Source of the DNA: Rhizomicrobium sp. | Lineage (GTDB): Bacteria > Pseudomonadota > Alphaproteobacteria > Micropepsales > Micropepsaceae | Direction of reading: 5' to 3' | Assembly (NCBI GenBank): GCA_037200385.1 | Contig: JBBCGL010000001.1 | Coordinates: 620,001 to 684,000, forward strand | DNA: 64,000 nucleotides | Part shown: in pieces, positions 1 through 64,000 of the stretch | How the letters are laid out: each line of letters opens with the position of its first letter | Position numbering within the stretch: the first letter of the stretch is position 1 | The notes under the pieces: generated by a model | What the model was told of the DNA's origin: nothing | Database searches by the model: none | The model's input: only the letters and a program-made list of their open reading frames with translations | Translations under genes and position numbers: made by a program

Positions 1-1211
1 CCGACACCGGTGCGCTCTGGCGCTCCTGGTACGATATGCCGCCCGACAAATTCGCGGCCAAGACCGATGCGCTGTGGGATCAGGTGCAGCCGCTCTACAA
101 CAAGCTCCACTGCTATGTCCGGGCCAGGCTGAACCGGAAATACGGGGACGCGGTGCAGCCCAAGACCGGTCCCATCCGCGCCGACCTCACCGGCAATATG
201 TGGAGCCAGGATTGGGGCAACATCTATGACGTCGTCGCGCCGGCCGGCGGGCCCGGCCTCGGCTACGACCTGACGAAGCAGCTCGTCGATCGCGGCTATG
301 ACGCCGCGAAGATCGTCCATACCGCCGACAATTGGTACCAGTCGATCGGGCTGCCGCCGGAACCGCCGACCTTCTGGGTGCGCTCGATGATCACGCGGCC
401 GCGCGATCGCGAGGTCGTGTGCCATGCGAGCGCCTGGGATATCGATGCGAAGGACGATCTGCGGGTGAAGGCGTGCTTCACCGTGACGGCGGACGATTTC
501 TATACCGCGCATCACGAGCTGGGCCACAACATGTACCAGCGCGCCTACGACACCCAGCCCTTCCTGTTCCAGAACGGCGCCAATGATGGATTCCACGAGG
601 CGATCGGCGATTTCGCCGGCCTGAACGCGCTGACGCCGGATTACCTCAAGACGGTGGGCCTGATCGACAAGGTGCCGGGGCCGCAGGCCGACATCCCCTA
701 CCTGCTGCGCATGGCGCTGGACAAGATTCCGATCCTCGCCTTCGCGATCATCGTCGACAAATGGCGCTGGGGGGTGTTCTCCGGCCGAATCACGCCCGAG
801 CATTACAACGATGCGTGGTGGGCGCTGGTGGACAAGTACCAGTACCTCATGCCGCCGGGGCCGCGGCCGGCGAACGCGTTCGATCCGGGGGCAAAATTCC
901 ACATCGCCGACAACACGCCCTATGCCCGCTATTTCCTCGCGGACATCTACGAGTTCCAGTTCTATCGCGCGGCCTGCCGCCTGGCGCATTGGAAGGGGCC
1001 GCTCAACCGCTGCAGCATCTATGGGCGCAAGGATGTAGGGGCCAAGTTCGCGGCGATGCTGAAGCTGGGCCAGTCCAAGCCCTGGCCGGACGCGCTGTCG
1101 GCGTTCGGCGGCGAGCACGACATCGACGCCTCCGCGATCGCGGACTACTTCGCGCCCTTGTCGAAATGGCTCGACCAGGAGAATGCCGGCCGGGTCTGCA
1201 CGCGGTCCTGA
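1..1211 (+). CDS. M2-family peptidyl-dipeptidase (angiotensin-converting-enzyme-like), 5' end outside window
   Basis: Zinc metallopeptidase of family M2, expected to remove C-terminal dipeptides. The reading frame is open from base 3 and enters already inside the conserved region ([11 protein letters not shown], then [17 protein letters not shown]), so the N-terminal part, probably with a signal peptide, lies before the window. The zinc site is visible: HELGH (codons at 513-527) gives two His ligands and the catalytic Glu, and FHEAIGD about 25 residues later gives the Glu ligand. The C-terminus ([14 protein letters not shown]) matches the usual family end, so the 3' end is intact; the stop is TGA at 1209. 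The family assignment is secure; the substrate is unknown. Confidence 0.93.
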
Positions 1212-1265
1212 GCGGGACGGGCACACCGGCCCGGAGGTGCAGCGCGAACACACAGGTAGAGATTC

Positions 1266-1292
1266 TGGGACCGATTTCTCCTGTCCCATTTT
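1266..1292 (+). terminator. Possible weak terminator after the M2 peptidase
   Basis: TGGGAC (1266-1271) pairs with GTCCCA (1283-1288) and is followed by TTTT. The stem is only 6 bp, so termination is tentative. Confidence 0.35.
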
Positions 1293-1334
1293 GACAATCG
1301 GCAATGCGGTGCGAATCTGTGGATGCTTTCATGT

Positions 1335-1366
1335 GATTCGCGGGAATCAGAAGACTCCCGCGAATC
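1335..1366. repeat. Perfect 11-bp hairpin
   Basis: GATTCGCGGGA at 1335-1345 and TCCCGCGAATC at 1356-1366 are exact reverse complements around a 10-nt loop. No T-run follows on either strand, so it is not an obvious terminator. It may be a REP-like element or mRNA 3'-end structure. Confidence 0.55.
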
Positions 1367-1686
1367 GCGAAGGACCCGCAGAATGCGTGATCTCCAGCAC
1401 CCGACATCTCCCGCGCCGCGCTGTCGGCGCGCCGCGGCGGCGTCGCGCGGGACGGACACGGCGGCGAAGGCAAAGGACGGCGGCGCGCCGCGTGCGCGCC
1501 GCGGCAGCTTGACGGCGCCACGCGCCGTCTGGCGGCGCTGCGAAATGGGAACGAACCATATCGCCTGTTTCGGTGTCTGGCGGTGCGGCACGCGCCGGCA
1601 GGCCGAACGCCTCAATTGCTCCGGGCTTACGCGATGGCACATGCCGCATCCCAGCGGCCTGCGGATCGTCTTGCCGGGAGAGCAGT

Positions 1687-1854
1687 ATGAAGCCGTCAGC
1701 CAGGATTGACGTCCTCAGTCGTCAGTCCACGATTTCCCTGCCGTTCCGGCTGCATCCGATCTATGTCCCGCATATCGTGCTGGCGAGCCTGATCGTGCTG
1801 GCCTGGTCGGTCGACGGCGTGCTCGCGCTGCTGGGCTGGATCGGCGCCCTGTAA
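1687..1854 (+). CDS. Possible 55-residue single-span membrane peptide
   Basis: ATG at 1687 follows a purine-rich GGGAGAGCAG at correct spacing. The peptide has a basic, polar N-terminus (MKPSARIDVLSRQST) and one hydrophobic segment at about residues 29-51, ending GWIGAL. This is a plausible topology for a small inner-membrane protein. The reading frame is open further upstream, but only the segment from 1687 has a ribosome-binding site. I recognise no family. It could be a chance open frame in GC-rich DNA, so confidence is limited. Confidence 0.35.
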   Translation: MKPSARIDVLSRQSTISLPFRLHPIYVPHIVLASLIVLAWSVDGVLALLGWIGAL

Positions 1855-1908
1855 AAAAAGCGGGTCTCGCGCGCGGCGGCGTTTGCCGTCCGCCCGGCGA
1901 TGACCCGC
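1853..1908 (-). terminator. Rho-independent terminator for a minus-strand transcript
   Basis: Read on the minus strand, GCGGGTC (complement of 1902-1908) pairs with GACCCGC (complement of 1860-1866), with further pairing inside, and is followed directly by seven T (complement of 1853-1859). The T-run is on the minus side, so the signal ends a transcript coming from above 1908, where no protein gene is evident. Confidence 0.55.
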
Positions 1909-2110
1909 CTGGTCTTGTCGCTACGCGGCAGGCCAGCGGCGCGCCGCATCCGGCGGGCCGACAAGCACCTTCGCTTCAACCGCCACGGTCCCTTGCGGCC
2001 GTCTCCGCGCTGCCAGACCCTCGAGACGAGGCGGGAACCGCAGAGACGGTCACGCGGATGAGCACGAGCGCGCATCCCCGACCTGTATGTGCCCATGCTT
2101 CACGCGGTTA
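1853..2110 (-). ncRNA. Candidate structured small RNA (no family recognised)
   Basis: Upstream of the minus-strand terminator the sequence can form strong stems: CTTGTCG (1914-1920) with CGACAAG (1959-1965), and CCGTCTCCGCG (1999-2009) with CGCAGAGACGG (2039-2049), the second enclosing a smaller CCTCG/CGAGG-type hairpin. No minus-strand reading frame here has a recognisable domain. I checked for the tmRNA tRNA-like end, the SRP RNA tetraloop region and RNase P core signatures and did not see them; 6S RNA cannot be excluded. The transcription start is not defined, so the upper boundary is approximate. Confidence 0.3.
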
Positions 2111-2337
2111 GATCATCGTATCCTCGAAGGCTTCGTCGCGGGAAAGGTAGGTCGTCCGCAGACGGAATATCAGCGGGGATAGCAAATTTAATGTTGGGGC
2201 GAATTCGCGAATGGAATCCGCGATGGCGCGTGGATTCGAAACGTCTAAAGACGCGAGTTATCCCCGCGGGGAAAATTCGGACTCATTCGGCGGCTTGTCC
2301 GGAGCGAATTGCTTCCACGTCGAAGCGCGGGCCTGCG
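2111..2337. other. Non-coding stretch, nothing recognised
   Basis: The base composition is mixed and less GC-rich than the surroundings, with an AT-rich patch around 2165-2200. It could contain the promoter of the candidate minus-strand RNA, but I found no convincing -35/-10 pair. Confidence 0.4.
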
Positions 2338-2403
2338 CATCCCTCGACGGGCTCGGGATGAGGCGCCCGCGCAATCCTCACATCCTGAGCTTGTCGAAGG
2401 ATG
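2338..2403. repeat. REP-like inverted pair
   Basis: Two related arms, 2338-2363 (CATCCCTCGACGGGCTCGGG and following bases) and 2376-2403 (containing CATCCTGAGCTTGTCGAAGG), are in inverted orientation around a 12-nt spacer. This is the layout of extragenic palindromic repeats. It lies just beyond the 3' end of the minus-strand gene at 2436. Confidence 0.6.
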
Positions 2404-2435
2404 GGGCTGGCGAATCCATTTGAATGGCAGCCGCT

Positions 2436-2969
2436 CTAGGACAACTTCTCGCCGCGACCTTGCATCTGTTCCAGCCAGCGCGTGCGCAATCGCGGCGAGA
2501 TCGTATCGACGCTGCCGATGAGGAGCGGCTCGCCGGCGGCGACGCCGCGCAGGGCGGGCCGCGTGTCCGGCCGGCCGCGATAGAAGAGGGCCGGCAGGCC
2601 CGAGGTGACGACGACATTCGCCGTCTTGTCGCCGGCGGGCTCGGGATGCAGATGCGCATTCAGGCGCGCGACCATGTCGAAGAGCTGGTGCAGTTCGGGC
2701 GGCGGCGCGCCGGCCCAGAGCGGATAGAAGATCGCGAGCTGGTCGGCGGCGCGCACCAGGCGGAAGGCCAGTTCCATCGCGTCGAGGGGTTCGCTGCCGG
2801 GCGCCTCGGCCAGGACGAGGGCCGAGAGCTGCAGGGCGCCGACATCCAGCCGCCTCGTCGCATTGCCGGCCGCACGGGCGCCGCGTTCATAAGCGTCGCA
2901 CAAGGCGGCGCAGAAACGCTCGGGACGGGGATCGGGGTGGCCGTTGACGACCAGCACGCTGCGGTTCAT
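2436..2969 (-). CDS. Flavodoxin-fold NAD(P)H oxidoreductase (Flavodoxin_2/KefF-like)
   Basis: A 177-residue protein of the flavin-binding NAD(P)H:quinone-reductase group. The first strand and phosphate loop appear as SVLVVNGHPDPRPERFCAAL. A DQLAIFYPLWAGAPPPELHQ segment matches the family's second flavin-contact loop, where the usual P-x-W-x-x-x-P region sits. ATG at 2969 is chosen because AAGGCAG lies just upstream; a TTG ten codons earlier is possible. Substrate is not predictable. The gene diverges from the TRIC-type channel at 3065. Confidence 0.75.
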   Translation of the reverse strand: MNRSVLVVNGHPDPRPERFCAALCDAYERGARAAGNATRRLDVGALQLSALVLAEAPGSEPLDAMELAFRLVRAADQLAIFYPLWAGAPPPELHQLFDMVARLNAHLHPEPAGDKTANVVVTSGLPALFYRGRPDTRPALRGVAAGEPLLIGSVDTISPRLRTRWLEQMQGRGEKLS

Positions 2970-3064
2970 GGCGTTCTGCCTTGGACTTGCGCCGGACAAT
3001 GCGCCATCGCGCCGGCCGCCGCCTTGAGATTTCGCAACGCGGCGTCCCGTGTTAGGCCAAGGCG

Positions 3065-3679
3065 ATGATCGCCCTGCCGATACCGCTGGTGACGCTCGAC
3101 TATGTCGGCGTCGCCGTCTTCGCCGTCACCGGCGCGCTGGCGGCGGCACGCAACCGCCATGATGCGATCACCTTCGCGGCCTTCGCGATCCTCACCGGCG
3201 TCGGCGGCGGCACGCTGCGCGACCTGCTGATCGGCCAGCCGGTCTTCTGGGTGCATGCGAGCGGGTATATCTACGTATGCCTCGGCGCCGCCGCGGCGGT
3301 GTGGCTGGCGGGCGAGCGGCCCTGGCGCAGCAGCGCCCTGGTCTGGCTCGATGCCGTGGGCCTCGCCGCCTATGCGGTGCTGGGGGCCGCCAAGGCGCTT
3401 GGCGCCGGCGTTCCGCCGCCGGTCGCCGTGGCGATGGGGGCGCTGACCGCGACGTTCGGCGGAATCCTGCGCGACCTCTTCGCGGGCCAGCCTTCGGTGC
3501 TGCTAAGGCGAGAAATCTACATCACCGCAGCCGTGCTGGCCGCGGCGGTATATGTGGCCGCGAATGCGTTCGGGATGGATGCCCGCATCGCGGCGGTCGC
3601 GGCCTTCGCCGCCGGATTCGGGCTGCGGGCCGGCGCCATCGCGCGCGGCTGGACGCTGCCGGGGTTCGAGAAGTCGTAG
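3065..3679 (+). CDS. Trimeric intracellular cation channel family membrane protein (YadS/YicG-like, UPF0126)
   Basis: A 204-residue membrane protein with about seven hydrophobic helices. It shows the internal duplication of the bacterial TRIC family: GVGGGTLRDLLIGQPVFW in the first half and TFGGILRDLFAGQPSVLL in the second, with the glycine-rich kink and RD pair in each. Bacterial members conduct monovalent cations as trimers in the inner membrane; the physiological role is unclear. The length is normal. Starts with ATG and diverges from the oxidoreductase gene across about 95 bp. Confidence 0.9.
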   Translation: MIALPIPLVTLDYVGVAVFAVTGALAAARNRHDAITFAAFAILTGVGGGTLRDLLIGQPVFWVHASGYIYVCLGAAAAVWLAGERPWRSSALVWLDAVGLAAYAVLGAAKALGAGVPPPVAVAMGALTATFGGILRDLFAGQPSVLLRREIYITAAVLAAAVYVAANAFGMDARIAAVAAFAAGFGLRAGAIARGWTLPGFEKS

Positions 3680-3712
3680 CGGAATTCGCACTCGAATTTG
3701 CCCAATCAAAGT

Positions 3713-3812
3713 TGTCATCCCGGCCGGGCGGAGCGAGAGCGGGGAACCATTGAGACATTGCGCGACGGGTCCCGGCGCTGCGGATGCTTCCGCACCGCCC
3801 GGCCGGGATGAC
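3713..3812. repeat. Palindromic repeat, TGTCATCCC class
   Basis: The arms TGTCATCCCGGCCGGGCGG (from 3713) and the inverted CCGCCCGGCCGGGATGAC (to about 3812) flank a GGGAACC...GGGTCCC core. The outer ends match those of the copies at 27202-27330 and 48517-48668. Confidence 0.75.
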
Positions 3813-3990
3813 CGGTGGTGATTCAGCCAGAACGCAAATTGCTCTCGGGGTGGATGTCCGGCTGACCGGGGCGCAACGACGGCGTTGGCGCGACGCCTAT
3901 TCCGAACCAACCCGAAGCCGCGCCGGCACCGCTGGACGCAGGCGGGACCTCGGCGCATGAATCGTGTGACGATTCTGTGAAGGATTTGTG

Positions 3991-4635
3991 ATGCTCCGCT
4001 GGTTTCAGGCGCTCATGCCCAGGGAGGAACGGTTCTTCGGGCTGTTCAACCGCCATGCGGCGACTCTGGGCGACGGCGCGCTGGCACTGCGTGCCGTGCT
4101 GCAGGGCGGGGAGGGCGTGCCGGACGCCTGCCGCCGGGTGATGGAATTCGAGGACCAGGCCGACGGCATCGCGCGCGACGTGCTGCTGCTGACGCGGCGC
4201 TCCTTCATCACGCCGTTCGACCGCAGCGACATCAAGGAGCTGATCAACTCGCTCGACGACGCCATCGACCAGATGCAGAAGACCGCCAAGGCGATCCTGC
4301 TGTTCGAGGTGCGCGATTTCGAGCCGGAGATGGCGCAGATGGGCGATGTCATCGTCCAGACCGCGAGACTGACCGGCGAGGCGGTGGCGTTGATGGGCTC
4401 GGTGCGCGAGCAGGCGACCAGGCTCAACGCCCTGACCGAAGAGATCATCCGGCTGGAGGATCACGCGGACGGACTGCACGACCTGGGAATCAAGGTGCTT
4501 TACCTCAAGCATCGCGGCGGCAACGCGATGGAGTACATCGTCGGCATCGAAATCTACGACCATCTGGAAAAGGTCATGGACCGCTTCGAGGACGTCGCCA
4601 ACCGCATCGGCGGCATCGTCATCGAGCAGGCCTAG
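3991..4635 (+). CDS. pap: DUF47/PhoU-like Pit accessory protein
   Basis: A 214-residue, largely helical cytoplasmic protein of the DUF47 (PhoU-like) family. DDAIDQMQKTAKAI and LEKVMDRFEDVANRIGGIV are typical of the repeated helices, with acidic metal-binding positions such as EFEDQAD and RLEDHAD. In Sinorhizobium a homologue lies directly before pit and is needed for Pit-dependent phosphate uptake. The same order occurs here with 5 nt between genes. ATG at 3991 follows AAGGA; an in-frame GTG one codon earlier is less well placed. Confidence 0.88.
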   Translation: MLRWFQALMPREERFFGLFNRHAATLGDGALALRAVLQGGEGVPDACRRVMEFEDQADGIARDVLLLTRRSFITPFDRSDIKELINSLDDAIDQMQKTAKAILLFEVRDFEPEMAQMGDVIVQTARLTGEAVALMGSVREQATRLNALTEEIIRLEDHADGLHDLGIKVLYLKHRGGNAMEYIVGIEIYDHLEKVMDRFEDVANRIGGIVIEQA

Positions 4636-4640
4636 GCGCC

Positions 4641-5630
4641 GTGGAACCGCTGCTCATCTTCCTCATCGTCGTCGCGCTGACCTTCGACTTCCTGAACGGG
4701 CTTCACGACGCGGCGAACTCCATCGCCACCATCGTGTCGACCCGGGTGCTGTCGCCGCGCTATGCGGTGTTCTGGGCGGCGTTCTTCAATTTCATCGCCT
4801 TCCTGGTGTTCGGGCTGCACGTCGCCAAGACGATCGGCACCGGCATCGTGGCGCCCGAGGTCATCACCGACCAGGTGATCTTCGGTGCCCTGATGGGCGC
4901 CATCGTGTGGAACGTCGTCACCTGGCTCGCCGGCATCCCGTCGTCGAGCTCACATGCCCTGGTCGGCGGGCTGGTCGGCGCCGGCGTCGCCCATGTCGGC
5001 TGGCATGCGGTGGTGTGGAGCGGGCTCGGCAAGACCATCGGCGCGATCTTCCTGTCGCCGGCGCTCGGCTTCGTGCTGGCGCTGCTGCTGGTCCTGATCC
5101 TGTCCTGGGCGTTCGTGCGATCGACGCCGGCGCGGGTCGACGGGCTGTTCCGCAAGGTGCAGTTCGTTTCCGCGTCGCTCTATTCGCTGGGCCATGGCGG
5201 CAACGACGCGCAGAAGACGATGGGCATCATCGCCGCGCTGCTGATGGCACATGGCGCCATCAAGGGCGAATTCCACGTGCCCTTCTGGGTCGTGCTGAGC
5301 TGCCAGGCCGCGATGGCGCTGGGGACTCTGTTCGGCGGCTGGCGCATCGTGCGTACAATGGGTTCGCGAATCACGCGATTGACGCCGTTCCAGGGCGTCT
5401 GCGCGGAAACGGCAGGATCGATCACCTTGTTCTTGGCGACAGGCCTCGGCATCCCGGTCTCGACCACCCACACGATCACGGGTGCGATCGTCGGCGTGGG
5501 GGCGGCGCGCCGGACCTCGGCGGTGCGCTGGAACGTGGCGAAAGACATTCTTATCGCCTGGGTGGTTACCATGCCTGCGGCGGGCGCGATCGGCGCCGCG
5601 TTCTATTGGCTGTTCGGGGCCATGACGTGA
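4641..5630 (+). CDS. pit: Low-affinity inorganic phosphate transporter, PiT family
   Basis: A 329-residue inner-membrane permease importing phosphate (probably as metal-phosphate) with protons. Both PiT signature halves are present: DFLNGLHDAANSIATIVSTR near the N-terminus and SLGHGGNDAQKTMGII in the middle, with about ten hydrophobic segments. ETAGSITLF and PVSTTHTITGAIVG match the C-terminal conserved region. GTG start, 5 nt after the accessory gene, so the two are almost certainly co-transcribed. Confidence 0.95.
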   Translation: MEPLLIFLIVVALTFDFLNGLHDAANSIATIVSTRVLSPRYAVFWAAFFNFIAFLVFGLHVAKTIGTGIVAPEVITDQVIFGALMGAIVWNVVTWLAGIPSSSSHALVGGLVGAGVAHVGWHAVVWSGLGKTIGAIFLSPALGFVLALLLVLILSWAFVRSTPARVDGLFRKVQFVSASLYSLGHGGNDAQKTMGIIAALLMAHGAIKGEFHVPFWVVLSCQAAMALGTLFGGWRIVRTMGSRITRLTPFQGVCAETAGSITLFLATGLGIPVSTTHTITGAIVGVGAARRTSAVRWNVAKDILIAWVVTMPAAGAIGAAFYWLFGAMT

Positions 5631-5640
5631 GACTTCGGGC

Positions 5641-6111
5641 ATGAGAGCGAGCGCGACGGCGCCGCGCCTTGCGGCGGCAAAGAAGGCGACGGGCACGCAA
5701 TATGCGGCGCTGCCCTATCGCGTGACCGAGGCGGGTGTCGAGATCCTGTTGATCACGACGCGGCGCACGCGGCGCTGGATCGTGCCCAAGGGCTGGCCGA
5801 TCGAGGGTTTGACACCGGCCGCCACGGCGGCGCGCGAGGCGCTGGAAGAGGCGGGGATCAGCGGCGAGGTCGACACGGACGCGCTGGGCAGCTTCTCCTA
5901 TCTGAAGGAGTTGCGCAGCGGCCTCAGTGTTCCTTGCCGGGTCGACGTCTTCCCGCTCAAGGTGACGCGGCAGCGCAAGACCTGGGCGGAGAAGGAGGCG
6001 CGCGAGGCGCGCTGGCTGCCGGCGACCGAGGCGGCCAAGGCCGTCATGGAGCCTGGGCTGAAACGGCTGATCATCAAGTTCGGTGCGCGCCTGGCGCCCA
6101 AGACTCATTAG
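5641..6111 (+). CDS. NUDIX hydrolase (diphosphoinositol-polyphosphate-hydrolase-like)
   Basis: A 156-residue Nudix protein. The Nudix box is GWPIEG followed by AAREALEEAGI (residues about 51-73), in the variant PKGWP form used by DIPP-type enzymes in which the first Glu of the classic box is not at its usual place. The catalytic REALEEAG core is intact. It likely cleaves a nucleoside or inositol diphosphate bond. It lies 10 nt after pit and could be in the same transcript. The stop overlaps the convergent GNAT gene by 4 nt. Confidence 0.85.
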   Translation: MRASATAPRLAAAKKATGTQYAALPYRVTEAGVEILLITTRRTRRWIVPKGWPIEGLTPAATAAREALEEAGISGEVDTDALGSFSYLKELRSGLSVPCRVDVFPLKVTRQRKTWAEKEAREARWLPATEAAKAVMEPGLKRLIIKFGARLAPKTH

Positions 6112-6380
6112 TCCAGCACGTCCTGCGCGTCCTTGTGACGCCGGAACCAGGCGAAGGCGTAGGAACAAGTCGGGGTGATCTTGAAGCCTTCGGCGCGGGC
6201 CCGCGTCACGATCCCGTTCATCAGGCGGGATGCCGCGCCGGTGCCGCGCAGCGCCGGCGGCGCCTCGACATGCGGGATGACGACGTGCAGGCCGCTGCGA
6301 TGATAGTTCGCGAAGGCGGTCTGCCCGTTCTCTTCGAGCTCGAAGCGGCGATAGTCGCGGTTGTCTTTGACGGTGCTCAT
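6108..6380 (-). CDS. Small GNAT-type N-acetyltransferase (YjdJ-like)
   Basis: A 90-residue single-domain acetyltransferase of the short YjdJ class (COG2388). VVIPHVEAPPALRGTGAASRLM is the acetyl-CoA-binding strand and pyrophosphate loop. PTCSYAFAWFRRHKDAQDVL is the typical C-terminal end of the group. Its ATG overlaps the stop of the following minus-strand gene's upstream boundary (ATGA at 6377-6380), which indicates co-translation with the TIGR02206-type membrane gene. Substrate unknown. Confidence 0.82.
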   Translation of the reverse strand: MSTVKDNRDYRRFELEENGQTAFANYHRSGLHVVIPHVEAPPALRGTGAASRLMNGIVTRARAEGFKITPTCSYAFAWFRRHKDAQDVLD

Positions 6381-7120
6381 GGCGTGGAAACGGCCGGACC
6401 CTCTACGGGTTGCGGATCGCGGCGGCCGCGAATCCGGTCGAGGACGAAGAACGGCGCATAATAGACCAAGGTCGAGGCGAGCCCCATCGCGATCAGCACC
6501 CCGACATACCAGGGCCAGGGCGGCATGAGGTCGAGGATGGTGGGGAAGGGCGGCTTGCGCCGCAGCATCCCGTAATTGGCGCCCGTCGCCCAGTCGAACA
6601 GGCCGGCGGTGCCGGCATAGACGAAGGTCCAGCCGATCGCGCGCGGCAGCGAGGCGGGGTAGGGCCGCATCCCGAGGCCGAAGGTCAGGTAGAGCACCGA
6701 GGCGATGATGCCGCCATGGAAGACGAAGAACAGCAGGAACTGGATGTCGGGGAAGTCGAGCTGGACGTCGGGCGTCAGCATGCCCTGCAGCGTTCCCGCC
6801 AGGGCCCAGAAATAGGCAAGCTCATAGGTCCGCTGGTTCGGGCGGAACAGGGTATAGACCGTGGCGACCGTCGCCCAGTCGCACAGGTTGAGCGGGAATG
6901 CGTTGTCGACCCCGAGCCAGCCCTTGCCGTGCAGCAGCAGCATCCAGCCGACCCAGTTGACGGTCATCGCGGCACCGAGCGTCCAGCGCAGGATTTTGTC
7001 CGCCTGCGGATGTTTCCGCGGCCGGACGAGCCAGGCGGCCAGGAGCGGCGCGACGAAGGGCAGCACCAGCGCGACGAGGTGCGAGCGGCCGAAAAGGGCG
7101 AAAGGCGCGGGGTGCATCAT
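6377..7120 (-). CDS. YwaF/TIGR02206 family integral membrane protein
   Basis: A 247-residue protein with about six to seven hydrophobic helices. Conserved features of the TIGR02206/YwaF family include PLNLCDWATVATVYTL, YFWALAGTLQGMLTPD and HGGIIASVLYLTFG. The function of the family is not established. ATG at 7120 (followed by a second ATG) is chosen because the hydrophobic core starts shortly after; the frame is open further upstream but that part runs into the hairpin at 7134-7177. It overlaps the downstream GNAT gene by 4 nt. Confidence 0.85.
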   Translation of the reverse strand: MMHPAPFALFGRSHLVALVLPFVAPLLAAWLVRPRKHPQADKILRWTLGAAMTVNWVGWMLLLHGKGWLGVDNAFPLNLCDWATVATVYTLFRPNQRTYELAYFWALAGTLQGMLTPDVQLDFPDIQFLLFFVFHGGIIASVLYLTFGLGMRPYPASLPRAIGWTFVYAGTAGLFDWATGANYGMLRRKPPFPTILDLMPPWPWYVGVLIAMGLASTLVYYAPFFVLDRIRGRRDPQPVEGPAVSTP

Positions 7121-7133
7121 GTCACTTTGCCGC

Positions 7134-7177
7134 GAGCGGCTCCTCCCCCCGTTGTCACGGGGGAGGAGGAGCCGCTC
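7134..7177. repeat. Imperfect hairpin between divergent genes
   Basis: GAGCGGCTCCTCCCCC and GGGGGAGG(AGG)AGCCGCTC pair with a 3-nt bulge around GTTGTCAC. The centre resembles CCTCCCGCGGTTACGGGGGG at 16535-16557. No T-run follows, so it is more likely a REP-type element than a terminator. Confidence 0.5.
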
Positions 7178-7268
7178 CGCTGTCCGTCGAAAACCATGCG
7201 TCCGCTCCCCTATCTTTTGTGCGGAGTCTATCCGATTGTCGGGCCAGCAAAACCGAAAGGACTGCCCC

Positions 7269-8222
7269 ATGAAATACCGCAAGCTCGGCGCCAGCGATCT
7301 CGACGTCTCGGAGATTTCCCTCGGATCGTGGCTGACTTATGGCGTCGGCGTGGAGAAAGACGGCGCCATCGCCTGCGTGAACCGCGCCTTCGAGCTCGGC
7401 ATCAACTTCATCGACACGGCGAACGTCTATGGCCGCGGCGCGGCGGAGACCGTGCTGGGCGAGGCGCTGGCGGGGCGCAAGCGGGCGTCCTACATCCTGG
7501 CAACCAAGGTGTTCGGCGACATGGGCGGCGGCAATCAGGGCCTGTCGCGGGCCCAGATCGAGAAGCAGCTCGACGATTCGCTGAAGCGGCTGCGGGTCGA
7601 TTTCGTCGACCTCTACCAGTGCCACCGCTACGATCCCAACACGCCGCTGGAGGAGACGATGACGGCGCTGACCGGCGCGGTGAAGAGCGGCAAGGTGCGC
7701 TGGCTCGGCTTCTCCGAATGGTCGCCGCAGCAGATCCAGGCCGCCGTCGCGATGACGGGCGTCGAGCATTTCGTCTCCAGCCAGCCGCAATATTCGCTGC
7801 TCTACCGGCGGCCCGAGGCGAAGGTGATCCCGCTGAGCGCCGCCAACGGGATCTCGCAGATCGTGTGGTCGCCGCTGGCGCAGGGCGTGCTGACCGGGAA
7901 GTACGATCCCAACTCGCCGCCGCCGGCCGGCACCCGCGCGACCTCCAGCGAGATGAGCAGCGCGATCGCGCGCTGGATGGAGAAGCCGGTGCTGGAGGCG
8001 GTGCAGAAACTGAAGCCGCTGGCGCAGGAGGCGGGGCTGACGCTCGGCCAGTTCGCGCTCGCCTGGGTGCTGCGCGAGCCCAATGTGGCGTCGGCGATCG
8101 TCGGCGCGAGCCGTCCCGAGCAGCTCGACGAGAACGCCGCGGCGAGCGGCGCCGAGGTCGATCCGGCGCTGTTCGCGAAGGCGGAAAGCATCATCGCGGA
8201 GGCGCTGCCGCGCACAGGGTGA
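7269..8222 (+). CDS. Aldo/keto reductase (Kv-beta/YghZ-like)
   Basis: A 317-residue NADPH-dependent carbonyl reductase with a TIM-barrel fold. The catalytic tetrad is visible: Asp49 and Tyr54 in FIDTANVYGRG, Lys80 in YILATKVFG, and His119 in VDLYQCHRYDP. C-terminal IVGASRPEQLDEN is the cofactor-phosphate-binding segment. ATG at 7269 follows AAAGGA at good spacing; the open frame upstream lacks a start signal. The active site is complete, but the in vivo substrate is unknown. Confidence 0.93.
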   Translation: MKYRKLGASDLDVSEISLGSWLTYGVGVEKDGAIACVNRAFELGINFIDTANVYGRGAAETVLGEALAGRKRASYILATKVFGDMGGGNQGLSRAQIEKQLDDSLKRLRVDFVDLYQCHRYDPNTPLEETMTALTGAVKSGKVRWLGFSEWSPQQIQAAVAMTGVEHFVSSQPQYSLLYRRPEAKVIPLSAANGISQIVWSPLAQGVLTGKYDPNSPPPAGTRATSSEMSSAIARWMEKPVLEAVQKLKPLAQEAGLTLGQFALAWVLREPNVASAIVGASRPEQLDENAAASGAEVDPALFAKAESIIAEALPRTG

Positions 8223-8248
8223 GATGCTGACGGGCTTAACCCCTCACT

Positions 8249-8346
8249 TGTCATGGCCCGTAACAGCGGGCCATCCAGGTGCCCCCTCAGAACATTCGAC
8301 AGTCATGGCGCACCAACTGGATGGCCCGGCTTTGCGGGCCATGACA
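8249..8346. repeat. Palindromic repeat, TGTCATGGCCCG class
   Basis: The outer arms TGTCATGGCCCG and CGGGCCATGACA each carry a small internal hairpin (GGCCCG/CGGGCC), and inner arms CATCCAGGTG and CACCAACTGGATG are inverted. A near-identical copy lies at 49715-49815. The repeat sits in the 220-bp gap before the DUF35 gene. Confidence 0.75.
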
Positions 8347-8445
8347 GCAAGGGAACGGGAACAGCACCCCTTTCCCCAACGTCACGGTTGCGTTCCGTCG
8401 CGCGGCGCGATTTGCTCCCCGCCAAACAACGGGAGCACGCTCTAT

Positions 8446-8880
8446 ATGTCAGCCGCCTTGAAGCCAGAGCCCACCACCAAGGGCGCGGTGCCGTTTCTCG
8501 TCGTGCCGAAGGATGGCGCGGCGCCCTATCTCGCCGGATCGAAGTGCGGCAAGTGCGGCGAAGTCGTCGCCGGCACGCGGCTGACCTGCGGCAAGTGCGG
8601 CGCGCGCGCGGGCATGGCGCATGTCAAGCTGGGCAGCACCGGCACGCTCTATAATTTCACCGTCGTGTATCGCAATTTCCCGGGCGTGCCCGTGCCGTTC
8701 ATCTCGGCCATCGTGGATGTCGATGGCGGCGGCACGCTGAAGGGCAACCTGCTCGGCGTGGAGCCCGATCCGGCGAAGATCAGATTCGACCTGCCGGTGA
8801 ACATCGTGATCCGTCCGGTGCCGCAGAAGGACAAGGACGGCAATTCCTATCTCGCCTATTTCTTCGAACCGCGCGCCTGA
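8446..8880 (+). CDS. Zn-ribbon/OB-fold (DUF35) protein, thiolase partner
   Basis: A 144-residue protein with a rubredoxin-like zinc ribbon, C-G-K-C then 12 residues then C-G-K-C at about residues 35-52, followed by an OB-fold (LYNFTVVYRNFPGVPVPFIS and a GGGTLKGNLLG strand). DUF35 proteins pair with thiolase-like enzymes and are thought to help channel acyl-CoA substrates. The thiolase gene follows 13 nt downstream. ATG at 8446, with GGGAG upstream; an in-frame extension before this is inside a repeat and is unlikely to be translated. Confidence 0.88.
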   Translation: MSAALKPEPTTKGAVPFLVVPKDGAAPYLAGSKCGKCGEVVAGTRLTCGKCGARAGMAHVKLGSTGTLYNFTVVYRNFPGVPVPFISAIVDVDGGGTLKGNLLGVEPDPAKIRFDLPVNIVIRPVPQKDKDGNSYLAYFFEPRA

Positions 8881-8893
8881 AGGAGGCACAGCC

Positions 8894-10039
8894 ATGAGCA
8901 ACGACGTCTACGTCGTCGGTACCGACATGATCAAGTTCGGGCGCTTTCCCGAACGCAGCGTGCCCGAGCTGGGCGCCCAGGCGGCGCTGATGGCGCTGGA
9001 CGATTGCGGCCTCACCATCCAGGACTGCCAGGCGGTCTATAGCGGCAACCTGTTCGAGGCCTCGGGCGGCGTCGGCCAGCGCATCCTGCGCGAGATCGGC
9101 CAGACCGGCGTGCCGGTGGTGAACGTCGCGAACGCCTGCGCCACCGGTGCCACCGCGTTCCGCGAAGGCTGGATGGCGATCAAGGCCGGCGTCTACGACA
9201 TCGTGCTGTGCGTCGGCTCGGAGCAGATGGGCAGCGGCCTGCTGGGCGGCGGCGGCGGTTCGAAGGGCATCCCGACCGAGGGCCTGCTGGGCTCCGGCAC
9301 CATGCCCTCGGTCTTCGCGCATGTCGGCCTCGAGCACACCCGCCAATACGGCACGACCTTCGAGCAGTTCGCCAAGGTGTCGGTGAAGAACCACCACCAC
9401 TCGACGCTCAATCCGAAGGCGATGTACCAGAAGGAAACACCGCTGGAGGAGGTGATGGGCGCGGAGATGATCTCCTATCCCAACACCAAGCTGATGTGCT
9501 CGGTAAACGTCGACGGCTCGGCCGCGGCGGTGCTGTGCTCGGAGAAGAAGGCGAAGGAGCTGGGCCTGATGGGACGCGCGGTGAAGGTGCGGGCCTCGGC
9601 GCTGACCTCCGATCCCTACACGCCGCGCAACATCGCGATGATGGATTTCAATGCGGTGACGCGCCTGGCGGCCAAGACGGCTTATGAGATGGCGGGGCTG
9701 GGGCCGGACGAGGTCGACCTGATCGAGCTGCACGACTGCTTCGCCACGGCCGAGCTGGTGCATTACGAGAATCTCGGCCTGTGCAAGGACGGCGAGGCCG
9801 GCCAGCTCATCGACACGGGCGCCACCAGCCTCGGCGGCAGGATTCCGGTGAACGTCTCGGGCGGGCTGCTCTCCAAGGGCCATCCGCTGGGCGCGACGGG
9901 AATCGCGAACATCTACGAGATCACCACGCATCTGCGGGGCGAAGCGGGCAACCGCCAGGTCGACGGCGCGCGAATCGGCCTGACCCATGTGGTCGGCGCC
10001 GGCAGCGCTTGTGCGGTGCACATCCTGGAAAAAGCGTAA
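8894..10039 (+). CDS. Thiolase-family acetyl-CoA acetyltransferase (SCP-x-like)
   Basis: A 381-residue thiolase. The nucleophile Cys82 is in NVANACATGATAF. The HDCF motif (ELHDCFATAE), GGLLSKGHPLGATG with the active-site His, and C-terminal GAGSACAVHIL are present. Pairing with a DUF35 protein and the SCP-x-like sequence suggest a role in degrading branched or steroid-type acyl-CoA or another lipid, rather than plain acetoacetyl-CoA thiolysis. It has a strong ribosome-binding site (AAGGAGG, 8880-8886). Confidence 0.93.
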   Translation: MSNDVYVVGTDMIKFGRFPERSVPELGAQAALMALDDCGLTIQDCQAVYSGNLFEASGGVGQRILREIGQTGVPVVNVANACATGATAFREGWMAIKAGVYDIVLCVGSEQMGSGLLGGGGGSKGIPTEGLLGSGTMPSVFAHVGLEHTRQYGTTFEQFAKVSVKNHHHSTLNPKAMYQKETPLEEVMGAEMISYPNTKLMCSVNVDGSAAAVLCSEKKAKELGLMGRAVKVRASALTSDPYTPRNIAMMDFNAVTRLAAKTAYEMAGLGPDEVDLIELHDCFATAELVHYENLGLCKDGEAGQLIDTGATSLGGRIPVNVSGGLLSKGHPLGATGIANIYEITTHLRGEAGNRQVDGARIGLTHVVGAGSACAVHILEKA

Positions 10040-10114
10040 CGCATAGCTGCCCTGCAAGACTCCGGCGCGCGGCGGGCGTAATGTCCCGCTGCGTTTCGCC
10101 TTGGGGGGCTGGTC

Positions 10115-11416
10115 GTGAAGCGTTTCCTGGTGGCTTTTGCCGTGCTGCTATGCGCGGCCACTACCGCATTCGCGACGGCCGCTACCGTCGCGGGCGCTTC
10201 GGGACCGAAGCCCGAGCGCACCGTCGTGGTCGTGATGTTCGACGGCTTCGCGCCGGCGGAGCTCGACGCGACGCACGGCACGCCGGCCTTCGACCGGCTG
10301 AAGCGCGAGGGCGCCTGGTCGCGCCATCTGGTGCCGGCCTTCCCGACCATCTCGCTGATCAACCACACGACCTTCCTGACCGGCTGCTGGCCGGAGCATC
10401 ACGGGATCCTGTCGAACATCTTCGTCGATCCCAAGCTCGGCCGCTTCGGCGCGGAGGGCGGTGACGCGGGCGACGCGAAATGGCGCACCGGCTGCGAGAC
10501 GATCTGGGAGGCGGCGGAGCGCCAGGGCGTGCGGAGCGCGGCGTTCAACTTCGTCAGCCGCTGGTCGAGCAAGACCGGGGCGCGCGCCACCTACATCAAT
10601 CCCGAAGTGCCGTGGAAGCAGCACGAGAGCGACGAGACCATCATCGAGCGCGCCCTCAAGCTGCTGAAGGACAATGGCCCCAAGCATCCGCGCCTGATCG
10701 CCCTCTATTTCTCCATTCCCGACAGCGTCGCGCACCAATACGGCGTGACGGGCGCGGAGACGCAGGCCGCGGTGCGGCGCGCCGATGCGATCACGGGGCG
10801 TCTGATGGCCGCGATCAAGGCGCTGCCGCCGAACCGCGAGGCGACGCTGGTGGTCGGCACCGATCACGGGATGATGGATGTCGGGCCGCTGATCAATCTG
10901 GGCCGCATCCTCGCCGAGAATCACATCAAAGCCGACCAGGCGACGGACGGCGCCAGCGCCTATATCTATGTCGACAAGGGCGAGAGCGTCGATCGGGTCG
11001 AGACGGCGCTGAAGGCCTATCCCGATCTCTTCGCCGTCTATCGCAAGGGGCACTATCCCGCCTATGCGCATCTGGGGAGCGGACCGCGGGCCGGCGACCT
11101 GCTGCTCGTCACCCATCCGCCCTATTGGATGGCGGGACCGGAGCTGTTTCCCGCCTGGACGAAATGGCTTGGGGTGAACTGGTTCTGGCCGCTGTCCTTC
11201 AAGCCGATCACCGTGCCGCTGAAGGCGACGCATGGCTATGATCCGCATATCGTGCAGATGCACGGCATCTTCTATGCCTGGGGCGCCGGCGTGACGCCGG
11301 GCGAGGTCAAGCGGCTGGACCAGATCGACGTGCATCCGACGGTGATGACGCTGCTCGGCCTGGCGCCGGGCCGGCCGCTGGACGGGCATCCGATCGCCGC
11401 CGTGCGCGCGCCTTAG
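10115..11416 (+). CDS. Exported nucleotide pyrophosphatase/phosphodiesterase (alkaline phosphatase superfamily)
   Basis: A 433-residue enzyme with an N-terminal signal peptide (KRFLVAFAVLLCAATTAFA), so periplasmic or secreted. It carries the NPP metal and nucleophile motifs: VVVMFDGF (first Asp), LINHTTFLTG (catalytic Thr), SIPDSVAHQYG (Asp and His) and VGTDHGMMD (Asp-His), with a later HGYDPHIVQMHG His. It likely hydrolyses phosphodiester or pyrophosphate bonds. GTG start at 10115 behind a G-rich ribosome-binding site. A second, more distant member of the superfamily lies at 12749-14593. Confidence 0.9.
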   Translation: MKRFLVAFAVLLCAATTAFATAATVAGASGPKPERTVVVVMFDGFAPAELDATHGTPAFDRLKREGAWSRHLVPAFPTISLINHTTFLTGCWPEHHGILSNIFVDPKLGRFGAEGGDAGDAKWRTGCETIWEAAERQGVRSAAFNFVSRWSSKTGARATYINPEVPWKQHESDETIIERALKLLKDNGPKHPRLIALYFSIPDSVAHQYGVTGAETQAAVRRADAITGRLMAAIKALPPNREATLVVGTDHGMMDVGPLINLGRILAENHIKADQATDGASAYIYVDKGESVDRVETALKAYPDLFAVYRKGHYPAYAHLGSGPRAGDLLLVTHPPYWMAGPELFPAWTKWLGVNWFWPLSFKPITVPLKATHGYDPHIVQMHGIFYAWGAGVTPGEVKRLDQIDVHPTVMTLLGLAPGRPLDGHPIAAVRAP

Positions 11417-11495
11417 AAGAATGCCCTCCGCATGACACCGGGAGGAAGGGGCAGCGCCAGGATTTGTACTCAAGCGGAGCCTTGATCCCTTGCGC

Positions 11496-11520
11496 CATGG
11501 GCGGGTCAACCCCGCCCATG
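11496..11520. repeat. Short perfect palindrome (CATGGGCGGG class)
   Basis: CATGGGCGGG at 11496-11505 and CCCGCCCATG at 11511-11520 form a perfect 10-bp stem with a 5-nt loop, followed by ACAG. It lies between the convergent phosphodiesterase and rnd genes and may act as a shared terminator. The right arm ends CCCATGACA, like the short palindrome at 33999-34029. Confidence 0.55.
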
Positions 11521-11554
11521 ACAGCCTTTCTTGCAATGCAATCGAGGCCCCAAC

Positions 11555-12709
11555 CTAGTCCTCCAGCTCCACCACCACCGCTTCGCCGTTTTCCAGGGCT
11601 ATCGCGAGATCGCCTTTTCGCAGGAGCAGCGCGTCGTTGCCGAAGACCTGGGCGCGCCAGCCGTGCAGGGCGGGGACGCCTTCGTCTTCCTCGGCCGCCA
11701 GGCGCTCGATATCGTCGGCATTGGCGATCAGGCGCGGCGCGACGCCCACCGCTTCGGCGCGCAGCCGCAGCAGCGTCTTGAGCAGGTCGACCGCCGCCTG
11801 GCTGGGCTCGCGGCGGCGGCGCGGGCGGTCGTGCTCCAGGGGCTCGGGCGGCGTGGCGTGGCGGCCTTCCTCGATCGCGTCCATCAGCGTCTTGCCGAGC
11901 CGCGAATTGGCAAAGCCCTTGGGCACGGCGCGGATGCGCTCCAGCGCATCGGCGCTCTCGGGCGGATGGGCGGCGATCTCCATCAGCGCTTCGTCCTTGA
12001 GGACGCGGCCGCGCGGGATGTCGCGCGCCTGCGCCTCGCGCTCGCGCCACGCGGCCAGCGCGGCGATCATCGCGAGGAAGCGCTTGTTGCTGGTGCGCGG
12101 CTTGAGCCGCTTCCACGCACCTTCGGGATGCAGGGCATAGAGGTCGGGATCCTGCAGCGCGGAGATCTCCTCCTGCACCCAGCTCGCGCGGTTGGTCTTC
12201 TCGAGATTCTTCTTCAGGTATTCGTAGATCGTGCGCAGATGCGTGACGTCGCCGATCGCGTAGTCGAGCTGCTTCTGGCTCAGGGGCCGGCGCGACCAGT
12301 CGGTGAAGCGCGACGACTTGTCGATCTCGACGCGCGCGATCTTGCGGCACAGCGTTTCGTAGGAGGCGGCGTCGCCGAAGCCCGCGACCATCGCGGCGAT
12401 CTGGCTGTCGAACAGCGGGTCGGGGATCATGCCGCCCTGGTGGTGGAATATCTCGATGTCCTGCCGCGCCGCGTGCAGCACCTTCACGATGCCGGGCGTC
12501 TTGAGCAGGTCGTAGAAGGGCGTGAGGTCGATGCCGTCGGCCAGGGGATCGATGATCGCCTCGAAGCCCGGTGCCGCCACCTGGATCAGGCAGAGCTTGG
12601 GCCAATAGGTCTGGTCGCGCATGAACTCGGTGTCGAGCGCAAGATAGGGCGCGCCGGCCAGGTCGGCCACCAGCCCCTTCAAATCCTCAGTGTTGTCCAC
12701 GATCCGCAT
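11555..12709 (-). CDS. rnd: Ribonuclease D
   Basis: A 384-residue 3'-5' exoribonuclease for tRNA and stable-RNA maturation. The DEDDy exonuclease domain shows ALDTEFMRDQTYWPKL (Exo I, D and E), LHAARQDIEIF (Exo II) and LDYAIGDVTHL (Exo III, Y and D). A C-terminal HRDC domain follows (NKRFLAMIAALAAWREREAQ). The length is normal. ATG start at 12709. Convergent with the phosphodiesterase gene and co-directional with the phosphodiesterase gene at 12749, 39 nt upstream. Confidence 0.96.
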   Translation of the reverse strand: MRIVDNTEDLKGLVADLAGAPYLALDTEFMRDQTYWPKLCLIQVAAPGFEAIIDPLADGIDLTPFYDLLKTPGIVKVLHAARQDIEIFHHQGGMIPDPLFDSQIAAMVAGFGDAASYETLCRKIARVEIDKSSRFTDWSRRPLSQKQLDYAIGDVTHLRTIYEYLKKNLEKTNRASWVQEEISALQDPDLYALHPEGAWKRLKPRTSNKRFLAMIAALAAWREREAQARDIPRGRVLKDEALMEIAAHPPESADALERIRAVPKGFANSRLGKTLMDAIEEGRHATPPEPLEHDRPRRRREPSQAAVDLLKTLLRLRAEAVGVAPRLIANADDIERLAAEEDEGVPALHGWRAQVFGNDALLLRKGDLAIALENGEAVVVELED

Positions 12710-12748
12710 GGGACCGTGATAGCGGATTCTCCTCCGGGACGCTCGCGG

Positions 12749-14593
12749 CTATTTGGCTTTCAGACCCACCGTCCGGCCCGGGATGCCGGCGGCGTCGAAA
12801 TAGCGGACGCCGGCAGCGTCCTGGTATTCGAGGACCGTCCGCAGGCCGCCCGCCGCGGCCGGAGCCTGGAGCCTGCCGGCCGTGAAGGCGACCGGCTTGC
12901 CGCCCCCCAGGGCCTCAGTCGCCGGCCGTCCGGGCAGGCTGCCGGGACCGGCCAGCGTCAGGCCCAGGATATGGGCCAGGGTCGGGGCGATATCGGCATT
13001 GCTGACCGGGCTGGGGTCGACGAAGCCCTTTTTGAAGTCCGGCCCCATGGCGGCCATGAAGTTGCGGGTGTCAGCCCGGCTGAAGGTGCCGTGCATGCCC
13101 TGGCCGGTGTGAAGCGAGGTATCGGCGATCTCGGCGGCGCAGAGCAGGGGGCTGGCCTGCTTGCAGCCCTTGGCGAGGAAGGAGCGGAAGCCGATCACGA
13201 TGGCGGGCTGCGGCACGGTCGCGGCGCCGATCAGGTTGATCTTGCTCATCGGCAAGGCGCCCGCGAAGGCGGCCGGATCCGCCGCCAGCAGCGTGTCGTT
13301 GACGAACAGCGCGCCGACATAAGGCTTGGCGACCAGGCTGGCGTAGACCGCCTTCGCAACCGGCGCACCGGCCGGCGTGTAGACGAAATCGGTGCCGCCA
13401 TTGCTCGCGACAATGGCCTGCGGCGCGTCGGGCGCGGGGCCGATCAGCGCGTTGCCCTGCACGGGACGGTCGCCGTCTTCGCGGAGGATCTCCGCATTGG
13501 CGCGGTCGGGATCGAACAGCTTCTGGCCGCCCAGCGCCTCGGCGACGTCGAAGGCGAGGAAGCCCTGGGGCAGCGACGCGGGCGGGGTGCCGCCCTGCGC
13601 GTCCGGGATGCCCTTGGCGATGGTCGAGAAGCCGTGGTCGGCGGTGACGAAGACGTCGGTGTTCGCCAGCAGGCCCTGGGCTTCGAGCGCGTCGAGGATC
13701 GCCTTGAGGTTGTTGTCGGCATTGGCGATGGCGGCGCGTGCATTGGGGCTGTTGATGCCGGGAACGAGGCGGCCTTCGCTGTCGATCGCGCTGTGCTGGG
13801 TGGCGTCGGGATCGCGCGACCAGAACACCAGCACGAAGGGCTTGCCGGAGAGCTTGAGATTGGGGATCACGGCCTGCGTCGCGGCGGTGACGAGATAGGC
13901 CTGCTGCACCAGGTTGGGCGCCGCGGTCAGGGCCGGCGCACCCTCGCCGGTGAAGGCGAAGACGTCGGCGCCGAGGCCGCCCTTGAGCATCGTGCTCCGG
14001 GTCGGCGTGCCGTCGGCATTGAGCTCGCGGTTGGTGGCGTCGTCGACGAACAACCCGTTCTTGTCGTCGACCTTCGCGCCGGCGCTGTCCAGCGAGGCGA
14101 GGTCCTGGAGCGCGGCCGGACCGCGCTTGCCGAAGATCGCGGTGTTGAAGCCGGCGGCGCGCGCCGTGCCGACCAGCGTCGCCTGGCCCATATAGCCGCT
14201 GCCGAAATGACCCTTCACGTCGCGCAGGATGCAGTCGTCCTCGAGGAAGGTGACGACGGCACCGAGCCGGCAGGGAACCGGGAAGTCTGTGAACAGCGTG
14301 TTGCCGTAATCGCCGGTGTCGCCGAGATAGTGGCCGGTCGCGATCGCCGAGGCATTGGCGGTGGTGACGGTCGGATAGATCGAATGGCTGTTGGCGAAGT
14401 CCACGCCCTGCTTGCGGATGCGGTACAGCGTCGGCGCGGTCTGCGGCGTCACGCTGTCATAGCGCAGGCCGTCGGCGATGAAGATCAGGACGTTGCGCGG
14501 CGGCCTGGCCGGCGCCGGCTGGGCCTGTGCGCCCGCGGCAAGGGCGAAAGCGGCGGCGAGGAGGGCGAGGGCACGCAGACGCGGCAGAAGCAT
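12749..14593 (-). CDS. Exported alkaline-phosphatase-superfamily phosphodiesterase
   Basis: A 614-residue protein with a clear signal peptide (LLAAAFALAAGAQAQ, about residues 9-25). Superfamily motifs: NVLIFIADGLRYDSV (metal Asp), TVTTANASAIATGHY (nucleophile Thr region), WSRDPDATQHS (Asp and His), VTADHGFSTI (Asp-His) and GQGMHGTFSRADTRN (later His). It is larger than the enzyme at 10115 and only distantly similar. ATG at 14593 follows AGGGGAA; an upstream in-frame start would place 33 extra residues before the signal peptide. It diverges from aspS, sharing a 127-bp gap. Confidence 0.85.
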   Translation of the reverse strand: MLLPRLRALALLAAAFALAAGAQAQPAPARPPRNVLIFIADGLRYDSVTPQTAPTLYRIRKQGVDFANSHSIYPTVTTANASAIATGHYLGDTGDYGNTLFTDFPVPCRLGAVVTFLEDDCILRDVKGHFGSGYMGQATLVGTARAAGFNTAIFGKRGPAALQDLASLDSAGAKVDDKNGLFVDDATNRELNADGTPTRSTMLKGGLGADVFAFTGEGAPALTAAPNLVQQAYLVTAATQAVIPNLKLSGKPFVLVFWSRDPDATQHSAIDSEGRLVPGINSPNARAAIANADNNLKAILDALEAQGLLANTDVFVTADHGFSTIAKGIPDAQGGTPPASLPQGFLAFDVAEALGGQKLFDPDRANAEILREDGDRPVQGNALIGPAPDAPQAIVASNGGTDFVYTPAGAPVAKAVYASLVAKPYVGALFVNDTLLAADPAAFAGALPMSKINLIGAATVPQPAIVIGFRSFLAKGCKQASPLLCAAEIADTSLHTGQGMHGTFSRADTRNFMAAMGPDFKKGFVDPSPVSNADIAPTLAHILGLTLAGPGSLPGRPATEALGGGKPVAFTAGRLQAPAAAGGLRTVLEYQDAAGVRYFDAAGIPGRTVGLKAK

Positions 14594-14720
14594 GGACGGG
14601 ATTCCCCTGTGGCTGCGGTAGCTTAAAGCCCTTATTTGCGACAGTTGCATTATGCCCGCGCGGCCCTTGACCGGGCCCGCGATACCCGTCAAACACCAGC
14701 GTTTTCAAAGGTTTCTCGCC

Positions 14721-16523
14721 ATGCATGCCTATCGCACCCACACTTGCGGCCAGCTTCGCAAGGACGATGTCGGGCAGACCGTCCGGCTCTCGGGCTGGGT
14801 CAACCGGCGGCGCGACCATGGCGGGCTGCTGTTCATCGACCTGCGCGACCATTACGGCATCACGCAATGCGTGATCGAGCCGGGCGAGGCGGCGTTCGCG
14901 GAATGCGACAAGGCGCGCTCGGAATGGGTGCTGACGCTGACCGGCAAGGTCGTCGCGCGCTTCGCCGAGGTCGTCAACAAGGACCTGCCGACCGGCGAGA
15001 TCGAGATCCGCATCGAGACGGTGACGGTGCAGGCGACCGCGCCCGAACTGCCGCTGCCGGTGTTCGGCGACCTCGAATATCCCGAGGAGACGCGGCTCAA
15101 ATACCGCTTCCTCGACCTGCGGCGCGAACGGCTGCACAAGAACATCGTGCTGCGCAGCAAGATCATCCAGTCGCTCCGCACGCGGATGATCGGGCAGGGC
15201 TTCACCGAATTCCAGACGCCGATCCTCACCGCCAGCTCTCCGGAAGGGGCGCGCGACTTCCTGGTGCCGAGCCGGCGCTATCCCGGGCATTTCTACGCGC
15301 TGCCGCAGGCGCCGCAGCAGTTCAAGCAGCTCATCATGGTGGCGGGCTTCGACCGCTATTTCCAGATCGCGCCCTGCTTCCGCGACGAGGACGGCCGCGC
15401 CGACCGCTCGCCGGGCGAGTTCTACCAGCTCGATATGGAGATGAGCTTCGTCACCCAGCAGGACGTGTTCGACGCGATCCAGCCGGTGCTGCTCGACACC
15501 TTCGGCGAATTCGCGGACGGGCGGAAGGTCCATGCCGAGGTGCCGCACATCACCTATGAGGACGCGGCGCTGCTCTACGGGACGGACAAGCCGGACCTGC
15601 GCAACCCGATCCGGATCTGCGACGTGTCGGACGTGTTCGGGCGCGACGACGTGGCGTTCAAGGCGTTCAAGAGCAAGACGGTGCGCGCCATCCCGGCGCC
15701 CGGCGCCGCGAGCCAGCCGCGCTCCTTCTTCGACAAGCTGAACGAGTGGGCGCGGAGCGAAGGCGCGGCGGGACTGGGCTATGTCCAGTTCGAGGCGGAT
15801 GGCGACCGGCTGACCGGCAAGGGGCCGATCGCGAAATTCATTCCCGAGGCGGCGCTGGCGGAGCTGGTCGCGCGCGCCGGGATCAAGGCGGGCGACGCAC
15901 TGTTCTTCTCGGCCGACGCCAAGACCGAGCGCGCCGCCAAGCTGGCCGGCTTGGCGCGCACCCGCATCGGCACCGAGCTCAAGCTGATCGAGGAAGGCGT
16001 CTTCAAGTTCTGCTGGATCGTCGACATGCCGATGTATGAGTGGAACGAGGACGAGAAGCGCGTCGATTTCGGGCACAACCCGTTCTCGCTGCCGCAGTTC
16101 GAGACCCCGGCCTTCATGCAGCTCGACGCCGAGCGCGACCGCGAGACCATTCTCGGGATCAAGGTCTTCCAGTACGACATCGTGTGCAACGGCTACGAGA
16201 TGCTGTCGGGCGCGGTGCGCAACCGCGATCCGGAGGTGATGCTCAAGGCGTTCGAGATCGCCGGCCATGGCCGCGACTTCACGGAAGCCAAGTTCGGCGG
16301 CATGCTGAACGCCTTCCGCCACGGGGCGCCGCCGCATGGCGGCTGCGCGGTGGGGCTGGAGCGCGTCGTGATGCTGCTCGCCGGCGAGGAGAACATCCGC
16401 GAGGTCACGATGTTCCCGATGAACCAGCAGGGCCAGGACCTGCTGATGAACGCGCCGACCGAGGTGCTGCCCAAGCAGCTGCGCGAACTGCATATCCGCG
16501 TGGTGCAGCCCGAAAAGGTGTGA
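14721..16523 (+). CDS. aspS: Aspartyl-tRNA synthetase
   Basis: A 600-residue class II synthetase charging tRNA-Asp. The N-terminal OB-fold anticodon domain starts at [20 protein letters not shown]. Class II motif 2 is [18 protein letters not shown], and motif 3 is [15 protein letters not shown]. The bacterial-type GAD insertion occupies the middle (about residues 290-410). ATG at 14721 gives the usual N-terminus ([12 protein letters not shown]). Alphaproteobacterial enzymes are often non-discriminating; that cannot be decided here. Confidence 0.98.
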
Positions 16524-16534
16524 CGCCCCTGTTT

Positions 16535-16557
16535 CCTCCCGCGGTTACGGGGGGAGG
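16535..16557. repeat. Short hairpin after aspS
   Basis: CCTCCC (16535-16540) and GGGAGG (16552-16557) are inverted around GCGGTTACGGG, 11 nt after the aspS stop. It resembles the hairpin centre at 7141-7168. It may stabilise the aspS mRNA end; no T-run follows. Confidence 0.45.
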
Positions 16558-16694
16558 CGCCACGCGACGCCGAGACGGACGGGGCGAGCGCCGCGCCGGC
16601 CCTTCCCCGCGTCCGCCCGGAAAGTTCGGCTTGGCAACGGAGATGCACCGGCCGGACGGGCTTTCGCTCATCTTCGCGATGCGCGTGTCCTGTA

Positions 16695-16723
16695 TTCGAA
16701 TTGCGGATTACAAGCATTATACA
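16695..16723 (+). promoter_or_regulatory. Candidate promoter for the RiPP-like operon
   Basis: TTCGAA at 16695-16700 and TATACA at 16718-16723 are separated by exactly 17 bp in an AT-rich island 110 bp before the precursor gene. The -10 matches 4 of 6 consensus positions and the -35 only 3 of 6, so a regulated or weak promoter is possible. Confidence 0.4.
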
Positions 16724-16832
16724 GTACAGCCTTAAGTATTCAGAATATTTCTGCAGAATAGAAGTCGCCAATATTGCCACGACGTAACATTAGACTTATA
16801 GTTGCATCGCCTTCGAGACAGGGGATGCTCCA

Positions 16833-17201
16833 ATGACAACACGGAAATTGGACCTGCAGGTTGATCGGCAGGCCATTCGCGAGGTTCTTGCCACGCTGCA
16901 GAAGCCGGGTGCGGAGAACGAATGGTGCGTTGCCTGCGGCGCCGGCGCGGCGTCTTCCAAGCTGGATTACCCGGGCGAGATCGTCGCCTCGCTTGGAAAG
17001 CAACTCACCGAACCGGCCGTTCTCAAGGATTTCATCAACCAGCTCTCAGATCGGGCGCGGCTGGAGCAGGATTGGTGCGTGGCTTGCGGCGCAGGCGCCG
17101 CCGCATCGCCCCTCGCGCGGATATCCGATCCGGCGACGCTCAGCGATGCCGTCGTGGACGAGATTGCCGCAAAACTCATATCCGCCGTCAAGCTGGGTTA
17201 G
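16833..17201 (+). CDS. Candidate RiPP precursor peptide with two WCVACGAGAA blocks
   Basis: A 122-residue acidic-to-neutral peptide with no signal peptide. Two identical decapeptides, WCVACGAGAA, occur at residues 31-40 and 81-90, each preceded by an acidic pair (NE or QD) and followed by small residues (SS or AS). These are the only four Cys and the only two Trp in the protein. The segments before and after the blocks are helix-like and loosely repeat each other (AIREVLATLQ; EPAVLKDFINQLS; DPATLSDAVVDEIAAKL). The radical SAM/SPASM gene begins 4 nt after the stop. Known RiPP precursors next to SPASM enzymes often carry repeated Cys-containing cores, so I infer this is the substrate. I recall no described family with this core. 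Confidence 0.75.
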   Translation: MTTRKLDLQVDRQAIREVLATLQKPGAENEWCVACGAGAASSKLDYPGEIVASLGKQLTEPAVLKDFINQLSDRARLEQDWCVACGAGAAASPLARISDPATLSDAVVDEIAAKLISAVKLG

Positions 17202-17205
17202 GCAT

Positions 17206-18312
17206 ATGCCACAACCTTGGCAGGGCAAGGGTGCGCTGATCGACGACGGTTCGCCGCCGCCGAAGCTGGACACCATACATTTCAATGCGACCAAGACTTG
17301 CAATCTCGGCTGCGCCTTTTGCTACGACAAGGCGATCCGCGGCAAGACGGAGAACCTGCCGCTCGATATTGTCGAGCAGATCGCCGCCGATGCGGCCGAA
17401 CTGGGGGCGCGACGGGTCATCCTGTCGGGCGGTGAGCCCATGGCGCGCACCGACTGGCGGGATGTGGCCAGAATTTTCGATATGCAGGGCATGGAAATAT
17501 CCCTGGCGACCAACGGTACGTTGATCACGGAATCGGTCGCGCAATTTCTTTCCGGGCTCAAGCATGTGACGCTGTCCATCTCCATCGACGGCGGGCGCGA
17601 AATCCACGATCGGTTGCGCGACCAGCAAGGCGCCTACGACCGCACGCTGAGCGGGCTCGCGCATCTGCGCGCGGCCGGCGTCGACTTCGATATGAACGCG
17701 ACGATCTTCAAGGCCAATCTGGCGGACGTCCCGCAATTGACGAAGATTTCGCGGGATTTCGACAGCAATATGCGGTTCTCGCTGCTGCATCCCAATGGCC
17801 GCGGCGAAACGATGGCCGCCAAGGAATTGTCGGCGGAGCAGATTTTCGAGCTGCGCGAATACTGCCACACGATGCGCAAGCTCGGCGTGAAGGTGTTCAT
17901 CAACCTTCCGCCGCTGCTGCAGTATCTCGATGAGATCATTCCCGCCCGCGGTGCGGCCTGCGGCTGGGCGGTGAACTTCTGCGGCGTGCTATCGAATGGC
18001 GATGTCACGATCTGCGGCGTGGCGAGCGACGAGCCGGATCTCGTCGCCGGCAACGTCAAGCAGACGCGGTTCCGCGACATCTGGAGCATGTCGCCGCTCT
18101 TTCGCCACACGCGCGCGCTCGACACGCGCAAGATCGAGGGAATTTGCGGACGCTGTCCGTTCAACACGTTTTGCGGTGGGGCCTGCCGGTTGTCGGCGTT
18201 CCGCGAGCACGACGACTTCCTCGCGCCTTATGCGCTCTGCCAGAAGTTCTACGACGAGGGATACATTCCGGAAGGCATTCTGGACAGCCAACCGGCTGTC
18301 GCACCGCACTGA
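17206..18312 (+). CDS. Radical SAM/SPASM maturase
   Basis: A 368-residue enzyme. The radical SAM 4Fe-4S site is C32-x3-C36-x2-C39 (KTCNLGCAFCY), with the SAM-binding GGEP at 75-78. The C-terminal SPASM domain has C252 and C259, C270 (NGDVTIC), then C314-x2-C317-x5-C323-x3-C327 (CGRCPFNTFCGGAC) and C345, enough ligands for two auxiliary clusters. SPASM proteins beside short Cys-rich peptides usually install thioether or C-C cross-links or epimerise residues. No separate RiPP recognition domain is obvious, and no peptidase or exporter gene adjoins. ATG at 17206 follows GGTTAGG; the open frame upstream overlaps the precursor and is not the start. The stop lies 4 nt from the convergent atpF stop. 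Confidence 0.9.
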   Translation: MPQPWQGKGALIDDGSPPPKLDTIHFNATKTCNLGCAFCYDKAIRGKTENLPLDIVEQIAADAAELGARRVILSGGEPMARTDWRDVARIFDMQGMEISLATNGTLITESVAQFLSGLKHVTLSISIDGGREIHDRLRDQQGAYDRTLSGLAHLRAAGVDFDMNATIFKANLADVPQLTKISRDFDSNMRFSLLHPNGRGETMAAKELSAEQIFELREYCHTMRKLGVKVFINLPPLLQYLDEIIPARGAACGWAVNFCGVLSNGDVTICGVASDEPDLVAGNVKQTRFRDIWSMSPLFRHTRALDTRKIEGICGRCPFNTFCGGACRLSAFREHDDFLAPYALCQKFYDEGYIPEGILDSQPAVAPH

Positions 18313-18316
18313 GCGC

Positions 18317-18808
18317 TCAACCGAGATTGGTACGGATTTCCCGCAGGCTCGATTCGACGAATGCGGCTTGGCGTTGCTCGTCCATCCGCGCGGCGATCAG
18401 CTTCTCCGCGGCGGCGGCGGCGGCGTCGGCCGCCAGGGTGCGGATCTCGGCGAGCGCGGCGGCTTCGGCCTGGGCGATCTTGCTCTGCGCCTGGGCGGCG
18501 CGGCGCTCGATCTGCAGGCTCAGCGCGGCGCGGGCGTCGGCGGCGAAGCGGTCGGCCTCGGCGCGGGCCTCGGTCACGATGGCCTCGGCCTCACGCTCGG
18601 CGCTGGCGGCGCGGGCCTGGAAGCCGGCGAGCATCGCCTGCGCTTCTTCCCGCAGGCGGCGGGCTTCGTCGAGCTCGGCCTTGATGCCGGCGGCGCGGCT
18701 GTCGAGCTGGCCGGCGACCATCTTGGGCACGCGGACATAGAGCAGCAGGGCGATCACCAGCACGAAGCCGACGGCGACCCACAGCTCCGGTTCTTTGAGG
18801 ATGTCCAT
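18317..18808 (-). CDS. atpF: F0F1 ATP synthase subunit b
   Basis: A 163-residue peripheral-stalk subunit. One N-terminal membrane helix (VAVGFVLVIALLLYV) is followed by a long Ala/Glu/Arg-rich coiled coil that reaches the F1 head. It is the last gene of the F0 operon, 3 nt after the b' gene. The length is normal. The stop almost touches that of the convergent radical SAM gene, with no visible terminator between. Confidence 0.95.
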   Translation of the reverse strand: MDILKEPELWVAVGFVLVIALLLYVRVPKMVAGQLDSRAAGIKAELDEARRLREEAQAMLAGFQARAASAEREAEAIVTEARAEADRFAADARAALSLQIERRAAQAQSKIAQAEAAALAEIRTLAADAAAAAAEKLIAARMDEQRQAAFVESSLREIRTNLG

Positions 18809-18811
18809 CGG

Positions 18812-19363
18812 TCAGGCTCCGGTTGCGGCGCGCACGGCGGCGGCGGCTTCGTCGGCCGGGACGGTCTCGCCGGTGAGGTGGACGACGATCTGGATCGCCG
18901 CCTCCTCGGCCGCCTTGACGACCTGAACCCGCGCGGCGCCGCGCGAGGCGGCGATGCGGGCTTCGGCCTGGGCGATCTCGCCCTGGGCCTTGGCGTCCGC
19001 CGCCGCCTTCTCGCGGTCGATCTCGCCGCCGATCGTCTTGCGGTTGCTGTCCGCCAGCGAGAGGGCGCGGGCCCGGGCGCCGGCGAGCGCGGTCTGGTAG
19101 GCCACGGACGCCGCCTCGGCATCGCCGCGGTGCTTCTGCGCCTCGGCGAGGTCGCGGTTGATCTGGCCGCGCCGCGTGGTGATGACGCCGGCGATGCGCG
19201 GCCCGGCCACGCGCCACAGCACGACGAACAGGAACGCGAAGGTGATCACGAGCCAGAAGATCTGGCTCGGGAACGTCGAGGTGTCGAACGGGGGAAAGCC
19301 CCCCGTCTCCTTCGCGCCCGGCGCGTGCTGCGTCGTGGCGGTCGTGCTGTCGGCGGCGGCCAT
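18812..19363 (-). CDS. atpG: F0F1 ATP synthase subunit b' (second b-type subunit)
   Basis: A 183-residue b-type subunit. A polar, Ala/Thr-rich N-terminus is followed by the conserved FPPFDTSTFPSQIFWLVITF membrane-entry segment typical of b' and then a coiled coil. Presence of distinct b and b' genes is characteristic of alphaproteobacteria and photosynthetic lineages; they form a heterodimeric stalk. The ATG at 19363 lies 5 nt after the atpE stop. Naming of b' varies (atpG or atpF2). Confidence 0.93.
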   Translation of the reverse strand: MAAADSTTATTQHAPGAKETGGFPPFDTSTFPSQIFWLVITFAFLFVVLWRVAGPRIAGVITTRRGQINRDLAEAQKHRGDAEAASVAYQTALAGARARALSLADSNRKTIGGEIDREKAAADAKAQGEIAQAEARIAASRGAARVQVVKAAEEAAIQIVVHLTGETVPADEAAAAVRAATGA

Positions 19364-19368
19364 CGGGC

Positions 19369-19593
19369 TTACTTGAAGAGGATGATGAGCGCGATCACGA
19401 GACCGAACAGGCCGGTCGCCTCGCACAGCGCGAAGCCGAGCAGCAGGTTCGTGGTCTGGGTCGCGGCGGCGCCCGGATTGCGCAGCGCGCCCGAGAGGTA
19501 GCTGCCGAACACGTTGCCGATGCCGATGCCGGCGCCGACGAGCGCGATGCAGGCCAGGCCCGCGCCGATCATCTGTGCTGCTTGAACGCTCAT
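19369..19593 (-). CDS. atpE: F0F1 ATP synthase subunit c
   Basis: A 74-residue hairpin proteolipid forming the rotor ring. Helix 1 holds the packing motif GAGIGIGNVFGSYL, the loop is ALRNPGAAATQ, and helix 2 has the ion-binding Glu58 in LLGFALCEATGLFG. There is no Na+-type ligand set, so proton coupling is expected. ATG at 19593, 20 nt after atpB. Confidence 0.96.
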   Translation of the reverse strand: MSVQAAQMIGAGLACIALVGAGIGIGNVFGSYLSGALRNPGAAATQTTNLLLGFALCEATGLFGLVIALIILFK

Positions 19594-19613
19594 GATGGTA
19601 TCCCTTCTGGTGT

Positions 19614-20375
19614 CTAGTGATGGTCGTGGAGGTGGAGAGCTTCGTTCAGATAGATGCAGGTGAGGATCGCGAACACATAGGCCTGCAGGAACGCGACAAG
19701 CAGCTCGAGCAGCATGATGGCCACGATCAGCGCCATCGGCGCGATGGAGAGCAGCGAGAGCGCGCCGCCGGCGCCGCCCAGCAGGATCACGAAGCCCGCG
19801 AACACCGCGAGCAGGGTGTGGCCGGCCAGCATGTTGGCGAACAGACGCACCGAGAGGCTGATGGGGCGGGTGAGGAAGGAGATCACCTCGATCGGCACCA
19901 GCAGGAGGAGGAGCGCGAAGGGCGCCTTGGGCACGAACAGCTTGAGGAAGCCGAGGCCGTGACGGGCGAAGCCGGTCACCACGACCATCAGGATCACCAG
20001 CGAGGCGAGGGTCAGGGTGACCGCGATCTGGCTGGTGACGGTGAAGGTGAACGGGATCATCCCGAAGAAGTTGCTGAACAGCACGAAGATGAAGAGGGTG
20101 AAGACGAAGGGGAAGAATTTCAGCCCGTCTTCGCCGGTCGCCGTGTTGATCATGTTGGCGACGAACTCGTAGGACATCTCCGCCATCGATTGCGCGCGCG
20201 ACGGCACCAGCGCGCCCTTCGACATCGCGAGCGTGAGGAACGCCGACGCGGCCAGCACGACGACGATCATGAACAGCGCCTGGTTGGTGAAGAAGATCGG
20301 ATGGCCGGCGATGCTGAAGAGCGGATGCTCCAGCAGCGGCTTCACCTCGAACTGCTCCATGGGGTTCATGGCCAC
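19614..20375 (-). CDS. atpB: F0F1 ATP synthase subunit a
   Basis: A 253-residue membrane stator subunit forming the proton half-channels. The essential Arg is in ISLSVRLFANMLAGH, and the C-terminal helix LLELLVAFLQAYVFAIL is conserved. GTG at 20375 is preferred: it gives MAMNPMEQFE, like other alphaproteobacterial starts, and has AGGAG 8 nt upstream; the ATG two codons later is too far. Begins 2 nt after the atpI stop. Confidence 0.95.
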   Translation of the reverse strand: MAMNPMEQFEVKPLLEHPLFSIAGHPIFFTNQALFMIVVVLAASAFLTLAMSKGALVPSRAQSMAEMSYEFVANMINTATGEDGLKFFPFVFTLFIFVLFSNFFGMIPFTFTVTSQIAVTLTLASLVILMVVVTGFARHGLGFLKLFVPKAPFALLLLLVPIEVISFLTRPISLSVRLFANMLAGHTLLAVFAGFVILLGGAGGALSLLSIAPMALIVAIMLLELLVAFLQAYVFAILTCIYLNEALHLHDHH

Positions 20376-20377
20376 GG

Positions 20378-20722
20378 TCAACGCTCCTCGCCGTCCTTCG
20401 CCGACGGCGCGGAACCCGCGATGTCGGCATTGATCTCGTTTGCGGCGCGCAGCACGCCGCGGATTCCCGCCGCCGCGCCCAGCACGACCAGCACGATGAG
20501 GAAGACCGGCTTGGTGTGGACACCGAAATGCCCGAACGTCCAGTCGATGCCCCATCCCAGTGCGCCGCCCACCAGCAGCGCCGCCACGAGCTCCGTCGCG
20601 AAACGGAAGGCGATGCCCATCTGCGTCGGCGGCGGGCGCGTGGCGCCCGTCGCATGCTTCGCCTGGGCTTCATCGAGCCGCTTGCCCAACTCGCGCAGCT
20701 TTCCTGGGTCCTGAGCGGCCAC
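20378..20722 (-). CDS. atpI: AtpI/AtpZ-like F0F1 assembly protein
   Basis: A 114-residue protein with two membrane helices (ELVAALLVGGALGWGIDW and KPVFLIVLVVLGAAAGIRG) and a charged N-terminus. First gene of the F0 operon, as in other alphaproteobacteria; homologues aid c-ring assembly. GTG at 20722 is chosen because GGGAG lies 7 nt upstream; a TTG two codons earlier would be too close to it. Confidence 0.87.
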   Translation of the reverse strand: MAAQDPGKLRELGKRLDEAQAKHATGATRPPPTQMGIAFRFATELVAALLVGGALGWGIDWTFGHFGVHTKPVFLIVLVVLGAAAGIRGVLRAANEINADIAGSAPSAKDGEER

Positions 20723-20791
20723 GCCCAAACTCCCGTTCTGTGCCGAAATTCCGCGCGAAACCGGCCTTCGCGGCTCCCCGAAGGCGGGCGG

Positions 20792-20820
20792 AACATAGGG
20801 TTGGGTCCGGAAGGTGTCAA
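20792..20820 (-). promoter_or_regulatory. Strong sigma-70-type promoter of the F0 operon
   Basis: Minus strand: TTGACA (complement of 20815-20820), a 17-bp spacer and TATGTT (complement of 20792-20797). The -35 is perfect and the -10 matches 4 of 6. It lies about 70 bp before atpI, with a CCTTCG...CGAAGG leader hairpin between. Confidence 0.7.
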
Positions 20821-20896
20821 TAACGCAAGAAACGCATTAAACGGTTGGTTCCAAAGGGCGATTTCGAGGCGCGGCGATATGCGCGCAAGTATCTGC

Positions 20897-21229
20897 TCAG
20901 GACAATTCGACCAGACGAATCCCGGTTTCGAAATGCGCCAAAATCTCGGCGAGCGATTCTTCAAACCGGCGCAGCAGAAGACTGTTTGCGCAATTGCCCA
21001 ATCGCACCAGGACGATGCGCGGCCCAGGCAATGAGGCGTGAAGTTCGATGAAATCCTGATCCTTTGTGATGATGATGGCGCTGTTTTCGATCGCATAGCG
21101 GCAAATCTCAGGGTCGGATGCCGTCCCGAAATTCAGATCGATGGCGTGGACGGCATTGTGCCCTTTTGCTCGCAGCAGCTTGGCCAGTTGCGGCGGAATG
21201 TGGACGTCGCAGATGAATGCGGCGCCCAT
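20897..21229 (-). CDS. DUF5615 PIN-like protein (putative toxin)
   Basis: A 110-residue PIN-like protein. FICDVHIPPQLAKLLRAKGH, then SDPEICRYAIENSAIIITKDQDF carries the acidic residues of the DUF5615/Mut7-C-like fold (D8, D39, E41, D57 and D59 region). Such proteins occur as putative ribonuclease toxins with DUF433 partners, as here: the partner is 6 nt upstream. Toxin activity of this class is largely inferred from genomic pairing. Confidence 0.85.
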   Translation of the reverse strand: MGAAFICDVHIPPQLAKLLRAKGHNAVHAIDLNFGTASDPEICRYAIENSAIIITKDQDFIELHASLPGPRIVLVRLGNCANSLLLRRFEESLAEILAHFETGIRLVELS

Positions 21230-21235
21230 TGCCGA

Positions 21236-21469
21236 TTATTCGGCGGCTTTGATGATCGGATGATCAAGCACCGCTGCGGCGTATGTGATGGCCGCCCGGA
21301 TGTCGTCCGCTTCGAGAAAATCGAAATCGACAAGAATCTCTTCCGCGGTCATCCCGCCGGCGAGCATCTGTAAGATGTCGACCACACGCATGCGCATGCC
21401 GCGAATGCACGGGTGACCGTGGCACTGGTCGGCGCGGATGGTGATGCGCTTCAGAAGGTCTTCCGCCAT
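21236..21469 (-). CDS. DUF433 protein (putative antitoxin)
   Basis: A 77-residue protein with the DUF433 core: ITIRADQCHGHPCIRGMRMR, then VVDILQMLAGGMTAEEILVD and a helix-turn-helix-like FLEADDIRAAITYAA. The HPCIRG motif is diagnostic. First gene of the pair with the DUF5615 protein, and likely to bind DNA and repress the pair. The module sits between the F0 operon and smc. Confidence 0.88.
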   Translation of the reverse strand: MAEDLLKRITIRADQCHGHPCIRGMRMRVVDILQMLAGGMTAEEILVDFDFLEADDIRAAITYAAAVLDHPIIKAAE

Positions 21470-21501
21470 ACGGTCATTCTACCGCATTTTAGGCGTCCGG
21501 A

Positions 21502-24500
21502 CTACTCCGCGGCGACCTTCTCGGCTTCCGCCAGCGTCACCGAGACCAGCTGGCTGACGCCCCGCTCGGCCATTGTGACGCCGAACAGGCGGTGCATGCG
21601 GCTCATGGTCAGCGCGTGGTGGGTGATCACCAGGAAGCGCGTGTCGGTGAGGCGGGTCATCTCGTCGAGCAGGTTGCAGAAGCGCTCGACATTGGCGTCG
21701 TCGAGCGGCGCGTCGACCTCGTCCAGCACGCAGACCGGCGCCGGGTTCACAAGGAACACGGCGAAGATCAGCGCCATCGCGGTCAGCGCCTGCTCGCCGC
21801 CCGAGAGCAGGGCGAGGGATTGCAGCCGCTTGCCCGGCGGGCGGGCGAAGATCTCGAGGCCGGCTTCCAGCGGGTCTTCCGACTCGGTCAGCGTGAGCTT
21901 GGCTTCGCCGCCTTCGAACAGCTTGCCGAACAGGGTCTGGAAATTGGCGTTCACCTTCTCGAAGGAGGCGAGCAGGCGCTCGCGGCCTTCCTTGTTGAGG
22001 CTGGTGATGCCGCGGCGCAGCCGCTCGATCGCGCCGACCAGGTCGTCGCGGTCGGTGGTGAGGGTCAGCAGGCGCGCCTCGTGCTCGGCCGCTTCTTCCT
22101 CGGCGCGCAGGTTCACGCCGCCGAGCTGCTCGCGCTCCTGCTTGAGCTTCTCGACACGCTTGTCGGCCTGCTCGATGGGCGGCAGCTCTTCGCCCTCCTT
22201 GATCTCGGCACGCTCGGGCAGGTCTTCCGGCGTCGCTTCGAGCTCGTCGCGGATGCGGTCGCGCAGCTCGGTGATCCGCCCGGTCGCCGCTTCCAGCAGC
22301 GCCTGGGTGCGGGCGCGTTCCTCGCGCGCGGCACTGAGCGCCGCATCGGCGGCCTTGGCCGTCTTGTCGGCGTCGGCGAGCAGGGTCTCCGCCGTCGCGC
22401 GCGCATCGGCGGCCTGCTGGCGCGCGGTGTCGGCTTCGGCGATGGCATCAAGCAGCGCGCCGCGCTTCTGCGCGATCTGTTCGGGCACCGCCTCGGCGGC
22501 GGCAAGCTCGACGCTCAAGGCTTCGTGGCGGCCTTCCAGCTCTTCGATATGCGCGGTGGCGGCGGCGCGGCGCTCTTCCCAGCGGGTGCGCTCGTCGGCG
22601 ATGGCGACGAGGCGGCGGGCGCGGGCCTCGCCTTCGCGCTTGAGGCCGTCGAGCGTGGCGCGCGCTTCGGAATAGGCGGTGCGCGCCTCGGCGGTGCGGG
22701 CGCGGGCGGTGGCGCCGTCATTGGTGAGGGCCACGCCGTCGCCGAGCTGTTCGAGCTCGGCTTCGGCGCCGCGGCGCGACTCGTTGGCGGCATCGACGCT
22801 CAGCGCCAGGCGGCGGATCTCGGCCTCGAGCGAAGCGAGCTGCGAGGCGCGTTCGGCGGCGGCACGGGCCGCCTTGGTCGCGAAATCCTGCGCGGCGATC
22901 AGGGCCTGGCTGGTGTTGCGCTGCTCGGTCTCGGCGGCGCGTTCGGATTCGCGGGCGGCGAGGGCGGCATCCTTGGCGGCGGTCCAGGTCGCGAAGACCT
23001 CGGCGCGCTGGGCCTTGGCGGTCTCGATCTCGCTGTCGAGCGCGGCGAGGCGGTTCTTCTGCGACAGGCGGATCGCGGCGGGCGAGGGCGCGTCGGCGGA
23101 GGCGGAATAGCCGTCCCAACGCCACAGATCGCCGCGCGGCGAGACCAGGCGCTGGCCGGGCTTCAGCGACGGCTGCAGCAGCTTGCCCTGGTCGGGGAAG
23201 ACGATGCCGGTCATGGAGAGGCGGCGCGCGAGGGCGGCGGGCGCCTGGACGAAATCGGCGAGGGGGCGGGCGCCTTCGGGCAGCGGTGCGCTTTCGTCGA
23301 AGGCGCCGAGATCGCGCCAGTGATGCGGCGAGGCTTCGTCGAGCGGCGCTTCGAGATCGTCGCCCAGCGCGGCGGCGAGCGCGGCTTCGTAGCCGGGCTG
23401 CACCGTGATCGCATCGACCAGCGGCGGGAAGAGATCGTGGCCGTCGGGACGCAGCAGGTCGCCGAGCGCCTTGGCCTCGGCGGAGAGACGCTGCCATTCG
23501 CGCTCCGCCGCTTCGAGCGGTGTGCGCGTCTCGGATTCCTGGCGCTGTGCTTCGGACAGTGCGTCACGCGCGGCCGCTGCGGCCGTGCGAGCGGTTTCGG
23601 TGAGCGCGCGGGCGCGTTCGGCGGCCTCTTCGGCCTCGCGCACGTCGGGCGCCTGGGCGGCGGCTTCCATCGCGGTGTTGAGGCGGGCTTGCGCCTGATC
23701 GAGCTGCGCGGCGCTGGTCTCGGCAAGGGCGGCGGCGAGCTGGCGCGAGCGCTCGGCGCTGGTCTTGCGCGCGTTCCAATCGGCGAGCTCGGCGGTGAGA
23801 CGCTCTAGCGTGCGTTCGGCTTCGGCGCGGGCTTCGTTGAGGCTCGCGGCGAGCGCGTCGGCTTCGGCCAGCTCGTCGGTCGAGCGCGCGATGGCGGCCT
23901 CGAGACCCTCGGCCTCTTCGCCCAGCGTGGCGAGCGCGGCCTGGGCGTCGTTGTCGAGGGCGCGATCGCGCGCGATGTCCTGCTCGGTCTGGCCGATGCG
24001 CTGGCGCAGGCGCTGCGCGGTCTCGCGGGCGCGGGCCTCCTCGGCATCGAGTTGCTCGCGCGCAACAGTCAGACGATGCAGCGCGGCGTTGCGGGCGGCT
24101 TCGGCCTCGCGCAGCGGCGGCACTTCGCTGGCGGCATTGGCCTGCACGGTCGAGGCCTCGGCAGCCAGCGCGGTGCAGCTTTCGACCGCGGCGAGGGCCG
24201 CGGCGAGCTCTTCCTCCGCCGCGCGCAGCCGGAGTTCGGCGGCGGTCCAGCGCAGGTGGTGCGCCAGCGCCTCGGCTTTGCGGATGTGGCCGGAGAGGTT
24301 GCGGTAGCGCGAGGCCTGCCGCGCCTGGCGCTTGAGGCTGGCGAGCTGGCCTTCGACTTCGTGGATCACATCCTCGAGCCGGCTCATATTGGCCTCGGCG
24401 GCGCGCAGCCGCAGCTCCGCTTCGTGGCGGCGCTGATGCAGGCCGGAGATGCCGGCGGCTTCTTCGAGGATGGCGCGGCGCGCCAGCGGCTTCTGGCTGA

Positions 24501-24957
24501 TCAGCAGGCCGATCTGGCCCTGGCGCACGAAGGCGGTGGAGCTCGCGCCCGACGACGCGTCGGCGAAGAACAGCTGCACGTCCTTCTGGCGCACGTCGCG
24601 GCCGTTGATGCGATAGACCGAGCCCGCTTCGCGCTCGATGCGGCGGCTCACTTCGATCGTGTCGTACTCATTCCACGCGCCGGTGGCGTTGCGTTCGGTG
24701 TTGTCGACGAACAGCGTGACCTCGGCCATGTTGCGGGCCGGACGGCCGCCGGAGCCGGCGAAGATCACGTCGTCCATCTCGCCGCCGCGCAGCGACGAGG
24801 GGCGCGTCTCGCCCATCACCCAGCGCAGCGCGTCGAACAGGTTCGACTTGCCGCAGCCATTGGGCCCGACCACAGAGGTCAGGCCGGGTTCGATGAAGAG
24901 CTCGGTCGGCTCGACGAAGGACTTGAAACCGGAAAGCCTGAGCCTGGTGAACTTCAA
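21502..24957 (-). CDS. smc: Chromosome segregation protein SMC
   Basis: An 1151-residue SMC ATPase. Walker A is GPNGCGKSNL at 31-40, followed by an N-terminal head ending near residue 165. Two long coiled coils flank the hinge (about residues 500-630, with LGDDLEAPLD and a later GRDLWRWDG-like end). The C-terminal head has LLSGGEQALTAMALIFAVF (signature) and VCVLDEVDAPLDD (Walker B). It compacts and orients the chromosome with ScpA/B. The coding strand is unusually Ala/Glu/Arg-rich, as expected for coiled coil. ATG at 24957. Length normal. Confidence 0.97.
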   Translation of the reverse strand: MKFTRLRLSGFKSFVEPTELFIEPGLTSVVGPNGCGKSNLFDALRWVMGETRPSSLRGGEMDDVIFAGSGGRPARNMAEVTLFVDNTERNATGAWNEYDTIEVSRRIEREAGSVYRINGRDVRQKDVQLFFADASSGASSTAFVRQGQIGLLISQKPLARRAILEEAAGISGLHQRRHEAELRLRAAEANMSRLEDVIHEVEGQLASLKRQARQASRYRNLSGHIRKAEALAHHLRWTAAELRLRAAEEELAAALAAVESCTALAAEASTVQANAASEVPPLREAEAARNAALHRLTVAREQLDAEEARARETAQRLRQRIGQTEQDIARDRALDNDAQAALATLGEEAEGLEAAIARSTDELAEADALAASLNEARAEAERTLERLTAELADWNARKTSAERSRQLAAALAETSAAQLDQAQARLNTAMEAAAQAPDVREAEEAAERARALTETARTAAAAARDALSEAQRQESETRTPLEAAEREWQRLSAEAKALGDLLRPDGHDLFPPLVDAITVQPGYEAALAAALGDDLEAPLDEASPHHWRDLGAFDESAPLPEGARPLADFVQAPAALARRLSMTGIVFPDQGKLLQPSLKPGQRLVSPRGDLWRWDGYSASADAPSPAAIRLSQKNRLAALDSEIETAKAQRAEVFATWTAAKDAALAARESERAAETEQRNTSQALIAAQDFATKAARAAAERASQLASLEAEIRRLALSVDAANESRRGAEAELEQLGDGVALTNDGATARARTAEARTAYSEARATLDGLKREGEARARRLVAIADERTRWEERRAAATAHIEELEGRHEALSVELAAAEAVPEQIAQKRGALLDAIAEADTARQQAADARATAETLLADADKTAKAADAALSAAREERARTQALLEAATGRITELRDRIRDELEATPEDLPERAEIKEGEELPPIEQADKRVEKLKQEREQLGGVNLRAEEEAAEHEARLLTLTTDRDDLVGAIERLRRGITSLNKEGRERLLASFEKVNANFQTLFGKLFEGGEAKLTLTESEDPLEAGLEIFARPPGKRLQSLALLSGGEQALTAMALIFAVFLVNPAPVCVLDEVDAPLDDANVERFCNLLDEMTRLTDTRFLVITHHALTMSRMHRLFGVTMAERGVSQLVSVTLAEAEKVAAE

Positions 24958-24990
24958 CTGGGATGCGCCGTCCTACGCTGATGGCTGGCG

Positions 24991-25656
24991 CTACTTCTTC
25001 GCCAGCAGTGAATCCAACTTCGCCTTCACGTCCGCCCAGGGCGCGCCGGGAGTCTGAACTTCGCCGTTGATGACGAAGGTCGGCGTGCCGCTGATACCGA
25101 ACCGCGTCTGGGCCTCCTGTGCGACGGCCATGACCCGGGCATTCTTGTCCTTGTCCTTCATGCACGCTTCGGCCTGGTCGCCGCTCATGCCCGCGATACG
25201 GGCCTGGGCCACGAGTCCGGCCTCGGGGTCGGTGATTCCGTACTCCGGGTCCCAGTTCTTCTGATTCCGGTAGAGCTGGTCAATGAATGCGAAATAGTTA
25301 TCCGCAGGCAAACAGCGGGCGAGCGACTCGGCCGCGATGTCCTGCTGGCCGATCGGGAAGACGCGGAAGATGTAAAACACCTTGCCGGTGTCGATATAGC
25401 GGGCTTTCAGCTCGGGAATGCCCTCTTCGTTGAAGCGCGCGCAGTGCGGGCACATCGGTGCGGCATATTCGATGGCGACGATGGGGGCCTTGGGATTGCC
25501 CAGCGTGCGCTCGTCCGCGGCCAGGGCGTTGGCGCCGGGCGCGCTGGCGGTCGGCGAGATGTCGGCGGTCGGGCTGTTCATGACGTACCAGGCCGCGCCG
25601 CCCAGAATCACGAGGGCGACGACAAGAATGCCGAGAAGAAGCTGATTGCGACTCAC
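24991..25656 (-). CDS. Membrane-anchored DsbA-like thioredoxin-fold protein
   Basis: A 221-residue thiol oxidoreductase of the Thioredoxin_4/DsbA group. An N-terminal anchor (LLLGILVVALVILGGAAWYV, residues 6-25) places the domain in the periplasm. The redox site is C-P-H-C in EYAAPMCPHCARF, and the cis-Pro loop is ISGTPTFVING. GTG at 25656 follows GGAG at 7 nt and gives the anchor directly at the N-terminus. Alphaproteobacteria often have several such proteins, and the partner is not indicated. Lies between DciA-like gene and smc, all co-directional. Confidence 0.9.
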   Translation of the reverse strand: MSRNQLLLGILVVALVILGGAAWYVMNSPTADISPTASAPGANALAADERTLGNPKAPIVAIEYAAPMCPHCARFNEEGIPELKARYIDTGKVFYIFRVFPIGQQDIAAESLARCLPADNYFAFIDQLYRNQKNWDPEYGITDPEAGLVAQARIAGMSGDQAEACMKDKDKNARVMAVAQEAQTRFGISGTPTFVINGEVQTPGAPWADVKAKLDSLLAKK

Positions 25657-25709
25657 TGGAAGTCTCCGCGTCTGAAGCGCCTTGCTTTTGGCAGAGGCGG
25701 GGCTTGGGT

Positions 25710-26213
25710 TCAATCGGGCGTGGAACCGCGCCGGCGGGCCAGATTGAGCAGGGCCTCGCCCAATCGGGGCGGGCCGGCCCAGCGGCGGGCGGGATCGCTG
25801 GCGGGCGGCTCGGCCGGCGTGGGGCGCTTGGGCGGCGGCGGCAACTTCATCGCCAGGGGGCCTTGGACGAAGCGCAGCTTGGCGACCGCGACGCGGCCGA
25901 GATAGGCGTTGATCCGGGCGCACAGCGCGCGGCTGTCATGCTGCAGGAAGAGCGCGGCGGCGGGCTCCGCCTTGAGGGTGAGGATGCCGCCGGCGGGGCC
26001 TTCGCTCAGCTTGATGGGACGGGCGAGACGCGCGGTCTCCGGCCCGGCGATCTCGGTCCAGCGCAGCACCAAAGTCGGATCTGTGAAGCCGTGGCGCGCG
26101 AAGATGCTGCGCGCCGCGAGCGTCGCGTCGCCGCCGACTTCGCCGGCGCGGCCGCGGCGCTGCGGCGGCGCATCGGCGTCACCCTGTTGTCTGTTGCTCG
26201 GCGGTTGCGCCAT
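25710..26213 (-). CDS. DUF721/DciA-family protein
   Basis: A 167-residue protein with a DUF721 domain: FTDPTLVLRWTEIAGPETAR, then a GGILTLKAEPAAALFLQHDS strand region and INAYLGRVAVAKLRFVQG. DciA proteins help load the replicative helicase DnaB in bacteria lacking DnaC. The disordered Pro-rich C-terminus is common in alphaproteobacterial members. The ATG at 26213 is only 9 nt from the divergent mutY start, so the promoters must overlap the coding regions. Confidence 0.85.
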   Translation of the reverse strand: MAQPPSNRQQGDADAPPQRRGRAGEVGGDATLAARSIFARHGFTDPTLVLRWTEIAGPETARLARPIKLSEGPAGGILTLKAEPAAALFLQHDSRALCARINAYLGRVAVAKLRFVQGPLAMKLPPPPKRPTPAEPPASDPARRWAGPPRLGEALLNLARRRGSTPD

Positions 26214-26222
26214 GGTGGCAGT

Positions 26223-29220
<2,998 letters not shown>

Positions 29221-29288
29221 GGCCGGACCTTAGCAAACCGATTCGGGCCGAAAAGCGAACGGATCGAGTTATGCACCGATGCGGCGGG

Positions 29289-29666
29289 TCAGGAAACCGT
29301 CTGGTCGAACCACAGCGGCACGCCGTAATCGATGGTCAGCTCCTCGCCCGCCACGATGTCGCGCAGGGCGCGGACCGCGATCTCCTCGGCGGCGTAACGG
29401 TGGTCGAAGGTCACGTTGGGCGCGGCGGAATGGTTGTAGAGGCTCAGATAGCCCAGCCCGATGGCGCAATCCTTTTGCGGGCCGAGGCCGCCCTCGACGT
29501 CCTCGCCCCAGGCGAGGCTGTAGCTGTCGAGGCCGGGGCATTCGGAATCCTTGAGCGCCAGCGGCAGGACGGGCGAGGTCTCGACGATCTCGCCGGCCGC
29601 GATGGCGGCGCGCGCGACGACGCCGCGGCCTTTGCCGGGAAAGCGGACCCAGGCGATCTTGTCCAT
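29289..29666 (-). CDS. SET-domain protein (putative protein-lysine methyltransferase)
   Basis: A 125-residue stand-alone SET domain. KGRGVVARAAIAAGEIVE is the N-terminal SET half; YLSLYNHSAAPNVTF gives the NHS motif of the SAM site, and AGEELTIDYG the catalytic-Tyr strand (GEE-x-x-x-DYG). There is no pre- or post-SET zinc cluster. Bacterial free SET proteins have few known substrates. ATG at 29666 follows AAGGA; GTG five codons earlier would overlap this site. It lies 68 nt before rnhB on the same strand. Confidence 0.85.
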   Translation of the reverse strand: MDKIAWVRFPGKGRGVVARAAIAAGEIVETSPVLPLALKDSECPGLDSYSLAWGEDVEGGLGPQKDCAIGLGYLSLYNHSAAPNVTFDHRYAAEEIAVRALRDIVAGEELTIDYGVPLWFDQTVS

Positions 29667-30116
29667 GGGATGTCCTTGCACTTGCTAGTGTGTGCTTCTT
29701 CCTATCGCGTGCCGCATCTCTTTGACAGTATTTGCCAGCTCCCAGCGACCGTGTGACATTCGCCAAGCGCAGGCTGCTGCTCGAATGTGTATTGGCCCTA
29801 ACGCAGACAGAGGCCTGAGGTTGTCCAGATCGTCGAGACATGCCTTGGCGACGAGATCACGGCGGACCAAGCGGGCGACGATCGTGCCGCCGTCGTGGCG
29901 CAGTATTTTGCTCGCAGCGGCACTGCTCGCGCCAGCAGGGTTGCTCGCTGTCTGGATGTTTGTGTCGGGTGCGCCGCGCGACCCACCTTGTGCAGCGGAG
30001 CTGCGCCGCGTTTGGGGCATTGGTCGCCATGACAGCGGCCTAACCTGGGGACGACTAGAGACGTGCATCCAGTACGAGCATGCACGTGCGCACCATTGAT
30101 CAGTTCGGCCTTTGTG
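29667..30116. other. 450-bp gap, no recognisable gene
   Basis: Composition is somewhat less GC-rich than the neighbours. Open frames exist on both strands, one on the plus strand with a hydrophobic stretch (LLAAALLAPAGLLAVWMF), but neither has a good ribosome-binding site or a known domain. It may be a decayed gene. A TTGACA at 29722 has no matching -10. Confidence 0.45.
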
Positions 30117-30401
30117 TCACTCCCGCGCCGCCTGCAGCACCGCGAAGGACAGCAGCAGGGTCAGGAGCGTGAGCGCCGCGGGCAGGGCGATGGAGGCCGA
30201 GCGCGCCGCGAGCGGCGCGAAGACGCAGGCGAGGCCGACCAGCGCGAACAGGATCCCCACCGTGATCCAGGCGAGGATGCGCGCCGGGCGGGCCTGGTCG
30301 TGCGCGATGCGCTCCATCAGCACGACGGAGAAGCTGCCGGCATCGCGCTCGGGCAGTGGCGCGGCGAGCAGGGCATCGAGTTCGCTGTCGGTCATCGTCA
30401 T
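30117..30401 (-). CDS. Small two-span membrane protein, probable anti-sigma partner
   Basis: A 94-residue protein: a short cytoplasmic N-terminus with DSELDALLAAPLPERDAGSF, then two membrane helices (ILAWITVGILFALVGLACVF and ASIALPAALTLLTLLLSFAV). Its ATG overlaps the TGA of the ECF sigma gene (ATGA), the usual arrangement for a sigma/anti-sigma pair. It has no zinc-binding HxxxCxxC motif. The D/E-x-x-L-DALLAAPLPE pattern is common in short anti-sigma-like proteins next to ECF factors, so the role is inferred from context. Confidence 0.6.
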   Translation of the reverse strand: MTMTDSELDALLAAPLPERDAGSFSVVLMERIAHDQARPARILAWITVGILFALVGLACVFAPLAARSASIALPAALTLLTLLLSFAVLQAARE

Positions 30402-30910
30402 GACGGATCTCCCAGGGTCGCTTTGAGTTTCTCGCGGCCGCGCAGCACATGCGATTTGAGCGTGCCGAGCGGCATGTCGAGCGCCTGCGCCGCCTCGGTG
30501 TTCGAGAGGCCGAGCGCGAAGCACAGGGTCAGCGCCGCGCTCTCCGGCGCCGAGAGTCTCGCGAAGGCGCGTTCCAGATCGATGCGGGCGAGGGCGGCGC
30601 CTTCGCCGCTCGGTGCTTCGCCGTGCCAGTCGCCGAGCGGCGCGTCCTGGCGCTTGCGTGCATGCATCAGGAAGCGCGAATAGGCGATGCGGTAGAGCCA
30701 GGTCGAGAAGGCGCTGTCGCCGCGAAAATTGCCGAGCCCGCGCCAGGCTTCGAGGAAGGTCTCCTGCGCCAAATCGTCGGCCAGCGCGTGGTTGCCGCGG
30801 GTCAGCCGCAGCAGCAGGCCGCGCACCTTGGACTGATGGCCGCGCGCAAGCTGGCTGAAGGCGGCGACGTCCTTCGCCGCCGCGCGTCCGACCAGCGCGC
30901 TGTCATCCAT
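30398..30910 (-). CDS. ECF-family RNA polymerase sigma factor
   Basis: A 170-residue sigma factor with only regions 2 and 4. Region 2: DDLAQETFLEAWRGLGNFRG and FSTWLYRIAYSRFLMHARKR. Region 4: LSAPESAALTLCFALGLSNT and EAAQALDMPLGTLKSHVLRG, the helix-turn-helix recognising -35. Acts with the overlapping downstream membrane protein. DUF6249 gene lies 29 nt upstream on the same strand. The signal is unknown. Confidence 0.93.
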   Translation of the reverse strand: MDDSALVGRAAAKDVAAFSQLARGHQSKVRGLLLRLTRGNHALADDLAQETFLEAWRGLGNFRGDSAFSTWLYRIAYSRFLMHARKRQDAPLGDWHGEAPSGEGAALARIDLERAFARLSAPESAALTLCFALGLSNTEAAQALDMPLGTLKSHVLRGREKLKATLGDPS

Positions 30911-30939
30911 TGCGGGTTACGCCAAGGCGCGCCTCCGTC

Positions 30940-31323
30940 TCAGACCGGCCGCCGGCGCTCGAACAGCGCCATCAGCAGCAGCGCGACGCCGATCATGATC
31001 GGGAACAGGGCCACCGAAGGCAGCCAGCCGGCATCGGGGATCGGGCCGGCGAACACCGATTGGGCGGTCATCGCCCAGAGGAAGGTGCCCAGCGCCAGGC
31101 CGAGACAGAGCAGCACGATGCCGCCGCGCATCATCCCCACCGGGGCGCGGCGCAGGGCGCCGATGAGCAGCTCGGGCGGCACGGGCTGGCCCTTCTCGGC
31201 CAGGGTCTGCATCACGCGGTAGCGCGCGACGCGGACCTGGAAAACGAAATAGCCGTTCGCCACGACGACGATGCCGATGACGATCCAGAATGTGATGGCG
31301 ATGGCGACGACCCCGGTGACCAT
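30940..31323 (-). CDS. DUF6249-like three-span membrane protein
   Basis: A 127-residue membrane protein with helices at about residues 4-27 (VVAIAITFWIVIGIVVVAN), 68-85 and 101-121. Between the first two is a cytoplasmic segment, RYRVMQTLAEKGQPVPPELL, typical of DUF6249 proteins often found beside ECF sigma genes. ATG at 31323. Likely first gene of the sigma operon. Confidence 0.75.
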   Translation of the reverse strand: MVTGVVAIAITFWIVIGIVVVANGYFVFQVRVARYRVMQTLAEKGQPVPPELLIGALRRAPVGMMRGGIVLLCLGLALGTFLWAMTAQSVFAGPIPDAGWLPSVALFPIMIGVALLLMALFERRRPV

Positions 31324-31555
31324 GGACGATTCCCTTCTTTTTCCGCCCGCGGGCGGTGTTCGAGGGGATTAGATGCGCGCGGAGTCGCGAACGGATGCAA
31401 GCGCCTCCAGCAGGCGGGGCGGCCGGACATGTGCAGGCCCTTCCGGAGGAAAAGCCCCAACCCAACAGGCTCCCCCCGACCAGGGTCGGTATTCGACGAA
31501 AGCCGATAAACGCGCGTCATATCCCCCGTACGGGCAAGCAAAAGGCGCGGCCGCC

Positions 31556-32689
31556 TCAGCGCGCCGCGCGGCTCGCGTTGGGGGCATCGAACAGGCTGAG
31601 CTGGTCGCCGGTCTTGGGCGGCTTGCGGAATTTCGCCGTGGTCAGCGAGCGCACCTCCTGGTTCAGGCCGATGCGCTTGACCGCCATGTGGAAGCGGCGC
31701 CCGATCATCTCGGCATAGGGGCCGGTGCCCTTCATGCGGGTGTTCCAATTGGCGTCGTAGTCCTTGCCGCCGCGCATCGAGCGGATCAGCGACATGACGT
31801 GCTTGGCGCTGTCGGGCCGGTTGGCCTCCAGCCATTCGCGGAACAGATCCTTGATCTCCAGCGGCAGGCGCAGCAGCACATAGCCGGCGCTGCGCGCGCC
31901 CTTGTCGTGCGCCGCTGCCAGCACCGCTTCCATCTCGCTGTCGTTCAGGGCCGGGATCACCGGCGCGAACATCACCGCGGTGGGGATGCCGGCCTCCGAC
32001 AGGCCCTTGATCGCGTCGAGGCGGCGCTGCGGCGTGCCGGCCCGCGGCTCCATCACCCGCGCCAAGCCGCGGTCGAGCGTGGTGACCGACAGCGCGACCT
32101 TGGCGAGGCCGTCGCGCGCCATCTCCGACAGGATGTCGACGTCGCGCAGCACCAGCGGCGACTTGGTCACGATCCCGACCGGATGGCGGAAATCGCGCAG
32201 CACTTCGAGCACCGAGCGCATGATGCGCATCTTCTTCTCGATCGGCTGATAGGGATCGGTGTTGGTGCCGATGGCGATCACCTTGGGGACATAGCCCGGC
32301 GCCGACAATTCCCGCGCCAGAAGCTCGGCCGCATTGGGCTTGGCGAACAGCCGGGATTCGAAATCGGCGCCGGGCGACATGCCGAGATAGGCATGGGTCG
32401 GCCGTGCGAAGCAGTAGATGCAGCCATGCTCGCAGCCGCGATAGGGATTGATCGACTGGTCGAAGGAGATGTCCGGCGATTTGTTGCGCGCGATGATGCT
32501 GCGGCTGGCGTCGCGGATGACCTCGGTGCGCAGGGGCGGCGGCGCCCCGTCCTCGGCCCGCCAGCCATCGTCCCATCCGTCGTCGACGAGAACGCGCGCC
32601 TGAGTCTCATAGCGCCCCACCGCATTGGAAAGCGCCCCCCGGCCCCGAAGGAGCCGCCTGTCAGCCGTGATGTCTAGGACCGTCGTCAT
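31556..32689 (-). CDS. PA0069-family radical SAM protein (SplB-like)
   Basis: A 377-residue radical SAM protein. The cluster motif is C-E-H-G-C-I-Y-C in NPYRGCEHGCIYCFARPTH. IAIGTNTDPYQPIEKKMRIM and VGIVTKSPLVLRDVDIL are typical of the PA0069/COG1533 group, which resembles spore photoproduct lyase. The reaction is unknown, but DNA-repair links have been suggested. ATG at 32689; the frame runs further upstream, but that part is AT-rich promoter DNA. A LexA-like sequence lies 28 nt upstream. Confidence 0.92.
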   Translation of the reverse strand: MTTVLDITADRRLLRGRGALSNAVGRYETQARVLVDDGWDDGWRAEDGAPPPLRTEVIRDASRSIIARNKSPDISFDQSINPYRGCEHGCIYCFARPTHAYLGMSPGADFESRLFAKPNAAELLARELSAPGYVPKVIAIGTNTDPYQPIEKKMRIMRSVLEVLRDFRHPVGIVTKSPLVLRDVDILSEMARDGLAKVALSVTTLDRGLARVMEPRAGTPQRRLDAIKGLSEAGIPTAVMFAPVIPALNDSEMEAVLAAAHDKGARSAGYVLLRLPLEIKDLFREWLEANRPDSAKHVMSLIRSMRGGKDYDANWNTRMKGTGPYAEMIGRRFHMAVKRIGLNQEVRSLTTAKFRKPPKTGDQLSLFDAPNASRAAR

Positions 32690-32716
32690 GGTGATAAGAA
32701 TATAGTGCGCGATATA

Positions 32717-32731
32717 GAACAAAGCAAGTAC
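32717..32731 (-). promoter_or_regulatory. Near-consensus LexA box
   Basis: GAAC (32717-32720), 7 nt AAAGCAA, GTAC (32728-32731). The alphaproteobacterial LexA site is GAAC-N7-GAAC (GTTC-N7-GTTC on the other strand), so one base differs. It lies just upstream of the PA0069-family gene in an AT-rich patch. Confidence 0.4.
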
Positions 32732-32901
32732 AAATTTGATCGATAGCCGCGGCCTGCGTGCTATTGCGTACACAGCGGAACCGACGTGCTATGGTGCGGC
32801 GCGGTGGGCGTCGCGGCCCGTGCGGGCCGGGCGCAGACCGAGACGTTCGACGGGGATGGCTTTCGCTTCGCGAGCCTCCGGTCTTCTAGAAAGGGGTGGC
32901 C

Positions 32902-33960
32902 ATGGCTGCCCAATCGCCTGATACGGCCGTTGCCCTCAACCTCGCCCTGGCGGTCGTGGCGGCCTCCGCTGCGCCGGTCCTGCTGCTCGACGGCGACCTC
33001 AAGATTGTCGCGGCCAGTGCCTCTTTCTGCGCGGCCTTTCACGTCGATCCGGCGGTCGCAACCGGACATACCGTGGCGGAGCTGGGCGCCGGCGAATGGG
33101 GCATGCCGCAGCTGACGTCCTTGCTGACCGCGACCGCAATGGGCTTTGCCGCCATCGACGGATACGAGATGGACCTGGTGCGCGACGACCATGAAACCCG
33201 GCGCCTCGTCCTGAGCGCCACCAAACTCAGCTATGCCGGCGACGGCGAGGTCCGGATCGTGCTGTCGGTCTCGGACGTGACGGATGCGCGCATCGCCGAG
33301 CGGCTCAAGGAGGACCTGCTGCGCGAAAAGGACGTGCTGCTCAAGGAGCTCCATCACCGGGTCGCCAACAGTCTCCAGATCATCGCCAGCGTGCTGATGC
33401 AGAGCGCCCGCAAGGTGCAGTCGGAGGAGACGCGAAGCCATCTCTACGACGCCCATCAAAGGGTGATGTCGGTGGCGGCGCTGCAGCAGCAGCTCGCGGC
33501 CTCGCGGCTGGGCGATGTCGAGCTGCGTCCCTATTTCAAGGCATTGTGCGCCAGCATCGGCGCCTCGATGATCCCCGATCACAGCCGTCTCGCGCTGCTG
33601 GTTACCTCGGACGACAGCATCACCACCGCCGACACCTCGGTCAGCCTGGGCCTCATCGTCACCGAGCTGGTGATCAACGCGCTCAAACACGCCTTTCCCG
33701 GCAATCGCGACGGACAGATCCTGGTCGACTATCATGCGCGCGGGCCCAATTGGACGCTGTCGGTCGCCGACAACGGTATCGGCATGCCCGAGAATCCCGA
33801 GAGCGCGAAGCCCGGCCTGGGCACAAGCATCGTCCAGGCGCTGGCCAAGCAGCTCAGTGCGCATGTCGGCATCGCCGATGCGAAGCCCGGGACCAAGGTG
33901 TCGATCGTGCACAGCTATGTCCCCGTGCTGGTCGGGCAGTCCGCGTCGCGGTCGCTCTGA
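32902..33960 (+). CDS. PAS-containing sensor histidine kinase, HisKA_2 type
   Basis: A 352-residue soluble kinase. An N-terminal PAS-like domain (about 15-130: APVLLLDGDLKIVAASASF) is followed by the HisKA_2 phosphoacceptor motif, LLKELHHRVANSLQIIASVL, and an HATPase domain (LIVTELVINALKHAF, VADNGIGMPE, GLGTSIVQALAKQL). No membrane helices. This class often regulates general stress or light responses in alphaproteobacteria. ATG at 32902 follows AAGGGG. No response regulator gene is adjacent. Confidence 0.9.
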   Translation: MAAQSPDTAVALNLALAVVAASAAPVLLLDGDLKIVAASASFCAAFHVDPAVATGHTVAELGAGEWGMPQLTSLLTATAMGFAAIDGYEMDLVRDDHETRRLVLSATKLSYAGDGEVRIVLSVSDVTDARIAERLKEDLLREKDVLLKELHHRVANSLQIIASVLMQSARKVQSEETRSHLYDAHQRVMSVAALQQQLAASRLGDVELRPYFKALCASIGASMIPDHSRLALLVTSDDSITTADTSVSLGLIVTELVINALKHAFPGNRDGQILVDYHARGPNWTLSVADNGIGMPENPESAKPGLGTSIVQALAKQLSAHVGIADAKPGTKVSIVHSYVPVLVGQSASRSL

Positions 33961-33967
33961 CCGTCTG

Positions 33968-34063
33968 GGGTCCGGACTCGATTGAATGGAAAAAAGGTCG
34001 TCATGGGCGCCTCAAGGACGCCCATGACGGCAGGGGATCAAGGCTCCGATCGAGTCCAGACCC
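33968..34063. terminator. Nested inverted repeats between convergent genes
   Basis: Outer arms GGGTCCGGACTCGAT (33968-33982) and ATCGAGTCCAGACCC (34049-34063) enclose a perfect 11-bp hairpin, CGTCATGGGCG (33999-34009) with CGCCCATGACG (34019-34029). An A-run (33990-33995) precedes the inner hairpin, which gives a T-run for minus-strand transcripts. It probably serves as a bidirectional terminator and resembles the short palindrome at 11496-11520. Confidence 0.6.
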
Positions 34064-34845
34064 TACGGCGCGAACAGCGCGAGCAGAGGCTTGTCGTCGC
34101 GATCCACGGGGCGCGCCAATTCTTCCAGCACCTTGCGGGCCCAGCGGATCGCGTCCTGCCGAGAATAGTGATCGTCCCTGGTGTGCCGCCCGAGATCGCG
34201 GCGATCGGTCTTGTCGTCGCTCGCGATGTAGCGGCAGCCGCCGCGGACGACCGTGCGCTTCAGGTCGGCGACGAAGCGCTCATAGATCGCGGGATCGACG
34301 AACAGGTCGCCGGGCTGCGGCGGGCCGACCCAGATGCAGGCGCTGCCCAGCGCCCGGATCGCCGCCATCAGGCGGTCGGCGTCGCGCAGCTTCTCCGCGC
34401 GGTTGCCGATGATCATGTTGAGTCCGAGGACGAGGAGCGTGACGCGGCGTTCGGCGCCGAGCTCGTCATAGAGCCGGGCCAGCGGCGGGATGCTGCCGCC
34501 CATGAAATGGCGGCATGCGGACAGCGCGCGGCCGTCGTCGCAGGCCCAGGCGCCGCAATCGATGCGGGCGTAGTCGCGGCTGGTCCAGTCGTTCGCGCCG
34601 GCGCCGCATTTGGCGAAGATGCTCACCTTGAGCGGCGCGCCCGACACCGGATCGCGCAGCGCGCGCAAGGCGTCGTACAGCGTGCCGCCGAACGGGCCTT
34701 CGCTGTTGGAATCGCCCAGGATCAGGATGCCCGCGCGCCCCTGCGTGCCGGCGGATGCGTCGCCGAGCAGACCGGCGGCGAAGGCGAGACCGAACAGGAT
34801 GCGAAGCGCGAGCCATCCTCCCCGCCGTCCAGGGAGGCCCGCCAC
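34063..34845 (-). CDS. SGNH/GDSL-type hydrolase, probably exported
   Basis: A 260-residue esterase-like protein. The N-terminus is a signal peptide (LRILFGLAFAAGLLGDASAG). The block I nucleophile is ILILGDSNSEG, and the C-terminal HTRDDHYS supplies the Asp and His. IFAKCGAGANDW and VLGLNMIIGN correspond to blocks II and III. GTG at 34845 overlaps the upstream TAG (TAGTG), with AAGGA 8 nt before, so it is translationally coupled to the dioxygenase gene. Substrate unknown, possibly an acylated glycan or lipid. Confidence 0.75.
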   Translation of the reverse strand: MAGLPGRRGGWLALRILFGLAFAAGLLGDASAGTQGRAGILILGDSNSEGPFGGTLYDALRALRDPVSGAPLKVSIFAKCGAGANDWTSRDYARIDCGAWACDDGRALSACRHFMGGSIPPLARLYDELGAERRVTLLVLGLNMIIGNRAEKLRDADRLMAAIRALGSACIWVGPPQPGDLFVDPAIYERFVADLKRTVVRGGCRYIASDDKTDRRDLGRHTRDDHYSRQDAIRWARKVLEELARPVDRDDKPLLALFAP

Positions 34846-36020
34846 TAGGTCAATTCCTTCGCCGCTTTGCGCTTCGCCGCCAGCGGATGCATCACGCCGG
34901 CGCCGGCCGGCCAGACGCCGGGGGCTTCCTTTACATGGCGGCAGAGCGCCTGGGCATGCGGCGACAGGGTCTCCCAAATCTCGTGCGGCATCGACTTCCA
35001 GTACTGCGCGGGATCGACCCAGGGCGCGTGGTATTCGACATTCGGCATGGCGCGGATCTCGCGCGACAGGTTCGGCGTCGCGCCGTGCCAGGCCCGGTTG
35101 TCGCGGAACACGCCCGCGCCCGCCTTGGCGCCGACCAGGGTGGAGAGCCGCATCCATTCCGGCTCGTCCGCCAGCAGCGGCGGCTTGGGCACCCGGCCAT
35201 GGGTGCCGGGGATCTGGCGGATCGGGCCGTTCTCCCAGGTGAAATCGCTCATCAGGAAGTTGATCGTCACATGCGGCGGGGTGCGCTCGAGGATCAGGCT
35301 CGCCGCGGCGGGATCGAGTTCATCCGTACCCGGAATTTTGTCGAGACGGATGCCGACCCGCGCCGCCTGTTCGCGGCGCGCCGGCGTGATCTGGAAGCTG
35401 TCGCGGGTGTCGGCATGCAGGCCCTGATACTCGATCGCACCGGGCAGGCAGAGGTCGCCGCCCGCGCCGCGCACGAAGTAGTCCGCGGTGCCGAAGATCT
35501 TCGTCAGGATCGGCGTCGTGGTCGGCAGGTCGATCATCGCCGCCCAGACCGGATCGTGCAGCAGCTCCCGGCTCGCCGAGGCCGTGCCGTAGGAATAGCG
35601 GTGGGGCAGGCGCCCGGTCTCGGTGATGTATTTGCGCGTCCCCTCGCCCTTGTTCTGGAGGATCAGCCCGAGCACGCGGGCCGAAGCCTCGCGCCAGACG
35701 GCCAGGCGCGCCGGATCGAGCAGATTGTTCACGACGACGAAGCCGTCGCGAAAGAAGATGCGGGCGGCGCGCTCGACCTCATGCGGCTCGACGATCTCGA
35801 CGCCGCGCAGGCCATTGTGCTGCCGCAGATGGGCGCGCAGGGCCTGGACGTCCGGGTGGTCGTAGGCGCGTCCGCCGGGCGCGCGGGGGTCGACGCGGCC
35901 GGAACCCAGTTCGGGAACGTAGGGCGCCCCATCGTCGTCGGTGGTCTCGTTCGGCGGCGTGGCCGCGCACCAGCCGGTCGGGCTTTCGCCATAGACCTTC
36001 AGATCGTCGAGTTCGCCCAT
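34845..36020 (-). CDS. Phytanoyl-CoA dioxygenase family oxygenase
   Basis: A 391-residue Fe(II)/2-oxoglutarate-dependent hydroxylase. FFRDGFVVVNNLLDPARLAV is the N-terminal family segment; the metal site is H-x-D in LHADTRDSF and a distal His in NRAWHGATPN. IRQIPGTHGRVPKP lies between, with Arg for 2-oxoglutarate expected further on. The C-terminus is somewhat longer than in plain PhyH. Substrate unknown; a fatty-acid or small-molecule hydroxylation is likely. Coupled to the SGNH hydrolase gene. Confidence 0.85.
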   Translation of the reverse strand: MGELDDLKVYGESPTGWCAATPPNETTDDDGAPYVPELGSGRVDPRAPGGRAYDHPDVQALRAHLRQHNGLRGVEIVEPHEVERAARIFFRDGFVVVNNLLDPARLAVWREASARVLGLILQNKGEGTRKYITETGRLPHRYSYGTASASRELLHDPVWAAMIDLPTTTPILTKIFGTADYFVRGAGGDLCLPGAIEYQGLHADTRDSFQITPARREQAARVGIRLDKIPGTDELDPAAASLILERTPPHVTINFLMSDFTWENGPIRQIPGTHGRVPKPPLLADEPEWMRLSTLVGAKAGAGVFRDNRAWHGATPNLSREIRAMPNVEYHAPWVDPAQYWKSMPHEIWETLSPHAQALCRHVKEAPGVWPAGAGVMHPLAAKRKAAKELT

Positions 36021-36121
36021 TGCATCCGCCCCCAGATGTAAGTCCCGTAATATTCTTTGCCGCCAACCCGTGCGACAGGAAAGTTTTTGTCGCCGCCGCC
36101 CGGACCGGTCATAGTTGGCGC

Positions 36122-36778
36122 ATGATAAGCGTCGTCATTCCGACACTCAATTCGCAAAGCGCGCTGCCGCGCTGCTTCGACAGCCTGATCGGCGCCACGG
36201 TGCGCGGGCTGGTGAAGGAGGTGGTGGTCGCCGATGGCGGCTCGAACGACGACACGCTGGTGATCGCGGACGCTGCCGGCTGCCATATCGCGCGGGCGGA
36301 CAGCGGGCGCGCGGCTTGCTTCGCGGCCGGTGCCGCGCTGGCGCGGGGCGAGTGGCTTCTGTTCCTGCTGCCGGGAACGGCGCTCGAAGCGGGCTGGGAG
36401 AACGAGGCGGACTCGTTCATGGGCGCGGCAACCTTGGAGCGGCCGCGCGCCGCCGTCTTCGGCTTCGCGCTCGACGATTTCGAAGCCGCGGCCCGGCGGC
36501 GCGAGGCGATGGTGGCGTGGCGCTCGCGGTTGTTCGCGCTGCCTTATGCGGATCAGGGTCTGCTCATTCCGCGGCGGCTCTACCAGAAGCTGGGCGGCCA
36601 TCGCCCCATCGCGATGGAAGACGCCGACCTGGTGCGCCGCATCGGCCGCGCGCGGCTGGTGCAGCTGCGCGCCAAGGCCGTCAACACGCCGGAGCGCGCG
36701 GAGAAGCGCCGCGGCGCATTGGTCGCGATGCTGCATGCGTTGCGCGTCCCCAGCTCGGTGGTCGCGAAGATCGGCTAG
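36122..36778 (+). CDS. Family 2 glycosyltransferase
   Basis: A 218-residue GT-A glycosyltransferase. SVVIPTLNSQSALPRCFDSL begins the nucleotide-sugar fold; VVVADGGSNDDTL carries the first metal/nucleotide Asp, and AMEDADLVRRIGRARLV the catalytic ED-x-D/E. Instead of a classic DxD there is a shortened region FLLPGTALEAGW. Resembles TIGR04283-type enzymes. ATG at 36122, 101 nt from the divergent dioxygenase start. Acceptor unknown. Confidence 0.87.
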   Translation: MISVVIPTLNSQSALPRCFDSLIGATVRGLVKEVVVADGGSNDDTLVIADAAGCHIARADSGRAACFAAGAALARGEWLLFLLPGTALEAGWENEADSFMGAATLERPRAAVFGFALDDFEAAARRREAMVAWRSRLFALPYADQGLLIPRRLYQKLGGHRPIAMEDADLVRRIGRARLVQLRAKAVNTPERAEKRRGALVAMLHALRVPSSVVAKIG

Positions 36779-36831
36779 CGCCGAGCCATCCGTATCTTGC
36801 CGCGGCCCACAACTTTTGGGATAATCCCGCC

Positions 36832-37050
36832 ATGAACGATATCCGCGATATCTTCAAGCTGCCGCTGGCCGAGCGCATTCAACTGGTCGAAGACCTGTGG
36901 GATAGCATCGCGGCGGATTCGGAGGGTCCACCGCTCACAGAGGCGCAAGAGGCCGAATTGAATCGGCGCTTGGCCGAGCTCGAGGCAAATCCATCGGATG
37001 TGCTGGACTGGAATGACGTTCGCGCGCGACTTTGGTCGCGCGTAAAATGA
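36832..37050 (+). CDS. Addiction-module antitoxin (TIGR02574-like)
   Basis: A 72-residue protein matching the short addiction-module component family: IFKLPLAERIQLVEDLWDSI and LTEAQEAELNRRLAELEANP. It folds mostly as helices that wrap the toxin. Its stop overlaps the toxin start (ATGA), so the pair is co-translated. Confidence 0.9.
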   Translation: MNDIRDIFKLPLAERIQLVEDLWDSIAADSEGPPLTEAQEAELNRRLAELEANPSDVLDWNDVRARLWSRVK

Positions 37051-37343
37051 CGCGCGCGTTGAATTTCAAGCGCGAAGCAGAAATTGACATCCAAGACGCA
37101 TTCGACTGGTATGAGACGCGTTCCGACGGGCTCGGCACGGAGTTTTTGCGCGCCGTCGACGCGGCTCTCGGCAACATCGTGCGGAATCCCCTTGGCTACC
37201 AAATCCGGTTGGGATCCATTCGCCGCGCACCCTTGCGCAGATTTCCCTATGGCATGTTTTTTGTCGTTAGAGACGAGGACATTGTGATCACGGCGTGCCT
37301 GCACAGCAGCCGCGACCCGGCGCACTGGCAAAGGCGCAGCTAG
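37047..37343 (+). CDS. RelE/ParE-family toxin
   Basis: A 98-residue toxin: LNFKREAEIDIQDAFDWYET, then IRRAPLRRFPYGMFFVVRDE and DIVITACLHSSRDPAHW, the ParE/RelE strand set ending in H-x-x-R-x-P-x-x-W. Likely a gyrase poison or ribosome-dependent RNase; the sequence alone does not decide. ATG overlaps the antitoxin stop; its end overlaps convergent moaB by 4 nt. Confidence 0.92.
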   Translation: MTRALNFKREAEIDIQDAFDWYETRSDGLGTEFLRAVDAALGNIVRNPLGYQIRLGSIRRAPLRRFPYGMFFVVRDEDIVITACLHSSRDPAHWQRRS

Positions 37344-37876
37344 CGCTTGTGCTCTTCCAGCCGCGGCAGGATCTCGACGAAGTTGCAGGGCTTGTGGCGG
37401 ATGTCGAGCTGGGATTTCAGGATGCCGTCCCAGCCGTCCTTCACGGCGCCGGGCGAGCCGGGCAGGGCGAAGAGGTAGGTGCCGCCCGCGACGCCCGCAC
37501 AGGCGCGGGATTGGACGGTCGAGGTGCCGATCTTGGCGTAGCTGATCTGATGGAAGATCGCGGCAAAGCCGTCGATCTCTTTTTCGAACACCGATTTGAA
37601 GGCCTCGACCGTCACGTCGCGCCCGGTGAGGCCCGTGCCGCCGGTGGAGATCACGACGTCGATCTGCCGGTCGGCGATCCAGTCGCGCAGCTGCGCGGCA
37701 ATCAGCGCCTGGTCGTCCTTCACGATGAGGCGCGCCGCGAGGACGTGGTTCGCGTCATGGATGCGCGCGGCAAGCGTGTCGCCGGATTTGTCGTCGGCCA
37801 GGCTGCGGGTGTCCGACACGGTCATGATCGCGATGCGGACCGGGACGAAGGCGATGCTCTCGTCAATACCGGGCAT
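37340..37876 (-). CDS. moaB: Molybdopterin adenylyltransferase-type protein MoaB
   Basis: A 178-residue MoaB/MogA protein of molybdenum-cofactor synthesis. IAIMTVSDTRSLADDKSGD starts the fold; ISTGGTGLTGRDVTVEAF is the MPT-binding GGTG motif; FALPGSPGAVKDGWDGIL is the second conserved loop. ATG at 37876 lies inside the last codons of the transglycosylase gene (14-nt overlap), suggesting co-transcription. No other moa genes are nearby. Confidence 0.95.
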   Translation of the reverse strand: MPGIDESIAFVPVRIAIMTVSDTRSLADDKSGDTLAARIHDANHVLAARLIVKDDQALIAAQLRDWIADRQIDVVISTGGTGLTGRDVTVEAFKSVFEKEIDGFAAIFHQISYAKIGTSTVQSRACAGVAGGTYLFALPGSPGAVKDGWDGILKSQLDIRHKPCNFVEILPRLEEHKR

Positions 37877-39686
37877 CGCTCACCACGGTGCTCGCAGCGG
37901 GCTGCTGGTCGGCGGGCACCGCCGGCGGACGCGGCGCGGGCGGCTGGGCCGGGGCGCGATAGGTCGGCCAGTTGCCGGCCGCCGTCATGTCGAGGCTCGG
38001 CGTCGGCTGGCCGAGGCGGCGGCTGTAGAGCCAGTGATACATCAGCAGGCGCTTGACGTAATAGCGGGTCTCGCTGATCCGGATGCTCTCGATGAAGACC
38101 AGCGGATCGTCTTCCTTCCCGGCCCTGGCATTGATCCAGCCGGCGACGCGCATCGGGCCGGCATTGTAGGCGGCCGGCACCTGGACGAGATTTCCGCCGT
38201 AGGAATCGAGCAGATAGGCGATGTAGCGCTGGCCGATGGACATGTTGTAGGTCGGATCGTGCAGCGCCGAGACCGCGCCATTGCCGCCGAACTTCGTCGC
38301 CGTGTAGGGCATGAGCTGCATCAGGCCATGCGCGCCCGCCGGCGATACCGCATCGGCGACGAACCGGCTCTCGCAGCGGATGAAGGCGAGCACCAGCGAG
38401 GGATCGATGGTGTAGCCGCCATCGGGCTTGTAGCCCGGCACCGGGAACAGGCCGGTGAGCAGGATGCCGCGTCCCGCGGCGGTCTCGCTGGCCCGCAGCT
38501 CGATGTTCGGCACGTTCATGCGGCGGGCCAATGCCGCATAGCCCATGTCGCGGCTCCCGTCGCTGTCGCCGAAGGCGCGGTTGAGTTCGCCGGCGATGGA
38601 GGCGCGCTCCTCGCCGACCTGCGCCAGCGCCACGGCGCGATGGGCCGCCGGCACCGCCATGATCGCGGCGAAATCGGCTGCGGTGAGGACCGGATCGCGG
38701 AAGCCGTTCTGGGTGTCCTGGCCCAGCAGGCGTTCGGCGAGGATGCCGTAGAAGGTCGGCTCCTCCCGCGCCGCGGCGGTGAGCAGCGTCACCACGCGCT
38801 GCGGGTCGCCGTAGCGCAGATGCGCCCGGGCCGCCCAGAACGCGGCCTGGCTGCGCAGATAGTTCGGCACGCTGCCGGCCTGCGCCAGGGTCTCTAGACG
38901 CGCGCCGGCGTCTTCGTAATTGCCGAGACGATAGGCGGCGAAGCCCGCATACCAGTCGAGCGTCGGAACGCTCTGGCGCGCCGCGCCCTGCACGCTCATC
39001 GCGGTGTCATACGCCGCCTGGTCCTCGCCCTCGGCGAGATAGGAGGCGGCGACGCGCTGGGTGAGGCGCGCGACATCGTAGGCCGGGGCGCCATTGGCGA
39101 TCGCGTCGCGCAGCGTTGCGGCCGCCTGCTCGGGCTGGTCGGCCTTGATGAAGCGCTCGATCTGCGCCTGCGCGATGCGCCCGACATCGGAGCCGAGCCC
39201 GGGATCGGACGCGTCATGCTCTTCATAGCCGCCGCCGCGGCGGCGCGCCGGGCCGGTAGGGACCGGCACGCTGGCCGTCATCACGGCGACGACGACGTGA
39301 TGACGCTTGTGCACCTTCTTGGTCGCGCGCTGCACGGCGAGGCGATAGACGCGGTCGGCGATCGGTAGGTCGGCGTATTGATGCATCCAGTCGACCAGCT
39401 CGGCGAGCGTGGCATGGCCGTGCGGCGAGAGATAATGCTCGGCCAGCACATAGCCCTCCAGCGACGGGTCCTGGACCTTGGCGAAGAGATCGCGTGCATC
39501 GTCGAAACGGCCGTCGCGCTCGGCGTCGAAGATCCGGCGGTAGAGCGAGACGTCGGCGGACGACAGGATCTCCATCGGCACCGACGCCGCGGCGCCGCTG
39601 TCGGCGGGCAGCGGAAGTTCCGCCCGCGCGACACCGCACACGGCAACGGCGGCGAGGGCCAGGGTCGTCCAGGTCGCAAAACGCAT
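37863..39686 (-). CDS. slt: Soluble lytic murein transglycosylase (Slt70-like)
   Basis: A 607-residue periplasmic enzyme cleaving peptidoglycan with 1,6-anhydro products. Signal peptide TLALAAVAVCGVARA (about residues 8-22). A helical superhelix follows, and the catalytic SLT domain near 440-560 shows FIRCESRFVADAVSPAGAHG with the catalytic Glu, LMQLMPYTA, and VPAAYNAGPMRV. The Pro-rich C-terminus is disordered. ATG at 39686. Confidence 0.94.
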   Translation of the reverse strand: MRFATWTTLALAAVAVCGVARAELPLPADSGAAASVPMEILSSADVSLYRRIFDAERDGRFDDARDLFAKVQDPSLEGYVLAEHYLSPHGHATLAELVDWMHQYADLPIADRVYRLAVQRATKKVHKRHHVVVAVMTASVPVPTGPARRRGGGYEEHDASDPGLGSDVGRIAQAQIERFIKADQPEQAAATLRDAIANGAPAYDVARLTQRVAASYLAEGEDQAAYDTAMSVQGAARQSVPTLDWYAGFAAYRLGNYEDAGARLETLAQAGSVPNYLRSQAAFWAARAHLRYGDPQRVVTLLTAAAREEPTFYGILAERLLGQDTQNGFRDPVLTAADFAAIMAVPAAHRAVALAQVGEERASIAGELNRAFGDSDGSRDMGYAALARRMNVPNIELRASETAAGRGILLTGLFPVPGYKPDGGYTIDPSLVLAFIRCESRFVADAVSPAGAHGLMQLMPYTATKFGGNGAVSALHDPTYNMSIGQRYIAYLLDSYGGNLVQVPAAYNAGPMRVAGWINARAGKEDDPLVFIESIRISETRYYVKRLLMYHWLYSRRLGQPTPSLDMTAAGNWPTYRAPAQPPAPRPPAVPADQQPAASTVVSDARY

Positions 39687-39732
39687 ATTACTATCCTGCT
39701 TCGAAGGGCCCTATGGTCGCGGCCGATTGCGC

Positions 39733-40599
39733 TTATTCTTTGGCGCGTGCGGGCAATCCGAGCGCGTCGAGCCTGTCGGCCACCGCCTGCAAATCACGCC
39801 AGGCCAGTTTCTTATGTGCGGGCTGCCGGAGCAAGTAGGCGGGATGCAGCGTCGGCAGGACGGGAATCATCGCAGTTCCGACGCGGTATTCGAGCCAGCG
39901 CCCCCGGAGTTTCATGATTCCCTCGTTCACCCCCAGCACATGCCGCGCCGCGACCGCGCCGAGCAGGATGAGGATCTTCGGCTGCGCCAGCTCGATATGG
40001 CGGCGCAGAAAGGGGATGCACATCGCGACTTCGCCGGGATCGGGATTGCGATTGTCCGGCGGCCGCCACGGCATCACGTTGATGATATAGGCGCTGCCGC
40101 GGTCGAGCCCGATCGCCGCCATCATGCGGTCGAGCAGTTTGCCGGCGCGGCCGACGAAGGGCAGGCCGGCCGCGTCCTCGTCGCGCCCCGGCGCTTCGCC
40201 GACGAACATGATTTGTGACGCGGGATTGCCGTCGGCGAAGACCGTGCTTTTCGCGAGCTTCTTGAGCTGGGAACCCTCGAAGGATTCGAGCGCGGCTTTC
40301 AACTCGGCCAGGGAACTCGCGCGCGCCGCGATCTCCAGCGCGGAACCGAAGCCGTCGGTCGCGAGCGGCGGCGTGTTCGCAGGCGTGAGCGCGGCGAGGG
40401 GGCGCTTGCCTTCCGCCGGCGCGGGTCTGGCCGCAGGCGCCGCCCGACGTTGCTGCGCTGTGTCGACCTCCTGCCTCGGGGAAGGTGGCGCAGGCCGCGT
40501 GACGAAGCGATCGACGGGCGTCTCCACGATGGCTTCGTCGGCGCCAGCCTGGAGGAGCCAGTCGAGGGCGGCGAGAGGGGCGAGGTCGGAGGACGGCAT
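39733..40599 (-). CDS. Uracil-DNA glycosylase, family 4-like, with altered N-terminal cluster positions
   Basis: A 288-residue protein. The glycosylase domain starts near residue 105: [20 protein letters not shown] (motif 1), [33 protein letters not shown] and [17 protein letters not shown] (motif 2, H-P-x-Y-L). In family 4 enzymes two Cys ahead of motif 1 bind a 4Fe-4S cluster; here the region reads [18 protein letters not shown] with none. One Cys remains in AMCIPF. So the cluster may be missing. About 100 residues before the domain are Pro/Ala-rich. ATG at 40599. Confidence 0.85.
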
Positions 40600-40755
40600 T
40601 GGATCAGGATAACATGTGGTGCTCGCAGGGTAGCGGCTCTTTTCCGTCCTCGCGAGCCCGGGAGGAGGGCGAAGCATGGCGGCAATGACGTCGGTTGACC
40701 GCGGAATCCCAGCGCCCCATAACCGGTTTACAGGGAATTAGCGGAACTTCGAGTC

Positions 40756-42414
40756 ATGGCCGAGCCAGAGCCCATTCAGCGCGAGAGCATGGAATACGAC
40801 GTCGTCATCGTCGGCGGCGGGCCGGCCGGCCTCGCGAGCGCGATTCGGCTCAAGCAGATCAACCCCGACATCACCGTCTGCCTGCTCGAGAAGGGCTCGG
40901 AGATCGGCGCGCACATCCTGTCGGGCGCGGTGATCGACCCGGTCGGCCTCAACGCGCTGATCCCGGACTGGAAGGAAAAGGGTGCGCCGCTCGATACGCC
41001 GGTGAGCGACGACCGCTTCTACATCCTCGGACCGGCGGGCTCGATCCGCATCCCGGATTTCATCTTCCCGCCCTTCATGTCGAACCACGGCAACTACATC
41101 GCCAGCCTGTCGAACCTCACCAAATGGCTGGGGGCGCAGGCCGAGGCGCTGGGCGTCGAGATCTATCCGGGCTTTCCGGCGGCCGCGCTGGTGATCGAGA
41201 ACGGCGTGGTGAAAGGCGTGACGACCGGCGATCTCGGCGTCGCCAAAGACGGCCATCACAAGGACGGCTTCACCCCGGGGATGAACATCCTGGGCAAGTA
41301 CACCTTGTTTGCGGAAGGCGCGCGCGGCTCGCTGACCAAGCAGCTCCTCAACATCTTCAAGCTCACCGAGGGTCGCGACTTCCAGAAGTTCGGCATCGGC
41401 GTCAAGGAATTGTGGGAGCTCGCGCCCGGCAAGCACAAGAAGGGCCTGGTGCTGCACACCGCGGGCTGGCCGCTCGACAACCGCACCGGCGGCGGCGTGT
41501 TCATGTATCACTGGGGCGACAATCTGTGCTCCATCGGCTTCGTGGTGCATCTCAACTACTGGAACCCCTACACCTCGCCCTTCGACGAGATGCAGCGGGT
41601 CAAGCACCATCATGTGCTCAAGCAATATCTCGAGGGCGGCAAGCGCATCGGCTATGGCGCCCGCGCCATCACCGAAGGCGGGCTGCAATCGGTGCCCAAG
41701 CTGGCCTTCCCGGGCGGGGCGCTGGTCGGCTGCGCCGCCGGCTTCGTCAACGTGCCGCGCATCAAGGGCAGCCACAATGCGATCCTCACCGGCATGATGG
41801 CGGCAGACGCGGTGGCGGCGGCGCTCAAGGACGGCCGGGCCGGCGACACGGTCGATGCCTATGAAGAGGCCTATCGCGCGAGCGGCGTCTACAAGGACCT
41901 CAAACGGGTACGGAACGTTAAGCCCCTGTGGTCCAAATTCGGCACGATCTTCGGCCTGTTGCCCTTGGGCGGTATCGACATGTGGTTCAACCAGCTCTTC
42001 GGGTTCTCGCCCTTCGGCACGCTCAAGCACGGCAAGCCGGACTATGCGACGCTGGTGCATGCCTCCAAGGGCAAGAAGATCGCCTATCCCAAGCCGGACG
42101 GCGTGATCAGCTTCGACAAATTGTCGTCGGTCTTCCTCTCCAATACCAATCACGAAGAAGACCAGCCGGTTCACCTGAAATTGACCGACCCGAGCATCCC
42201 GATAAGGGTAAACCTTCCCGAGTACGACGAGCCGGCGCAGCGTTATTGCCCGGCCGGCGTCTACGAAGTGGTGCAGGAGGCGAGCGGACCGCGCTTCCAG
42301 ATCAACGCCCAGAACTGCGTGCATTGCAAAACCTGCGACATCAAGGACCCGGCGCAGAACATCAACTGGGTGACGCCGGAAGGCGGGGGCGGACCGAACT
42401 ACCCCAACATGTGA
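40756..42414 (+). CDS. Electron transfer flavoprotein-ubiquinone oxidoreductase
   Basis: A 552-residue membrane-associated flavoprotein that passes electrons from ETF (fatty-acid and amino-acid oxidation) to ubiquinone. The FAD site is DVVIVGGGPAGLASAIRL at about 14-31. The 4Fe-4S ligands are in RYCPAGVYEV and NCVHCKTCDIKDP near the C-terminus, followed by the conserved INWVTPEGGGGPNY. GARAITEGGLQSVPKLAFPG is also family-typical. Full length. The stop overlaps the GTG of the next gene (GTGA). Confidence 0.97.
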   Translation: MAEPEPIQRESMEYDVVIVGGGPAGLASAIRLKQINPDITVCLLEKGSEIGAHILSGAVIDPVGLNALIPDWKEKGAPLDTPVSDDRFYILGPAGSIRIPDFIFPPFMSNHGNYIASLSNLTKWLGAQAEALGVEIYPGFPAAALVIENGVVKGVTTGDLGVAKDGHHKDGFTPGMNILGKYTLFAEGARGSLTKQLLNIFKLTEGRDFQKFGIGVKELWELAPGKHKKGLVLHTAGWPLDNRTGGGVFMYHWGDNLCSIGFVVHLNYWNPYTSPFDEMQRVKHHHVLKQYLEGGKRIGYGARAITEGGLQSVPKLAFPGGALVGCAAGFVNVPRIKGSHNAILTGMMAADAVAAALKDGRAGDTVDAYEEAYRASGVYKDLKRVRNVKPLWSKFGTIFGLLPLGGIDMWFNQLFGFSPFGTLKHGKPDYATLVHASKGKKIAYPKPDGVISFDKLSSVFLSNTNHEEDQPVHLKLTDPSIPIRVNLPEYDEPAQRYCPAGVYEVVQEASGPRFQINAQNCVHCKTCDIKDPAQNINWVTPEGGGGPNYPNM

Positions 42415-44120
42415 GGATCTTCGCTTTGCGCATCACCCGGATTGCCGCGTTTGGAATGGCCCTGATGCTGGGGGCGTGCGCGAGCATGGACCGGCCGGCG
42501 GCGACGGCCCCGGACGACAATGTCAAAGGCTCGGAGTTCGGCATCTATCTCTCGGCGCGCTTCGCGGCGAGCCAGCACAACATGAAGGACGCCGCGCGCT
42601 ACTACCGCGAGGCGCTCGCCAACGATCCGACCAACCCCGACCTGCTGGCCCTGTCGTTCTTCTTCGCGACCTCGGCCGGCGATATCGACAATGCGGCGAA
42701 GCTGGCGGAGAAGGTCGTCGTCACACAGCCCGACGACCGGGCCGGCCGGCTGACCCTCGCGGTGCGGGCGCTCAAGCATCGTGACTATGCCGAAGCCCGC
42801 AAGCAGATCGGCCTTTCGGCGAAGGGCCCGTTCGCGGCCATCACCGTTTCGCTGATCGATGCCTGGGCGGCGGCGGGAACGGGCGACAAGGCGGCGGCGA
42901 TCGCCGATCTCGGGGCTTTGCGCGCGCAGGGCGCCGCCGATGCGCTGGCCATGTTCCATCTCGCGCTGCTGGCGGATTTCACCGGCGACGCCAAGCTGGC
43001 CGACGCCTCCTATCTGGCGACGCTGCAGAGCGGGCCGACGCCGCGCGTGGTCGATGCCTATGGCCGCTTCCTGGAGCGCAACGGCCGCGCCGCGGACGCC
43101 GCGGCGTTCTACGGCAAGATCGCGGGCGACGGCGCCATGAAGCCGATCGCGCTGGCGGGGCTGGCGCGCATCAAGGCCGGCCGCAAGCCGCAGGGCCTGA
43201 TCACCCGCGCCGAGGACGGGGCGGCGGAGGCGCTGTTCGGCGTCGCGGCCTCGCTCAACGACCAGGCGAGCGCGGATGTCTCCATCCTCTATTTGCGGCT
43301 GGCGCTCTATCTGCGGCCGGGGCTCGACCTGGGCGCCGTGCTGCTCGCCGACCGGCTCGAGAATCTGCAGAAATACGACGAGGCGATCGCCGCCTATGGC
43401 ACGGTCGAGAAGTCCTCGCCCTATTATCGCATGGCGGCGGTGGAGATCGCGATCGACGAGGCGCGCCTGGCGCGCAACGACGAGGCCATCGCGCATCTGA
43501 AGCTGCTGACGGACAGCGACCCCACCGACGGGGAGGCGTGGATCGCACTGGGCGATACCTATCGCGCCACGGACAAGTTCGCCGAAGCCTCCGACGCCTA
43601 CAATCATGCGCTGGCCCTGCGCGGGAACGCCAAGCCGAACGACTGGCCGCTCTATTTCGCGCGCGCGGTGGCGGAGCAGGGCGTGAAGAACTGGAGCGCG
43701 GCCGAAGCCGATCTCAAGCAGGCGCTGCTGCTGTCGCCGAACGAGCCGACGCTGCTGAACTATCTGGGCTACACCTGGGTCGACCAGAACCGCAACATCC
43801 CCGAGGCGCTGGCGATGCTGGAGAAGGCGCGGGCGCTGCGGCCGACCGACGGCTATATCGTCGACAGCGTGGGCTGGGCCTATTACAAGCTCGGACGCTA
43901 TGGCGAAGCGGCGAAGGCGCTGGAGAACGCCGTCGAGCTGGTGCCGGGCGATCCCACGATCAACGATCATCTGGGCGACGCCTATTGGCGGGTGGGACGC
44001 AAGCTGGACGCCCAGTTCCAGTGGAACCACGCATTGGCCTTCGGTGCCGCCGATGCCGACAAAGCGACGATCGAGAAGAAGCTGAAGGACGGTCTGGATG
44101 ACGGTCCCAAGCCGAATTAG
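42411..44120 (+). CDS. TPR-repeat outer-membrane-type lipoprotein
   Basis: A 569-residue protein. GTG at 42411 gives RIFALRITRIAAFGMALMLG then A-C, a lipoprotein signal with lipobox LGAC at about residues 20-23. The rest is tetratricopeptide repeats: DAARYYREALANDPTNPDLL, EASDAYNHALALRGNAKPND, and LGYTWVDQNRNIPEAL, then GWAYYKLGRYGEAAKALENA and HLGDAYWRVGRKLDAQF. It is likely a periplasmic-facing scaffold. The start overlaps the ETF-QO stop, and its end overlaps ispE by 23 nt; this ETF-QO/TPR/ispE order suggests one transcript. Confidence 0.87.
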   Translation: MRIFALRITRIAAFGMALMLGACASMDRPAATAPDDNVKGSEFGIYLSARFAASQHNMKDAARYYREALANDPTNPDLLALSFFFATSAGDIDNAAKLAEKVVVTQPDDRAGRLTLAVRALKHRDYAEARKQIGLSAKGPFAAITVSLIDAWAAAGTGDKAAAIADLGALRAQGAADALAMFHLALLADFTGDAKLADASYLATLQSGPTPRVVDAYGRFLERNGRAADAAAFYGKIAGDGAMKPIALAGLARIKAGRKPQGLITRAEDGAAEALFGVAASLNDQASADVSILYLRLALYLRPGLDLGAVLLADRLENLQKYDEAIAAYGTVEKSSPYYRMAAVEIAIDEARLARNDEAIAHLKLLTDSDPTDGEAWIALGDTYRATDKFAEASDAYNHALALRGNAKPNDWPLYFARAVAEQGVKNWSAAEADLKQALLLSPNEPTLLNYLGYTWVDQNRNIPEALAMLEKARALRPTDGYIVDSVGWAYYKLGRYGEAAKALENAVELVPGDPTINDHLGDAYWRVGRKLDAQFQWNHALAFGAADADKATIEKKLKDGLDDGPKPN

Positions 44121-44973
44121 CGGCTTCGCGCCGGCCAAGATCAATCTCTACCTGCATGTCGGAGACAAGCGTGCCGACGGCTATCACGAACTCGAAAGCC
44201 TGGTCACGTTCGCCGAGGTGGCGGATACATTGGTGTTCGAACCGGCCGATACGCTGTCGCTCGAAGTCACCGGACCGTTCGGTGCCGCGCTGACGGCCGA
44301 GGGTGACAATCTCATCCTGCGCGCCGCACGCGCCCTGGCGCTGCAGGAGCGCTGCGATCGCGGCGCAAAGATCACGCTGACCAAGAACCTTCCCGTCGCG
44401 TCGGGAATCGGCGGCGGCTCGGCCGATGCGGCGGCGACGCTGCGCGGACTGGTGCGCCTGTGGGACATCGAGATCGGCGCCTATGGCCTCGGCGGCATCG
44501 CGGAGGCGCTCGGCTCCGACGTGCCGGTCTGCCTCGAGAGCCGTACCTCCTGGATGGAAGGGCGCGGCGAGATCGTGACGCGGAGCAAAGCCATCCCGCA
44601 CGCCCGGCTCGTGCTGGTCAATCCGGGGGTCGCGGTGCCGACCGCCGCGGTGTTCCGCGGGCTCAAGACGCGAACCGGCGTCGGCATGCGCGAGGGCCGC
44701 ATCCCGTGGGACCCCGATGCCTGGTCGGTGGCGGAATATCTGCGGTCCACCACGAACGATCTCGAAGCGCCGGCGCTCGAGATCGCGCCCGTGATCGGCG
44801 ACGTCCTGGCGGCGCTGCGCGCCCAGCCCGGCGTGTTGCTGGCGCGGATGAGCGGCAGCGGCGCGACCTGCTTCGCATTGTTCGACGGCGAGGCGTCCGG
44901 GCCGCTTGCCGCCGAAGCGATCGCGCAGGCGCATCCCGAATGGTGGGTGCAGTCGACTCGCGTGCTCGTGTAG
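44098..44973 (+). CDS. ispE: 4-diphosphocytidyl-2-C-methyl-D-erythritol kinase
   Basis: A 291-residue GHMP kinase, the fourth step of the MEP isoprenoid pathway. AKINLYLHVGDKRADGYHEL is the N-terminal signature; the ATP loop is LPVASGIGGGSADAAATLRG; MSGSGATCFALF is motif 3. The ATG at 44098 lies inside the TPR gene's end. Two further MEP steps are encoded by ispDF at 61514-62665. Confidence 0.97.
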   Translation: MTVPSRISGFAPAKINLYLHVGDKRADGYHELESLVTFAEVADTLVFEPADTLSLEVTGPFGAALTAEGDNLILRAARALALQERCDRGAKITLTKNLPVASGIGGGSADAAATLRGLVRLWDIEIGAYGLGGIAEALGSDVPVCLESRTSWMEGRGEIVTRSKAIPHARLVLVNPGVAVPTAAVFRGLKTRTGVGMREGRIPWDPDAWSVAEYLRSTTNDLEAPALEIAPVIGDVLAALRAQPGVLLARMSGSGATCFALFDGEASGPLAAEAIAQAHPEWWVQSTRVLV

Positions 44974-44980
44974 GGGACGG

Positions 44981-46576
44981 CTACCGCGCCTTGGCTTGGC
45001 GCAGGTCGGTCGCGACGTCGGCGACCTTGCTTTCCAGCGGCGTCGAGGCCAGCACCGCATCGGTGTGCAGTCGCCCGATCAGGAAGTCGCGCAGCTCCGG
45101 GCCGGCGAGGATGCGGCCTTGCGCCACCTTCACGGTCAGCGGATTGACCTGCTCGTTGTGGATCAGGATCTCGTAGTGCAGATGCGGCCCAGTCGAGACG
45201 CCGGTGTTGCCGCTATAGGCCACGATCTCGCCCTGGTGCACATGGCTGCCGGGATGGATGCCGGGCGCGAAGCGCGACAGATGGCCGTAGGCGAAACCAT
45301 AGCCGTTGCCCATGTCGAGCTTCATGTAATTGCCGTAGCCGCCGGCATGGCCCGCGACCTTCACCGTGGCGTTGCCCGCGGCCATCACCGGCGTGCCGAT
45401 CGGCACCGCGAAGTCGATGCCCTTGTGCATGCGGGTGTAGCCCAGCACGGGATGGAAGCGCATGCCGAAGCCGGACGTGATGCGCGCTCCGTCGACCGGC
45501 GTCTTCATCAGCATGCCTTTCACGCTCTCGCCATGTGCGTCGAAATAATCGGCCGGCGCGTTGGGATCGGGCTGGTAACGGTAGAGCGCGTATTCGCGGC
45601 CCTTGGTCCGCATCACGGCGTAATCGATATTGCCGTCGCGCGCCGGCTGGCCGTCCGGCGTGTAGTAGTAGCTGTAATAGACCTCGAAGGAATCGCCCGG
45701 CCGCAGGTCGCGCTGGAAGTCGACCTTGTAGGAGAAGATCTTGATCATCGACACCACGACGTCGGTCGGGATGCCCGCCTGGGTCGCCGCGAGATAGAGC
45801 GAGGAATCGATCGTCGCGCCGGCGCGATGGACGTGCTGCTCGAGCTTCTTGACCGCATCCGTCGCCGCAAAGCTGCCGTCGGCCTGGCGCGCGACATTGA
45901 TGTCGTGCTCGACCGAGGGCGAGAAGGCGATCGACAGCAGGCGGCCCAGCGGCGTCGCCACCGGCGTCACGTCATTGGTGTCGGCGCCGTCCTCGTCGAT
46001 CCCTGCTGTGTTCGCCTCGGCTGGGCCGCTTGGCGCGGGCGCCGCGGCCTCGGGCGCCGTCTCGAATGAGATCGTGAAGCTCTGTCCCGCCCGCGCATCG
46101 CGCAGGTCGTAGACCTTGCCCAGCGCGAGGATCGCGGCGTTGGCATCGGCGCTCGGCACGCCGGTATCCTCGAGCACGCCGGCCAGCGTGTCGCCGGAAT
46201 CCAGCGTCAGCGTCCGCGTCTCGATTCCCGGCGTCGCATTGCCGTTGTCGCCGGCTTCCTCGTCGGCCAAAGCGTGATCGAGCTGCGCGGGCGGCGGCAC
46301 CGCGGCGCGCGTGGCATCGCTGTGGCCGCCCATCAGATTGCTGCCGGCCTGGACGAGTTGCGTGAAGAGGCGATAGGGCAGGAAGGTGGTCGAGGCGTCC
46401 TGCGTCTTGGTGTGGAGCGGCGGCATGGCGCTCGCGGCGAGCCAGGCCATCGAGCCGGCGACGAGGCCGGTGATCGTGGTGGAGACGACGGCCCAGCGTC
46501 CATCGGTGGTCGAAAGGGCGGCGGCGGCCGTGTCCAACGAACGGCGCAGGCGCGTCGCAGCGTCAAGTCGTTCCAC
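44981..46576 (-). CDS. M23-family (LytM) peptidoglycan endopeptidase, membrane-anchored
   Basis: A 531-residue protein. One membrane segment (AVVSTTITGLVAGSMAWLAA, about 29-48) leaves the rest in the periplasm. A LysM/OapA-like region (LTLDSGDTLAGVLEDTGVPS) precedes the LytM domain: MHKGIDFAVPIGTPVMAAGN gives the H-x-x-x-D zinc ligands, and TGPHLHYEILIHN the H-x-H. It is catalytically complete and resembles MepM-type enzymes. ATG at 46576; convergent with ispE, 7 nt apart. A promoter candidate and CtrA-like site lie upstream. Confidence 0.92.
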   Translation of the reverse strand: MERLDAATRLRRSLDTAAAALSTTDGRWAVVSTTITGLVAGSMAWLAASAMPPLHTKTQDASTTFLPYRLFTQLVQAGSNLMGGHSDATRAAVPPPAQLDHALADEEAGDNGNATPGIETRTLTLDSGDTLAGVLEDTGVPSADANAAILALGKVYDLRDARAGQSFTISFETAPEAAAPAPSGPAEANTAGIDEDGADTNDVTPVATPLGRLLSIAFSPSVEHDINVARQADGSFAATDAVKKLEQHVHRAGATIDSSLYLAATQAGIPTDVVVSMIKIFSYKVDFQRDLRPGDSFEVYYSYYYTPDGQPARDGNIDYAVMRTKGREYALYRYQPDPNAPADYFDAHGESVKGMLMKTPVDGARITSGFGMRFHPVLGYTRMHKGIDFAVPIGTPVMAAGNATVKVAGHAGGYGNYMKLDMGNGYGFAYGHLSRFAPGIHPGSHVHQGEIVAYSGNTGVSTGPHLHYEILIHNEQVNPLTVKVAQGRILAGPELRDFLIGRLHTDAVLASTPLESKVADVATDLRQAKAR

Positions 46577-46700
46577 GTCGGCTCCTGTCGTTCAGTGCTG
46601 ATGCGTGAGGGCCGCATCAACCCCAGCCCAGTGTTCTGCCCCAGCCGAAGCGTTCCTCGAATCGCACCATGGCGCGAGCCGCGAGACCGGCGTGCGGGGG

Positions 46701-46760
46701 CATATAGCCTTGCTGACAATAGGGCCGTCAACCCTTGCAATCCGGTTAACGCGGCATTGA
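46701..46760 (-). promoter_or_regulatory. Promoter candidate and CtrA-like site for the M23 gene
   Basis: Minus strand: TTGACG (complement of 46726-46731), 18 bp, CTATAT (complement of 46702-46707). Further upstream TCAA-N7-TTAACC (complement of 46744-46760) differs from the CtrA consensus TTAA-N7-TTAACC at one base. CtrA control of envelope hydrolases is known in alphaproteobacteria; use of this site is inferred. Confidence 0.4.
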
Positions 46761-46903
46761 CCAAACCGCGCGCAGTCGCGGAACTTTTGCGCCGGTATGC
46801 CTGCGCGCCGGCGCGGCCGGATCCAGGAACGCGTCATGCGCCTCCTGCGGTGATGCCGGAACGAACTGCGAGGTGCGCCTGCTGCCGATCGATGCAGGTC
46901 GGC

Positions 46904-46938
46904 AAAGAAAGTGGCCCGCGGTGTCGCCACCGCGGGCC
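46904..46938 (-). terminator. Rho-independent terminator of the PadR/sensor operon
   Basis: GGCCCGCGGTG (46913-46923) and CACCGCGGGCC (46928-46938) form an 11-bp perfect stem with a 4-nt loop. On the minus strand it is followed by ACTTTCTTT. It lies 24 nt after the sensor gene stop. Confidence 0.8.
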
Positions 46939-46961
46939 GTCGTCCAACTGCCAGCGGGGGC

Positions 46962-47870
46962 TTACAGACGGACGAGAAGCGCTTCGGCGATCCGGCCATG
47001 GACCCAGCCGATGGCGCGGGCAATGTGCAGGACCAGGAAGAACACCAGGATGCCGCAGAGCGCGAGCACGAGCAGGCCCGGCGCGGTGTGCAGCAGGTGC
47101 GCCAGGACCGGCGCGCCGTCGACGTGGATATGGGATTCGCCGGTGATCAGGCTGTAGATCGAAAGCCCGGTGATGCCGATCGAGGAGGCGAGACCGACGA
47201 CCGCGATCACGCAGTAGACGACGCCGAGCGGCAGCATCAGCAGCATGTAGAACAGCGACGACCAGGTGCGCAGGTCGGTGAAGACCTCGCGGATCTTGGC
47301 GAACAGCGTATCGTCGGGCGACGGCGGGGAGGGCAGGCGGCGCGGCATGCGCACGCCGAGCAGCGCCTCGACGATGCGGCCCTCGACATGGCTGATGACG
47401 CGGATCGACGCGACGAACAGCAGGAAGAAGGGCACGCCGATGATCAGGACGGCGAAGGAAAGCGACAGCGAGATGCCGACCACCGACCAGACGAAGTAGA
47501 AGATGCCCGTCGCGAGCGACAGCAGCATATAGAGCAGGGCGCCATAGGTGCGCGGATCGGAGACGACGTTGAAGAATCCGAAATGCCGCTCGTCGCCCTG
47601 GCTCTCGGGCTGCGGGAAGGGCGTGGCGATCGTGTGTTCCATGTCGCGGTACTCCTCGGCGATCTCTGCGGGCGTGCCGTAAGTCTCGACCACGCCGGCC
47701 AGGATCTGCTGTTCGCTGAGATCGGGGTTCTGCGCGATCTCGCTGTTGAGATGGTCCTCGCAGTCGGCCAGCGCATCGCTGATCAGGCCGGCGGGCGCCC
47801 CTTTGAGGGCACGCCGCAGCTGCGAGAGATAGGCGGTGACCGTGTCAGGCGGCGGCGCCGGCATGACCAT
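46962..47870 (-). CDS. Multi-span sensor-domain membrane protein with HAAS-like N-terminus
   Basis: A 302-residue protein. An N-terminal helical domain (TVTAYLSQLRRALKGAPAGL and DALADCEDHLNSEI) resembles the HAAS/DUF1700 region. The rest has two related halves, each with membrane helix pairs (YGALLYMLLSLATGIFYFVW; WSSLFYMLLMLPLGVVYCVI), like the putative-sensor domain PF13796. The pairing with PadR, with a roughly 26-nt overlap, is typical. The start is ATG at 47870 or 47864; no clear ribosome-binding site decides. Confidence 0.75.
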   Translation of the reverse strand: MVMPAPPPDTVTAYLSQLRRALKGAPAGLISDALADCEDHLNSEIAQNPDLSEQQILAGVVETYGTPAEIAEEYRDMEHTIATPFPQPESQGDERHFGFFNVVSDPRTYGALLYMLLSLATGIFYFVWSVVGISLSLSFAVLIIGVPFFLLFVASIRVISHVEGRIVEALLGVRMPRRLPSPPSPDDTLFAKIREVFTDLRTWSSLFYMLLMLPLGVVYCVIAVVGLASSIGITGLSIYSLITGESHIHVDGAPVLAHLLHTAPGLLVLALCGILVFFLVLHIARAIGWVHGRIAEALLVRL

Positions 47871-48249
47871 CGGGTGTCGCTCCAGGGGTGGTGCCCGCCT
47901 GCAGGGCATCGTCGACGAACTCGCGCATGTCGCGCCAGGCGAATTGCCATTCGGCGAGGGCTTTGCGGCCGTCGTCGGTGATGTCGTAGTAGCGCCGCGG
48001 CGGTCCGAAGGCCGACGCCTCGACCCGGCTGTGCAGCAGCCCGGTGGCGTTCAGCGAGCGCAGGACGGGATAGATCGCGCCCTGCTTGAAGATCAGTCCG
48101 CCTTCGCCTTCGGCCTTCACGGCTTTGGCGATTTCGTATCCGTACATTTCGCGTCCCGCGCGGGCGAGTACCGCCAGCAGGACGAGCGATGAGAGCCCGG
48201 CCATGAGTTCTTTTCGGAATTTGCGCGTGTATTGGGATTCTTCGGTCAC
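47845..48249 (-). CDS. PadR-family transcriptional regulator
   Basis: A 134-residue winged-helix regulator: LMAGLSSLVLLAVLARAGRE, MYGYEIAKAV, IFKQGAIYPVLRSLNATGLL and FGPPRRYYDITDDGRKALAE are the PadR core. It probably represses its own operon with the sensor membrane protein and responds to a small molecule or protein signal. GTG start at 48249. Confidence 0.92.
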   Translation of the reverse strand: MTEESQYTRKFRKELMAGLSSLVLLAVLARAGREMYGYEIAKAVKAEGEGGLIFKQGAIYPVLRSLNATGLLHSRVEASAFGPPRRYYDITDDGRKALAEWQFAWRDMREFVDDALQAGTTPGATPDGHAGAAA

Positions 48250-48870
48250 AACGCGCTCGTCTCCGCCTCCATTGCTATTACGAAGTCCTATCTAGCATGA
48301 ACTTCGCACTATGCAAGAGTGAACTGTACTGGACTCCAAGATAATTCGATTCGGCTGCAGTTTTGCTGACAGTTGGCAGATTTCATGAGTTTCTGACTGA
48401 CCGATCGGCAAGAGACTAGGCGAAAATCGCGGACAGGCGATATGCATCTGAAATTCCTATTCATTTTGGGGTGCATGCGGCCCCCGCCCTTGGCATGCGC
48501 GAAAGTGAACTCCCCTTGTCATCCCCGGCCGAACGCCGCGCAGCGGCGTGAGGGGACTGCCTAGCGGCAGCGTAGGCAGGACCCAGGCGCCAAAGATCGC
48601 GACGGTATTTCCGACCTGGGTCCCCTTCCTCTCGCACTCGCTTCGCTCGCGTTCGGCCGGGGATGACAAGGGGTGTTGATACAACGCCTTTATTTCAACC
48701 GAAGCCTTGAAGCCTCGAACGGACAGGACAATATCGCCGAGCGTAGTTTCGCTCCTGCGAAACAGAAGGCGGCATACCCCTCGATTTTTCGAAGCGTTCA
48801 AATACCGGAAAATCGCGTTTCTATCGCGTCGCAACAATAACAATTATATTGCCGAAACTATCATAACCAT
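48250..48870. other. 620-bp non-coding stretch with a palindromic repeat
   Basis: AT-rich near both genes (48290-48450 and 48770-48870), as expected for divergent promoters of PadR and nat. The centre holds the repeat at 48517-48668. The minus-strand open frame across the repeat has no recognisable domain. Its segment between the repeat and nat could be a decayed short gene. Confidence 0.5.
48517..48668. repeat. Palindromic repeat, TGTCATCCC class
   Basis: Left arm TGTCATCCCCGGCCGAACG, right arm CGTTCGGCCGGGGATGACA, with inner GACCCAGGC and CCTGGGTCCCC as in the mutY copy. An extra 26-bp inner segment (around 48555-48582) makes it longer than the 129-bp copy. Confidence 0.82.
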
Positions 48871-49704
48871 ATGAATATAAATGATTATCTCGCGCGCATC
48901 GGTCTCGCCGCTCCGCCGCCGGCAACCCTGGCTGGTCTGCGCACCCTGCACGCCGCCCATCTCCTTGCGATCCCCTACGAGAATATCGACGTCCAGTTGG
49001 GACGCCCCCTCACCATCGAGCGGCCGGCGATCTTCGAGAAGATCGTCACCCGGGGCAGGGGCGGCTGGTGCTACGAGATGAACGGCCTGCTCGGCTGGGC
49101 GTTGGGCGAGCTCGGCTTCGACGCCACCCGCGCCACCGGCGCCGTGGTCCGCGAGATGAAGGGCGAGATGGCCGAGGGCAATCATCTCGTGCTGCGCGTC
49201 GCGCTGCCGGAAGGAATCTATCTCGCCGATGTCGGCTTCGGAGACGGCCCGCGCGATCCCATCCCCGTCGCCGTCGGCGCCTTCGAGAGCCAGGGCTTCC
49301 ACTACGGCCTGTCGCGCGTCGACGACACCTGGTGGCGCTTCGCCAACGACCCGCGGGGCGGCGCGCCGAGCTTCGACTTCAACCTCGCGCCGGCCGACGA
49401 GCGCCGGCTCGCCGAGCGCTGCGAGTTCCTCCAGACCTCGCCGCAATCGCCCTTCGTGCAGAACCTCGTCGCCCAGCGCCACACGCCCCAGGGCCTGACG
49501 ATCCTCCGTGGACGGACGGTACGCTATCTGACTCCCACTGCGACGCGCGAGCACGTGATCGGCAGCGCCGACGAGTTGCTCGCGACCCTCAAGACCGAGT
49601 TCGCGCTGGATGTTCCCGAGGTCGCGACGCTATGGCCGAAGATCGTCGAGCGGCATGAAGATGTGCTGAAGCAGAAGCGCGACGCAGCGGCGTCGCAAAC
49701 TTGA
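48871..49704 (+). CDS. nat: Arylamine N-acetyltransferase
   Basis: A 277-residue cytosolic enzyme transferring acetyl from acetyl-CoA to arylamines and hydrazines. The catalytic triad is visible: Cys in RGRGGWCYEMNGLL (about residue 67), His in EGNHLVLRVAL and Asp in YLADVGFGDGP. Length normal. ATG at 48871 in an AT-rich leader. No hint of operon partners; the TGTCATGGCCCG-class repeat follows. Confidence 0.95.
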   Translation: MNINDYLARIGLAAPPPATLAGLRTLHAAHLLAIPYENIDVQLGRPLTIERPAIFEKIVTRGRGGWCYEMNGLLGWALGELGFDATRATGAVVREMKGEMAEGNHLVLRVALPEGIYLADVGFGDGPRDPIPVAVGAFESQGFHYGLSRVDDTWWRFANDPRGGAPSFDFNLAPADERRLAERCEFLQTSPQSPFVQNLVAQRHTPQGLTILRGRTVRYLTPTATREHVIGSADELLATLKTEFALDVPEVATLWPKIVERHEDVLKQKRDAAASQT

Positions 49705-49714
49705 ACCCAAAACG

Positions 49715-49815
49715 TGTCATGGCCCGCAACAGCGGGCCATCCAGGTGACGCAGCGACGATCGTCATCGATTGCGCTCGACGCCCAACGGGATGGCCCGCT
49801 GTTGCGGGCCATGAC
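49715..49815. repeat. Palindromic repeat, TGTCATGGCCCG class
   Basis: Arms TGTCATGGCCCGCAACAG and CTGTTGCGGGCCATGACG, each able to fold on its own (GGCCCG/CGGGCC). The left arm continues CGGGCCATCCAGGTG, the same as at 8268-8281. Lies between convergent nat and phaZ, so it may also end transcription. Confidence 0.8.
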
Positions 49816-49838
49816 GGCAATGGTGCGCAGCCACCGCT

Positions 49839-51056
49839 CTAATTGTTCGCCAGGATCACGTTCCGCACGATCGGATAGATCTGCGTCTGCCAGCGCGTGC
49901 CGGAGAACACGCCGTAATGCCCGACGCCGGGCTGCACATAGTGCTTGCGGCGGAACGGCTTGATCGCGGTGCACAGGTCGTGCGCCGCCACGGTCTGCCC
50001 GACCGAGCAGATGTCGTCGCGCTCGCCTTCGACCGTCAGCAGCGCGGTCTTGCGGATCGCCGCCGGCTCGACGCGCCGGCCGCGATATTCGAAGATCCCG
50101 CGCGGCAGGTGGAATTCCTGGAACACCTTGCGCACGGTCTCCAGGTAGAACTCCGCCGGCAGGTCGGAGACCGAGAAATACTCGTCGTAGAATTTGCGGT
50201 TGGCGTCGGCCTTGGCGTCCTCGCCCTTGCGGATGTGGTCGAACAGGTCGGCATGGGCGCGGACGTGGCGCGGCAGGTTCATCGACATGAAGGCCGCGAC
50301 CTGCACGAAGCCGGGATAGACCCGGCGATGCGCCCCGGCATAGCGCCCCGGCACGCTCGAGATCAGGTTCTTCTCGAACCATTCGATCGGATGCTCGGTC
50401 GCAAGCTGGTTCACGGTCGTCGGGCTGACGCGGGTGTCCACCGGCCCGGCCATCAGCGTCATGCTGCGCGGCTGGCAGGGATGATCGTCCTGCGCCATCA
50501 CCGCGACGGTGGCGAGCAGGGCCGCACAGGGCTGGCACACCGCCACGACATGCGCGCCGGGCCCGATCTGCTCGAAGAACCTGATCGTGTGCTCGATATA
50601 TTCGTCGACCCCGAAGCGGCCCGCCGCCAGCGGCACGTCGCGCGCATTCTTCCAGTCGGTGATGTAGACGTCGTGGTCGGGCAGCATGGTCTGCGCCGTG
50701 TGGCGCAGCAGCGTCGGGAAATGTCCCGCCATCGGCGCCACGATCAGGACCCGCGGCTGCTCGATATTGGTTTCCTTCTTGAAGCGGACGAGGCTGGCGA
50801 ACGGCGTCTCGTAGGCCGCAACCTCGGCCACCGGGACCTCGCGGCCCTCGAGCATCACGCTGTCGATCTCGTAGCTCGGCCGCTCATGGGTCAGATGGGC
50901 GCGGTTGACGATCTCCGCCGCCGCCGAGATCGATTTCATGACGTAGTTGGCGCTGGGCCCGGCGCAGGTGTCGCGGAAGGCGGCGCTGGTCAGCCCCGCC
51001 CAGGCCCGCAGGGGCGCGAAGAAATCCGACTGGGCCTGATAGGCGTCGTACAGCAT
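49839..51056 (-). CDS. phaZ: Intracellular poly(3-hydroxyalkanoate) depolymerase
   Basis: A 405-residue alpha/beta hydrolase that mobilises storage PHB. The nucleophile is Cys in VVAVCQPCAALLA, as in alphaproteobacterial and Cupriavidus PhaZ1-type enzymes; the acid is in VEGERDDICSVGQT and the His in QPGVGHYGVFSGTRW. The N-terminus (LYDAYQAQSDFFAPLRAWAG) is family-typical, and supports ATG at 51056. It implies the organism stores PHA. Confidence 0.95.
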   Translation of the reverse strand: MLYDAYQAQSDFFAPLRAWAGLTSAAFRDTCAGPSANYVMKSISAAAEIVNRAHLTHERPSYEIDSVMLEGREVPVAEVAAYETPFASLVRFKKETNIEQPRVLIVAPMAGHFPTLLRHTAQTMLPDHDVYITDWKNARDVPLAAGRFGVDEYIEHTIRFFEQIGPGAHVVAVCQPCAALLATVAVMAQDDHPCQPRSMTLMAGPVDTRVSPTTVNQLATEHPIEWFEKNLISSVPGRYAGAHRRVYPGFVQVAAFMSMNLPRHVRAHADLFDHIRKGEDAKADANRKFYDEYFSVSDLPAEFYLETVRKVFQEFHLPRGIFEYRGRRVEPAAIRKTALLTVEGERDDICSVGQTVAAHDLCTAIKPFRRKHYVQPGVGHYGVFSGTRWQTQIYPIVRNVILANN

Positions 51057-51210
51057 CAAACTCGAAACGCCCCTGGAGCCCGCGCCGCGCCCGCTTGTGC
51101 GGTGCGGCAATATTCTGACGATTTCACGCCGAGCCCACGAAAAATGCTAGTGCATTTTATGCTGCACTGCGAAATAATTGGTTACGGTTGCAAGCGGAAG
51201 ACGCGTCGCC

Positions 51211-51867
51211 ATGGCCAAGCCCCTTCTGACGATCTCGAGCCGGAACTACTCCTCCTGGTCGCTGCGCGGCTGGCTGCTCTGCCGCATGGCGGGGCTGGAT
51301 TTCGAGGAAAAGCTGCTGTCCAGCGACGATCCCGACGCCCGCGCCGAATTGTTGCTGCTGTCGCCGTCCTTCCTGGTGCCGTGCCTGACCGATGCCGGCG
51401 TGAAGGTCTGGGACACGCTGGCCATCGCTGAGTATTTGTACGAGGTCCACCCGAAGAGCGGTTTGCTGCCCAAGGATATCAAGGCGCGCACCCATTGCCG
51501 CGCGGTCTCGGGCGAGATGCATTCGGGATTCGCCAATCTGCGCTCGGCGCTGCCGATGAACCTCAAGGCGGACTATCCCGATTTCAAGATCTGGGCCGGG
51601 GCGCAGGCCGACATCGACCGCGTGGTGCAGATCTGGCGCGAATGCCTCAAGACCTATGACGGTCCCTATCTCTTCGGCGACAAGCCGACCGTGGCCGATG
51701 CGATGTATGCGCCGGTCTGCACCCGCTTCACGACCTATCACGTGAAGCTCGACCGCCTCAGCGCCGACTATTGCGAGACGATCCTCAATCTCCCCGACAT
51801 GCTCGAATGGATCGAAGCCGCCAAGTCCGAGCCGGACGCGGTGGAAGAGCTGGAAGCGGAGTTCTGA
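51211..51867 (+). CDS. Glutathione S-transferase family protein
   Basis: A 218-residue GST. The N-terminal thioredoxin-like domain starts TISSRNYSSWSLRGWLL, where Ser/Tyr near the start contact glutathione thiol. VWDTLAIAEYLYEVHP is the glutathione-binding helix, and FGDKPTVADAMYAPV the conserved C-domain N-capping box. It diverges from phaZ across 154 bp. ATG at 51211. Substrate unknown. Confidence 0.92.
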   Translation: MAKPLLTISSRNYSSWSLRGWLLCRMAGLDFEEKLLSSDDPDARAELLLLSPSFLVPCLTDAGVKVWDTLAIAEYLYEVHPKSGLLPKDIKARTHCRAVSGEMHSGFANLRSALPMNLKADYPDFKIWAGAQADIDRVVQIWRECLKTYDGPYLFGDKPTVADAMYAPVCTRFTTYHVKLDRLSADYCETILNLPDMLEWIEAAKSEPDAVEELEAEF

Positions 51868-51882
51868 GGCAAGCACGAGGCA

Positions 51883-51906
51883 TGTCACGCCCGCGCAAGC
51901 GGGCAT
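51883..51906. repeat. Short palindrome between convergent genes
   Basis: CGCCCGC and GCGGGCA flank GCAA, preceded by TGTCA as in the other repeats. Only one end of the larger element is present. It may terminate both GST and bfr transcripts. Confidence 0.4.
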
Positions 51907-51913
51907 CGCCAAG

Positions 51914-52501
51914 CTAAGCCCCGCTTTCGTTCGCCTTGGTCTGGAGCTGGACGTAGTTCTGGATGCCCATCTGCTCGATCAGGCGCAATTGCGTCTGCAG
52001 ATAGTCGATGTGCTCCTCCTCGCTTTCGAGGATGTGCACGAACAGTTCGCGGCTGCCGAAGTCGCGGCTGTTCTCGCAGTGCACGATGGCGAGCTTGAGG
52101 TCGGGATAGGCGATCATCTCCAGCGACAGGTCGCAGGTGATCACCTCCTTGACGTTCTCGCCGATCATCAGCTTGCCGAGATCCTGCAGATTGGGCAGGC
52201 CGCCGAGGAACAGGATGCGCTTGATCAGCCTGTCGGCATGCTTCATCTCGTCGATAGATTCTTCGTATTCGTGCTTGGCGAGCTGCGACAGGCCCCAATC
52301 GGCCAGCATGCGCGAATGCAGGAAATACTGATTGATCGCCGTGAGCTCGTTCTTGAGCACGACATTGAGCCAGCGCAGGGTCTCGGGATCGCCCGCAACG
52401 CCGGCATGCGGCTCGGGGCCGGGCGCGGTTACTCCGCCGCTACCAGGAGGTGGGGACGGGCGTCCGCGCCGTCCAGCATTTTTTCGATTGTCGTCTGGCA
52501 T
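51914..52501 (-). CDS. bfr: Bacterioferritin with a 35-residue N-terminal extension
   Basis: A 195-residue iron-storage protein. The ferroxidase ligands are visible: Glu in [17 protein letters not shown], Glu and His in [17 protein letters not shown] (with the Met that binds heme), and Glu/His in [14 protein letters not shown]. Normal bacterioferritin begins near [10 protein letters not shown], residue 37. The only canonical in-frame start is ATG at 52501, giving a Pro/Gly/Arg-rich extension and a 73-nt overlap with bfd. A non-standard start nearer to residue 36 is the alternative. Confidence 0.92.
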
Positions 52502-52620
52502 CGGCCGCAGTTCTTTCTCACGTTGCAGTAAGAATAGACGTCGTCGGAAGACTCCGCACCCTGCGCGATCGCGCCGCGAATCTTCGCATCGTTCAGCCTA
52601 TTGCAGACGCAGACGATCAT
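52429..52620 (-). CDS. bfd: Bacterioferritin-associated ferredoxin
   Basis: A 63-residue 2Fe-2S protein that reduces Bfr heme to release stored iron. The four Cys are in MIVCVCNRLND (C-x-C) and [15 protein letters not shown] (C-x4-C-x2-C region), as in Bfd. ATG at 52620. It is upstream of bfr, so both share a promoter behind a Fur-like box. Confidence 0.94.
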   Translation of the reverse strand: MIVCVCNRLNDAKIRGAIAQGAESSDDVYSYCNVRKNCGRCQTTIEKMLDGADARPHLLVAAE

Positions 52621-52662
52621 CCAGAAAGGGCCTCAGCCGGTCGCCCCCAGATATGGTGCGAC

Positions 52663-52677
52663 TGAGAATGATTGTCA
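52663..52677. promoter_or_regulatory. Fur-type 7-1-7 box before bfd-bfr
   Basis: TGAGAATGATTGTCA matches TGATAAT-n-ATTATCA at 12 of 14 positions. It lies 43 nt before bfd and 76 nt before the divergent lysR gene. Iron-responsive control of bfd-bfr is expected from known biology; which alphaproteobacterial regulator (Fur or a related protein) binds is not known. Confidence 0.55.
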
Positions 52678-52752
52678 ACTGGGCACCGATTGACCAGCCC
52701 GGCTGGCAGGCTGCTGTCAAAATGGTAGTATTTATTCCAAGGGAGCATAACC

Positions 52753-53658
52753 GTGGACCGGTTGGCGGCCATCGAGATCTTCGTTCGGGTGATCGACAGC
52801 GGCTCCTTCTCCGCCGCAGCGAAAAGCCAGGGCGTCAAGCAGCCCGCCGTGTCCAAGGCCATCGCCCAGCTCGAAGACTGGCTGGGCGTACGCCTGCTGC
52901 TTCGATCGACTCGCAGCCTGAGCCCGACCGAGGCCGGCCGGGACTTCTACAACCACGCCAAGCGGACGGTGGAAGAAGCCGACGAAGCGGTGCGGGCGGC
53001 GCGCGGAGGCGTGGCCGGTCTGTGCGGGCGTTTGCGGGTGTCGGCGCCGGTCTGCTTCGCCCGGCTTCATCTCGTCCCGCAGCTTCCGCGCTTCCTGGCC
53101 AAGCATCCGGATCTCGACCTCCATCTCATGCTCGACGAGCGCAGCATCGACCTGGTGGACGAGGGGATCGACGTCGCGCTGCGCATGGGAGCCATGCCGG
53201 ATTCGTCCATGGTGGCGCGCAAGATCGGCGAGGCGCGGCGCTTGGTGATCGCCACGCCCGCTTATCTCCAGCGCCACGGGACGCCGACCTCTCCCGGCGA
53301 TCTCCAAGCCCATCAAGTGGTGATCTACACCCATGATGGCGTCGGGGAGACATGTACGTTCCGGCAAGGGACGTCCGAGATGACCGTGACCCCGCGCGGC
53401 CGGGTCAGCATCACGGCGTCGGAGGGTGTGCGGGCGGCCATCCTGGCGGACATGGGCCTGACGATCGCGTCGGAATGGTCCTTCACGCCGGAGCTCGTCT
53501 CCGGCGCGGTCGTCTCCGTCCTGCAGGATTGGGCGCTTGCGCCGGTCGCGCTTTCCGCCGTCTTCCCGACCGGCCGGCTGGTCAGTGCCAAGGTTCGCGA
53601 ATTCATCGCCTTCGTCGAAACCTGCCTGGAGCCTCCGAACGGCGAACGGATTGCCTGA
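52753..53658 (+). CDS. LysR-family transcriptional regulator
   Basis: A 301-residue regulator with an N-terminal winged helix (FVRVIDSGSFSAAAKSQGVK, then QPAVSKAIAQLEDWLGVRLL) and a substrate-binding domain (RLRVSAPVCFARLHLVPQLP). GTG at 52753 has GGGAG 7 nt upstream. The next gene, 139 nt downstream on the same strand, encodes an MDR reductase that may be its target, though LysR targets are more often divergent. Confidence 0.94.
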   Translation: MDRLAAIEIFVRVIDSGSFSAAAKSQGVKQPAVSKAIAQLEDWLGVRLLLRSTRSLSPTEAGRDFYNHAKRTVEEADEAVRAARGGVAGLCGRLRVSAPVCFARLHLVPQLPRFLAKHPDLDLHLMLDERSIDLVDEGIDVALRMGAMPDSSMVARKIGEARRLVIATPAYLQRHGTPTSPGDLQAHQVVIYTHDGVGETCTFRQGTSEMTVTPRGRVSITASEGVRAAILADMGLTIASEWSFTPELVSGAVVSVLQDWALAPVALSAVFPTGRLVSAKVREFIAFVETCLEPPNGERIA

Positions 53659-53797
53659 ACCCAAGTCGGGCTGTCTTTCGTCATTCATGCCGATTTGGAA
53701 TGAGCTTTAGTCCGGCTTACCGACTAGTTCCGATGCCCACACCGCCCATCTTCACCTCAGCGATCGCAACCCTGCGACGCAGCAAACGAGGTGGCCC

Positions 53798-54787
53798 ATG
53801 TCTCGCATCGTGCGTTTCGCCGCGTCCGGCGGCCCTGAAGTCCTTGCGTTCGAAGACGTCGCGATTCCCGAAGCGGGGCCTGGCGAGGTCCGCATCCAGG
53901 TCAAGGCGATCGGCATCAACCGCGCCGAGGCGATGTTCCGCGAAGACGCCTATATCGAATCGCCGATCCTCCCGGCGCGGTTGGGCTACGAGGCCGCCGG
54001 CATCGTCGATTCCGTCGGCGAGGGCGTGACGGGGTTCGCGCCCGGCGACGCGGTCAACACCGTCCCGGCCTTCTCGATGAACAGCTACGGCATGTATGGC
54101 GAAGTCGTGCTCGCTCCGGTCCACGCGGTCGTCAAGCATCCGCCGTCGCTCTCCTATGCGGAGGCGGCCTCGATCTGGATGATGTTCGTCACCGCCTATG
54201 GCGCGCTGATCGAGGACGCCAAGCTCACGGCGGGCGACGTCGTCCTGATCCCTGCCGCCTCCAGCAGTGTCGGGCTGGCGGCGATCCAGCTGACCAACCT
54301 GGCCGGCGCGACGCCCATTGCCCTGACCCGCACCGGCGCCAAGCGCCAGCAACTGCTCGATGCCGGCGCACGGCACGTCATCGCGACCGAGGAACAGGAT
54401 CTCGTGTCGGAGGTCCTGAAGCTCACCGGCGGCCAGGGCGCCCGCGTGATATTCGATCCGGTCGGCGGACCCAACTTCCTCAAGCTGATGGAGGTCCTGG
54501 CGTTCCGTGGGACCATCTATCTCTATGGAGCGCTGAGCCACCAAGCCACCCCGATTCCGGTCCTCGACTTCCTCGCCAAGATGCAGACCATCAAAGCCCA
54601 TAACATCTGGCTGACCAGCGGCGACCCCGTCCGGCAGAAAGCGGCGGTCGATTACATCCTCGGGGGCCTCGCCAGCGGCCGTTTGAAACCCATCATCGAC
54701 AAGATCTTCGCCTTCGACGAGATCGTCGAGGTTCATCGCTATCTCGAAGCCAACGGCCAGTTCGGGAAGATCGTCGTCACAGTCTGA
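53798..54787 (+). CDS. Medium-chain dehydrogenase/reductase (quinone-oxidoreductase-like)
   Basis: A 329-residue MDR protein. The N-terminal GroES-like domain includes VQVKAIGINRAEAMFR-type sequence (RIQVKAIGINRAEAMFRED) without the catalytic-zinc Cys or a structural-zinc four-Cys lobe. The NADPH fold has VLIPAASSSVGLAAIQLTN. It likely reduces quinones or enals like the zeta-crystallin group. ATG at 53798. The DoxX-like gene follows 49 nt later. Confidence 0.9.
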   Translation: MSRIVRFAASGGPEVLAFEDVAIPEAGPGEVRIQVKAIGINRAEAMFREDAYIESPILPARLGYEAAGIVDSVGEGVTGFAPGDAVNTVPAFSMNSYGMYGEVVLAPVHAVVKHPPSLSYAEAASIWMMFVTAYGALIEDAKLTAGDVVLIPAASSSVGLAAIQLTNLAGATPIALTRTGAKRQQLLDAGARHVIATEEQDLVSEVLKLTGGQGARVIFDPVGGPNFLKLMEVLAFRGTIYLYGALSHQATPIPVLDFLAKMQTIKAHNIWLTSGDPVRQKAAVDYILGGLASGRLKPIIDKIFAFDEIVEVHRYLEANGQFGKIVVTV

Positions 54788-54836
54788 CGGCCGCCGCCAT
54801 TGCGGAGCGTTTCCTGTCGTCTGAAGGGTCTGCTGC

Positions 54837-55295
54837 ATGATGTTTTTCGTGTTCCTGGCGACGATTTCCGGCGCCGCGGCCCTTGTTCAGCAATTGGCGG
54901 GCCACGGCGTCGACCCTCCGGCAGCCATGCGCTGGGGCCTCAGCATCAGCCTGCTGTTCTTCGGGCTCGATCATCTGCGCACCCCGCAGCGCTATCTGCC
55001 GATGATGCCCAGCATCGTTCCGGCGCCTCGCGCCGTGGTGGCGCTGACCGGGCTGTGCGAACTGGCCGGCGCCGCCGGCCTGATGGTTTCGTTGCTGCGG
55101 CCGGCGGCGGGATGGGCCCTGGCGATCTATTTCGTCTGCGTCTTTCCCGCCAACATCAAGAATGCGGTCCACGGTCTTGACGTCCAGGGCTTGCCATCGG
55201 CGAGATCGTATTACTGGATCAGGCTGGCCTTGCAGCCATTGGCAGTCTGGTGGCCGCTATATGCGGCCGGCGTCACCACCTTGCCGTTCGGCTAG
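54837..55295 (+). CDS. DoxX-like four-span membrane protein
   Basis: A 152-residue protein with about four helices (LFFGLDHLRTPQRYLPMMPS, VVALTGLCELAGAAGLMVSL, AAGWALAIYFVCVFPANI and IRLALQPLAVWWPLYAAG). The G-L-C-E-L-A-G-A-x-G-L motif is typical of the DoxX/MauE group. ATG at 54837 after GAAGGG. Its role is uncertain; it may work with the preceding reductase. Confidence 0.82.
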   Translation: MMFFVFLATISGAAALVQQLAGHGVDPPAAMRWGLSISLLFFGLDHLRTPQRYLPMMPSIVPAPRAVVALTGLCELAGAAGLMVSLLRPAAGWALAIYFVCVFPANIKNAVHGLDVQGLPSARSYYWIRLALQPLAVWWPLYAAGVTTLPFG

Positions 55296-55327
55296 GCCGC
55301 AAACTGCGCAACGGCGCTCTTCCCGCG

Positions 55328-56995
55328 TCAGGCGGCCGTTGCGGCTGCGATCTGTGCCTTGGCCGTCTTCTCGACCTGCACATAGTCGGTCTTTCCCGTG
55401 CCCAGGACCGGGATGTCCTCCACCGCCAGGATGCGCCGCGGCACGGCCAGCTCGGCCACGCCGTGATTGTGCGCCCAGCCGACGAGATCGTGGCGGTTGG
55501 CGTCCTTGTTGGTGGTGACCAGCACGATCTGCTCGCCCTTGCGCCCGTCGGGCACGGCGATGGCGGCGTGGCTGTGGTCGGGCCACAGCGCCGAGGCGAT
55601 GCTTTCGACCACCGCCAGCGATACCGTCTCGCCGCCGATCTTGGCAAAGCGCTTGAGGCGGCCCTTGATCGCGATGAAGCCTTCGTCGTCGATCGACACG
55701 ACGTCGCCCGTGTCGTGCCATCCGCCGTCGGGCGGCTGGATCACGCCCGGCTGGTCGGCCTTGATATAGCCGAGCATGATGTTGGGCCCTTTGACGAACA
55801 GGCGGCCGGCATTTGGAATGCCCTCGACCGGCTCCAACCGTGCCGCCATGCCCTTCAGCAGCCGGCCCACCGTGCCCGGGCGGTTGGCCTCGGGCTGGTT
55901 CGCCGCGATCACCGGCGCCGCTTCCGTCACGCCATAGCCTTCGAGCAGCTCGATGGAATACTTCTTCCGCAGCAGGGCGCGCGTCTCGTCGCGCAGCCGC
56001 TCGGCGCCGCAGACCGCCAGGCGCAGCGAGTTCAGGTCGCCTTGGTCGCCGGCCCGGGCATATTGCGAGATGAAGGTATCGGTGGAGAGCAGGATCGTCG
56101 CGCCGGTCTTGCGGATGCGGCTGACGATCTCGCGCGGCTGCAGCGGCGTGGGATGGCACACCACCTTGATCCCGAGGAGCAGCGGCATCAGCGAGCCCAC
56201 CGTCAGGCCGAAGCAGTGGAAGGTCGGCAGCGGATTGAACAGGATGTCGGTCTCGTAGAGCCCGATATGGTTGCGCACCTGTTCGACATTGGAGAGCAGG
56301 TTGGCATGGCTGAGCGCCACGCCTTTCGGCTCGCCCTCGGTGCCGGAGGTGAACAGGATGACCGCCGGCTTCGCATGCATCGCGTTGCTCGCGACCAGGC
56401 TGGGCAGGAAGGTGCCGACCGCGGCGAAGGCCTTGTCGATCAGCGAGAGCTTTTCGCGCACCTCTTCGAGATAGACGATCTTGTAGGTCTTCGAGAGGTC
56501 CTCGATCAGCGCCTCGAACTTGCCGAGCTCGACGAAGCGCCGCGCCGTGACGATCCGCTTGATCTTGGCCGTGGCGAGCGCGCTGCGCAGGCCCGCGGCG
56601 CCGCTGGTGAAGTTCAGCATCGCCGGCACCCGGCCATAGGCCGAGACCGCGAAGAAGGCGATCACCGCCCCGGCGCCGGTCGGCAGCAGGATGCCGACCG
56701 ACTCGCCGGCCTTGGTGCCGCGCTTGAGCGCGTGACCCAGCGCCAGCGAGGCGCGGATGATCTCTTCATAGGTGAGGCTGCGCTCGTCGCCGTCGATCAG
56801 CGCCGCGCGATCGGCGCCGTAGCGCCCGCGGGCCTCGATCAGGGCATGGAACACCGGCTGCTGCCATCTCGACGCATCGAGACCGGCTGCGCTCTCTTCG
56901 CCGGACGCGGCGGCGATATTCGCGACGCTCAAATTTTCCACCCAGGATTTGTTGTTCGGATGCGAGCAGGTAAGCCCGCACCGGCCGGATTGCAC
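55328..56995 (-). CDS. AMP-dependent acyl-CoA/acyl-ACP synthetase
   Basis: A 555-residue ANL-superfamily ligase activating a fatty acid as acyl-AMP. The P-loop-like motif is ILFTSGTEGEPKGVALSHAN; LLEGYGVTEAAPVIAANQ is motif A5; WHDTGDVVSIDDEGFIAIKG gives A7; GRLKRFAKIGGETVS A8; and GKTDYVQVEK contains the A10 Lys. It resembles the synthetase half of Aas-type proteins, which points to acyl-ACP or lyso-lipid recycling. GTG at 56995 has GGGAG 7 nt before; another GTG or TTG downstream is possible. Confidence 0.9.
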   Translation of the reverse strand: MQSGRCGLTCSHPNNKSWVENLSVANIAAASGEESAAGLDASRWQQPVFHALIEARGRYGADRAALIDGDERSLTYEEIIRASLALGHALKRGTKAGESVGILLPTGAGAVIAFFAVSAYGRVPAMLNFTSGAAGLRSALATAKIKRIVTARRFVELGKFEALIEDLSKTYKIVYLEEVREKLSLIDKAFAAVGTFLPSLVASNAMHAKPAVILFTSGTEGEPKGVALSHANLLSNVEQVRNHIGLYETDILFNPLPTFHCFGLTVGSLMPLLLGIKVVCHPTPLQPREIVSRIRKTGATILLSTDTFISQYARAGDQGDLNSLRLAVCGAERLRDETRALLRKKYSIELLEGYGVTEAAPVIAANQPEANRPGTVGRLLKGMAARLEPVEGIPNAGRLFVKGPNIMLGYIKADQPGVIQPPDGGWHDTGDVVSIDDEGFIAIKGRLKRFAKIGGETVSLAVVESIASALWPDHSHAAIAVPDGRKGEQIVLVTTNKDANRHDLVGWAHNHGVAELAVPRRILAVEDIPVLGTGKTDYVQVEKTAKAQIAAATAA

Positions 56996-57210
56996 CGGCA
57001 CTCTCCCGATATATTACGAATTATTTGGGGCGTCGCCTCTTGAATGAGAGAGGGCAGGGACTACTTTCCTAAAGTGCCGGGCCTGGTGCAGGCAGGCCGA
57101 GACGTCAGCGGGCAGGACGGGCCGACCTCGGCGCCTGCATCCGGCAAATTTGAGCAAGTATCTGGCGGAGCGCCAAAAAAAGAGGATCTTGTCGGATTGA
57201 ATTCAACAAA

Positions 57211-57570
57211 TCAGTGCAGCCGGTCCACCCATTGCGACAAGCGCTGGGCAATCGCGTCCCGGACTTCGTCGGCGTTGATGGAAGAGAGCACACGGGAGAC
57301 GTGGTCTCGCCATGGCCGCGTCTCGGCCCAGACCCGATCGGCCTGCGGCTCGACCGCGGACTGCAAAGGCTGCCAGACGTCTTCCCGCAAGCGCCGTGAA
57401 TTGGCGAGCGCAATCCCGAGCGCCGCAAGGCCGGCGACGCCGACCAGCACGGCGATGCTGCGAACCGGCAATCCGCTCAGCAAGGAGCGCGAGGCGCGCT
57501 TGCGGCGGGCGGGTATGGAGGCCCGCGCGAGGGCCTTGTTGGCCGGACGGGCGGCTTTGCGGGTTGCCAT
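57211..57570 (-). CDS. Hypothetical single-span membrane protein
   Basis: A 119-residue protein with a basic, Ala/Arg-rich N-terminus (ARASIPARRKRASRSLL), one helix (SIAVLVGVAGLAALGIALAN, residues 38-57) and a charged, helical C-terminus. A strong ribosome-binding site (AAGGAG) precedes ATG at 57570, so the gene is likely real. I recognise no family. It is close to, and divergent from, lipA (94 nt). Confidence 0.7.
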   Translation of the reverse strand: MATRKAARPANKALARASIPARRKRASRSLLSGLPVRSIAVLVGVAGLAALGIALANSRRLREDVWQPLQSAVEPQADRVWAETRPWRDHVSRVLSSINADEVRDAIAQRLSQWVDRLH

Positions 57571-57664
57571 GTGAATCTCCTTCGAGGCCTATGCAACGTA
57601 CCATGGCAACAAAAGTTCAATTTTCCATGATTTCGCGCGCGCGACCCTTTATATCAGGCGGACC

Positions 57665-58621
57665 ATGACCGTCGTCATCGACCGCACGAATCAAATCGCG
57701 CCGCGCCACCCGGAAAAGGCGCATCGCCCCGACACGGCCGTGCTGCGCAAGCCCGACTGGATCCGCGTAAAGGCGCCGGTGTCGAAGGAATATGCCGCGA
57801 CGAGATCGATCGTGCGCGACCACGGCCTGCACACGGTCTGCGAGGAGGCGGCTTGCCCGAACATCGGCGAGTGCTGGACCCAGCGTCATGCCACCATGAT
57901 GATCATGGGCGACACCTGTACCCGCGCCTGCGCCTTCTGCAACGTGAAGACCGGCCTGCCGTCACCGCTCGACGATGCCGAGCCGCAGAACGTCGCCGAC
58001 GCGGTGGCGAAGCTCGGGCTCAAGCATGTCGTGATCACCTCGGTCGACCGCGACGACCTCGCCGACGGCGGGGCCGAGCATTTCGCGCGCGTGATCCGCG
58101 CCATCCGGGTCACCAGCCCAGGCACCACGATCGAGATCCTCACGCCGGACTTCCTGCGCAAGGACGGCGCGGTCGAGATCGTGATGGCGTCGCCGCCGGA
58201 CGTCTTCAACCACAATCTCGAAACCGTGCCGCGGCTCTATCTGACCGTGCGTCCCGGCGCGCGCTATTTCGCCTCGCTCCGCCTGCTGCAGAAGGCCAAG
58301 GAACTGGCGCCGCAGGGGTTCACGAAGTCCGGCCTGATGGTCGGGCTGGGCGAGAGCCGCGAGGAGATCATGCAGGTGATGGACGACCTGCGCGCCGCGG
58401 GCGTCGACTTCCTCACCATCGGGCAATATCTCCAGCCGACCAGGAAGCATGCGGCGCTGCAGCGCTATTGGACGCCGGACGAATTCGCCGCGCTGGAGGC
58501 GACCGCCCGCGCCAAGGGCTTCGCGATGGTCTCCGCCTCGCCGCTGACCCGCAGTTCCTATCATGCCGACAGCGACTTCGCCGCGCTGAAGATCGCGCGC
58601 CTTTCAAAAGCGCGCGCGTGA
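57665..58621 (+). CDS. lipA: Lipoyl synthase
   Basis: A 318-residue radical SAM enzyme inserting sulfur into octanoyl-E2 and GcvH. The auxiliary cluster ligands are C59-x4-C64-x5-C70, the radical SAM ligands C85-x3-C89-x2-C92 ([11 protein letters not shown]), and the C-terminal R-S-S-Y serine ligand is in [10 protein letters not shown]. Complete. ATG at 57665. RatA/COQ10-like gene follows after a repeat. Confidence 0.97.
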
Positions 58622-58630
58622 CGGTGTTCG

Positions 58631-58728
58631 CTCCGATTCGCCTTCCCCTTGCGGGGAGGTCGAAAAAACGCGATGCGATTTTTCGGGCCTGTCGCGCCGA
58701 AGCTCCGAAGGAGCGAAGGCGAATGGAG
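58631..58728. repeat. Inverted repeat between lipA and the RatA-like gene
   Basis: The arms CTCCGATTCGCCTT and AAGGCGAATGGAG are inverted. Inside, CCCCTTGCGGGG and CGAAAAA...TTTTTCG form further stems. The right end overlaps the ribosome-binding site of the next gene, so folding could affect translation. Confidence 0.6.
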
Positions 58729-58736
58729 GTCTGCTG

Positions 58737-59213
58737 GTGACCACTCACACCGAAACACGGATTGTTCCGTACACGGTCGATCTGATGTACCGGGTCGTCG
58801 CCGACGTCGAGCAATACCCCAAATTCCTTCCCTGGGTCGTCGCACTGCGCGTGCTGAGCCGCGAACAGGAGGAAGGTCGCGACGTCCTTGCCGCCGAGAT
58901 GGCGATCGGCTACGGCGCGTTGCGCGAGAAATATACCAGCCGCGTGATCCTCGATCCCGCCGCTCATACCATCGACGTGGCGCAGACCTCGGGTCCGTTC
59001 AAGCAACTCGAGAACCACTGGCGCTTCACGCCGGAGGGCGGACGCTGCCGTGTCGACTTCACGCTGGCATTCGAGTTCAAGAGCCGCGTCCTCAACGCCG
59101 TCGCCGGCGCCGCCTTCGGCAAGGTCTACATCAAGATGGCCGACGCCTTCGAAGCGCGGGCGAAGGCGCTGTCCGGGAGGCCGACCGAAGATCCTGGAAC
59201 ACCTGCCGGATGA
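58737..59213 (+). CDS. RatA/COQ10-like START-domain protein
   Basis: A 158-residue START-fold protein. IVPYTVDLMYRVVADVEQYPKF, then FLPWVVALRVLSR and DFTLAFEFKSRVLNAVAG are typical of COQ10/RatA. In alphaproteobacteria the group binds ubiquinone or helps respiratory function; RatA was also reported as a ribosome-binding toxin in E. coli. GTG at 58737 follows GGAGG at 7 nt. Its 3' end overlaps the convergent gene at 59131 by 83 nt. Confidence 0.9.
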   Translation: MTTHTETRIVPYTVDLMYRVVADVEQYPKFLPWVVALRVLSREQEEGRDVLAAEMAIGYGALREKYTSRVILDPAAHTIDVAQTSGPFKQLENHWRFTPEGGRCRVDFTLAFEFKSRVLNAVAGAAFGKVYIKMADAFEARAKALSGRPTEDPGTPAG

Positions 59214-59553
59214 TGCGGTCATAGTCTTCCAGAGTCTCATACATCATCACATCTTGGCGATGCTGCGTCTGATGGATGGGGGTGCCGGCTCTCGCGACGG
59301 CTTTGACCGTCTTGTCTAGTGCCTCCGCGACTCCGAGTTCGTAATACGAGCTCGGTCTCTCGAAGGAAAGATCGGCGAGGACGGCGTCTGCAGCGACCAG
59401 CGGCGAGCTGATCGAGTGCGAGACGGCGTCGGCGGCGCCATAGCTGGGGATCGTGATGGCGACCTCCAGGTCAGCCGCCGCACGTTCGAGAATGTTCCGC
59501 TTCCTCGGCCAGTCGAGGTCCACTCCACGAGGCGCGATGACGAATATGTTCAT
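59131..59553 (-). CDS. Nucleoside 2-deoxyribosyltransferase-like protein
   Basis: A 140-residue protein with the nucleoside-deoxyribosyltransferase/TIR-like flavodoxin-type fold. Key parts are NIFVIAPRGVDLDWPRKRNI, AADAVLADLSFERPSSYYEL and GVAEALDKTVKAVARAG. The D-L-S and Y-Y-E-L-G motif carries the expected catalytic Glu. It could cleave nucleosides, nucleotides or NAD. The membrane-protein gene is 13 nt upstream on the same strand. An Arg/Pro/Ser C-terminal tail (last 20 residues) arises in the antisense overlap with the RatA-like gene. Confidence 0.72.
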   Translation of the reverse strand: MNIFVIAPRGVDLDWPRKRNILERAAADLEVAITIPSYGAADAVSHSISSPLVAADAVLADLSFERPSSYYELGVAEALDKTVKAVARAGTPIHQTQHRQDVMMYETLEDYDRIIRQVFQDLRSASRTAPSPALRRRRPS

Positions 59554-59566
59554 CGGTCAAGGCCGG

Positions 59567-60115
59567 TCACAAGATGCGCGATATCGAGACGGCGAAGCCC
59601 AGGGCGCATAGCGCCACCAGGAGGAAGAATATCAGGAAGCTCATCGGTACGACGAATTCGGAAGCGGTCGACCCCAGCGCAAAGCCTCCCTTGTAGCGCT
59701 GTAGCGCTTTTTTCTGCTGAAGGAATTCCCACTCACGGGCAAACGGCTTGGACGATTTGACGCCCGCCGGATAGCCCGGGAAAACCACGCGGTCTGAGAG
59801 TTCGTCGAGGACGTCGAACTTGGCGCCATTGAGGTCCTTGTAGGCCTCGATCTGGCTGCTCCAGAAGCGGCAGAACACGATGCCAAGGAGGGAAATCACG
59901 ACGATGATCGCGGCGGCTGTAAGCTCGACGTCCTGTCGCCCATGCGCCCAGGCGGCCGTGACTCCCAGCCCGGCGATCACAAGCGTGCAGAGCGACGAGT
60001 TGGTGCGTGCCAGCTCGATCCGCCGGTCGGTCACACGCTCCGTCGATTCGTACATCAGCTTGAATTCTTCGAACGGTATGGGATGTGTCGTGGGCTGTGT
60101 TCCGCTCGCACTCAT
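59567..60115 (-). CDS. RipA-like/SLATT-like small membrane protein
   Basis: A 182-residue protein. FEEFKLMYESTERVTDRRIE is a cytoplasmic helix that leads into two helices (about residues 43-60 and 67-84). A cytoplasmic domain, FWSSQIEAYKDLNGAKFDVL and EWEFLQQKKALQRY, is followed by a last helix near 153-178. This resembles the RipA-family membrane proteins and SLATT-type proteins that partner nucleotide-directed enzymes in defence islands. Together with the next gene it looks like a two-gene effector system; this is inference. It lies 12 nt after pncC. Confidence 0.68.
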   Translation of the reverse strand: MSASGTQPTTHPIPFEEFKLMYESTERVTDRRIELARTNSSLCTLVIAGLGVTAAWAHGRQDVELTAAAIIVVISLLGIVFCRFWSSQIEAYKDLNGAKFDVLDELSDRVVFPGYPAGVKSSKPFAREWEFLQQKKALQRYKGGFALGSTASEFVVPMSFLIFFLLVALCALGFAVSISRIL

Positions 60116-60127
60116 CGATGCCCTCCG

Positions 60128-60616
60128 TCAGATCAGCCGGTGCAGCAGGTTTAGCGCCGCTTCACAGGTCTTCAGCCGCACCTCGGTCCGCCCGATGTCG
60201 CCGAAGCGCTGCTCTTCATGCAGGATCGAACGGCCTTCGCGGCAGGCCGAGATGTGCACCAGGCCGATGGGCTTCATCGGCGTGCCGCCGCCCGGGCCTG
60301 CGATGCCGGTGACGGCGACGGCGAGCTGCGCGTTGGAATTCTCGACCGCGCCTTCGGCCATCATCCGGGCCACCGCCTCGGAGACTTCGCCCATGTCGGC
60401 GATCAGATCGCCCGGCACGCCCAGCAGATCCTGCTTGGCGCGGTTGGTGTAGACGATGAAGCCGCGATCGAACACCGCGGACGAGCCGGGGATCTCCGTC
60501 AGCAGCCCGCCGATCAATCCGCCGGTGCAGCTCTCCGCCGTGGCGATGCGCAGCTTGGCGGCGCGGGCGTCGGCGATCACGACTTCGGCAAGACGGAGCA
60601 GGGGGGAGGAGAACAT
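60128..60616 (-). CDS. pncC: Nicotinamide-nucleotide amidase (CinA C-terminal type)
   Basis: A 162-residue stand-alone CinA C-terminal domain hydrolysing NMN to NaMN. TAESCTGGLIGGLLTEIPGS is the active-site Ser/Cys region; GEVSEAVARMMAEGA and AVAVTGIAGPGGGTPMKPIG are conserved. ATG at 60616 follows AAAGG. It is in a run with pgpA and GNAT upstream and the putative effector pair downstream. NAD recycling next to a possible nucleotide hydrolase is worth noting. Confidence 0.95.
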   Translation of the reverse strand: MFSSPLLRLAEVVIADARAAKLRIATAESCTGGLIGGLLTEIPGSSAVFDRGFIVYTNRAKQDLLGVPGDLIADMGEVSEAVARMMAEGAVENSNAQLAVAVTGIAGPGGGTPMKPIGLVHISACREGRSILHEEQRFGDIGRTEVRLKTCEAALNLLHRLI

Positions 60617-60639
60617 CGCGGGCCTTTCGCTGGGGCGGG

Positions 60640-61089
60640 TCAGACTAGGCCGCGCCAGCGCAGCACCGCAATGATCGCCGCCGCCAGGGCACCCGCGATC
60701 ATGTCGTCGGTCATGATGCCCCAGCCGCGCGGCAGCTTCTCGCCCAGCGACACCGGCCACAGCTTGGTGATGTCGAGAAAGCGGAAGAGCACGAAGGCGA
60801 GGGTGAAGCCGAGCGGCGAGAGCGGCGCCGCGGCACAGGCGAGCCACTGCCCGGCCACTTCGTCGACGACGCATTCCGATGGATCGCTCTTTGCGGTTCG
60901 GGCTTCATAGATACCCGTCGCCCACACGCCGGCGGCGAAGGCGGCGCTGCTCGCGACCAGCAGCGCGGCGGGTCCGAGCGCCGACAGCATCAGCCAGGCA
61001 AAGGGTAAGGCGACAAGGCTGGCCACGGTGCCGGGCCCGTAACGGAAATGGCCGATGCCGAAGACGGTCGAGATCGCCCCGACGATCAT
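60640..61089 (-). CDS. pgpA: Phosphatidylglycerophosphatase A
   Basis: A 149-residue membrane phosphatase making phosphatidylglycerol. GIGHFRYGPGTVASLVALPF, VVDEVAGQWLA (D-E-x-x-G) and GWGIMTDDMIAGALAA (D-D) carry the metal and catalytic residues. About three to four helices. ATG at 61089 overlaps the GNAT stop (ATGA). Confidence 0.95.
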   Translation of the reverse strand: MIVGAISTVFGIGHFRYGPGTVASLVALPFAWLMLSALGPAALLVASSAAFAAGVWATGIYEARTAKSDPSECVVDEVAGQWLACAAAPLSPLGFTLAFVLFRFLDITKLWPVSLGEKLPRGWGIMTDDMIAGALAAAIIAVLRWRGLV

Positions 61090-61514
61090 CGCTCGACGAC
61101 CGGGAAGACATACATGTTCGCGGGCGAGCCTTCGAGGCTGCCGCCGGCCGAGCGGTACAGCGCGTTGCCGGCCTCGTTGTCGAGCTCCGTCAGCACCCAC
61201 ATCTCGCGCCAGCCGCGCGCGATGGCGAGACGTTTCAGATGTTCGACCATGGCGCGGCCGACGCCCTTGCGCTGGTGCGCCTCGGCGACGTCGACCTCAT
61301 AGAGCAGGAAGTCGGTGGCTTCGAAGCGGTGCAGGATATGGCCGTAGATGCGGCCCATCACGTCTCCGTCCTCGTCGAGGGCGGCCACCATCACGAAGGT
61401 CGGTTCGCGCAGCAACGCGGCGGCGCGCTGGAGCGCGGCTGCGCCCGGATAGAACAGATCCTCGGCCCGTTGCAGCAGCGCCTCGTCGCCGGGCTTGAGT
61501 TCGATCACCCGCAT
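61086..61514 (-). CDS. GNAT N-acetyltransferase
   Basis: A 142-residue acetyltransferase. LLYEVDVAEAHQRKGVGRAM is the Q/R-x-x-G-x-G/A loop; LTELDNEAGNALYRSAGG is the C-terminal motif. It resembles aminoglycoside-type GNATs. ATG at 61514 overlaps the ispDF stop by 1 nt (TGATG), so it is translationally coupled. Substrate unknown. Confidence 0.9.
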   Translation of the reverse strand: MRVIELKPGDEALLQRAEDLFYPGAAALQRAAALLREPTFVMVAALDEDGDVMGRIYGHILHRFEATDFLLYEVDVAEAHQRKGVGRAMVEHLKRLAIARGWREMWVLTELDNEAGNALYRSAGGSLEGSPANMYVFPVVER

Positions 61515-62665
61515 CACGGCAACCGGACCGTCGCCACGGCTTGCGCCGCCAGGCCCTCACGCCGGCCCTCGAAGCCGAGGCCTTCGGTCGTCGTCGCCTT
61601 CACGCTGACGCGCGACGGGTCGAGCTTGAGGATCTCGGCGATCCGCGTCCGCATCGCCTCGCGGTGCGGTCCCACTTTCGGCCGCTCGCAGATGATCGTG
61701 ACATCGCAATGGACGATGGCGCCGCCCTTGGCGCCGACCAGCGACGCGGCATGGTCGAGGAATTTCCAGGACGGCGCGCCGCGCCAGCGCGCGTCGGTGG
61801 GCGGGAAATGCTGGCCGATATCGCCTTCACCGATCGCGCCGAGGATCGCGTCGGTCAGGGCATGCAGCCCGGCATCGGCATCGGAATGTCCCTCCAGCCC
61901 GTGGTCGTGCGGCACCTTCACGCCGCAGAGCCAGACATGGTCGCCGGCGGTGAAGCGGTGCACGTCGTAGCCCATGCCGGTGCGGCTCTCGCCGAGCCGG
62001 GCGCGCAGATGCTGTTCGGCCAAGGCAAAGTCCTCCGGCGCGGTGACCTTCATGTTGCTGTCTTCGCCCGGCACCGCCTCGACATGCAAGCCGGCCAGCT
62101 CGGCGAGCGCCATGTCGTCGGTCACGCTCTCGCGCGCAAAGTGGCGATGCGCCTCGAATATCTTCGGAAACGCGAAACCCTGCGGTGTCTGGGCGCGCAG
62201 CAAGCCATCGCGCGGTACCGTCACCCACTTGCCGCTTTCCCGCTTGCGCAGCGTGTCGGCGACGGGAAGCAGCGGCACGGCACCTTCCGTCCCGGCCTGC
62301 AGCGCGGCGATGACGGCGTCGATCAGCTTCGCGGACACCAAGGGGCGGGCCGCATCGTGGATCAGCACATAATCCGGCCGGCGATGCGCGAGCGCCTCCA
62401 GCCCGTGCATCACCGAATGCTGCCGCGTCGCGCCGCCGGCGAGCACCGGCAGAAGATCCAGGCCGGCGACGGTTTCCCGATAGAGCGCTTCGTCGTTCGG
62501 ACCGATGGTGACCTGGATCGCGGTGACGGCCGGATGGCGGACGAAAGCTTCGAGCGTCCAGCGCAGGATCGGCTTGCCGAGCAAGGGCGCATATTGCTTG
62601 GGCACCGGCCCGCCGGCCCGTTCGCCTCTTCCGGCAGCAACGACAAGGACGGCGACCCCAGCCAT
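61514..62665 (-). CDS. ispDF: Bifunctional IspD/IspF of the MEP pathway
   Basis: A 383-residue fusion. IspD (about 1-220): [20 protein letters not shown] binds CTP, with [16 protein letters not shown] and [10 protein letters not shown]-like [11 protein letters not shown]. IspF (about 225-383): MGYDVHRF with the zinc D-x-[21 protein letters not shown], and [20 protein letters not shown]. Catalyses steps 3 and 5, flanking IspE. The fusion is common in alpha- and epsilonproteobacteria. ATG at 62665 with GGAG. Confidence 0.97.
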
Positions 62666-62797
62666 GTTTTCTCCGCAGTTTGGCGGACTGGGTAGCACAA
62701 TTGCACGACGCGGCAAGGCTACGCTGCGGCGCAACATAGGTGTTGCCTAGTTTGTAGACAGTGTCCTACCATGCCTATCCATTAGGCATGAGATGGC

Positions 62798-63904
62798 ATG
62801 GAACGCGACAAGGCCGGACTGAAGGAAGGGGCAGCCACGGCAGCGATCGCCGGTGCCTTGCCCATGCCGTTGCTGATCGTCGGCCCGGAATTGCGTGTTC
62901 TCTTCGTCAATCCGGCGGCCGAGCAGTTCTTCGACAGCGGCGCGGGGCTACTGGTCCGCCAGAGCCTCAACGCGCTTGTCCCCTTCGGCAGCCCGCTGAT
63001 CCAACTCGTCGCGCAGGCCCGCGAGCGCGGCGCCTCTGTGGGCGAGCGCAATGTCGATCTCACCACGCCGCGCTATGGCGAGCGGATCGCCGATGTCCTC
63101 GTCACGCCGCTTCCCGAACCCGAAGATTCGGTGGTCGTCATCCTGCAAGAGCGCAGCCTTGCGCAGCGGATCGACCGGCAGCTCCTGCATCGCGGCGCGG
63201 TGCGCTCGATGCACGGTATGGCGGCGGTGCTGGCGCATGAGATCAAGAATCCGCTGGCGGGCATCCGCGGCGCGGCGCAACTCCTCGAAGAAGCGCTGCC
63301 GCCGACCGAGCGCGACCTGACGCAGTTGATCTGCGACGAGACCGACCGCATCCGCGCCCTGATCGACCGCATGGAGTCGTTCGGCGACACGCGCGCCTTG
63401 CCGCGCACGCCGGTGAACATCCACGAAGTCCTGGACCGCGTGCGCAAGGTCGCCGAGACCAGCTTCGCCAAGGGTGTGACGATCATCGAGTCCTTCGATC
63501 CCTCGCTGCCGCCTGTGCTGGGCGATCGCGACCAGCTCATCCAGGTCTTCATGAATCTCGTCCGCAACGCGGCCGACGCGCTTCCCGAGACGGGCGGCGA
63601 GATCACCTTGACGACCGGCTACCGGCCCGGCGTCCGCTTCGGCGCCGCCGTCGCCGGCGAGCGCCTGAGCCTGCCGCTCGAGGTCACGGTGCGCGACAAC
63701 GGCTCGGGCGTGCCGCCGGACCTGATGCCGAACATCTTCGATCCTTTCGTCACGACCAAGCCGCGCGGTTCGGGTCTCGGCCTGGCGCTGGTCGCCAAGA
63801 TCGTCGGCGACCATGGGGGCGTCATCGAATGCGATTCCGCGCCGCGCCGAACCATTTTCCGCATCCTGCTGCCCAAGGCGGCGGGACCGAGCGAAGGAGG
63901 CTGA
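62798..63904 (+). CDS. ntrB: Nitrogen-regulation sensor kinase NtrB
   Basis: A 368-residue soluble kinase/phosphatase. PAS domain (about 17-110: [20 protein letters not shown]); HisKA with [20 protein letters not shown] (His about residue 147); HATPase with [29 protein letters not shown] and [15 protein letters not shown]. It phosphorylates NtrC in response to PII. ntrC follows with a 1-nt gap. Diverges from ispDF (132 bp). Confidence 0.95.
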
Positions 63905-63905
63905 T

Positions 63906-64000
63906 GTGCCCGCCGGCTTGATCCTTGTGTGCGACGACGATTCCGCGATCCGCACCGTGTTGAACCAGGCGCTGGGCCGCGCCGGCTATGACGTGCGCAC
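63906..64000 (+). CDS. ntrC: Nitrogen-regulation response regulator NtrC, 3' end outside window
   Basis: Only the first 31 codons are visible, GTG start at 63906 behind [25 protein letters not shown] begins a receiver domain with the acidic D-D-D pocket; [10 protein letters not shown] continues it. Its place directly after ntrB and the close match to the NtrC N-terminus support the call. The AAA+ and HTH domains lie beyond the window. Confidence 0.88.

Follow-up and report, generated by a model that had tools for sequence, protein, structure and literature searches.

The gene pair and its setting

The window, i.e., the whole stretch of 64,000 nucleotides analysed here, carries two adjacent genes that encode a putative precursor peptide and a radical SAM/SPASM enzyme (Table 1). 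As reported in the preliminary description, the pair is located between aspS and the F0 genes, and the enzyme gene begins 4 nt after the precursor stop codon. The mechanical list of open reading frames offered an alternative, longer enzyme start (TTG at 16861) that overlaps the precursor gene; the ATG at 17206 is the probable start and fits the homologues. GC content of the 150 nt upstream of the precursor gene was 42.7% vs. 66.9% for the window, and a consensus scan of positions 16500-18400 gave one sigma-70-like match (TTGCCA-17-TATAGT, 16774-16802; 0.3 expected). The AT-rich island described earlier is present in the window as a putative promoter, but it is not a trait of the family, since the corresponding region of both Azoarcus loci has 71% GC. 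A search for a terminator after the pair gave one terminator-like site in 16500-18400 (1.5 expected), which falls inside the enzyme gene.

Table 1. Features of the window and of the related loci (coordinates refer to the window unless stated otherwise).
Feature	Position	Strand	Description
aspS	14652-16523	+	Class II tRNA synthetase with GAD domain; neighbour of the pair
Upstream region, putative promoter	16683-16832	+	AT-rich, 42.7% GC; sigma-70-like match by consensus scan
Precursor gene	16833-17201	+	ATG to TAG, 122 aa, two candidate core blocks
Core block 1	16923-16952	+	WCVACGAGAA, residues 31-40; WCVACGA invariant in 5/5 precursors
Core block 2	17073-17102	+	WCVACGAGAA, residues 81-90; WCVACGAG invariant in 5/5 precursors
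Radical SAM/SPASM enzyme gene	17206-18312	+	368 aa; Pfam Radical_SAM 1.5e-23 and SPASM 1.8e-08, both above cut-off; aligned with four homologues
CX3CX2C motif	17299-17322	+	C32, C36, C39; invariant in 5/5 enzymes
SPASM region	17959-18240	+	Eight Cys (C252, C259, C270, C314, C317, C323, C327, C345); invariant in 5/5 enzymes
F0 genes b, b', a	from 18317	-	Two ATP-synt_B, one ATP-synt_A; neighbours of the pair
L002			Azoarcus sp. TTM-91
L003			Azoarcus indigens DSM 12121; neighbours: alkylation-repair gene, SDR
L004			Terriglobia MAG; neighbours: SbmA/BacA-like ABC gene (1772-3553 of this locus, - strand), DUF1499 gene, FAD/Fe-S oxidase
L005			Zixiibacteriota MAG; neighbours: S41 peptidase about 1 kb upstream, BioY

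The precursor and its duplicated block

The duplication first noticed in the sequence alone is exact: the two WCVACGAGAA blocks of the window precursor, whose starts lie 50 residues apart, contain all of its Trp (two) and Cys (four) residues. At the DNA level 4 of 27 compared nucleotides differ between the blocks, every one of them synonymous, so that the blocks are no recent DNA repeat. WCVACGA is present twice in each of the five precursors found (see below), the other four being 33-48% identical to that of the window. Judged from these two observations, the repetition of the block exceeds chance. In the alignment of the five precursors 25 columns are invariant, 10 of them outside the WCVACGA blocks, and a C-terminal AVKxG following core 2 is kept in four of the five. 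The two Azoarcus precursors differ in 14 codons, all of them synonymous, with no amino-acid change, indicating a translated and constrained protein under purifying selection at the protein level. Between their enzymes, 41 codon differences are synonymous and 13 change the amino acid.

We also considered duplication of a larger unit comprising a helix and a core. With the cores set aside, no significant likeness between units 1 and 2 was seen in any of the five precursors (shuffle fractions 0.06-0.98), and only window units 2 vs. 3 gave a fraction of 0.01 among the remaining comparisons; the repetition was observed for the core blocks only. An AlphaFold model of the precursor was poor (mean pLDDT 45), with helices at residues 12-22, 46-55, 61-77 and 105-117 and both cores outside the helices.

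No Pfam or NCBIfam model matched the window precursor above cut-off, and for the L003 and L004 precursors NCBIfam gave nothing at E up to 0.001. The ferredoxin model FdxA_fam gave E 0.0019 on the window precursor, at 18.4 bits vs. a cut-off of 65, and the source of the match was CVACGA. A 4Fe-4S ferredoxin was rejected on this score and on the CxxCxxC ligand set, as the third ligand position is occupied by Gly or Ser, never Cys, in all 10 blocks of the five precursors. Comparison with PADLOC profiles gave nothing, and with PHROGs a single weak match to an unknown family (E 0.004).

The enzyme

The enzyme has the features of a SPASM radical SAM protein, namely CX3CX2C, the SPASM Cys set and both Pfam domains above cut-off. 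The CX3CX2C motif of radical SAM enzymes carries the SAM-binding 4Fe-4S cluster, and the eight Cys of the SPASM region presumably suffice, by analogy to anSME, for two auxiliary 4Fe-4S clusters. Of the 96 NCBIfam matches of the window enzyme, the best 25 all fell far below cut-off; among these 25, the bit scores (cut-offs in parentheses) were 173.5 (500) for AhbD, 172.7 (400) for ScmF, 150.4 (500) for NirJ2, 133.3 (650) for WgkB, 125.5 (265) for MftC and 117.3 (625) for StsB; NirJ gave 135.4 vs. 515.45. The homologous enzymes behaved in the same way. ScmF, AhbD and NirJ thus missed their curated cut-offs, and the role of an anaerobic sulfatase maturase was rejected (73.2 bits vs. 349.45). As the top matches include the heme-pathway enzymes AhbD and NirJ2, profile similarity alone is no proof of a peptide substrate. 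A defence function was also dismissed, PADLOC reporting viperin profiles only (best 57.9 bits), which we took as general similarity of the radical SAM barrel.

Pfam reported no PqqD-like domain in the window enzyme, and the approximately 25 residues ahead of the barrel are too few for an RRE. The structural model had a mean pLDDT of 65: the barrel was largely confident (ten-residue blocks of 84-96 across residues 51-190, with one block at 67), unlike the SPASM region (27-66) and the CX3CX2C loop. Its nearest folds, at TM-scores of about 0.5-0.6, were anSME, PqqE, SkfB and SuiB, all of them protein- or peptide-acting enzymes. PqqE, SkfB and SuiB were also the solved sequences nearest to the enzyme profile.

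Relatives and pairing of the two genes

A search with the precursor yielded four more loci with a radical SAM/SPASM gene next downstream (L002-L005). These were found in one scan of genome_contigs, which covered 84,980 species, with a single genome each, on contigs of at least 3,000 bases by exact 8-residue words followed by tblastn; as exact query words are required, such a scan could miss relatives with other cores. The distribution is patchy. In its own genome (5,008,785 bases in one contig, with a gene content that suggests an alphaproteobacterium) the window precursor has one copy at E up to 0.001, and it is absent from the 36 other genomes of the genus searched; of the 61 genomes in that search (37 of the genus, the own genome included) one gave a match. 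Further searches gave 1 match among 385 genomes of the window's class, 1 among 289 of its phylum, 1 among 132 of the phylum of L005, 2 among 249 of the family of L003 and 2 among 4 of its genus. Every one of these matches was an already known member, which indicates that the system is rare. In viral_contigs 21 stretches matched WCVACGA, none of which was confirmed. Carriage by plasmids or phages was rejected, since tblastn with the precursor (E up to 0.1) gave nothing in 72,556 records of plasmids and 50,697 of phages.

The two genes are conserved together. In all five loci the short encoded precursor is directly followed by the putative modifying enzyme, an arrangement typical of RiPP systems, so the expectation that homologues of the enzyme would neighbour a WCVACG peptide was borne out. 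The gap is 4 nt in four loci and 63 nt in L005, the contig of which terminates within the enzyme gene. As four of the loci were found through the peptide, searches that start from the enzyme are the fairer test of pairing. For these we used the enzyme profile at E up to 1e-40 on 349, 129 and 337 genomes (815 in total, a part of the tree of life), scoring at most 5 candidates per genome in the 349- and 337-genome searches and at most 15 in the 129-genome search. Only three known members scored above 560 bits (562-703 bits), and the range for the other 29 places was 140-232 bits. Thus, among the candidates scored in these genomes, no close homologue of the enzyme was seen without the peptide. 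In the 26 of these 29 lower-scoring places that were examined, mostly up to 1.5 kb on each side, no WCVACG frame was present, and a single WCxxCG was detected (WCPGCG in L028).

The window enzyme is 66, 66, 69 and 34% identical to the other four. When ORFs were selected by BLASTP, the resulting tree (32 rows) placed the five members in one group (support 96/78; 98% of 200 bootstrap trees) with Rhizobium enzymes as its sister; the L005 enzyme is a long branch (3.51), and the tree carries a long-branch-join warning. In a cruder tree, where outgroup ORFs were picked by a crude rule and at least three were apparently wrong, L005 did not join the others (2 changes; one group in 4% of bootstrap trees). 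Altogether, precursor and enzyme constitute a real, rare two-gene unit.

Probable lateral movement and neighbouring genes

The enzymes of the window genome, Azoarcus and the Terriglobia MAG are 66-69% identical, and the pair is absent from 36 congener genomes; both point to lateral transfer. Among seven atpF loci of the same genus (L045-L051), two contain both aspS and atpF, and neither holds the pair: in congener G001 only about 0.1 kb, free of genes, separates the ends of the two, while G002 has a SpoIIAA-like ORF where the pair would be (L047, 1117-1485), suggesting that the content of this gap may vary within the genus. In the other five, aspS gave no match within the stretches examined, some of which are cut by contig ends. 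No direct repeat flanking the pair was found as an insertion scar. GC3 is 0.73 and 0.81 for the pair vs. 0.92 for aspS; as a crude set of 54 window ORFs averages 0.84 (sd 0.08), this is only suggestive of foreign origin. The L005 precursor was left out of the composition comparison.

Genes next to the pair differ among the window, Azoarcus, L004 and L005. L002 and L003 have common neighbours, and the two Azoarcus loci therefore count as one event. No protease, exporter, RRE or biosynthetic gene common to the five loci was found among the neighbours; the S41 peptidase is confined to L005 and the SbmA/BacA-like ABC gene, on the other strand, to L004.

Proposed function and alternative readings

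We consider it probable that the locus is a RiPP-type pair, acquired laterally as a two-gene cassette, in which the enzyme introduces cross-links, most likely thioethers, into each WCVACG core. We hold with high confidence that its target is the adjacent peptide; that the bond is a thioether is a reasonable expectation. We infer that the WCVACGAGAA blocks are core peptides. The 122-aa protein would be the substrate, its helical segments flanking two flexible loops with WCVACGAG. Translation of the enzyme is probably in step with that of the precursor, given the 4-nt gap, and the enzyme would bind the helical parts of the precursor without an RRE. It would then generate a 5'-deoxyadenosyl radical and abstract a hydrogen atom from one residue per loop, and the auxiliary 4Fe-4S clusters may help to join that carbon to the sulphur of a core Cys. 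The predicted product is a set of small thioether rings, sactionine- or ranthionine-like, with a loss of 2 Da per bond; were all the Cys donors, one precursor could carry up to four thioethers. The invariant Trp may serve in recognition or be a second site. As no gene common to the loci could cut or export the product, either unlinked housekeeping proteins would do so, or the whole modified protein would act intracellularly. Against this explanation stand the number of loci (five only), the lack of a common protease, exporter or RRE, the heme-pathway profile matches and the long branch of L005.

The same pair might form a C-C (cyclophane-like) or other Trp-centred bond, e.g., from Trp to the residue two positions on, with the Cys pair binding a metal or staying as thiols. 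The Trp is as invariant as the Cys in both blocks of all five precursors, and WgkB, the maturase of a W-g-K cross-link, outscores StsB (133 vs. 117 bits). According to the available part of PMC11002830, the bond made by three-residue cyclophane enzymes runs from an aromatic ring to the C-beta of the residue at i+2. Here, however, residue i+2 is Val, which is outside the acceptors named in that part, and the scores are far from the cut-offs of C-C maturases (WgkB 133 of 650 and DynA 92 of 450 for the window enzyme; AmcB 73 of 425 for L004), so we regard such a bond as rather unlikely. It is much less probable still that the genes are mere neighbours, the peptide being a CxxC protein that binds metal or serves in redox reactions without modification, and the enzyme acting elsewhere, e.g., on a tetrapyrrole. 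Among single profiles, the enzyme indeed matches that of heme b synthase AhbD best (173.5 bits), yet the cut-off is 500; moreover, the two genes occur together in distant hosts that, outside Azoarcus, have no other neighbour in common, and the 815 genomes gave no close enzyme homologue without the peptide.

As for the fate of the product, which overlaps with either type of bond, it could be an intracellular peptide-derived cofactor or a metal-binding small protein, like the precursors of PQQ and mycofactocin or quinohemoprotein subunits. We regard this as a serious, if somewhat less than even, possibility. The loci have no exporter or protease gene in common, AVKxG remains after core 2 in four of five precursors, and there is a likeness between CVACGA and part of the ligand stretch of 4Fe-4S ferredoxins, albeit with the sub-cut-off FdxA_fam match given above. 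On the other hand, no conserved adjacent enzyme would use such a cofactor, and the sparse distribution suggests an accessory trait. More speculatively, and in our view unlikely, the pair could represent a new RiPP class in which both Cys and the Trp of each WCVACG loop take part in a fused ring system, giving a doubly modified, uncleaved mini-protein that serves as an intracellular metal-binding or redox element and is carried between phyla as a two-gene cassette.

The system is minimal and experimentally easy, with two genes, two identical cores per substrate and a host available from a strain collection (A. indigens DSM 12121, L003). As the precursor has no model above cut-off and the SPASM subfamily is unassigned, co-expression would reveal a bond that is either new or known but in a new setting. 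That such a pair moves without its own exporter or protease also bears on the roles of radical SAM-modified peptides besides exported antibiotics.

Comparison with known systems

The full-text literature, searched with most subscription papers outside its scope, contained neither the core WCVACG nor anything on Trp-Cys with radical SAM RiPPs, on A. indigens with RiPPs, or joining ACGX or SynChlorMet to radical SAM. In the source texts as far as available, WCVAC occurred only in mussel mitochondrial ORFs, and the available parts of PMC9062424 and PMC11002830 do not name the WCVACG core.

Known maturases resemble the present enzyme to different degrees. Sactipeptide maturases are radical SAM/SPASM enzymes acting on Cys-containing peptides. 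Of AlbA, SkfB and StsB, SkfB belongs to the closest solved sequences as well as to the closest folds, and the StsB profile covers residues 19-336 of the window enzyme (117 bits); the differences lie in the pre-barrel segment, too short for an RRE, and in the two identical internal cores of the present precursor. The scores for sactipeptide maturases stay far below the curated cut-offs (StsB 117.3 of 625 for the window enzyme; AlbA 64.5 of 850 and SkfB 67.2 of 300 for L003). PapB and QhpD are likewise SPASM enzymes with Cys donors, and PapB matches over its full length (75.6 bits over 23-328), but the WCVACGAG block is without Asp or Glu; here, too, the cut-offs were not reached (PapB 75.6 of 340; QhpD-type 70.9 of 453). 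ScmF of SynChlorMet is the second-best profile match and again of full length (21-357 on 3-351 of 353, 172.7 bits), but its cut-off of 400 is missed and the present system has two genes only.

The nearest enzyme found outside the subfamily, and a member of the sister group in the tree, is RHE_RS31120 of Rhizobium etli p42d (30.6% identity), near-copies of which score 232 bits with the enzyme family profile; unlike the present enzymes, it has no WCVACG peptide in the 11 kb around it. On p42d this orphan radical SAM/SPASM gene (L014, 4893-6161) lies beside phasin and adenine phosphoribosyltransferase genes, with a nucleotidyltransferase gene and prs farther away, and 35 of 42 plasmid matches of the window enzyme were from Rhizobium. 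Two places in the phylum of L004 (L016 and L017, from G843 and G1053) hold an enzyme near-identical to that of p42d with the same adenine phosphoribosyltransferase gene alongside, which looks like assembly contamination.

The name of the ACGX-system radical SAM family (TIGR04340) refers, we assume, to ACG-X repeats, and the present cores contain ACGA. TIGR04340 gave 69.7 bits on the R. etli enzyme but is not among the best 25 of 96 matches of the window enzyme, and of the six models with a match to P0001 (E up to 1) none is for ACGX. Both the precursor family and the enzyme subfamily are new, though of a known kind; from its rare recurrence in distantly related bacteria the pair appears to be a means of peptide modification not described before, with a chemistry and function that we infer.
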